Part shown: positions 1 to 29,662 of the stretch, piece after piece
Layout: each line of letters begins with the position of its first letter
Numbering within the stretch: position 1 is the first letter of the stretch
Source: a virus
Direction: 5' to 3' (one strand)
Length of the DNA stretch: 29,662 bases
Virus record (IMG/VR): IMGVR_UViG_3300005537_000438
Span: 1-29,662 of that record
Position numbers and translations under genes: made by a program
The notes under the pieces: generated by a model
Told to the model about the DNA's origin: nothing
Database searches by the model: none
What the model saw: the letters and a program-made list of their open reading frames with translations, nothing else

Positions 1-42
1 ACAAAGAAACTCTTCCAGGTAACGCTGGAAGAGTTTCTTTGT
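1..42. terminator. Perfect 18-bp hairpin, probable operon terminator
   Basis: Bases 1-18 and 25-42 are exact reverse complements around the 6-base loop GTAACG. On the minus strand the hairpin lies about 120 bases after the stop of the last lysis gene, and its outer arm is T-rich (GTTTCTTTGT), as in a Rho-independent terminator. The T-tract that would follow on the minus strand lies beyond the window, so the call rests on the stem and its position. The symmetry would allow it to act in both directions. Confidence 0.7.
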
Positions 43-64
43 CTTACCGTTCATTTGGTCTTAG

Positions 65-125
65 GGTATGCTTCTGGTTGGGTTTCATGCGTCTGTATGA
101 AGTGACATATTCGAGAGTGAATATG
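65..125 (+). other. Possible relic of the endonuclease leader element
   Basis: On the plus strand this stretch keeps several blocks of the leader of the GIY-YIG gene (16981-17070) in the same order: GGTAT, TGGTTGG, and CGTCTGTAT followed by AAG, GACATAT and CG. TTCATGC/GTATGAA (84-90 and 95-101) can form a 7-bp stem with one G-T pair and loop GTCT, the same loop as in the GIY-YIG leader. CATATTC/GAATATG (106-112 and 119-125) forms a second 7-bp inverted repeat. No plus-strand gene follows, so this may be a leftover of a lost endonuclease insertion. The GCCAGAG stem of the intact leaders is not present. Confidence 0.35.
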
Positions 126-160
126 CTGATTACAGTATAACATCATTCGCAATGTGAAGC

Positions 161-553
161 CTATGGCGTGGGTGTGCTTCCTCCTGCTGTATTATCTGAC
201 TTTGGCGATGATGGCGTTGCTACGTTTGTTGTAGGCGGTTGTGGAGGCACTGACGATGCTGGTTGCGTTGGGAATGAGGGCAGAGTTGGAAAGTTCACTC
301 TGAGGTAATCTTGCAATGGTTTGAGTGAGCCAGCTTGCAGAACCGTTGTCGCTGTTGCCACCACCATTATGTCACCGAGGACATTGCTCGTAATCTGCCC
401 ATGAAGCAGGGATGTGATGAGTGCCGAGAGCAGAATGGTTGATCCTGCCACACCAAGGTTGGCCCATTCTCCCCAGTGCTCTTGCTGTATGGCGTAGCTG
501 ACGAAAAAGGCAATGAAGGGAAGAGACGACTCAAAGGTGGTTGCGGGGTTCAT
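161..553 (-). CDS. Putative holin with proline-rich tail
   Basis: This 130-aa protein has hydrophobic segments at about residues 10-26, 33-53 and 57-75, followed by a Pro/Thr/Ser-rich hydrophilic tail (about 88-130). A small protein with two or three membrane spans next to an endolysin fits a holin, which would open the inner membrane to time lysis. Its ATG overlaps the stop of the amidase gene in an ATGA arrangement (550-553), so translation is probably coupled. It is the last gene before the terminator hairpin at 1-42. No holin family was recognised from residues; the call rests on size, hydrophobicity and position. The Pro-rich tail is longer than in most holins. It could be another small phage membrane protein. 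Confidence 0.6.
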   Translation of the reverse strand: MNPATTFESSLPFIAFFVSYAIQQEHWGEWANLGVAGSTILLSALITSLLHGQITSNVLGDIMVVATATTVLQAGSLKPLQDYLRVNFPTLPSFPTQPASSVPPQPPTTNVATPSSPKSDNTAGGSTPTP

Positions 554-1506
554 GATTGACCTCCGATGGCTGCCAGTATCTCTTGGGTGGCCGCTTTGAT
601 CTTGTTCACGTCAATAGTGGGAGCAGGCACAGGCGTTGGAAGAGGGGTGTTGATATGTGCGAGGTACACTGAACCAGAACCCGGTGGGTTATCTGCGATA
701 TGGGCGGTGTCATAGGCGAGGATGCCACGCTCAAACACCTGCTCCACGACTCCTGGCTTGCCTGGTACGCCCTGTTCGCCGCTCTTCGGCAGTCCCAGAT
801 GTGTTAGTCCTCCCAGATCCTGTGGAGTGACACGAAACGCGCAGTAGAAGGCGAGGATACCATGACCGATGATGAAACCGGTCTGTTTGCACTTCCAGAT
901 CTGATCTCCAGCCTGTTCAAAGTAGTTACTGACTTGATCAATGGTGATAGGTAACATCTCATCCCCTCCACTTCCTAGAAAACTGAATAAGTCAGGCCAG
1001 GGGTACGTGCCGGGACAGCGTGCTCGATCTATAGAATTGATATCTGCGTGGCTTATAATGCCAGAATTGCCATCCCCTGGTCTCATGGCAATGTTATATT
1101 GTTCGCAGATTGCTTTGATGAGAGGGAACCCTGACGCCTTCTGTGCCTCAGTGATATCGATCTGATTGGTGTTATCAGGCTTACAAAATTCTACACTGAC
1201 TGTCCAAAGATTTGGGTTGAGATCAGCACGTGCGAAATCGAGGCTTGGTGCCTTGAGTGGCGCATTTCCCCATGCTGCACGGCTATGACATGGCACACCT
1301 TGCCAGATCGTGCCGTCTACGCTGATGACAAAGTGAGTTGAAACGCCATTATTGCTCATATAGATGAGCGTACTTCGCCCATCTGAGCCACCCGCTGTAC
1401 CATGAATCACCAGGTGCGTAATTGGCACATCTCCCCTGTCCCATGAGTTGCCGCTGATGTTATAGCCTTGAGCAGCATCCAGCCACCCATCATTATCAAA
1501 TTTCAA
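550..1506 (-). CDS. N-acetylmuramoyl-L-alanine amidase (phage endolysin)
   Basis: This 318-aa protein has an N-terminal Amidase_2/PGRP-type domain (about 25-175). Probable zinc ligands are H35 (in IHGTAGG), H153 (in ISHADI) and C164 (in RCPGTYPW), with the family-typical E106 in VSVEF. It should cleave the bond between MurNAc and L-Ala in peptidoglycan to release virions. The C-terminal part (about 185-290) contains LGLPKSGE and FERGILAYD and resembles LGFP-type wall-binding repeats. The start is a TTG at 1506, preceded by AAGGAGG with 8-base spacing; the nearby ATG in another frame stops after five codons. It sits directly upstream of the holin-like gene with a 4-base overlap. There is no signal peptide, consistent with holin-dependent export. 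Confidence 0.9.
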   Translation of the reverse strand: MKFDNDGWLDAAQGYNISGNSWDRGDVPITHLVIHGTAGGSDGRSTLIYMSNNGVSTHFVISVDGTIWQGVPCHSRAAWGNAPLKAPSLDFARADLNPNLWTVSVEFCKPDNTNQIDITEAQKASGFPLIKAICEQYNIAMRPGDGNSGIISHADINSIDRARCPGTYPWPDLFSFLGSGGDEMLPITIDQVSNYFEQAGDQIWKCKQTGFIIGHGILAFYCAFRVTPQDLGGLTHLGLPKSGEQGVPGKPGVVEQVFERGILAYDTAHIADNPPGSGSVYLAHINTPLPTPVPAPTIDVNKIKAATQEILAAIGGQS

Positions 1507-1577
1507 CCGTCATTCCTCCTTACATAACATCTTTAACGCCGCAAAACATTCACAAACTAGCTTTACAGGTTGTTTTG

Positions 1578-1586
1578 TGATATAAT
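1578..1586 (+). promoter_or_regulatory. Extended -10 promoter for the HNH gene
   Basis: TGATATAAT is a perfect extended -10 (TGn plus TATAAT at 1581-1586) on the plus strand. No good -35 lies at 17 bases; TTTACA is present at 1562-1567 but is too close. A 7-bp inverted repeat, TCACAAA (1550-1556) and TTTGTGA (1574-1580), abuts the -10 and could be an operator. A transcript starting near 1593 would carry the leader hairpin. Confidence 0.55.
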
Positions 1587-1608
1587 TGATGTATTGAGAA
1601 ATATTGTT

Positions 1609-1638
1609 GCCAGAGCGGTACTGGACATACCCTCTGGC
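1609..1638 (+). ncRNA. Structured 5' leader hairpin of the HNH gene
   Basis: GCCAGAG (1609-1615) pairs with CTCTGGC (1632-1638). After one bulged C (1616), GGTA (1617-1620) pairs with TACC (1628-1631), closing the loop CTGGACA. The leader of the unrelated GIY-YIG gene (17007-17037) folds the same way, with the bulged C in the same place, compensating changes in the inner stem and a shared TGGAC loop. Further down, GGGA/TTCC around GATC can fold over the ribosome binding site just before the ATG at 1665. A regulatory or mobility role is inference. Confidence 0.55.
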
Positions 1639-1664
1639 GTGATGAAAGACCTGGGAGATCTTCC

Positions 1665-2543
1665 ATGAGCGACACTATACCCGATACATCCTCTTTCAAG
1701 CAATGTTCCAAATGTAAAGAACTTTTCCCCGCAACAAACATCTACTTTCACAAAGACAGCAGAAAGAAGGATGGCTTTCATTCCAGTTGTAAGATATGCA
1801 AAGGCAATAAGAGTTACAGCATAGTTCGAGAATATCGATTGGGGGAAAAACGGTGTACCAAGTGTAAGAATTGGCACCCTTCCACATCTGAATTCTTTCA
1901 TTCTGACAGAAACCGTTCCGATGGTTTGTTTCCTTGGTGTAAAAAATGTGTTGCCACGCCACGCAGAAGAGAAGTTGAAATTATTGAAATGGGACATAAA
2001 AGATGTATTAAATGTAAAAGGATTTTGCCTGCTACGCGTGAATACTTTCATGTGAGCAAAACTCATCGTTATGGAGTGCAAACGAGATGTAAGCTGTGTG
2101 CTAGTATCGAACGTAAGACTTATCATGAGATGTTTCGTGAGGACGATGCGATTAGGCAGAAAGCCTATCGAAACTCTCATGCTGAAGAGAATAAGCAACG
2201 GCTGCGTGCATATTGTAAAAACAATCCAGATAAATACAAAACCTATAATCACAATCGTGGAGCACGAAAGAAAGCTATTCCTGGTATTCTTACTGAACAA
2301 CAAATCCAACAAAAGTTGAAAGCACAGAAGTACAGATGCTACTATAGTGCTTGTGATCATGCTAAGTTTGAGAAGAAGAATGGACAATACATTTTCCACT
2401 TGGAGCATACCATCCCTTTGAGTCGCATTGAGGAGGGTCCGCGCAACGATGTTGATTATGTTGTCCTGTCTTGTCCTACATGTAATCTGAGTAAGCATGA
2501 TAAGTTGCCACATGAATGGCCGGAAGGGGGTAGGTTGTTCTGA
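1665..2543 (+). CDS. HNH endonuclease with three zinc-finger repeats (homing type)
   Basis: This 292-aa protein is encoded opposite to all phage genes around it. Three related zinc-finger modules fill the N-terminus: C14-x2-C17 with C42-x2-C45, C64-x2-C67 with C92-x2-C95, and C114-x2-C117 with C142-x2-C145. A basic linker follows, then a C-terminal HNH nuclease (about 220-285) with E247-H248, N261, CPTC (270-273), N274 and K277. Such free-standing HNH genes cut DNA and spread as homing endonucleases; the fingers probably bind the target. The ATG at 1665 follows GGGAG with 9-base spacing. It is inserted between the DUF6527-like gene and the amidase gene. Its promoter and leader resemble those of the GIY-YIG gene at 17067, including the first codons (DTIP here, DTVP there). 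Confidence 0.88.
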   Translation: MSDTIPDTSSFKQCSKCKELFPATNIYFHKDSRKKDGFHSSCKICKGNKSYSIVREYRLGEKRCTKCKNWHPSTSEFFHSDRNRSDGLFPWCKKCVATPRRREVEIIEMGHKRCIKCKRILPATREYFHVSKTHRYGVQTRCKLCASIERKTYHEMFREDDAIRQKAYRNSHAEENKQRLRAYCKNNPDKYKTYNHNRGARKKAIPGILTEQQIQQKLKAQKYRCYYSACDHAKFEKKNGQYIFHLEHTIPLSRIEEGPRNDVDYVVLSCPTCNLSKHDKLPHEWPEGGRLF

Positions 2544-2580
2544 TTGGATGTAGGCAGTTACATAAGCAGAGTCAGACATA

Positions 2581-2877
2581 CTAACACCACCTGATCTGAT
2601 TGCGCTCAACAAAGTAGTGGGCAGTACAAGAGCGGTAGACACCAGGGGATTCGTAGATTGACCCGTGACATACTAGCGATGGAGAGATAGTGATGGTCTG
2701 GTCGTCATGTTCTGTGACGTGGTGAGTTCTCAGTTCCCCCAAATTATTGCAAAGAGGGCAACATACCATCCAGACCCCATCTTTGACTCTCCCCACTTCT
2801 CCAGGTTGGTAGCCCCCATAGCCTTTGTCATCACAGATAAGGGTGATCTGAGTTAATTTTTGAGCGTCAGCCGCCAT
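2581..2877 (-). CDS. DUF6527-like small Cys-rich protein
   Basis: This 98-aa protein has the motif order of the DUF6527 family seen in many phages: a W followed by CPxC (W36, C40-P-L-C43), then histidines (H52, H53), ISPSL (64-68), and C84 with HYF (87-89) near the end. The Cys and His residues probably bind a metal. The molecular role of the family is not established. The ATG at 2877 is preceded by GAGAGG with about 8-base spacing. It lies between the PilJ-like gene and the amidase and is probably an accessory gene of the lysis region. The plus-strand HNH gene ends 37 bases from its stop. Assignment is from remembered motif order only. Confidence 0.65.
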   Translation of the reverse strand: MAADAQKLTQITLICDDKGYGGYQPGEVGRVKDGVWMVCCPLCNNLGELRTHHVTEHDDQTITISPSLVCHGSIYESPGVYRSCTAHYFVERNQIRWC

Positions 2878-2983
2878 ATGGTCATCCTCTCATCTTCCAA
2901 CAACATCCTCACTCTCTATTGTAGCATCTGTTCACACTGCGAACGAATTTCAGAGGATGTGCCAACTAACTCACACCCTCACC

Positions 2984-3634
2984 CTACGCTTGCTTCTTCT
3001 GCGCCTCCTCTTCTATCTCCACCAGTCTATTGAACGCCTTTCTCCCTGAGAACAGATAGTGCGCACTAATCACTACAAGAAGCAGCGTCTTGATGCTTAT
3101 CTTAATGATGAGGAGGTGAAGATTGGTTGCCTCCGCCTGTTGCTGAATGAGGATAGCAAGTTGAGCCATCGTGACGGAATAGGGATACTCATGCATCATG
3201 ACAATGTTAAGTTGTATTGGGTCAACCGGTCCATCAGAATGGGCGAGAATGACCTTGAGTGCTGCCACAAGAGGAACGTAGTCAGATTGTGCTCGTTGGA
3301 GTATCTGTCTGACCTCATCCGATGGATTGTTTGGAAGTCCGAGAGAAGCGTCACCTTTCAGGAGTCCAGTCTGTGTTTGCTGGAGGCCAGGGAGAATGAC
3401 CTGGAGATCGCTCACCGCCTGAGAGTGATAGGTGGCAGGTCTATACGCAAGAATAAGGATATCCTTGGCAAGATATTCATTCCGTACCACCTGAAGCCAG
3501 GCTTGCTGTTCAATAACCAATTCATCATTTCCCGATACCACGGGATAGAGATCGAAACCTATAAGCATGAGTAACAGGAAGAGGATGGTCGGGACAACCA
3601 CCATCACGGTCGTTTTCTGTACGCGTGCTCTCAT
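2984..3634 (-). CDS. Membrane protein with PilJ-like sensor domain
   Basis: This 216-aa protein has a transmembrane segment at about 9-30, a roughly 140-residue helical extracytoplasmic region, a second segment at about 172-196 and a short charged cytoplasmic tail (about 198-216). The segment around RNEYLAKDILILAY and the later GLLKGD and LGLP motifs resemble the N-terminal sensor domain of PilJ-type chemotaxis transducers. No HAMP, signalling or kinase domain follows. In this position it could be a lysis accessory protein, a superinfection-exclusion protein or a membrane decoy for host pilus signalling; these roles are guesses. The start at 3634 has AAGAGGTG just upstream, and the gene begins 11 bases after the XhlA-like gene, so both are probably co-transcribed. 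Confidence 0.55.
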   Translation of the reverse strand: MRARVQKTTVMVVVPTILFLLLMLIGFDLYPVVSGNDELVIEQQAWLQVVRNEYLAKDILILAYRPATYHSQAVSDLQVILPGLQQTQTGLLKGDASLGLPNNPSDEVRQILQRAQSDYVPLVAALKVILAHSDGPVDPIQLNIVMMHEYPYSVTMAQLAILIQQQAEATNLHLLIIKISIKTLLLVVISAHYLFSGRKAFNRLVEIEEEAQKKQA

Positions 3635-3645
3635 AAGACACCTCT

Positions 3646-4035
3646 TTAGTGCAGAATATGTGAGAAATACGCTGCTAGGAGCAGCAAAACGATACTCATG
3701 AAGATACCTACCGCCCAGACGAGTACGCGGATTTGGAGTTTATCCTGGCTTTCGCGTTGAGATGCATCGCGCTTTTGCAACTCATCTTTGAGCATCTTCA
3801 CCTCATCGCCTTGCGAACGGATATCTTTTTTGAGACCGTTTACCTCATCTTCAATATGATTGGCGGTATCTTGCAGTATTTTGAGCTTCAGGTCATTTTC
3901 CCGCTCTCGCACGTAGGAATTGAGTTGCTGATTAAACCCCGACACGGTTCGTTCAAGTGCATCGACGCGAAATTGCAACAGTGCTACCTGATCTTGTGGT
4001 GCCTGCATGTCTTTGTTTCCCGTTCCGCTAACCAC
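3646..4035 (-). CDS. Coiled-coil protein with C-terminal membrane anchor (XhlA-like)
   Basis: This protein of about 129 aa is mostly a charged coiled coil (about 15-100, with heptads around VDALERTVSGFNQQL and EVKMLKDELQKRD) ending in one transmembrane helix (about 104-126, GIFMSIVLLLLAAYF). This layout is that of XhlA-type haemolysin/holin-associated proteins in phage lysis cassettes, which act at the inner membrane with the holin. The start may be GTG at 4035 with GGGG upstream, or the in-frame ATG at 4008 with GGGAA upstream; the second would shorten the protein by nine residues. It follows the C-terminal hub gene. Another tail-tip or membrane protein cannot be excluded. Confidence 0.6.
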   Translation of the reverse strand: MVSGTGNKDMQAPQDQVALLQFRVDALERTVSGFNQQLNSYVRERENDLKLKILQDTANHIEDEVNGLKKDIRSQGDEVKMLKDELQKRDASQRESQDKLQIRVLVWAVGIFMSIVLLLLAAYFSHILH

Positions 4036-4065
4036 ACATCCCCTATCTTTGACACACCTACAAAA

Positions 4066-6870
4066 CTACTGTAGCCCTAAACCTGATGCCAGAAGTTTGG
4101 CCCATGAAGCCTGTTTGGGTAGTTCAGATGCCGTGACCTTGTACCACCATATCTGACTGTCTGCTCCCCCCTTCATCAGGGTAATTTCTACTTGTGTGAT
4201 GAAAAATTGCCCATCAAAGATGCCCTGCTCGGGTAGGAATATACTCAACAGTTGCCCCACAGCTAACCCATTCCGTGTCGTGTCGAAGATGAGCGTGCGT
4301 CCTGCGATGCCATATCGGCTCAAGAGTTGGTTGGCAAGTGCCGTGGCGGCACTCTTGTTGTACCCTTGCCCCGTCACATCCACCACGCTTTCCACGATGC
4401 CTGTTCCGCCCTCAATAGCCTGCTGCTCTGCCTGTTCCGTGAGATCATCCACCGTGATGGTCACATCGAAGAGACCTGTGTAGGTGACGACGAGCTGATC
4501 AGTCGCTTGCAGAACCGTCTTTCCCGCATCCTCCGTAATCACAGGGTCGTTCAGCGCATAGTAAAAGGTTGCACCTGTCCCACCCTTGAGCGCTATTTGC
4601 GTAGAAGCAATGACAACGCCGTTGAGGGTGATGGTCGGTTGTGCTGCCAATGGATACCCCATTGTCCAGGAACGCGTGTTCCCATCGCCGATCTTGGTTT
4701 CGACGAAGGTAGCGGTATCCGTTGCTCCGAGCACGATCTGACGATTGCGATAGAGGTCATTGCCAACATCCAACTCAAGGTTTGAAGACACTTCCAGGTC
4801 TACGTTTGCGACCAACCCGTATGGAGATGACTGCAAGATCCAGGGAGCCGCAATAGAAGCACGTGAGCGGAAGTTGAACGTCTTATTTTGGTCAATGTAC
4901 CAACTATAATTGCTCTGTTTTGCCAGGTCATCGAAGTTTTTACTGACAAGCGTGGCGTTATAGGTCACCGATGGAATACTAGACCCTGCTCCAATAGCTG
5001 GTGTCATTGCCATCGTGGTCATATCCAGGACTTGAGGAGTGACGCTTGGGTCAGTGGTTGCCAGGCGTGCCCTGGTGTACACGAAATCACCTGTAACGAT
5101 GTCGTAAACGGGAGTACCTGTGACGTAATCTCCTTGGGGCGTCATCCACAACTGGTAGTACCTGCTCCCTATCGTCCCACCGTTGTTGTAGAGACCCATC
5201 AGACCAGCGCCTAGTGGTGAGCCATCGGTATACGTAATGAGTGCATTCCCGTCCACATAGACGGTGATTACACCCATGAGCATGGAGACCCGGAAACGGT
5301 GGTAGGTTCCTCTGGTGAAAGTGACGGTATAGTTATTGGAGGATGTTCCCACGGTATAGGAAATAGCAGCGGTTCCGAGTTGTGTTTGAACGTTGGATGC
5401 TACCTTATAGAGCGTGATGGTATTTGCTCCAATGCTGGTGAGGCTATCGTTAATGTCTAGCCAATAGTAATTATTCTGATCCACGAAGCGCCAGACCAAA
5501 CCGCCTGCATCGCTTTGGTCTAGGTCTGCAAAGAAGTCCACATCGGCGCGACTGATGGCAGAATAGGCATAGATGGCATTCGTCCCGCCAGTGAGGATGA
5601 GCCGACTATGAAGGGTATCATAGGTAATGATCGCAACTGATCCGCCTGTGCGGAACGTAGAGGTGTAGTTGATCGTGGTGTCCATATCAAAGCCATCGGT
5701 TACGGGATCAACCTGTGAGTAAATCCCCGGCAGACTCCCATTGTTCCCTGATGTGACATCCGTCCAGTTGACCCCATCCAGACTGATATCCATTCCAAGA
5801 GTGGTATTGGTCGGTGTGAGTGCGTTCCACGAGACCAGCGTTGTCCCTACTCGCGGCGTAATCGGTGCTAAGCTAAGGGCAGGATCTGGATACTCAGTTA
5901 CTCTGAAGTGGTCGTATTGTGCGGTTCCGGTGCCGTTAGCAAAAAGAGTGAATCCACCGGAAGTCAGGGGTGGACCGGTAATCTTCCCTCTGAGCGCGAT
6001 ATCCTTGCTCACCGTATTCGCCGTACGTCCTCTGAGCGTGATATCCTTGCTAACCAGTTGTTGGATGCGTCCACGGACCCTGATGTCCTTGATCCCTGAC
6101 GCGGCAATCACACCACGCAACTTGATGTCTTTGGTGGCTGACAATCCAACATTGCCACGCAACTTGATGTCTTTATTGACCAGTTGCTGGATACGTCCAC
6201 GAAGCACAACATCTTTATTGATGAGTTGTTGGATACGTCCACGAATGACGATATCCTTGTTGACCTGAGTACTGGAGATATATCCTGGTGTGACTGCCTG
6301 CGCACTGGTAGAGCCAACGGTAGCGCTATTGGCATCCTGCATGCGCATATTTCCAGTCGTCCCATTCGTGGAAATATTCATGAGGCAGTCAATGTAGAGT
6401 TTGTCCCCGGTCACAAACGTGGCAGATGCAGCGGCACTGACTGAGGCATTGACGACCGTATAGCTGGTGGAGATAATGGTTTGTCCAGAAGCGGTGGCTT
6501 CTGCTATCAGGGTATAGGTGCCACCTGACGATCTTTGGTATGCTCTAAAGTGAACATCAGCGGTGAATGTTCCAGTGGTAGTGGTTTCGAATCCCAGCGA
6601 GAAGCTCCACGTACCCGCTGAGAAGTGATTTCCAACGAGACCTGTCCCGTCGTCAATCCATCCTTTCGCAGAAGGTGCAGGTTCCGACCCAACGCCCGCA
6701 CCAAAGGTTCCGCCTTGCGAGAGAATTTCAATCCATCCAGTCGTGCCAGACGTGAGATTGGTATTCTTGTTGAGCAGTGTTGCGCCCGTGGTGGCGTTCT
6801 CGATCAGCGTGTTGGCTGTCGCAACGGTCGTGGCAACGGTAACTGTAAGATATTCAGTGAGAGCCGTCAT
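4066..6870 (-). CDS. C-terminal part of a split tail hub, with adhesin-like N-terminal extension
   Basis: This 934-aa protein has four parts. Residues about 18-200 form a beta module related to two modules in the 997-aa protein at 21477-24470 (shared SQGGT, RSSGG.YT, FVTGDKLY.D and TPGY). Residues 204-301 are seven 14-residue repeats. Residues about 304-330 (SGGFTLFANGTGTAQYDHF) are the closing strands of a LamG-like sandwich whose beginning is missing here, followed by another complete sandwich. Residues about 600-930 resemble the C-terminal half of siphovirus tail hub proteins (FDDLAKQSNYSWYIDQ, then NRQIV, late beta domains and ITQVEI). It probably sits at the tail tip and contacts the cell surface. 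The ATG follows the TAA of the upstream gene after one base. The broken sandwich matches the end of 8303-11221. Confidence 0.65.
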   Translation of the reverse strand: MTALTEYLTVTVATTVATANTLIENATTGATLLNKNTNLTSGTTGWIEILSQGGTFGAGVGSEPAPSAKGWIDDGTGLVGNHFSAGTWSFSLGFETTTTGTFTADVHFRAYQRSSGGTYTLIAEATASGQTIISTSYTVVNASVSAAASATFVTGDKLYIDCLMNISTNGTTGNMRMQDANSATVGSTSAQAVTPGYISSTQVNKDIVIRGRIQQLINKDVVLRGRIQQLVNKDIKLRGNVGLSATKDIKLRGVIAASGIKDIRVRGRIQQLVSKDITLRGRTANTVSKDIALRGKITGPPLTSGGFTLFANGTGTAQYDHFRVTEYPDPALSLAPITPRVGTTLVSWNALTPTNTTLGMDISLDGVNWTDVTSGNNGSLPGIYSQVDPVTDGFDMDTTINYTSTFRTGGSVAIITYDTLHSRLILTGGTNAIYAYSAISRADVDFFADLDQSDAGGLVWRFVDQNNYYWLDINDSLTSIGANTITLYKVASNVQTQLGTAAISYTVGTSSNNYTVTFTRGTYHRFRVSMLMGVITVYVDGNALITYTDGSPLGAGLMGLYNNGGTIGSRYYQLWMTPQGDYVTGTPVYDIVTGDFVYTRARLATTDPSVTPQVLDMTTMAMTPAIGAGSSIPSVTYNATLVSKNFDDLAKQSNYSWYIDQNKTFNFRSRASIAAPWILQSSPYGLVANVDLEVSSNLELDVGNDLYRNRQIVLGATDTATFVETKIGDGNTRSWTMGYPLAAQPTITLNGVVIASTQIALKGGTGATFYYALNDPVITEDAGKTVLQATDQLVVTYTGLFDVTITVDDLTEQAEQQAIEGGTGIVESVVDVTGQGYNKSAATALANQLLSRYGIAGRTLIFDTTRNGLAVGQLLSIFLPEQGIFDGQFFITQVEITLMKGGADSQIWWYKVTASELPKQASWAKLLASGLGLQ
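5968..6261 (-). repeat. Seven tandem 14-residue (42-bp) coding repeats
   Basis: Within the hub C-terminal gene, residues 204-301 are exactly seven 14-residue units of the pattern xKDIxLRGRIxxxV. Examples are NKDVVLRGRIQQLV, IKDIRVRGRIQQLV and SKDITLRGRTANTV. Alternating polar and hydrophobic residues suggest a regular beta stalk or solenoid. The array ends right where the hub sandwich domain resumes. Confidence 0.9.
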
Positions 6871-6871
6871 G

Positions 6872-7462
6872 TTATACTCTGACCCCCACAGTTCTGAGTT
6901 CTAATCTCCCTAAAGGAGCTAGAGAATCTGGTCTCCACGAGTGAAAGTTGTAGATGTTGGTCTTCCCTGCGTAGATCAGGTTGCCTGATGCGTCTCGCTT
7001 TGCACCTCCGGTAAGCGGGTCGTAAATCATTGTTTGAGGAGTGATCAGGCCCTGCTCCGCATCATCCCATGCGAAGACATCACAATCGCCCGTCTCTTTG
7101 TTGGTAACTTTGCCTATGACGTGTATCTGGAGACTACGTGCAGTCATGGCGACGTTGCTATCTGCTGTTGCCACCTTGAACTGAAAGGCAGTCCCTGGCT
7201 CGCCGATGGTGAGATACGCTGTATTGCCAAGAGGTGAAGTCTTTGAGGGCGGGCAGAGAAGCCAGAGTTGGGTGATTTTGAGCACGTCTTCATTCGCAAC
7301 TAAATCGTTCGACCAATCGAACTGGCGCTCAGTACCGTTATAGAGGTCGGTCTTGACACGTGCCTCGCAGATCCATTCACCTGTTGTGAGTTTGACTGCC
7401 CAGTAGGAGCGTGTAATCTCTAAGAGAGGGCACCCTAGTAACTCTTCAACCAATCCCATCAT
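6872..7462 (-). CDS. Hypothetical protein between the hub halves
   Basis: This 196-aa protein has no family I recognise. It is soluble-looking, mixed alpha/beta and rich in Trp and aromatic residues (SYWAVKLTTGEW, QLWLLCPP, DVFAWDDAEQ, NFHSWRPDS), with no membrane segment or signal peptide. The start is ATG-ATG at 7459-7462 with GGGGG just upstream. Its TAA is followed after one base by the ATG of the hub C-terminal gene, so the two are probably co-translated and may act together at the tail tip, for example as an adhesin or its chaperone. That role is inferred only from position. It belongs to the segment that appears to interrupt the hub. Confidence 0.6.
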   Translation of the reverse strand: MMGLVEELLGCPLLEITRSYWAVKLTTGEWICEARVKTDLYNGTERQFDWSNDLVANEDVLKITQLWLLCPPSKTSPLGNTAYLTIGEPGTAFQFKVATADSNVAMTARSLQIHVIGKVTNKETGDCDVFAWDDAEQGLITPQTMIYDPLTGGAKRDASGNLIYAGKTNIYNFHSWRPDSLAPLGRLELRTVGVRV

Positions 7463-7507
7463 CTACCCCCACGTACATACCTTCTCTACCGATCCTCCTC
7501 GTCAAAG

Positions 7508-7548
7508 TTGCAGTATAACTATGATGTTCAACTGTAGCTATACTGCAA
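7508..7548 (-). other. 10-bp inverted repeat around a stop codon
   Basis: TTGCAGTATA (7508-7517) and TATACTGCAA (7539-7548) are perfect reverse complements. After one mismatch, CTA/TAG adds three more pairs, leaving a 13-base loop. The structure spans the TGA (7528-7530) of the 252-aa gene. The minus-strand downstream arm is followed by only a short CTTT, so it is a weak terminator at best. It may instead protect the mRNA end or mark a module boundary. Confidence 0.5.
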
Positions 7549-8286
7549 TGTTATCAAGGGCGTCCAACTGCCCGCAGTAATGTTCGCGCCGATCCAGAAT
7601 ATAACCGTCATGTACCAAAAGAACGCCGTTGCCGTTTGCGGTATTGCTACACCTGTAATGTAATCCGTAAAACCTTGCGCATCTTGCCATGCCCCATTGG
7701 TATTTAACCAGTTTCCGGCAGTGGTTGTGACTGATCCAGTAGTGCCAGTTGTAGCCGTAGGCAGTGTTCCTACTGTTCCTGCCGATGGCGTTTCTTGTGA
7801 TCCTCCAGCGGTTAATCCAGATCCGTAGAGGTTAAACTTGATATAACTTCTACTACTTGTGTCCGTGGCATGTCCATTGGTGAATGCATCATTATTTGCC
7901 CCAGGTGGTTGTGTACCCGGTGAAGGGGCTGTATGTGTGCTATTAGCAAATGCCCCTACCTGCATAGCGGTCACGGGGTTCCCTGTATTATCGAAGTTCC
8001 AACGCAGAACGCGTGCCTTGGTATTATCGCCTGTATAGGTTGTGACCTGAAGTCCTGTTGTGTCTGCCGTATAAGCGTAGAGTGAGGTGACTGCTGTCGT
8101 GCCGCTTCCTGGCTTTGCCATAAACGGCCATGACGCTGATGCGATGCTTGTACCCCCTCCAGTAATTGCCATACGGAACTCGTTTGCACCCGCCGATCCG
8201 CTGAGACTAATCGCAGTTCCTGTCCAAACTGGACTTGCATCAGTACCTGTCTGGTACTGCATGTTGATGGTTGTATAATCCGCCAC
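7528..8286 (-). CDS. Beta-rich hypothetical structural protein
   Basis: This 252-aa protein of unknown family is rich in Thr, Ser, Gly and Ala, with alternating beta-type segments and no charged coiled coil or membrane anchor. A Gly/Thr-rich stretch (TPSAGTVGTLPTATTGTTG) separates two beta regions, and the end is aromatic (FFWYMTVIFWIGANITAGSW). The composition fits a virion surface or tail-tip protein. A longer reading frame reaches 8394 but would overlap the upstream gene by about 90 bases. The GTG at 8286 has GGGAGG with 8-base spacing and starts 16 bases after that gene, so I prefer it. It is the first gene of the segment lying between the two hub halves. Confidence 0.65.
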   Translation of the reverse strand: MADYTTINMQYQTGTDASPVWTGTAISLSGSAGANEFRMAITGGGTSIASASWPFMAKPGSGTTAVTSLYAYTADTTGLQVTTYTGDNTKARVLRWNFDNTGNPVTAMQVGAFANSTHTAPSPGTQPPGANNDAFTNGHATDTSSRSYIKFNLYGSGLTAGGSQETPSAGTVGTLPTATTGTTGSVTTTAGNWLNTNGAWQDAQGFTDYITGVAIPQTATAFFWYMTVIFWIGANITAGSWTPLITLQYSYS

Positions 8287-8302
8287 CTCTTTTACCTCCC
8301 AT

Positions 8303-11221
8303 TTACCCTGCTGCTTGTATGGTCCAGTTGCTGTTATTCCATAGTCCAGTGACTGGACTGATCGTATTTTCGAGCGTTCCATCGAGCCAGACATTGCCTT
8401 GAAGCAATGGTTGTGTCGCTCCTGTGACGCGGAATCTCATGCGATACCATGTTCCAGTTGTTATCGTCATACTTACCGATGCCAATGTCTGTGAGATACC
8501 CGCTTGTTTTTTGACGATACTCACAGTGGTGGTTGATGCCTGCAATCGGTAGAAGTTGTTGGTGTCGGTGTAGCGCAATTCAATCCCTGCTGAGATCGTT
8601 GCTGCCGATAACAGGAATCGTACTGTGCCGTCCTCGTCTGTCCAGGTTCGTGACCCGTAGATCATGTGGACATCGCCTGTGGTATTGGCTATTGCCGCCT
8701 CATTGGAGGTGAGGCTAGTGGTGCCAGTGCCAACCTGTGTGTAGGTCTGCGAGTCAAATCCGGTCCCGAAGCCTGATACGACGTTGGCACGCACCATCGT
8801 ATCATTGCCGAGTGGCGCAGTTGTGCGATTGCCAGATGAGCCAGGGTATTGACCAAGTACGCGCCAGACGAGTTGGCGAACAATTGGAGGAAGTGCTGTG
8901 CTCGAATATGTGAATGAGATGAGAAGCTTGACGCTTTTCCCTGATACGTTCGTACCCGAAGGCAGGTTCGGGATGGGACCTCCGTTGGTACAGACTTGAT
9001 ATGTTGATCCCCCATCAACACTTGACTCGATGGAAACAGCAGCTTGGAGTGAATTTCCCGTATTGACTTCTACCCATGTCAAGGCTGATAACCCGCATGT
9101 TCCTAGACTACTAATCGATGTTGAAGGTCCTTGCCACGTAGCGTTGCCTGGATACGTGAGAACAAGATTGTCCCACGTGGCGGACCCGTCAATAGTGGGA
9201 CTTGAGTTCTCACCATACAGTGCAATGTTTCCCGCAGACGTATACGTGCTGTCGAAAACAGAAATCGTTGGTGTTGTTGCATTCCCCGCGTAGATTTGGT
9301 GTGATCCTCCGCTCACGACGATACGCAAGTGTGTCGAGAGATTCGTAAAAGAGACACTCGCCAGCATGGTTGCCGATGAACTAGATGAGTTGGAACCGCG
9401 CCAGAGCCACAATTGAGCACCTGTGTACTGAACAAGGTAGCCGTATGATCCCAGACTGGGACTGCTCCAATACGTTTGCCGATAGGTAATACCAACAAAA
9501 CTTCCAGACGCGGTGCAGGCCGTATCGATATCAAGAATGAAGTCCGCAACTGAACCAATAAAGTCAAGACGTGATTGGGCATAGTTCACAGAGCCAGAAT
9601 AATGTGTCATCGTCATGACGTAGGCGCCCGTTGACGCTGACTCTGTAATACCTCCGTGAATTAAGAAGAAGGTTTGCCCAGATGTTGAGTGATTGTTCCA
9701 GTCACGGGTGACAATAATAGGTTCGAGATCCCCATTGACCAGTGCCTGTGTGTTGACATACGTTCCAGTATTCCAGGCTGTTTGGGTTGCAAAAGTGGTC
9801 ACGATATCTGATTTCGTCGCATTTGGCGCGGAGTTCAGAACAATATTGACAAGTTGTAGGTTGGGGAGCAAGCTGGGGTTGGTACCAGCTCCAAAGGTTT
9901 CTTGTAAGATGATGTTGAGTCCAGCCACATTTGATCCTGAAGGGAGTCCTGGGAGAGCGGAGTTATTGGTGCAATGCTGGTAGGTCACTCCTCCGTCATA
10001 GGAGACATTGAGATTGAATCCAGATGTTCCTGGTGTTCCTGCTACCCATGTAACTACAGATGAACCAAGCAACTGTACCGCGCTAATGCTGTGTGATGGA
10101 CTGGTGCGCATTGAGGTAGCCGGATCGAAGACGGGAATGACCGTTCCTGTCGTGAGTGCTGCTGTATAGTATGAATAGGAAATGACCTGCATGGGGTTGA
10201 GTTGGGTTGCCACGGCCGTCGTGCTGAAAAATGGACTCCCGGAAGCACTGGTCAAGTACACGTTTTTGACGTAGACCGTATAGGTTCCCTGCGAGGTCCC
10301 GCCGAACCCGACGAAGACATTGGCGATGGTCTTGCCATTATAGGTCGTCGTCGAGATGTTACGCGTGTACCACTTGTCTTTCGCGTAATTGGTGAGGTCG
10401 GTAGTCGCATCGATGGCGAGGTTATTCTGGTCCACAATGCCCGTTGCCGTCGTTCCGTCGTTAAAAATCAATCCTACCGTACACATAATTTGTGGGGAGG
10501 TGCTGGCAATCCAGATGTCGTAATTGAAAGTATCGCTGGTCCCAAGTGCTTTGCTTCCACCCCAGAAGTTGACATTGAGAAATGCGCCCGCGATCCCAAA
10601 GGGGAGCGTTGCGGTGACGGCTAGCCCACTGACGGTCGTTGGGGTCAACGTATTGCTGACAGCAGTAACGTTCGATAGGGTACCTGTGGAGAAGTCTGCC
10701 GTTGTTTGCTCTAAGATCGTGACGTTGCTTCCAGCAGGTGCCAGCTCCAGATCCCCGTCCCCAACATTTGATGCTCCGATAGTGCTGGTAATGATGCCCT
10801 GACTAAAATCGGTCGGAGTCGTATCAAAGTGCTCTGCAAAATTCTGTGTGACCCCTTCTGCCAGCAACACATCATGGAGGTGATCCACCGCGATCTTACC
10901 TGCCAGAGACGGTGTGGTGTATGTGCGCGTGTATGTGCGCTTGTCGGCAAGATAGTGCTGGTCAATACAGTCGATGGAGTGCAGGATCGCGCCTGACGGA
11001 TATTGTGGGATTTCCTTATCAGAGCTGACGTAACCGTTGAAGATAATACCGAGGACGGGATCGGAGACAACAACCTGCTCACCCTTCACAAAATGCGCAG
11101 TACCAGCATAATCGATGATGTCACACTTAAACCGTTGCCGCTCATCGAGCGCATTGGTTAGATCATGCTGATCCTCGATCATAATATAAGCCACACCACC
11201 AATGGTACAGGTTGCCGCCAT
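8303..11221 (-). CDS. N-terminal part of a split tail hub/baseplate protein with carbohydrate-binding-like modules
   Basis: In this 972-aa protein, residues 1-130 resemble the start of siphovirus hub proteins: TIGGVAYIMIEDQHDLTNAL, a beta domain ending in GIIFNGYVSSDKE, then HSIDCIDQHYLADKR and a helix around AVDHLHDVLLAEGVTQ. The rest is a chain of LamG-like and short Ig-like sandwiches, recognisable by SYDGGVTYQHC and SSVDGGSTYQVC. The last sandwich ends abruptly at WTIQAAG, without its closing strands or the expected C-terminal hub domain. Those strands occur instead in 4066-6870 from residue about 304. It lies directly after the tape measure gene, where a distal tail or hub protein is expected. 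It probably forms the tail tip with the C-terminal gene product. Start: ATG at 11221. Confidence 0.65.
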   Translation of the reverse strand: MAATCTIGGVAYIMIEDQHDLTNALDERQRFKCDIIDYAGTAHFVKGEQVVVSDPVLGIIFNGYVSSDKEIPQYPSGAILHSIDCIDQHYLADKRTYTRTYTTPSLAGKIAVDHLHDVLLAEGVTQNFAEHFDTTPTDFSQGIITSTIGASNVGDGDLELAPAGSNVTILEQTTADFSTGTLSNVTAVSNTLTPTTVSGLAVTATLPFGIAGAFLNVNFWGGSKALGTSDTFNYDIWIASTSPQIMCTVGLIFNDGTTATGIVDQNNLAIDATTDLTNYAKDKWYTRNISTTTYNGKTIANVFVGFGGTSQGTYTVYVKNVYLTSASGSPFFSTTAVATQLNPMQVISYSYYTAALTTGTVIPVFDPATSMRTSPSHSISAVQLLGSSVVTWVAGTPGTSGFNLNVSYDGGVTYQHCTNNSALPGLPSGSNVAGLNIILQETFGAGTNPSLLPNLQLVNIVLNSAPNATKSDIVTTFATQTAWNTGTYVNTQALVNGDLEPIIVTRDWNNHSTSGQTFFLIHGGITESASTGAYVMTMTHYSGSVNYAQSRLDFIGSVADFILDIDTACTASGSFVGITYRQTYWSSPSLGSYGYLVQYTGAQLWLWRGSNSSSSSATMLASVSFTNLSTHLRIVVSGGSHQIYAGNATTPTISVFDSTYTSAGNIALYGENSSPTIDGSATWDNLVLTYPGNATWQGPSTSISSLGTCGLSALTWVEVNTGNSLQAAVSIESSVDGGSTYQVCTNGGPIPNLPSGTNVSGKSVKLLISFTYSSTALPPIVRQLVWRVLGQYPGSSGNRTTAPLGNDTMVRANVVSGFGTGFDSQTYTQVGTGTTSLTSNEAAIANTTGDVHMIYGSRTWTDEDGTVRFLLSAATISAGIELRYTDTNNFYRLQASTTTVSIVKKQAGISQTLASVSMTITTGTWYRMRFRVTGATQPLLQGNVWLDGTLENTISPVTGLWNNSNWTIQAAG

Positions 11222-11264
11222 GTATTACATCTTACTCCCTTCCACATATACAATACTTGTATTA

Positions 11265-14200
11265 TTATGTGTTGCGAACCACTCCTTGGACTCTTAGCTC
11301 CCTCTCTTGATATTTGGTAACACACTTTCCAATGGTTTTGCCATCAAGGGAGACATAGATCATCATGGGGTTCCCTGGTGACCTGCCTCCTGGAAGGGCG
11401 AAGGCGCTAGAAGAAGGCGCAAGACCGCCAACCAGTATCCCCGCCAACTGATTGGAGACTGCTTGCACTTCAGGGATACCAGAACGTATCCCCTTGACGA
11501 TGTTGTGGATGAAGTGTTCTCCCCACTCATCGTCATCCTTGAGGGGTCCCTCCTTCGGCTTACTGTGTCCGAGCAGGTTGGCGATCTGCTGTGCAGCGGA
11601 TTGCGCGGCTTGGATACCTTGAGCAAAGGATTTATTCATATTCGAAAAGAAATTGCTCACAGAGTCGCCTATGGTTTTGAAGAGGTTATCCTTCCATGTA
11701 TTCAACTTCTGCTGCATATCGTCCATCCACTTCGTGATCGCCTTACTGGTTGGTCCGTTGCTATCGAAAAAGCCGTTGAGGTTCTTCTGGAGGTCGTCGG
11801 TCCACTGCTTCATGCCGTCGCTCCACTTGGACATGGTGCCATTAAAGTTTGCCAACCCATCGTCCATGTTTTTCGTGATTCCCCGCATGGTGGTATTGAC
11901 GGTTTCCTCGAATGACACGTAATCAGCTTTTGTGTCACCGATCGTGATAGAGACTTGTGAAGAGGCTTGTTGGCAACTCCTTGCTGTGTCAGTGTTTGCT
12001 TGCTGGACGAGCGTGCTCGATGTGGTGCAGACCCACCCGATGTAGTGCCAACTTGACCCTACCTGGCTACTGACCGTTTCCGTATTCGAGGAGACGCTCT
12101 GCACCGATCGGTTGATGTTATCAGATGAAGTCTTGATCTGCGACGTAAGGATATTCAAATTGGAGGTTATTTTGCTGCTCGTTGTCGAAAAGGTTGTGCT
12201 CAGCGTTCCTATTTTCGTGTTTATGGCGTTGACGGAGGTATCGGCCTGCTTATTCAGGGTAGTAAATTGAGTGGCGACCCCGGTAACGGCAACCGTCACC
12301 TTCGGAGTGTTTGCCTTGATTCCGTTCGCAAGCATCGCCATAAAATGAGGCATCCATTGGTCGGAGGTTGAAAGCGGACCCTCTTCCGCTGGGGAATGAA
12401 TGCCCAGGAAGGCTTTGATCTTGTTGGCAACGCCCGTCACCGCTGTCGTTACCGATGCGACCCCCTTGGTGATCGAGTCGGCGAACGACTTCATAAGGTT
12501 CGTCCCCCACTGTACGGCACTGGCGATAAGTCCGCCGATCCACGTCCCGAGCCACGTCGAGATCCCTGCCGTCGCATTCTTGATGATGTTCTGCACTCCG
12601 GTCCATGCGAGCTGCACATTCGTCTGGAACGCTTGCCACTGCTTCTGGAGCCAGATGAGAATGGAGGTGATCGCTGATTGGATACCGTTCTGGATGAGTT
12701 TTAGTACGGCGGTAATCCCTGAGTTGACGGCGTCCCATGCCGTCTTGACGTTTGTCTGTAGGGTCTGCCACTGCTTCTGGAGCCAGTTCACGATAAAGGA
12801 GATGGCATATTGGACGCCGTTCTGAATAAGCTTCAGTACATCGACGATTCCTGTATAGAGAGCATTCCAGTAGACAAATGCCTGGTCTCGGAGGACGAGG
12901 AACTGCTTGATCACCCATTTCACAAGATCAGAAACCAGCGTCACGATATTTTTCCAGAGGTCTTTGAAATACCAAATGATGCCATTGACCATATCAGGGA
13001 TAATGGAGTGTCCAACCAGGGTATCAGAGAGGTTTTGGAAAAACTTGATGATCGTTTGAACGAACCCCGTGGTCGTTCCTACGACGAAATCAATGGCCCC
13101 CTTGAAGATGCCGACAATGAGGTTCCAGACACCCTTGATCACATCGACGATGCCATTCCAGACAGTATCATTATCCTTTTGCAGTTTGCTCCAATTGCCG
13201 GTGAACAGGTCGTAGATCATGGCAAGAATGCCACTAATGATTTGAACGAACCCACTCACGATCTGGACGATGCCCCCAACGGCTTGAATGAGACCTGCCA
13301 AAAGCCCTCCAAGACCTTTAATCACTCCGCCTAAAACCGCCATGAGTACGCCAATAGCAATGACGAGGAGTCCACCAATCGCATGGGCAAGCATCGTCCA
13401 AAATGGGATCGATGGTTGAATGGACTTTATCATGTCATCCCATGCTGGCTTGAGCTGTGAATTGAACGTATCTGAGAGTTGCTTGAAGACAGGTGCAAGG
13501 GCATCAGCAATGGTATGGATGAGCGTTGAGAGAATCGAGATAATAATCTTTGTCGTAACGACCAAAAAATCCCAGATGGGCTTGAGCGTACTGGCAGAGG
13601 TGGCCCATTTCGCAAATGCAACGGCACCCACGACGAGTCCACCAGCTATTTGTCCAATAAGCGCGACACCTGGCTGAATCGAGGTCCAGAGTTCCTTCAG
13701 TGCTGGAACCAGTTGTTGCTGGACAACTCGCCAGATATCCTGCAATCCTGGCAGCATCGACTGCCATGCCTGTTTCAGGTTTGCCGCAACTTGTGTAAAG
13801 AATGCTGACACGTCCTTCCACGCGTTTTTGACGAAGGTCGCAGCGGGTCCAAGTGCCCCTGTGACCGCCTTGGCAGCATCTTGTGCCGCCTTTGTGATAG
13901 GTGCTACCGCCTTCTGGATCGCATCACTGCCTAAGATATCTTGTACGGGCGAGGCTCCTGCTACCGGTGCTGGTCCCAGTTTCGCTGCTGCCTTCGCGGC
14001 TTTGGCGGCTTCTGCTGCTGCCTTTTTCTCTGCCGCAAGCTTTGCAGCCGCTGCCCTCTTCGCGGCTGCTTCAGCGGCTTTATCGACGGCTGAGAGTTGT
14101 GACCCAACGGCATGAGCTGCTGCCCCCACAACACCCTTTCCTGCATGCAGTTTGGCGGCAAGTCCTGTGGTAAGTGCATGCGCAGCGCAGTTGCTGGTAG

Positions 14201-16223
14201 ACTGGGCATGCTTACTACAAAGGGTGCTCAACTGTGATCCAACAGCATTGACCGCAGTACTCACATGACTCGTCCCTGACGATATCCCCGATGAAAGACT
14301 GCTCGTGATGGCATTACCAGACCCTTTGATCGCGTTGGTAGAAGTTCTGGCATTGGATGTTTCCGTAACTTTGCGCTTATCTCCTGTCAGCGGGTCGATC
14401 ATCATGGAACTGGCGGATGGTATCCCCGTTCCACCGCTTCCTGATAATGCTCCGCTGAGTGTTCCCGCCACCTGATTCACAGCAGTGGTGACAAGTGGTA
14501 TGCTTGCAGTGATTCCTTGAGCTAGACCCTGCATCATACCCTGGCCCCAGGAATTGAGCGTGGACCCTGGCCCTTTTTTGGTAGGTGATCCAAATCCGAG
14601 ATAATTGGCGATTTCTTGGGCAACCTGCTCTACCACGGAGATAATGTTATTGATGACAGAGATGATCCCGTTTTCGAAGCCTGTCATCATGTTCGCCCCC
14701 CAGCTAAAAGCGGAGGACGTGAGACTGTCAAAAGAGGAGGAGACAAGGGTGATGACCTCCCCTATGGCTTGGAGTGCATTCTGCACCAACCCGGACGCAG
14801 CAAGCCACTTGGAGAAGGCTCCCACCGCCTGATCAATTCTCAGAAGAAACATGTTCAGCCCTTCAAGAACCTGTGCAAGGCCATTGTTCATGAAGTTGCT
14901 GATGGCGGTCTGCGCCATCTCAAAGGCAGGCGCGAAAATGGTGTGAAGAATCTCCCCGATATGGAAGAAGATATTACTTATAATAGTAAACGTACTGGTG
15001 ATGAGTTGCCCGATGTCATTGAACTTCGACCCAGATGCTGTGGCATCTCCGATCCCCTGTACCCACTGCGTAATGGTAGAGACAAAGTTGGTAAACCCCT
15101 CAACGAGCGGGGTAAGAAGCGGCAACAATTTCTCTCCAATGGCAATCATGAAAGCATTGAGAGCGGCCTTTGCCTGGTCCAGCTTGAAGTTGAACTCGCC
15201 CTGAACAATATCCCATCCCATGACGCCATTACTGGCATCCCCCATTGCGGCAGCAACGGCTTTGATATCGTCCTCCGCAACTTTGAGATTCGGCCCGGTA
15301 AGAATTGCTGCCTCCTTGAAGCCCATAATACCGCCCGTAATTGCTTTGAGGGCCTGTTCAGCCTGATAGGAACCTGCCGGGAGGTGTTTGCCGATGTGGT
15401 CTTCGATCAATTGAAGAGCCGCAGGAAGTCCTTTGGTCACCAGAGCATCTTTCACTTCTTGAGCAGAGAGTCCAACATCCTTCATCGCAGTTACCGCCTT
15501 GGCAGCGGGTGCAGAGAGCGCAAGGAGTACGTGGCTAAGGTTTTGCGCAGCCTGTTGGGCAGGAATGCTGGCATTCGTCATAACATCCATCACACCGGCT
15601 ACTTGTGAGAATGAGATACCCAGAGAGGAAGCAGTTGGGAGAACCGCCCCCATAGATGCACTTAATTCCTGAAGGTTAGTCTTCCCATTCTGGACTATCT
15701 TAATTAAACCGTTCATCACAGCAGTTGATGACGCCGTTGCAGATGCCGCATCATCAACTTTCATGTGATAGTCAGTGAGGACCGCCGTGAGTGCCTTGGA
15801 AACAGTGGTCAGGTCGGCATTTTCTGACTTTGCACCCTCCGCAGCCACCTTCAGGGCAGCAAGGCCGCTGGCGGCGCGGATGCCGCTGCTCTCGATATAA
15901 TACATTCCGGCAGCGAGCTGATCCGTAGATGTGCCCGTATCAACCGACATTTGCAGAATACCGTCACTGAGCATCTTGATGTTGTTTTGTGACTCTCCCG
16001 CGCTCGTCACAAGACGCTCCATAGATTGTTCAAAATTTCCAGCAGCAGTGGCAGCGCTCGCCCCGATACCCACAATGGCAGCACCAGCCGCGACCGCAGC
16101 ACCAGCCACTACTCCCAGTCCACCAGGAAGTTTTGAGAGGCTGTCAGCGATATTCCCCACAATCGATGACGCGGCATCCACCGCCGTGATCGTCATTTGT
16201 ATTGCGATGTCACCTGCTGCCAC
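11265..16223 (-). CDS. Tail tape measure protein
   Basis: This 1652-aa protein sets tail length by filling the tail tube during assembly. The N-terminal part (about 1-350) matches the TP901-type tape measure family, with a Gly/Ala hydrophobic stretch and LVTSAGESQNNI, QAAQNLSHVLLAL and GGIMGFKEAAILTG segments. An Ala/Lys-rich helix lies at about 710-745 and a strongly hydrophobic region at about 930-1010, which could enter the host membrane. Two 44-residue tandem repeats lie at about 1128-1215. A motif of the form GxxSPxxxGPL...W...GI occurs near residues 544, 1274 and 1551, a common tape measure feature. The start is GTG at 16223 with AAGGTG upstream, 19 bases after the end of the frameshifted gpGT. 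It is the longest gene, as expected. Confidence 0.95.
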   Translation of the reverse strand: MAAGDIAIQMTITAVDAASSIVGNIADSLSKLPGGLGVVAGAAVAAGAAIVGIGASAATAAGNFEQSMERLVTSAGESQNNIKMLSDGILQMSVDTGTSTDQLAAGMYYIESSGIRAASGLAALKVAAEGAKSENADLTTVSKALTAVLTDYHMKVDDAASATASSTAVMNGLIKIVQNGKTNLQELSASMGAVLPTASSLGISFSQVAGVMDVMTNASIPAQQAAQNLSHVLLALSAPAAKAVTAMKDVGLSAQEVKDALVTKGLPAALQLIEDHIGKHLPAGSYQAEQALKAITGGIMGFKEAAILTGPNLKVAEDDIKAVAAAMGDASNGVMGWDIVQGEFNFKLDQAKAALNAFMIAIGEKLLPLLTPLVEGFTNFVSTITQWVQGIGDATASGSKFNDIGQLITSTFTIISNIFFHIGEILHTIFAPAFEMAQTAISNFMNNGLAQVLEGLNMFLLRIDQAVGAFSKWLAASGLVQNALQAIGEVITLVSSSFDSLTSSAFSWGANMMTGFENGIISVINNIISVVEQVAQEIANYLGFGSPTKKGPGSTLNSWGQGMMQGLAQGITASIPLVTTAVNQVAGTLSGALSGSGGTGIPSASSMMIDPLTGDKRKVTETSNARTSTNAIKGSGNAITSSLSSGISSGTSHVSTAVNAVGSQLSTLCSKHAQSTSNCAAHALTTGLAAKLHAGKGVVGAAAHAVGSQLSAVDKAAEAAAKRAAAAKLAAEKKAAAEAAKAAKAAAKLGPAPVAGASPVQDILGSDAIQKAVAPITKAAQDAAKAVTGALGPAATFVKNAWKDVSAFFTQVAANLKQAWQSMLPGLQDIWRVVQQQLVPALKELWTSIQPGVALIGQIAGGLVVGAVAFAKWATSASTLKPIWDFLVVTTKIIISILSTLIHTIADALAPVFKQLSDTFNSQLKPAWDDMIKSIQPSIPFWTMLAHAIGGLLVIAIGVLMAVLGGVIKGLGGLLAGLIQAVGGIVQIVSGFVQIISGILAMIYDLFTGNWSKLQKDNDTVWNGIVDVIKGVWNLIVGIFKGAIDFVVGTTTGFVQTIIKFFQNLSDTLVGHSIIPDMVNGIIWYFKDLWKNIVTLVSDLVKWVIKQFLVLRDQAFVYWNALYTGIVDVLKLIQNGVQYAISFIVNWLQKQWQTLQTNVKTAWDAVNSGITAVLKLIQNGIQSAITSILIWLQKQWQAFQTNVQLAWTGVQNIIKNATAGISTWLGTWIGGLIASAVQWGTNLMKSFADSITKGVASVTTAVTGVANKIKAFLGIHSPAEEGPLSTSDQWMPHFMAMLANGIKANTPKVTVAVTGVATQFTTLNKQADTSVNAINTKIGTLSTTFSTTSSKITSNLNILTSQIKTSSDNINRSVQSVSSNTETVSSQVGSSWHYIGWVCTTSSTLVQQANTDTARSCQQASSQVSITIGDTKADYVSFEETVNTTMRGITKNMDDGLANFNGTMSKWSDGMKQWTDDLQKNLNGFFDSNGPTSKAITKWMDDMQQKLNTWKDNLFKTIGDSVSNFFSNMNKSFAQGIQAAQSAAQQIANLLGHSKPKEGPLKDDDEWGEHFIHNIVKGIRSGIPEVQAVSNQLAGILVGGLAPSSSAFALPGGRSPGNPMMIYVSLDGKTIGKCVTKYQERELRVQGVVRNT
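12579..12842 (-). repeat. Two 44-residue (132-bp) tandem repeats in the tape measure gene
   Basis: Two units beginning VLKLIQNG and containing WLQKQWQ and QTNV lie side by side in the protein. At DNA level TGCCACTGCTTCTGGAGCC recurs exactly 132 bases apart (from 12634 and from 12766). Gain or loss of such units would change tail length in defined steps. Confidence 0.8.
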
Positions 16224-16242
16224 TTATCACCTTCTACGCCAC

Positions 16243-16853
16243 TTATCGCGTCTGTAGCCGATATTCCGCTTCTTGTCTTTCTTGGATTTGCTTCTCCGCT
16301 GACGTGCGAGCAAAGAAGACCAGACGCTGCTCGATGGTTTTGCGTACTGGTGCCGCCTGGTACCCCCAATAGCCACCAAAGAGCGGCCACAACTCTGCCT
16401 CTATGATCGCTTCTGGAGCAGTTTCATCGGTACGGAGTCGTCCGAGGAATGCCCGTTCACAAAGTCCAAAAAATCCTCCTGCTCCTCCTCATTCATGGCT
16501 GATGCCAACTTGTCACAGGCCTCAAGAATGGGCGTGGTGTAGTTTGCAGGAAGACGTCTGATGGCATCGAGTGTCTTTGGCACCTTGACCCCATTGCGAG
16601 CAAAGGTCCAATCGAGAATGAGACGATCAAGCAACTTAATGCGAGTCGCTCCTGCCTGCATAATGCTCTCGCCCCTCTTTCCACTCACGAGCACAGCATT
16701 GGAAACGGCTTCGAGATCTCCTGCCGTGTACGCCCCTTTCAGGATGACCTGCTCGTGTGCATCCCATCCCCACTTTCGACGGAATGCTGCTGACCCTTCT
16801 GTATCGCTCGGATCTGGCAGCAGAATATTCGCTGCATCATCAAATGCACCCAT
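16243..16853 (-). CDS. Tail assembly chaperone gpGT, made by -1 frameshift
   Basis: Ribosomes reading the chaperone gene would slip -1 at T TTT TTG (16467-16473) and continue in the new frame to a TAA at 16243-16245, giving about 203 aa: 129 from the zero frame plus 74 new. The added part reads as a sensible protein (EAELWPLFGGYWGYQ, RKTIEQRLVFFA, then a charged helix EKQIQERQEAEYRLQTR). It fills the stretch between the chaperone stop and the tape measure start. This matches the gpG/gpGT scheme of lambda-like phages, in which the longer form bridges the tape measure and the major tail protein. Frame and heptamer were read by hand; frequency is unknown and no stimulatory pseudoknot was confidently identified. 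Confidence 0.85.
16401..16853 (-). CDS. Tail assembly chaperone gpG-like (unshifted form)
   Basis: This 150-aa, acidic, mostly helical protein lies between the major tail protein and the tape measure gene, the standard place of the tail assembly chaperone. It contains DAHEQVILKGAYTAGDLEAV, the basic RIKLLDRLILDWTFARNG and a C-terminal acidic helix NEEEQEDFLDFV, in which the slippery heptamer is embedded. The protein would coat the tape measure before tube polymerisation and leave the finished virion. The ATG at 16853 has GGAGAG with about 8-base spacing. The stop is TAG at 16401-16403. The antisense GIY-YIG gene separates it from the major tail protein gene. Confidence 0.85.
   Translation of the reverse strand: MGAFDDAANILLPDPSDTEGSAAFRRKWGWDAHEQVILKGAYTAGDLEAVSNAVLVSGKRGESIMQAGATRIKLLDRLILDWTFARNGVKVPKTLDAIRRLPANYTTPILEACDKLASAMNEEEQEDFLDFVNGHSSDDSVPMKLLQKRS
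16467..16473 (-). promoter_or_regulatory. Slippery heptamer T TTT TTG for -1 frameshifting
   Basis: On the minus strand the codons are GAT TTT TTG GAC. The heptamer T TTT TTG fits X XXY YYZ in the right frame, 64 bases before the TAG of the zero frame. The -1 frame is open from here to 16243 and encodes protein-like sequence. Confidence 0.85.
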
Positions 16854-16904
16854 GTTGTTCTCTCCTCATCACTTCTATCAACATCATCTTAATTAGTATC
16901 GCCC

Positions 16905-16941
16905 TTCTTGTTTTCTGTTTTTGAGTAACGAAAAACAAGAA
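16905..16941. other. AT-rich 10-bp inverted repeat upstream of the GIY-YIG promoter
   Basis: TTCTTGTTTT (16905-16914) and AAAACAAGAA (16932-16941) are perfect complements with a 17-base loop. On the minus strand the repeat lies between the major tail protein and chaperone genes and could lower read-through. On the plus strand it lies just upstream of the endonuclease promoter. It is AT-rich, so its strength as a terminator is doubtful. Confidence 0.45.
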
Positions 16942-16959
16942 ATTATACGGTGAAATTGC

Positions 16960-16988
16960 TTGAACGAATGTTTGGTATGTGGTATACT
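16960..16988 (+). promoter_or_regulatory. Sigma70-like promoter of the GIY-YIG gene
   Basis: TTGAAC (16960-16965) and TATACT (16983-16988) are separated by 17 bases, with TGG directly before the -10 giving an extended -10. Transcription would start near 16995 and run into the leader hairpin and then the gene. This would let the endonuclease be expressed independently of the phage operon. Confidence 0.6.
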
Positions 16989-17006
16989 GAGGAGGTAAAA
17001 TGTTGT

Positions 17007-17053
17007 GCCAGAGCGATGGTTGGACCCATCCCCTGGCGTGGATACGTCTGTAT
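17007..17053 (+). ncRNA. Structured 5' leader of the GIY-YIG gene
   Basis: GCCAGAG (17007-17013) pairs with CCCTGGC (17031-17037) with one A-C mismatch. After the bulged C at 17014, GATGG (17015-17019) pairs with CCATC (17026-17030), closing the loop TTGGAC. A small second hairpin ATAC-GTCT-GTAT (17042-17053) follows, then AAGGAG and the GTG start. The first hairpin has the same geometry as that before the HNH gene (1609-1638). At two inner-stem positions both bases of the pair differ but pairing is kept. Confidence 0.55.
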
Positions 17054-17066
17054 AAGGAGACATATC

Positions 17067-17996
17067 GTGGACACTGTACCACCTCATGATCAATTGGACA
17101 ACCCTCTCCCTCAAACTACCTGGATATACATCCTTAGCGATCCTGTCACACGCGAAGTTCGATACGTGGGCAAGTCGAATGATCCCCAGCACCGATTGAG
17201 AGTACATATTAGGAATAGCGAAGAAGCGACACATAGAGGCCGCTGGGTCAAACATCTCAAATCGCTCGGATTGGAACCACTCCTGGATATCATCGATGAA
17301 GTCTCTGTCGATGAATGGCAAGAGCGTGAGCAATACTGGATTCAATACTACCGTTCTCAAGGAGCACCTCTCACAAATGAAGCTCCGGGTGGAATTGGAA
17401 TGAAATCATTGACACCAGAGATCAGGGCAAAGATTTCTGCGAGCGTGAGAAATGCGTACGCGACAACTGATTTAGCGCAAAGACTTTCCGAAGCGAATAA
17501 GGGAAAGCATTTATCGGATGAAACCAAAGCTAAGATGTCTGCTACGACAAAAGGTCGAAAACGCCCACCTTTTTCTTCCGAATGGAAAGAAAACATACGA
17601 GCAGGCATGAAAGGTGTGACGCCCTCACTAGAAGCTCGTGCTAAAATCTCAAAAGCCCATAAAGGACGTGTGAAATCACAGGAAGAATGCAAAAACATAT
17701 CTGAAGCAAAGAAAGGCGTAAAGCGTAAACCTTTTTCTGCTGAAGCCCGTGCTAATATGGCTAAGGCAAGCAGAGGGCGGAAAAAGTCAGATGAGACACG
17801 GGCAAAAACGTCCACCTCGCTCAAAGGGAGGAAACTTTCTGAAGAGCATTGTCGTGCCATAGGCAATGCTAGTCGAGGGCGAAAACCCTCGCCTGAAACC
17901 CGTGCTAAGATGTCCTTAGCACACAAAAAGCGAAATGCCATAAAAAAATTACCTCCTTCTGATGCTCCTACTTTATGGTCAGATCACGCGGGGTAG
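17067..17996 (+). CDS. GIY-YIG homing-type endonuclease with NUMOD3-like repeats
   Basis: In this 309-aa protein, residues about 18-108 form the GIY-YIG nuclease, with IYI at 20-22, YVG at 33-35, R43, the metal-binding E88 and N104. From about 110 to the end come roughly eight short repeats of the NUMOD3 type (for example SDETKAKMSATTKGRK, SPETRAKMSLAHKKR), the modular DNA-binding tail of free-standing homing endonucleases. The GTG at 17067 follows AAGGAG with 8-base spacing and lies after the leader; an upstream ATG at 16950 would precede the promoter -10. The gene is antisense between the major tail protein and the chaperone, and its last 13 bases overlap the end of the major tail protein gene. 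It encodes no structural function. Confidence 0.9.
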   Translation: MDTVPPHDQLDNPLPQTTWIYILSDPVTREVRYVGKSNDPQHRLRVHIRNSEEATHRGRWVKHLKSLGLEPLLDIIDEVSVDEWQEREQYWIQYYRSQGAPLTNEAPGGIGMKSLTPEIRAKISASVRNAYATTDLAQRLSEANKGKHLSDETKAKMSATTKGRKRPPFSSEWKENIRAGMKGVTPSLEARAKISKAHKGRVKSQEECKNISEAKKGVKRKPFSAEARANMAKASRGRKKSDETRAKTSTSLKGRKLSEEHCRAIGNASRGRKPSPETRAKMSLAHKKRNAIKKLPPSDAPTLWSDHAG

Positions 17997-19585
17997 GTAG
18001 GCGGAAGTTGTGTAACCACCACGAGTTTGTAGCTCCCCCCCAGTGACGAATCATATTCCGTCCTAAACATCGCCTTGGCTTGCACGTTGCCCTTTGCTGG
18101 ATCAGAGGTCACATCGAATTGCCCATCACTTCGGACAGGAAGCGTCCAAGTCCAACTTTTGAATTGCGCTGACCCACCCGTGGTCCCGATGTACTGACCC
18201 AAAAACTGGAAGGCGAGGTACTGCTTGAGGTTTTGCCTGAATTGTTCCCACTGCAGCATATCGATGAAATCGAGGACGGCCTCACAGGTGCATTCCCGCT
18301 TGACGGCATAGGCCCTGTTGTAGTTCTGGCTATTCGTAAAGGTAAAATGATCTTCTTGCGGCACCTTGAGGGCGACCTTTAACTCCTCGCAGTGTATAAA
18401 GGCGGTCGTTTGCGACGTGCCCGTAATAGGGTCAAGATACACAGCACTTTGCCATCCCACAATTGGCTCATCGTTGAGGTTGGCACCGATGGAGGCGATA
18501 CGATTCACGCCCGTAAGTGGGGTCGTCGTTCTATCGCCAATTGGCAATTTGTCTTGTGCCTTGCCTTTGAGGGTCAGGGTCGCCTCCGTCTGGACCTTGA
18601 TATCGAAATCGCCCTCAGTGGCGAAGGAGAATGGATGCGTCCATGAGCCTGCACCGTCGTACCACTCAATCGCTGCACTATAGAGGTTGCCGCCTGATAA
18701 GAAGACCAACTGCCAGCCATAGACGCCAGTTATCGCCATCGTCGCAGCCGTCGTGGCGTTGGTAATACCAGAAGCATTCACCGCAGAATAGACATTGCTA
18801 GAGTAGTAGGTACCGGCAGCAGTGATGGAAATTGTTTCGGTCACTGCTTGACCATAGGATGTCCCGGCAATGGTCAATGTTCCTGCAACGGTAAAGGCAG
18901 TAATGGTAAAGATGAGCTTCATGCCCGGTGCCGTTGGCTGTGTCGTCAGAGACTGGGTTGCCGAGATGGCAGCAGCAGCAAAGAGCGACGTGGGTGTGGA
19001 TGGCAACGTCGTGATGGTAGGTGCCCCCATCATCATGTAGGGCCACCACAAGCTCAAATCCGCGTAGACGTCTTGCTTGAGATCAACAGTCGTGTTGTTC
19101 ACAAGGTGAAGGATCTTCTTGTCACGCTCCAGGAAACTATTGTGCTCGTTCGGGCTATAGACTTTCACCACACGGTTGGAGGTCATGATGGAAGGCACGG
19201 TAAACTTGCCAGCGTAAATACCATACACAGTGATAGTGCCGTTGGTGAGTCCAGTGGTGGTAATATTCGTGATTGCCGTGTAGGCATTCACACTGACATA
19301 CTCATTGCTTGCTAACTGCGCACTCTGGGTCTGTTGAGCAGTTGGAGCGGCAATGTTGTAGGTCTCCGTGTTGCCTGGTGTGCCAGTGCCAGTAATCGTC
19401 ACGGTCCCAGAAGCCGTCCAATTGGTAATGCGTATGTGAAATCTCATACCCGTACTACCACTAGGAGCAGTGATGCCGGTTATTGTTGCAATAACCGGAG
19501 TAGAGGCAAGTAATAACTGTTCACCGTTATTCGCCTCTAGCATAATATCAACGATTCCGCGTGCAGCGGTGGCCGAAATAGGCAT
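17984..19585 (-). CDS. Major tail (tube) protein with two related beta inserts
   Basis: This 533-aa protein is assigned as the tube protein by position, between the connector genes and the tail assembly chaperone, and by its C-terminal part. That part carries HCEELKVALKVPQEDHFTF, a helix DFIDMLQWEQFRQNLKQYLA and a final beta stretch. It is longer than most tube proteins because of two similar beta modules at about 30-127 and 208-293. Both contain a GT.TI.GT core, a TET.[NS]I segment, Y...N and end in Y-G-[IV]-Y or GVYG. They probably decorate the outside of the tail. The ATG is at 19585 with AAGGGAG upstream at long spacing. The antisense GIY-YIG gene overlaps its final codons. Confidence 0.75.
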   Translation of the reverse strand: MPISATAARGIVDIMLEANNGEQLLLASTPVIATITGITAPSGSTGMRFHIRITNWTASGTVTITGTGTPGNTETYNIAAPTAQQTQSAQLASNEYVSVNAYTAITNITTTGLTNGTITVYGIYAGKFTVPSIMTSNRVVKVYSPNEHNSFLERDKKILHLVNNTTVDLKQDVYADLSLWWPYMMMGAPTITTLPSTPTSLFAAAAISATQSLTTQPTAPGMKLIFTITAFTVAGTLTIAGTSYGQAVTETISITAAGTYYSSNVYSAVNASGITNATTAATMAITGVYGWQLVFLSGGNLYSAAIEWYDGAGSWTHPFSFATEGDFDIKVQTEATLTLKGKAQDKLPIGDRTTTPLTGVNRIASIGANLNDEPIVGWQSAVYLDPITGTSQTTAFIHCEELKVALKVPQEDHFTFTNSQNYNRAYAVKRECTCEAVLDFIDMLQWEQFRQNLKQYLAFQFLGQYIGTTGGSAQFKSWTWTLPVRSDGQFDVTSDPAKGNVQAKAMFRTEYDSSLGGSYKLVVVTQLPPTYPA

Positions 19586-19668
19586 ACTCTTATGTTCTCC
19601 CTTCCATCTCCCACCACCTCACAAGAGGTAGCCTTCACACTATGAACAGAATAAAAGACAACATGTCT

Positions 19669-19968
19669 CTATGATGATGGCAAAAAGTGATCACTGACCA
19701 CCGTATCTGTGGTTGCGTCAACCACCTCAATCTGCCCTGCATCTATGGGTTGATTGGCGACCTCTGGAATAACACCAGCCTCGCCATAGTCCATAAAGGT
19801 CTCATCCACATCACTCACCGATGGTGAGAAGATGGGTGCCAGAAACCCCTGGGCAGTAATCTGCATGGTTGTCGTATCAATCGTGACCCATGTTCCTGCA
19901 CTGAATTGTCCAGGGACGCCAGGGATCACACCACTTGACCCATAAAAACTATATGTTTGTATACTCAT
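19669..19968 (-). CDS. Small protein between tail terminator and major tail protein
   Basis: A longer frame begins at 20043, but the ATG at 19968 overlaps the TGA of the upstream gene in an ATGA arrangement and gives a 99-aa protein starting MSIQTYSFYGSSG, so I choose it; 124 aa is the alternative. The protein is acidic and beta-rich (GTWVTIDTTTMQITAQGF, QIEVVDATTDTVVSDHF), without membrane segments. The family was not recognised. In this position a head-tail joining or tail tube accessory protein is likely. An 82-base gap without a gene follows before the major tail protein start. Confidence 0.6.
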   Translation of the reverse strand: MSIQTYSFYGSSGVIPGVPGQFSAGTWVTIDTTTMQITAQGFLAPIFSPSVSDVDETFMDYGEAGVIPEVANQPIDAGQIEVVDATTDTVVSDHFLPSS

Positions 19969-20459
19969 GCTGTTATTCCCGGTGGTGTTATAACAAACCA
20001 TTCTGAACGTGACATCACCTCGACTAAATGTGCTCGCAGCCATTGCCCATTTCGCAGTACTTTGAGGAACCTTCCTGTTCCCGGCTTGAGTTGCGCGTGA
20101 AAGACGCTGCCTGCATTTCCGAGGGTTGCATGGGTCTGAAATGGTTGAACAAGCGCATCACGTACGGCATAGATCAAGGTCTCTGCTGCTTGTGCATTGT
20201 CCAGCCCGACAAGGGAGAGCAGAAACCATGTCTGCTCATCCCAAATTTTGCCTCCGAAGGCATGCCGTTGTGAATCATCCTTGTTTGCATAGACCTCCAA
20301 GCACGCATTTCCTCCTGCTACATTTGTGGTAATGTCCTTTTGCTCACCCAGTGAAACGATGCTATACACCAAGATCCCTGAAGGATAGACAAGGGACTGT
20401 GCAAAACCTGCTATTGCCTGAGCAACCGCAATCGTTGAAGGCTGATTCGGTGCTGGCAC
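19965..20459 (-). CDS. Probable tail terminator / tail completion protein
   Basis: This protein has 164 aa from a GTG at 20459, one base after the TAG of the gp10-like gene and preceded by GGGGGG. A longer frame from 20504 would overlap that gene by 44 bases and lacks a better ribosome site. Helical and beta segments alternate (PSTIAVAQAIAGFAQSL, then CLEVYANKDDSQRHAFGG, then AAETLIYAVRDALVQPF). This length and layout, directly after an HK97 gp10-like gene, fit the terminator that caps the tail tube below the connector. Function is inferred mainly from gene order. Confidence 0.6.
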   Translation of the reverse strand: MPAPNQPSTIAVAQAIAGFAQSLVYPSGILVYSIVSLGEQKDITTNVAGGNACLEVYANKDDSQRHAFGGKIWDEQTWFLLSLVGLDNAQAAETLIYAVRDALVQPFQTHATLGNAGSVFHAQLKPGTGRFLKVLRNGQWLRAHLVEVMSRSEWFVITPPGITA

Positions 20460-20460
20460 T

Positions 20461-20883
20461 CTACACCCCCCCACCCATCGAAGCAAACGCTTCAGCAGTA
20501 GCAAGCCCCACGATTACCATAATCTCATCTTCGTTTGCCATCAATGCGGGCATGGCGTACGGTTCAGCAACTTCGTCGTAGACACGCCCTAGAGAATCAG
20601 CCCCGTGGAAGCCCTCCTCCAGCCTCCAGGCATAGGGAACATCTACCGTGATAATCACTTCTAGCGGACCTTGGAGTTGTGCGGCAATTTGAGAGGCGAG
20701 ATGCCCCGTGGGATTTTGGAAGGCGGTCCATGTGTTTGCCTCGGCCGCAGCCACTAATAGATCGCCAATCTTGGTCATAGCTGACGCTATCTCAGGTTCA
20801 AGAAATGTTCCGAACTGACCGAGATGGTCAATGATCCCAAGTGACGCTGCATCAAAAGCAACATTGATTAGTCCATCCGCCAT
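20461..20883 (-). CDS. HK97 gp10-like head-tail connector/tail component
   Basis: This 140-aa protein has an N-terminal helical part (IASAMTKIGDLLVAAAEAN) and a beta region PLEVIITVDVPYAWRLEEGF. It ends in a segment with PYAMPAL and a final helix. The order of an internal beta strand, Y...LE.G and a late P.[ML]PAL is typical of the HK97 gp10 family, which acts at the head-tail joint. The ATG at 20883 follows GGAGAAAGGTGGTG. The stop is directly before the GTG of the terminator-like gene, so the two are translationally coupled. The length is normal for the family. Confidence 0.7.
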   Translation of the reverse strand: MADGLINVAFDAASLGIIDHLGQFGTFLEPEIASAMTKIGDLLVAAAEANTWTAFQNPTGHLASQIAAQLQGPLEVIITVDVPYAWRLEEGFHGADSLGRVYDEVAEPYAMPALMANEDEIMVIVGLATAEAFASMGGGV

Positions 20884-20910
20884 ACACTCACCACCTTTCT
20901 CCTCTATTCC

Positions 20911-21231
20911 TCACGCCTGGATGACCCAGTTGATGTAATCGCTCATGTCAGGCGAGACATTATTAAAGTTGATCTTCACACGTAAGTAATAGGTGCCAGT
21001 CGTGAGCGGAAGGTCAGCAGAAACCAATTGATATGTCACGACCCCTGGATTGACATCAACAATCACAAAGGTGCCTGCTCCCGTACCTATCTGCACATGA
21101 TTGGCGTTATAGATGAGCAAACTCAATTGATTCGTGGTCACACCCGTGAGATCCATTGGTTTGCTGTCTCTTGCCATGACGATGGTCCAAACAGGACTGA
21201 GTTGCCCAAGCGCCCACGGGCTAATTGGCAC
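20911..21231 (-). CDS. Small BppU-N-like beta protein
   Basis: This 106-aa protein starts at a GTG (21231) with GGGAGG 6 bases upstream; its start lies just beyond the stop of the 80-aa gene. The sequence SPVWTIVMARDSKPMDLTGV is followed by alternating strands and ends with LPLTTGTYYLRVKINF and NWVIQA. This is the pattern of the N-terminal domain of BppU-type phage proteins, small beta sandwiches that attach receptor-binding parts to the virion. Here it stands alone, next to the 80-aa repeat protein and the gp10-like gene. It may be a virion decoration or adaptor; the exact role is unknown. Confidence 0.55.
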   Translation of the reverse strand: MPISPWALGQLSPVWTIVMARDSKPMDLTGVTTNQLSLLIYNANHVQIGTGAGTFVIVDVNPGVVTYQLVSADLPLTTGTYYLRVKINFNNVSPDMSDYINWVIQA

Positions 21232-21234
21232 GTG

Positions 21235-21477
21235 CTACCTCCCTCCCATCACAATCACCCCATCACGCCCGGCTGAAGACACTTCACCGTCACGAGATCT
21301 CGCCTGAACCTGTCCATCACGCCCAAGCGATGAAACTTCACCATCACGCCATACACCTCCCATTTGACCATCACGGAACAGTGCCGTAATTGCCAGAGAT
21401 GCCATCTGGCTCGTTGGCCCTGCCAGGGTGATCAAAAGGGTTCCCCCAAATGTGCGGGGAATGGTGAGTACAGGCAT
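21235..21477 (-). CDS. Small protein with five RDG nonapeptide repeats
   Basis: This 80-aa protein has an ordinary N-terminal half (1-33) and a C-terminal half of five exact 9-residue units, each starting RDG (residues 35, 44, 53, 62 and 71), such as RDGEVSSLG and RDGEVSSAG. The family was not recognised. The period suggests a small beta-solenoid or a sticky tail. Its ATG shares a base with the TAA of the 997-aa gene (TAATG), so translation is coupled, and GGAGGG lies upstream within that gene. It may be a linker or tip for the adjoining fibre-like protein, inferred only from coupling. Confidence 0.65.
   Translation of the reverse strand: MPVLTIPRTFGGTLLITLAGPTSQMASLAITALFRDGQMGGVWRDGEVSSLGRDGQVQARSRDGEVSSAGRDGVIVMGGR
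21241..21375 (-). repeat. Five tandem 27-bp coding repeats
   Basis: The five RDG nonapeptide units of the 80-aa protein are encoded by 27-base units. On the plus strand CCATCACG or CCGTCACG recurs at this period. The units are diverged, and the array runs almost to the stop codon. Confidence 0.85.
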
Positions 21478-24470
21478 TAACTATTAATCCCTCCTGTGAT
21501 GACTCCTGCTTTCAATTCAGGGGAGGCAATGGCCCCTTGCGGAGAAAATATCGTGATACCCGCATTGTAGTGGGTAGAGACTTGAGTAGCGCTTAGGACA
21601 GTATTGTAGAAAGCAACCCCCTGAATTTTCCCGCTGAAGAAGTCATCCGCCGCATTATCCTCCGTTCCAATGTAGCAATAGGTCAGCGCAATTGCAGGCG
21701 TTGCTGCAAGCGGCGATCCTTGCAGGGCACCGTTCACATAAAGGCGCAGGTTCGTGCCATCGTACGTGCCAACAATATAATAGGTTGTTCCATTCACGGC
21801 AGTTGGGCCGAGAATGTTATTGGCGGAGTAGGTATTTAAGCGGATGACCCCCGTAAAGATGCCAATAGCCGCCGCCTCATTGGAGGTATTGGTTCCCCAC
21901 TCAGCCATAATGTGGATGCCCGTTGCAGGCACCGTTGGCATCGTAATCCACCCCTCCATGCTCCAGACCTGAGCACCTGTTGGAAGCCCTGTCGTTGCAG
22001 CTTGCATGTATCCGGTCGTACCATCAAAGAGCATGGAACCGTCTGCTGCGTTTGAGGGGATCATGCTCGCTTGATTGAGGGTGACCGTGCCGTGAAGGGT
22101 GCCATTTTGCGCCTGCGACCCGTAATCCGTGACAGATGTTCCGCTTGTCTCGTTGAGTTTGTACAGACGGATAGGATTATCTCGCAGCACGGTTGCATAA
22201 TAATTCGGTGTTGCAGTATATCCAGGGGTGGCTGCCTGCAAGTCAGAGGCCAGACCTGCTGTACTTGCCGTCGTGATAAAAATGTCCATCGCATCACTGG
22301 CCCATCCGGCCGTTCCAGATGATTGGTAGAAGAAGTCCAGGTATAACTTATCCCCAGTCACGAATGAGACCCCTGAGAGAGCCGTGGCGCTAAATGCAAA
22401 CACAGATCTGGATGTTGTGACAGCGGGACTGGCAAGTGTTAAAGACCCGATGGTGGTGTAGACTCCTCCAGAAGAGCGCTTAGAGAAGCGAATAGTCATA
22501 TTTCCGAGCGTAAGAGATCGTGTAAAGTCCCGCACCGCGACGGAGGCTGACCAGTTCCCTGAGTTCATGGACTGATTTTCAAGCAGGGCTGAGTCGAGGA
22601 GCCATCCGTTCCCGCTTTGCGCAGGAATACTGGCGTTGGTTGTGCCTGTTCCTCCCTGACTGAGCGCCTCCATCCAAAGACTTGTACCACTGGCCGGAGC
22701 CGTTGTCCGTGAAGAAGTTTCTGTTCCACCCAGAGTTGTGGCTAGCTTATCCGCTGTTATAAGTGTGGTAGACGCAGCGGCACTCCCGTATACAGTAAGC
22801 GGAGGGTCTGCTTCATACCCAGGTGTGGCGACCTGGAGATTATTACTCATTCCGAGTGCATAATCAAAGGTCATTGTGATTGCCATCGCATCGCTCGCCC
22901 ATGCATTGGCACCAGTCCCGCTTTGATAGAAATAGTCTATGTAGAGCTTATCCCCAGCACCAAAGGACACACCTGGCATTGCCGTAGCCGGAAATGAGAA
23001 CACCTGAAGACTGTGCGGGACGAAAGGATTGGTGAGCGCAATAGTTCCGATGGTCGTGTAGACGCCAGATGACGAGCGCACAGAGAACCGAATAGTCATA
23101 CTAGAAAGCGTCTGACCGTTGATACGAGACCCATTCTCGACGGTTACGAAGGCTGACCAGTTTCCTGCGGGGATTTTCCTGTTTTCCAAGACTGTTGATT
23201 CGTAGAGCCACCCTTTGCCGCTTTGCGCTGGAAGGGATGCGCTTGTGCTGCCCGTGCCACCTTGCGAGAGCGCTTCCATATAGAGACTTGTCCCACTACT
23301 CGGAGCGCTAGTAATGGGAGTTGCCGTCGCCGTTCCACCTGTTTGTGTGGCAAGTGTAGATGCTGTCGAAAGAGTGACAGAAGAAGTGTTAATGCCATAT
23401 AGCGAGAGTGGGATAAGTCCTCCGTCTGCAAGTGCTATCTCAAAATTGATGCTGTATGGGGCAGCAGTTCCCACCGTGTAGGCCACTCCGATGATATTTG
23501 AGCCATAGGCAACCTGTGGAAAATGATTGTTTGCTCCTGCTGGCACTAGATTGATCTTATCGATATCCCACGTCTGCGTTCCTCCTCGCCAGACGTTGAA
23601 GTCGATGGAGTAGTTGTTCACACTAACATAACTGCACCAGACCGCATAAAAGTTGGAGCCAACCGTCGCGAGTGTCGGTTGCGTATCACTGCCGTTGGAG
23701 GTAAGCGCCGTTTCCGTCCCCCAGGTATCCGACACAGGATCATAGGAGAGCGCCGCAATACCAGCGGTTCCGTTGTAGACAAACATACCCTTGCCCGATG
23801 GGTTGCCACGCAAGCAGAAGGTCGAGGAAGCAGTCGATGCGGCAAGGGAGAACGTTTTTGGCGTGCTCCAACTTCCAAGCGTTGACACAGAGACATCAAT
23901 ACGGACATAGGTAAAAGTAGTCGGTGCCGTCTGATACGCCACGACCAGGAAGTTTCCACAGATGGCCGCAACGGGAGAAGTCGTGGCAGTAACACCGCTG
24001 GCACTGAAACTGACAGTCCAGTTCGACGTCCCAGGCGTCGTCGCTTCATACACCTCGACACTGCCCCCAGTGTGATCAGATACGACGGCCCAATAGCGGG
24101 TATGGATATCACGATAGTGCTGGGCTGATTGAGTTGCCGTTGTGTATGCAGAATCACTCACCACGCTAGCGCTCTGGCTGATTGCGTTGTTGAGATAGAA
24201 GTGCCACTGCACACCCACCCCAGTGATTACGCCAACATCCAAAATGTGCCCAGGCGTTGTAGGGAAGCTTGAAAGTGCAGGGGATGATCCTGCTTCAAGT
24301 GTCGCCTGATGTGACCAAGCACTATAGGGCGGAGAAGCAGTAGAAAAGTTCATCTGTGCTCCGTCGTACCAGAAAATAGATGCAGTCGCACTCCCATCAA
24401 TTGATACTGTTGAGTTCTGCGGGTACGAAGTCCCTTGGGCATTGTTTGTTGTTGCAATCGTAAAAGGCAT
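21477..24470 (-). CDS. Large adhesin/fibre-like protein: propeller-like region, two jelly-roll modules, LamG domain
   Basis: This protein has 997 aa from the ATG at 24470, which has GGAGAGAAAAG upstream; the in-frame ATG at 24503 overlaps the previous gene and is less likely. Residues about 30-350 look like a sialidase-type beta-propeller (repeated TRYWAVVSD, NFLVVAYQT, NFYAVWCSY, NIIGVAYTV blocks). Two homologous modules lie at about 362-555 and 565-755, each with MEALSQGGTG, a Q-S-G-x-GW segment, RSSGVYTTIG or RSSGGVYTTIG, and ATPGY. A LamG-type sandwich follows (about 757-970, with MEGWITMP and RLYVNGALQG). All are typical of carbohydrate or surface binding. The location upstream of the head-tail connectors suggests a head fibre or capsid-attached adhesin, though a tail fibre is possible. 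Confidence 0.65.
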   Translation of the reverse strand: MPFTIATTNNAQGTSYPQNSTVSIDGSATASIFWYDGAQMNFSTASPPYSAWSHQATLEAGSSPALSSFPTTPGHILDVGVITGVGVQWHFYLNNAISQSASVVSDSAYTTATQSAQHYRDIHTRYWAVVSDHTGGSVEVYEATTPGTSNWTVSFSASGVTATTSPVAAICGNFLVVAYQTAPTTFTYVRIDVSVSTLGSWSTPKTFSLAASTASSTFCLRGNPSGKGMFVYNGTAGIAALSYDPVSDTWGTETALTSNGSDTQPTLATVGSNFYAVWCSYVSVNNYSIDFNVWRGGTQTWDIDKINLVPAGANNHFPQVAYGSNIIGVAYTVGTAAPYSINFEIALADGGLIPLSLYGINTSSVTLSTASTLATQTGGTATATPITSAPSSGTSLYMEALSQGGTGSTSASLPAQSGKGWLYESTVLENRKIPAGNWSAFVTVENGSRINGQTLSSMTIRFSVRSSSGVYTTIGTIALTNPFVPHSLQVFSFPATAMPGVSFGAGDKLYIDYFYQSGTGANAWASDAMAITMTFDYALGMSNNLQVATPGYEADPPLTVYGSAAASTTLITADKLATTLGGTETSSRTTAPASGTSLWMEALSQGGTGTTNASIPAQSGNGWLLDSALLENQSMNSGNWSASVAVRDFTRSLTLGNMTIRFSKRSSGGVYTTIGSLTLASPAVTTSRSVFAFSATALSGVSFVTGDKLYLDFFYQSSGTAGWASDAMDIFITTASTAGLASDLQAATPGYTATPNYYATVLRDNPIRLYKLNETSGTSVTDYGSQAQNGTLHGTVTLNQASMIPSNAADGSMLFDGTTGYMQAATTGLPTGAQVWSMEGWITMPTVPATGIHIMAEWGTNTSNEAAAIGIFTGVIRLNTYSANNILGPTAVNGTTYYIVGTYDGTNLRLYVNGALQGSPLAATPAIALTYCYIGTEDNAADDFFSGKIQGVAFYNTVLSATQVSTHYNAGITIFSPQGAIASPELKAGVITGGINS

Positions 24471-24489
24471 TTCTCTTTTCTCTCCAGGG

Positions 24490-26319
24490 CTAGGCCCATG
24501 CACTCACTTTGACGCCGCCTGTGCCATTGAGCACTGCTGTGCCTCCTGACGGGACAAATACGTGGAGAGTGGTCATGGGAATGTTGACCCACTCCACCAT
24601 CACTGAGTTTGCGCTAGGCGACGGGAGGCTCGGACTGCCAATAGTGGCAGTCACATCGGCATCCCAGTAGACTGTGCCGCCTGACTCGTTTTGTATTCGG
24701 ACACGCCGTGCGACTGTACTTGCTCCAGCAAATGTAATAGGATTATCGGCATTGACCGTTAGACTACTGGCCGAGAGGGCCAGTTTTCCGCCCGCACCAC
24801 TCAGCGTGACCACTGGTGTTGAAAATGGGGAGGGAATGGCATGAGCAGTAACGGTGATTTGCCCAGTGGCATACCCGCTGATACGCGATCGAATGGTTTG
24901 GAGTCCCGCACACGACGCCTGGAAGATGCCTGTGGTTGCCGTACTCATCCCAAAGACATTGGTGCCCAGTTGTGTGGCCTGAAGCCCATAAAAATTGACC
25001 CCATCTTCACTGCCCTCGAAATTCACGGTTCCTTGATAGGTACCCGTGACAGTAAAAGTCACCGTACCCATGCCAAGGACAGAGAGTGTCGCTCCGTTAC
25101 TGTTCGCGCTTGCACTGCTTTGTAGAGTCGTGGAAATAAAGGCAGTTGCTGATGCTTTGACAGAAAGGTTCCCATTGACATCGATGGTTGCTTGCCTCCA
25201 CGGGCAGACTCCATCAGAAAGTTGCACATTGTTGCGTGCGGTATCGCTCACGTGGACGGTATTGCAAATCAGTTGTCCGTTGGTGGGAGGAGCACCCGCC
25301 CCTGCTGCGGCCATCATTTTTAATGGAAGCGTATTGAGATTTGGGCCTGGTGCGCCTGTAAAGGTTTGTGCGACTACGTTATCCAGACTGTCGATGCACC
25401 AATAGGTATGATCACCTCGATAAAACATGTGATAGTAGTGGACACCAGCATCCTGTGGTTGTTTTCTTGTTCCTGTAGCTTGTGAGAGGTCCGCGATTTG
25501 CTGCCTGACACCTCCCTGATACATGACAGCAAAGAGCCTACCACCAATGGCTATCTCAAACCCTGCGGCATCGACCAGTGGAGCAAAGGCAGTGGGGATA
25601 GCGGGAGAGGTTCCTGTTCCCCAGAAAAAATAGGTATTCGGGATGTAGGGATAGGGAACGTTATTCCCATACGTGATTTGAAGCCATCCCGGATTCGCTG
25701 GTCCAAATGTCGGCTGACTTTCCAGACAACTCCATCCATTTGCGAGCGTTCCCGTTCCGAGCCTCGTATCCGTCGCCTCATTGAGGGCGGCAATACCTCC
25801 TCGTCCCCATGTTGGCGTTTTCCATCGATTCACGGTATCTAGTCCTGTATCAAAGGAATCCAGAAAGAGTTGTGTTGGCTCCATGCTCACCCGCAACTCT
25901 CCAGGCGCAAAGACGGTCGCTTGATAATTGTCCGTTGATGCAGGTCCATTCAGTGTTGTTATGGAACTCCCGACACTCACCACGTTGAGCGGCGTCTGAT
26001 CAGACGCGATGGCAACAGGGAGGGAAGCAGACATGGTAATCTGCCCAAGTGCAAGCGATACTCCTCCTACTTGTGTAATGTTGTCAGAGAGAGCACCGGA
26101 TGCATTGATAGCAAGCTGGTTACCTATATTGAAAAGAGCGACATGGGCATTATTCGAGGAGTCCACCGCCATTGAGTTCGCAGCGTTGTACACGGCAATA
26201 TGTAGATTGTTGTTGGCATCTACCGCAGCCTGGTTTGTTCCGGCTACGTCAACAATCTTCACATTTCCAATGGTATTACTTCCTGCTGGAAGAGAAGACC
26301 CAATATTAACAGTAGACAT
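24490..26319 (-). CDS. Modular fibre/adhesin-like protein
   Basis: In this 609-aa protein, the N-terminal 130 residues share modules with the 416-aa neighbour (LPAGSNTIGNV, ITQVGGVSLALGQITMSASL, PVAIASDQ). The middle (about 145-370) looks like a lectin-type sandwich with LFLDSFDTGLDTVNRWKTPT and many aromatics. It is followed by a phage beta domain (about 400-500, VTFTVTGTYQGTVNFEGSED) and a final domain (about 510-609) ending near HVFVPSGGTAVLNGTGGV. It probably binds surface polymers as part of the virion. The ATG is at 26319, 15 bases after the stop of the previous gene, with a weak ribosome site (GAAAGCG), so expression may depend on coupling. No enzyme motif was seen. Confidence 0.65.
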   Translation of the reverse strand: MSTVNIGSSLPAGSNTIGNVKIVDVAGTNQAAVDANNNLHIAVYNAANSMAVDSSNNAHVALFNIGNQLAINASGALSDNITQVGGVSLALGQITMSASLPVAIASDQTPLNVVSVGSSITTLNGPASTDNYQATVFAPGELRVSMEPTQLFLDSFDTGLDTVNRWKTPTWGRGGIAALNEATDTRLGTGTLANGWSCLESQPTFGPANPGWLQITYGNNVPYPYIPNTYFFWGTGTSPAIPTAFAPLVDAAGFEIAIGGRLFAVMYQGGVRQQIADLSQATGTRKQPQDAGVHYYHMFYRGDHTYWCIDSLDNVVAQTFTGAPGPNLNTLPLKMMAAAGAGAPPTNGQLICNTVHVSDTARNNVQLSDGVCPWRQATIDVNGNLSVKASATAFISTTLQSSASANSNGATLSVLGMGTVTFTVTGTYQGTVNFEGSEDGVNFYGLQATQLGTNVFGMSTATTGIFQASCAGLQTIRSRISGYATGQITVTAHAIPSPFSTPVVTLSGAGGKLALSASSLTVNADNPITFAGASTVARRVRIQNESGGTVYWDADVTATIGSPSLPSPSANSVMVEWVNIPMTTLHVFVPSGGTAVLNGTGGVKVSAWA

Positions 26320-26334
26320 ACAACGCTTTCATGA

Positions 26335-27585
26335 TTAGATATATCCAACGGTAACGGCAGGCGTACTTGCACCGCCCGGTGCCTGAATGCCTGTAGATGC
26401 GATAAATTGGAAATCATAGACGGACCCAGCTGCTGCATTAGCAGGAACAACACCCAGGATGTTTCCAGTGGTACTTCCACCTGTGGCATTGTCGTAAAAC
26501 GTGAGTGCCGCAGTGCCCGAGGTCGTGATCATGACACGACATAATCGTCCTGCACCACTCTTGACCACCGTGTTCGTTGCTGCCGCTGCAATGGCTGATG
26601 TGGAGATACCTCCAGGACTGATGACGCCAATCATGGTCGTGTTATTGGATGGAAGCGTGACGCCAAGCGAACTCTGGTTGCTAGCAAACGTCACCGGAAC
26701 ACTTGCAGACATGGTCGTCTGCCCGAGAGCTAAAGAGGAACCGCCTACTTGGGTAATATTGGAGGTCCAGGGACCGCTGGCCTGTGTGACTGCACCAATC
26801 GTATTTCCACCTGCTGGAAGTGCTGCGTTGATGGTGACGTTGAAGGTATCTACGCCGGTCGTCACGATGGCTGCGCCACGCGCTGAATATTGCGCATCGA
26901 CCGCCTGCCCGGTTGTGACGGTCGGCTGCGTGGTGTTAAATGCTCCACCGATCTTGACCGGGTTATTGGCATTGGAGGCACCGGATGCCACCATACCCGC
27001 AACAGGCAAGGGTCCTGCCTGGTCTGATGCAATTACCACCGGGAGAGAGTTGGCAGAGGTCTTCGATCCGAGCAGTTGGTTGGCACTTGCGTCACGGAGA
27101 TTGACATGAATGGCGCGGTTATTCGTGACCCTGATGGTACCTTCCTGACCAGAAGTCAACGCAGCAGCGGAATCATTGAAGACGCCACCAGTTGGCACCA
27201 GCGCAGAAGTGCCTGCTGTCCATGCCACTTCATCGACGACGGAAAAACCTGACCCGCCGCCACTCTTGATGTTGACATCGATGGCGCTAGAGGTGCTCGT
27301 GATAGCATTGCCTGTGCCATCCGTGAGACCAACTTTGATGATCCCGGTCGCAGCAGTGGCAATGGCGGAACCGGCAACTTGTACAAAATTCGTGGGGAGA
27401 TTGCTTTGGTTGCTCGCAATGACCACAGGAAGCGAGGAGGCCATGACTGCCTGACCAAGCGAGACAGCAGATCCGCTGGCCTGGATATTGACGTTGCCGA
27501 TGGTATTGCCGCCAGCGGGCAACGCGGCATTGACGTTCACTGGAACCGGATTACTTGTTGAGTTGCCTACATTGACAGTTGACAT
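26335..27585 (-). CDS. Modular fibre-like repeat protein
   Basis: This 416-aa protein is built from repeated short modules. ALPAGGNTIG occurs twice (about residues 20-30 and 255-265), each followed by LGQ.xM..S.PV.[FI]AS(N/D)Q. A similar module starts the 609-aa gene. The C-terminal domain (about 335-416, GAGRLCRVMITTSGTAALTF to GNILGVVPANAAAGSVYDF) is the same domain as the end of the 147-aa protein. Composition is rich in Ala, Ser, Thr and Gly with few charges, typical of virion fibres or capsid decorations. The ATG at 27585 follows GGGAAGAGCG. No catalytic motif, coiled coil or membrane anchor is visible. The exact role is unknown. Confidence 0.65.
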   Translation of the reverse strand: MSTVNVGNSTSNPVPVNVNAALPAGGNTIGNVNIQASGSAVSLGQAVMASSLPVVIASNQSNLPTNFVQVAGSAIATAATGIIKVGLTDGTGNAITSTSSAIDVNIKSGGGSGFSVVDEVAWTAGTSALVPTGGVFNDSAAALTSGQEGTIRVTNNRAIHVNLRDASANQLLGSKTSANSLPVVIASDQAGPLPVAGMVASGASNANNPVKIGGAFNTTQPTVTTGQAVDAQYSARGAAIVTTGVDTFNVTINAALPAGGNTIGAVTQASGPWTSNITQVGGSSLALGQTTMSASVPVTFASNQSSLGVTLPSNNTTMIGVISPGGISTSAIAAAATNTVVKSGAGRLCRVMITTSGTAALTFYDNATGGSTTGNILGVVPANAAAGSVYDFQFIASTGIQAPGGASTPAVTVGYI

Positions 27586-27612
27586 CGCTCTTCCCTCTCC
27601 CCCTCACATACC

Positions 27613-28056
27613 TTAGTAATAGCAAATAGTGACGCTACAGCAGGATGCCACCGAGTTCGCCACAATCCCAAGGGCGGCAGGACTGTTAAATGCGTAGACC
27701 GATCCAACCGCCGCATTGGCCGGTATCGCCCCGATGATCGTTCCGCTTGCCTGACTCGCATTGTCGTAGATGTTGAGTTGTGCTGGTCCGCTGGTGGTCA
27801 CGATCACCGTCGCAAGACGCCCTGCACTGTTTCTTACCACGGTAACACCGCTATTGGACGGCACAGGAAAGGTAGCCGTTCCACCAAAGACCACCACGAC
27901 AGGTGCTGAAACATTCCCTAACCCGTCTGTTGATGCAGGACCACCCTGCAAGGCCGTCAAGTTGCTTCCACTGGTGCCAGGGATATACACGGCAGACACA
28001 GGAAATTGGTTGGTTGTTAAAGGGGTGGTCGAGGTTGGTGTTGTGCCAAAGCTCAT
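27613..28056 (-). CDS. Short fibre-like protein sharing its C-terminal domain with the next gene
   Basis: In this 147-aa protein, residues about 15-65 form a variable head (FPVSAVYIPGTSGSNLTALQ, GGPASTDGLG). Residues about 70-147 are the same domain that ends the 416-aa protein: NSAGRLATVIVTTSGPAQLN, NIYDNASQASGTIIGAIPAN and AAVGSVYAF in the same order. It is beta-rich and unlikely to be an enzyme. The start ATG at 28056 follows AAGGGGG. It is probably a minimal version of the same virion fibre or decoration family, derived by duplication and module loss. Its function is not known. Confidence 0.6.
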   Translation of the reverse strand: MSFGTTPTSTTPLTTNQFPVSAVYIPGTSGSNLTALQGGPASTDGLGNVSAPVVVVFGGTATFPVPSNSGVTVVRNSAGRLATVIVTTSGPAQLNIYDNASQASGTIIGAIPANAAVGSVYAFNSPAALGIVANSVASCCSVTICYY

Positions 28057-28112
28057 GCCACGCCCCCTTCCACCTTTGCATACCGTTTCTCAAACACGCT
28101 ATAAAATACAGT

Positions 28113-28141
28113 GTTATGCATTGCCCAACATAACGGGTTAT
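28113..28141 (-). other. Intergenic hairpin with competing arms
   Basis: In the 97-base gap between the 296-aa and 147-aa genes, CATAAC (28129-28134) can pair with GTTATG (28113-28118, loop of 10). Alternatively its ATAA part can pair with TTAT (28138-28141, loop of 4). The two pairings exclude each other. On the minus strand the first hairpin is followed by the T-rich ACTGTATTTTATA. It could be a weak terminator or RNA switch, but the stems are short. Confidence 0.3.
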
Positions 28142-28153
28142 AGGTTTATTAGG

Positions 28154-29044
28154 CTAGAATTCGCACCATTCAAAGGCAACATCAAATGTTGCGGCAGTGG
28201 AAAAGGCTGTTGCCACCAGGTTGACGCAGAGTCCCTGAGCTACACCGCGAAGTGTCGGGCATTGCGAGGGACGACCTCCACCAAACTCCTGAATATAGCG
28301 ATCAGGGGCGACATCTAAGGTTGATGTTGGGACGATATTGAGGATGATCTTCGAGGCACTGATGATACCTGCAACCGTCCCCAGGCCTCCTGGGTTTGCT
28401 GTATATCCTAAGACCGTTGCTGTCGCTGCTGGACTGTTACTGTCATACGCAACCAGATTGGTTGGTGCAGAACTTGTTCCTGTTGTATTCACAGATGATC
28501 GTTTGATAAGCTGGACTTCAGACACAATCGGGGTCGTGATGGTCGTACCCACAATGGTCACTTTCGTCACTTTAACTGTCTTGGTTGCGCTTCCATAGAT
28601 GGTGAAGAGATCAGTACATCCAGTGACAGCCACCAGTGCCTGCATCGATGCCGAATAGGTGGCGTAGCCTCCATCAATCGGGCTATTCGTTGAAGGGACC
28701 ATCGCCGTTGGATTAGCGGTATAGGCCGTGTAGGCAATACCAGCACTTCCTGCGCTATCAGTGTAGGAGGTCACACCCGGACCAACCGTCGCAAGGAGGT
28801 TGCCGTTCTTCAGAATACGGGTTCCTATAACCCCCGCCTGAGCTGCCCAGGAAAGCGTATTATTGGCTGTTGAGGCATTGTTTGCTCCGGTCACCGTTGT
28901 TGGGCTAGGTATAGAATCCTGGCCGGATGCGTTGACAAAGACGATGGAATAGGTAATCGCCGCACTGGCTCCAACAGCATTTTGGACAACCGTTGGGGCA
29001 GGAGGCGTCGTGAGAAAATCGGCGGCACCTGGATTGAGTGGCAT
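28154..29044 (-). CDS. Fibronectin-like virion protein
   Basis: In this 296-aa protein, residues about 15-105 form a fibronectin type III-like sandwich, with ITYSIVFVNASGQDSIPSP, TLSWAAQAGVIGTRILKNG and TSYTDSAG in the usual order. After a flexible Pro/Thr part comes a C-terminal beta domain (about 125-296) ending in YIQEFGGGRPSQCPTLRGVA and VAFEWCEF. The ATG at 29044 follows AGGAG with about 7-base spacing. It starts the block of fibre-like genes. Similar sandwich proteins decorate phage heads or tails and bind weakly to sugars. The family of the C-terminal domain was not named with confidence. Confidence 0.65.
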   Translation of the reverse strand: MPLNPGAADFLTTPPAPTVVQNAVGASAAITYSIVFVNASGQDSIPSPTTVTGANNASTANNTLSWAAQAGVIGTRILKNGNLLATVGPGVTSYTDSAGSAGIAYTAYTANPTAMVPSTNSPIDGGYATYSASMQALVAVTGCTDLFTIYGSATKTVKVTKVTIVGTTITTPIVSEVQLIKRSSVNTTGTSSAPTNLVAYDSNSPAATATVLGYTANPGGLGTVAGIISASKIILNIVPTSTLDVAPDRYIQEFGGGRPSQCPTLRGVAQGLCVNLVATAFSTAATFDVAFEWCEF

Positions 29045-29086
29045 AACATTTCTCCTCTTCTTCTCTCTACTTCCCCTGAAAGCGGG

Positions 29087-29323
29087 TTAGATCTGTGTAT
29101 CCGTCTGCCCAAACGTGTGCTGCAAATGCTCTGTTAAACGACGCAGAACATGAGTAGCAATCGTCTCTAATGTCGTTTCACCAATGGTATGCTCAGTGTG
29201 AGCCTGCCTTTCCAAGGACTCAAGACGCTGTTCAATGGCGACAAGGCGCTGTTCTGGCGTCTTCACTTCCTCGACCACGGTCGCAGTAGTCGAGAGGACT
29301 GGCATGGCTTTTGTTTGTTTCAT
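29087..29323 (-). CDS. Small coiled-coil protein
   Basis: This 78-aa protein starts at the ATG at 29323, which has AAGAGAAAG about 10 bases upstream; an in-frame upstream ATG at 29374 has no better signal. Residues about 20-48 form a coiled coil (TPEQRLVAIEQRLESLERQ), followed by an amphipathic helix (TTLETIATHVLRRLTEHL). The family was not recognised. It could be a small oligomeric virion or assembly protein. It lies between the partial coiled-coil gene and the fibronectin-like gene and is probably co-transcribed with both. Confidence 0.55.
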   Translation of the reverse strand: MKQTKAMPVLSTTATVVEEVKTPEQRLVAIEQRLESLERQAHTEHTIGETTLETIATHVLRRLTEHLQHTFGQTDTQI

Positions 29324-29433
29324 CCTGCATTCTTTCTCTTTTATGAGAGGCGACGGATCGGGCGAGGCGATCACCCACTACGAACACAGCATCCACACCG
29401 CGCCTCCCCCTCACCGTCCTCTTCCCGTCGCCT

Positions 29434-29661
29434 CTAGTGCTCGCCCGTCTTCTGGATCACTGGTTTACGAACGCTGCTTGCTGTCGTCGTGCCGGGAGCA
29501 GGAGTTGCATGCTTCTCCAGTGCTGTTACACGCTCACTCAACTCCTGATGTGCCTTTGTCAACAGTTCATGGTCATCACGGAGTTGGACATGAGCCGCAT
29601 GCAGTTTTGTATGAGCCTCTGCCAACACCTGATGCTCTGCTTGTGTGACATGTTGTTGCAT
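29434..29661 (-). CDS. Coiled-coil protein, possibly cut by the window edge
   Basis: At least 75 aa are encoded. Residues about 5-50 form a long helix with A-H and L at regular spacing (AEAHTKLHAAHVQL, LLTKAHQELSERVTALEKH), followed by a Pro/Thr-rich linker and a basic end. The first visible ATG is at 29661, one base from the window end, so the true start and any ribosome site may lie outside. The family was not recognised. It is the first gene of the visible operon and may be a scaffold-like or fibre-associated small protein. Confidence 0.5.
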   Translation of the reverse strand: MQQHVTQAEHQVLAEAHTKLHAAHVQLRDDHELLTKAHQELSERVTALEKHATPAPGTTTASSVRKPVIQKTGEH

Positions 29662-29662
29662 A

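Follow-up and report, generated by a model that had tools for sequence, protein, structure and literature searches.

Why two unrelated endonuclease genes of one virus should begin behind the same upstream sequence is the question raised by virus record IMGVR_UViG_3300005537_000438, of which positions 1 to 29,662 (29.7 kb) were analysed and are referred to here as the window. An HNH endonuclease gene on the plus strand (1665-2543) starts with ATG and encodes a protein of 292 amino acids that begins MSDTIP and joins Cys-rich zinc-binding repeats to an HNH domain (Pfam E-value 2.3e-5). A second plus-strand gene (17067-17996), starting with GTG, encodes a GIY-YIG/NUMOD3 endonuclease of 309 amino acids that begins MDTVPP (E-values 1.7e-9 for GIY-YIG and 2.9e-12 for NUMOD3). 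The upstream neighbours of both lie on the minus strand. Each gene has its own sense promoter, composed at 1558-1586 (+) of a -35 box TAGCTT (1558-1563), a 17-nt spacer and an extended -10 box TG-A-TATAAT (1581-1586), and at 16960-16988 (+) of TTGAAC-N17-TATACT, again with an extended -10 box (TG-G-TATACT, 16983-16988); a TTGCTT-N17-TATAAT promoter is found again upstream of other leaders. Between the -35 and -10 boxes of the sense promoter lies a dyad like GCTTNNNAAGC (1558-1570, and in most leaders' upstream regions), perhaps an operator. Both nuclease genes recur, 100% identical, on an 80-kb sister contig, which has two additional leaders as well, for a total of four.

The initial annotation had reported a hairpin with a bulged C, an extended -10 box and common first codons at both genes, and all of these are present as described. 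The HNH leader at 1609-1641 reads GCCAGAG-C-GGTA-CTGGACA-TACC-CTCTGGC-GTG, and the hairpin that it forms (hairpin 1, 1609-1638, folding strand probably minus) consists of an outer stem of 7 bp, a bulged base and an inner stem of 4-5 bp. In the GIY-YIG leader, 17007-17040 reads GCCAGAG-C-GATGG-TTGGAC-CCATC-CCCTGGC-GTG, and hairpin 1 (17007-17037, likewise probably minus) has a 5-bp inner stem; the hairpin stands as first drawn, except that the sixth pair of its outer stem is A.C in sense and G.U in antisense. A second hairpin follows in each leader: at 1642-1666 (-) an 11-bp minus-strand stem lies opposite the Shine-Dalgarno sequence GGGAG and the beginning of the start codon, and at 17041-17066 (-) the hairpin covers the Shine-Dalgarno sequence AAGGAG. 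Across the family, the outer stem of hairpin 1 measures 7 bp, the inner stem 4 bp and the loop 6-8 nt, with one bulged base, and the stem of hairpin 2, roughly 5 bp long, contains the Shine-Dalgarno sequence in nearly all leaders. The record contains the leader pattern twice, and a reversed control contains it nowhere; the two bare hairpins by themselves are weak (z about -2 to -3).

The leader is a conserved two-hairpin element under selection for its fold. In an alignment of 31 leaders, 92.1% of cells are paired, versus 61.3% after shuffling and 36-46% with slid partners, the arms of hairpin 2 having been aligned by eye, which biases its pairing percentage towards structure. Compensatory changes on both sides occur at all 16 of 16 pairs, as the covarying fold proposed earlier would have it, and RNAalifold recovers hairpin 1 unsupervised from an unedited MAFFT alignment. 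Three results depend less on the hand alignment of hairpin 2: out-of-sample leaders are 91.2% paired (67.2% shuffled), an Actinomycetota leader set is 93.5% paired against 79.1% when shuffled, and exchange of arms between sequences gives a z score of 11.2 in the case of hairpin 1 and of 7.9 in that of hairpin 2. Hairpin 2 is hypervariable, with compensation. Rfam covariance models match the leaders on neither strand, in keeping with the earlier view that no named RNA family has this pattern. Elsewhere in the window, sub-threshold Rfam matches to RAGATH-10 (24472-24574, minus strand; 28.8 bits, cut-off 41.2) and to the fluoride riboswitch (21448-21515, plus strand; 20.4 bits, cut-off 34) are probably due to chance.

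All searches together yielded 47 leaders in virus contigs. A pattern scan contributed two further leaders, L010 and L173, most of the initial viral pattern matches being chance, and an alignment of four HNH proteins led to 80 loci in viruses, roughly 30 of which have a leader. A covariance model built from the 31 leaders (R1) was run on the parent contigs irrespective of genes; it gave 41 matches, and every one that was followed adjoins a nuclease gene at its 5' side. The search that the initial annotation had recommended thus finds further copies before many unrelated endonucleases: HNH, GIY-YIG, LEM-3-like GIY-YIG, endonuclease VII, AP2-HNH_3 and NUMOD4-HNH_3 genes, and a Vsr/DUF559 gene with a NUMOD3-like match. 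Pfam assigns the 47 leader-linked proteins to HNH (31), endonuclease VII (6) and HNH_3 (3), with single matches to GIY-YIG, LEM-3 GIY-YIG, Vsr/DUF559 and LAGLIDADG_3, the last (L332, on a separate contig) just below the cut-off. Judged from these domains, the leader-linked viral genes encode homing-type nucleases. Across four virus contigs and the record, 12 of 15 such genes carry the leader, and there are no model matches elsewhere in these sequences.

An exchange of nuclease bodies behind one leader, raised as one possibility in the initial annotation, is supported by near-identical leaders on unrelated nucleases. L251 (HNH) and L332 (LAGLIDADG-like) are 98% identical over the promoter and hairpin 1, the leaders of L374 (endonuclease VII) and L378 (AP2-HNH) are 84% identical, and the proteins behind near-identical leaders have little in common beyond the N-terminus. 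A BLAST search of the leaders against phage records gave no match. A separate observation concerns the proteins: a short motif like a beta-clamp-binding peptide (QxxLxF, QxxFxF) occurs within the first 50 residues of L257, L261, L271, L374, L375, L378 and L329, the last a minus-strand gene, and is common to unrelated leader-linked nucleases (regular expressions match 8 times in the 2350 residues of the N-termini and 6 times in 10347 residues elsewhere).

The element is not confined to these soil viruses. Among 400 Chloroflexota genomes three carry the leader, all within one class (47 genomes, one of 13.7 Mb, a size suggestive of Ktedonobacteria), and two of the three linked genes look truncated or degraded; in one chromosomal copy (L384, 1225-1336) the loop of hairpin 1 carries an insertion of about 30 nt, which could form an extra hairpin. 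A broader model that includes actinobacterial members and the first codons (R2) matched 20 of 396 Actinomycetota genomes and none of 398 Pseudomonadota genomes. The Actinomycetota genes concerned encode HTH_17 (excisionase-type) proteins, a resolvase, an HNH-like ORF, small Cys-rich ORFs and an integrase that follows the leader and a 17-codon ORF; similar hairpins lie 5' of a Gordonia phage integrase and of a plasmid ParA gene. These contexts indicate that mobile elements in general are the home of this leader, and the restriction to endonucleases implied by the first two copies does not hold. A pattern scan of GTDB gave 68 matches, none with a leader-plus-nuclease context by eye. Two Deinococcus TnpB genes, L397 (locus positions 1501-1579; NZ_CP115166.1) and L403, apparently have the same two-hairpin leader, with ATA at the usual distance after the Shine-Dalgarno sequence and the annotated ATG 18 nt further on; the L397 leader is alike by eye and by BLAST, yet neither R1 nor R2 scores its record.

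Which strand folds can be read from the imperfect pairs. An RNA folding in the sense direction should tolerate G.U and avoid A.C, and the reverse is found: read in sense, the off-pairs of three alignments comprise 66 A.C cells and 2 G.U cells, and hairpin 1 in the unedited MAFFT alignment has 21 and 3, so that the constrained strand is the complement. Arithmetic on the three alignments shows 98.6-99.2% of cells to pair when read antisense. The antisense fold is more stable by 7.5 kcal/mol on average and is the better one in 46 of 47 leaders, shuffled regions showing a sense-antisense difference of +0.45 kcal/mol (sd 2.95). The fold is therefore selected on the strand opposite the mRNA, and the earlier picture of the mRNA leader as the folding molecule is not supported.

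The best-placed rival nevertheless keeps to the mRNA and supposes that hairpin 2 holds the Shine-Dalgarno sequence, hairpin 1 serves recognition or stabilisation, and translation is limited or timed in cis. Hairpin 2 does overlap the Shine-Dalgarno sequence in nearly all leaders, and phage T4 offers a precedent in I-TevI, segB and mobE (PMC2988022). The excess of A.C over G.U in sense speaks against such a leader, as does its failure to explain a frame-independent hexamer in the first codons, described below. Net sequestration in sense was rejected, the Shine-Dalgarno core being unpaired at 0.50 vs 0.47 in controls, and we regard control in cis by the mRNA as unlikely. Other candidates were tried on the sense strand. 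A helix that would join the 5' end of the mRNA to codons 4-8 over a long range is striking by eye and weak over whole regions (74 of 2000 permutations); its z of 4.1 appears only in a segment picked after looking, and the helix is unproven. A Shine-Dalgarno sequence and start just before hairpin 1 (for example 16989-17002) occur in 20 of 47 leaders compared with 4.3 in shuffles, and an upstream ORF was rejected despite this count because neither frame nor stop is conserved. A presumed resemblance to a RegA site was also among the ideas dropped.

The common first codons, pointed out in the initial annotation, find no support as a protein or sense signal. TATACC is kept in them despite a shift of frame (DTIP, MDTLYP, MNSLYL), which indicates that DTIP/DTVP is not a protein motif but a nucleotide-level signal; on the minus strand it reads GGTATA, part of a predicted -10 box. 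For the HNH gene the predicted antisense promoter has its -10 box TATAGT at 1674-1679 (-), within codons 4-5, and its -35 box TTGCTT at 1698-1703 (-), with a spacer of 18; for the GIY-YIG gene the corresponding boxes are TACAGT, preceded by TG, at 17073-17078 (-) and TTGTCC at 17096-17101 (-), with a spacer of 17. A minus-strand TANNNT lies at +6 to +20 from the start in 47 of 47 viral leaders, versus 2-7 of 47 in control windows. In Actinomycetota a minus-strand -10 box falls in codons 2-7 of 21 of 21 leaders (0-1 of 21 in controls), a count that is partly selected because R2 contains the first codons; the box is also present in five Actinomycetota leaders with a clear hairpin 2 that were found by a hairpin-1-only pattern. 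The antisense -35 boxes are weak, though above shuffles (-35-like hexamers at 16-18 nt spacing score 8.36 vs 7.66 shuffled, sd 0.13), and a simple promoter scan of the record did not call the predicted antisense promoters. The hairpin containing the Shine-Dalgarno sequence, the selected strand and the minus-strand -10 box behind the common codons had all been missed by the initial annotation.

Two further explanations accept the minus strand. It might act as a single-stranded DNA hairpin in mobility, replication or recombination, like integron attC sites; the same strand bias would be expected, G.T pairing better than A.C in DNA, and the accompanying genes move DNA, but the fixed place over the ribosome-binding site and start codon, the constant sense promoter and the minus-strand -10 box make this improbable. 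Slightly less credible still is a minus-strand transcript that serves as a trans-acting small RNA or as the 5' leader for a minus-strand gene lying upstream, with the sense gene not its target: both upstream neighbours in the record would suit it, whereas those of two of the four leaders on the 80-kb sister contig lie on the plus strand.

The element combines predicted promoters that face each other, an antisense strand with structure across the ribosome-binding site, a bulge in one stem, and stems that diverge fast with compensation. This combination recalls the counter-transcribed RNAs of plasmids and insertion sequences, and therefore suggests an antisense RNA that probably represses translation. 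We favour, at a probability of about 0.6, a sense-antisense RNA control cassette at each gene start, in which a counter-transcribed RNA (ctRNA) over the ribosome-binding site represses a mobile DNA enzyme. The upstream promoter, of the sigma-70 type, would make the mRNA, and the opposing promoter, with its -10 box within the first few codons, would make a short antisense RNA. The 5' end of this RNA would lie close to the start codon, and the RNA would fold into hairpin 2, opposite the Shine-Dalgarno sequence, and then into hairpin 1 with its bulge; paired to the leader, its complement, it would keep ribosomes from binding, and the mobile DNA enzyme would thereby be held at a low, copy-number-sensitive level. 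Minus-strand transcription, the 3' end of the transcript and translational repression are steps that we infer. The timing of translation suggested in the initial annotation is possible, through antisense pairing. The main gaps in the case for an antisense RNA are the weak -35 boxes and the terminator: no intrinsic terminator was found after hairpin 1 on the minus strand in the record, and a minus-strand T-run lies within 40 nt in only 13 of 47 leaders.

A wider and distinctly more tentative proposal is that one antisense-RNA family forms a common brake on homing nucleases, integrases, excisionases and perhaps TnpB in viruses of Chloroflexota and elements of Actinomycetota. Because of the compensated variation of the stems, a copy would silence in trans no more than itself and its near relatives, and selfish genes would exclude one another much as in incompatibility. 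Plasmid replication and some transposases are known to be under antisense control; a search of the open PMC subset turned up no report of such an RNA for homing endonucleases, a result that weighs little as evidence of absence. One portable cassette shared by many unrelated mobile enzymes would account for the way in which selfish nucleases are prevented from doing harm to their phage, and the covariance model together with the minus-strand -10 box provides a sequence handle for finding such genes and testing copy-dependent exclusion.

Several known systems invite comparison. HEARO/OMEGA RNAs are likewise structured and nuclease-associated; unlike them, the leaders have no Rfam match and, in the viral cases, no IscB/TnpB partner. 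The int-alpA RNA (RF02996) is also structured and gene-preceding, but it has a different fold and matches none of the leaders. It lies directly 5' of distant HNH relatives (L285, 2898-2964; L291, 2915-2981), and L282, L284 and L287 have leaders of similar appearance by eye, with no Rfam match. The SAS/ESAS (start-associated sequences) of cluster K mycobacteriophages place a motif, in SAS a nearly invariant GGGATAGGAGCCC, over the ribosome-binding site just before start codons; inverted repeats adjoin it on the upstream side, the genes belong to many families, and the authors found little support for an mRNA hairpin formed by the repeats (PMC3203893). Position and multi-family use are shared with our element, whose hairpin 2 is in contrast hypervariable with compensation, and R1 had no match in the part of the phage Anaya sequence that was searched, where 11 SAS-like sites occur. 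The T4-like homing endonuclease genes (I-TevI, I-TevII, I-TevIII, segB, mobE) have RNA structure at the ribosome-binding site, in sense hairpins that hide it on transcripts from upstream promoters (PMC2988022). The leaders resemble these in placing structure at the ribosome-binding site of phage homing-type endonucleases, and differ in that they form one family, are biased towards the antisense strand, have a promoter lying outside the structure, and show no hiding of the site.

Also among the nearest counterparts are the counter-transcribed antisense RNAs of plasmids and insertion sequences, such as CopA/CopT, RNAI, pMV158 RNAII-repB and IS10 RNA-OUT, in which an intrinsic terminator is usual, not universal. 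Unlike these, the present element shows no intrinsic terminator, and a single family stands over many unrelated enzymes in two phyla. YUNR loops, as in ctRNAs, are present in hairpin 1 of 22 of 31 leaders in sense and 18 of 31 in antisense, raw counts for which no expectation was computed; the YUNR loop rule and the details of pMV158 RNAII-repB are given in PMC4485353. With these RNAs the element shares a short antisense strand that is structured and covers the start of a gene for mobility or replication, and a bulged stem near the loop; promoters that face each other, as theirs do, are predicted here, and the overlap with the ribosome-binding site or start that marks ctRNAs is found here in hairpin 2, which spans the Shine-Dalgarno sequence.
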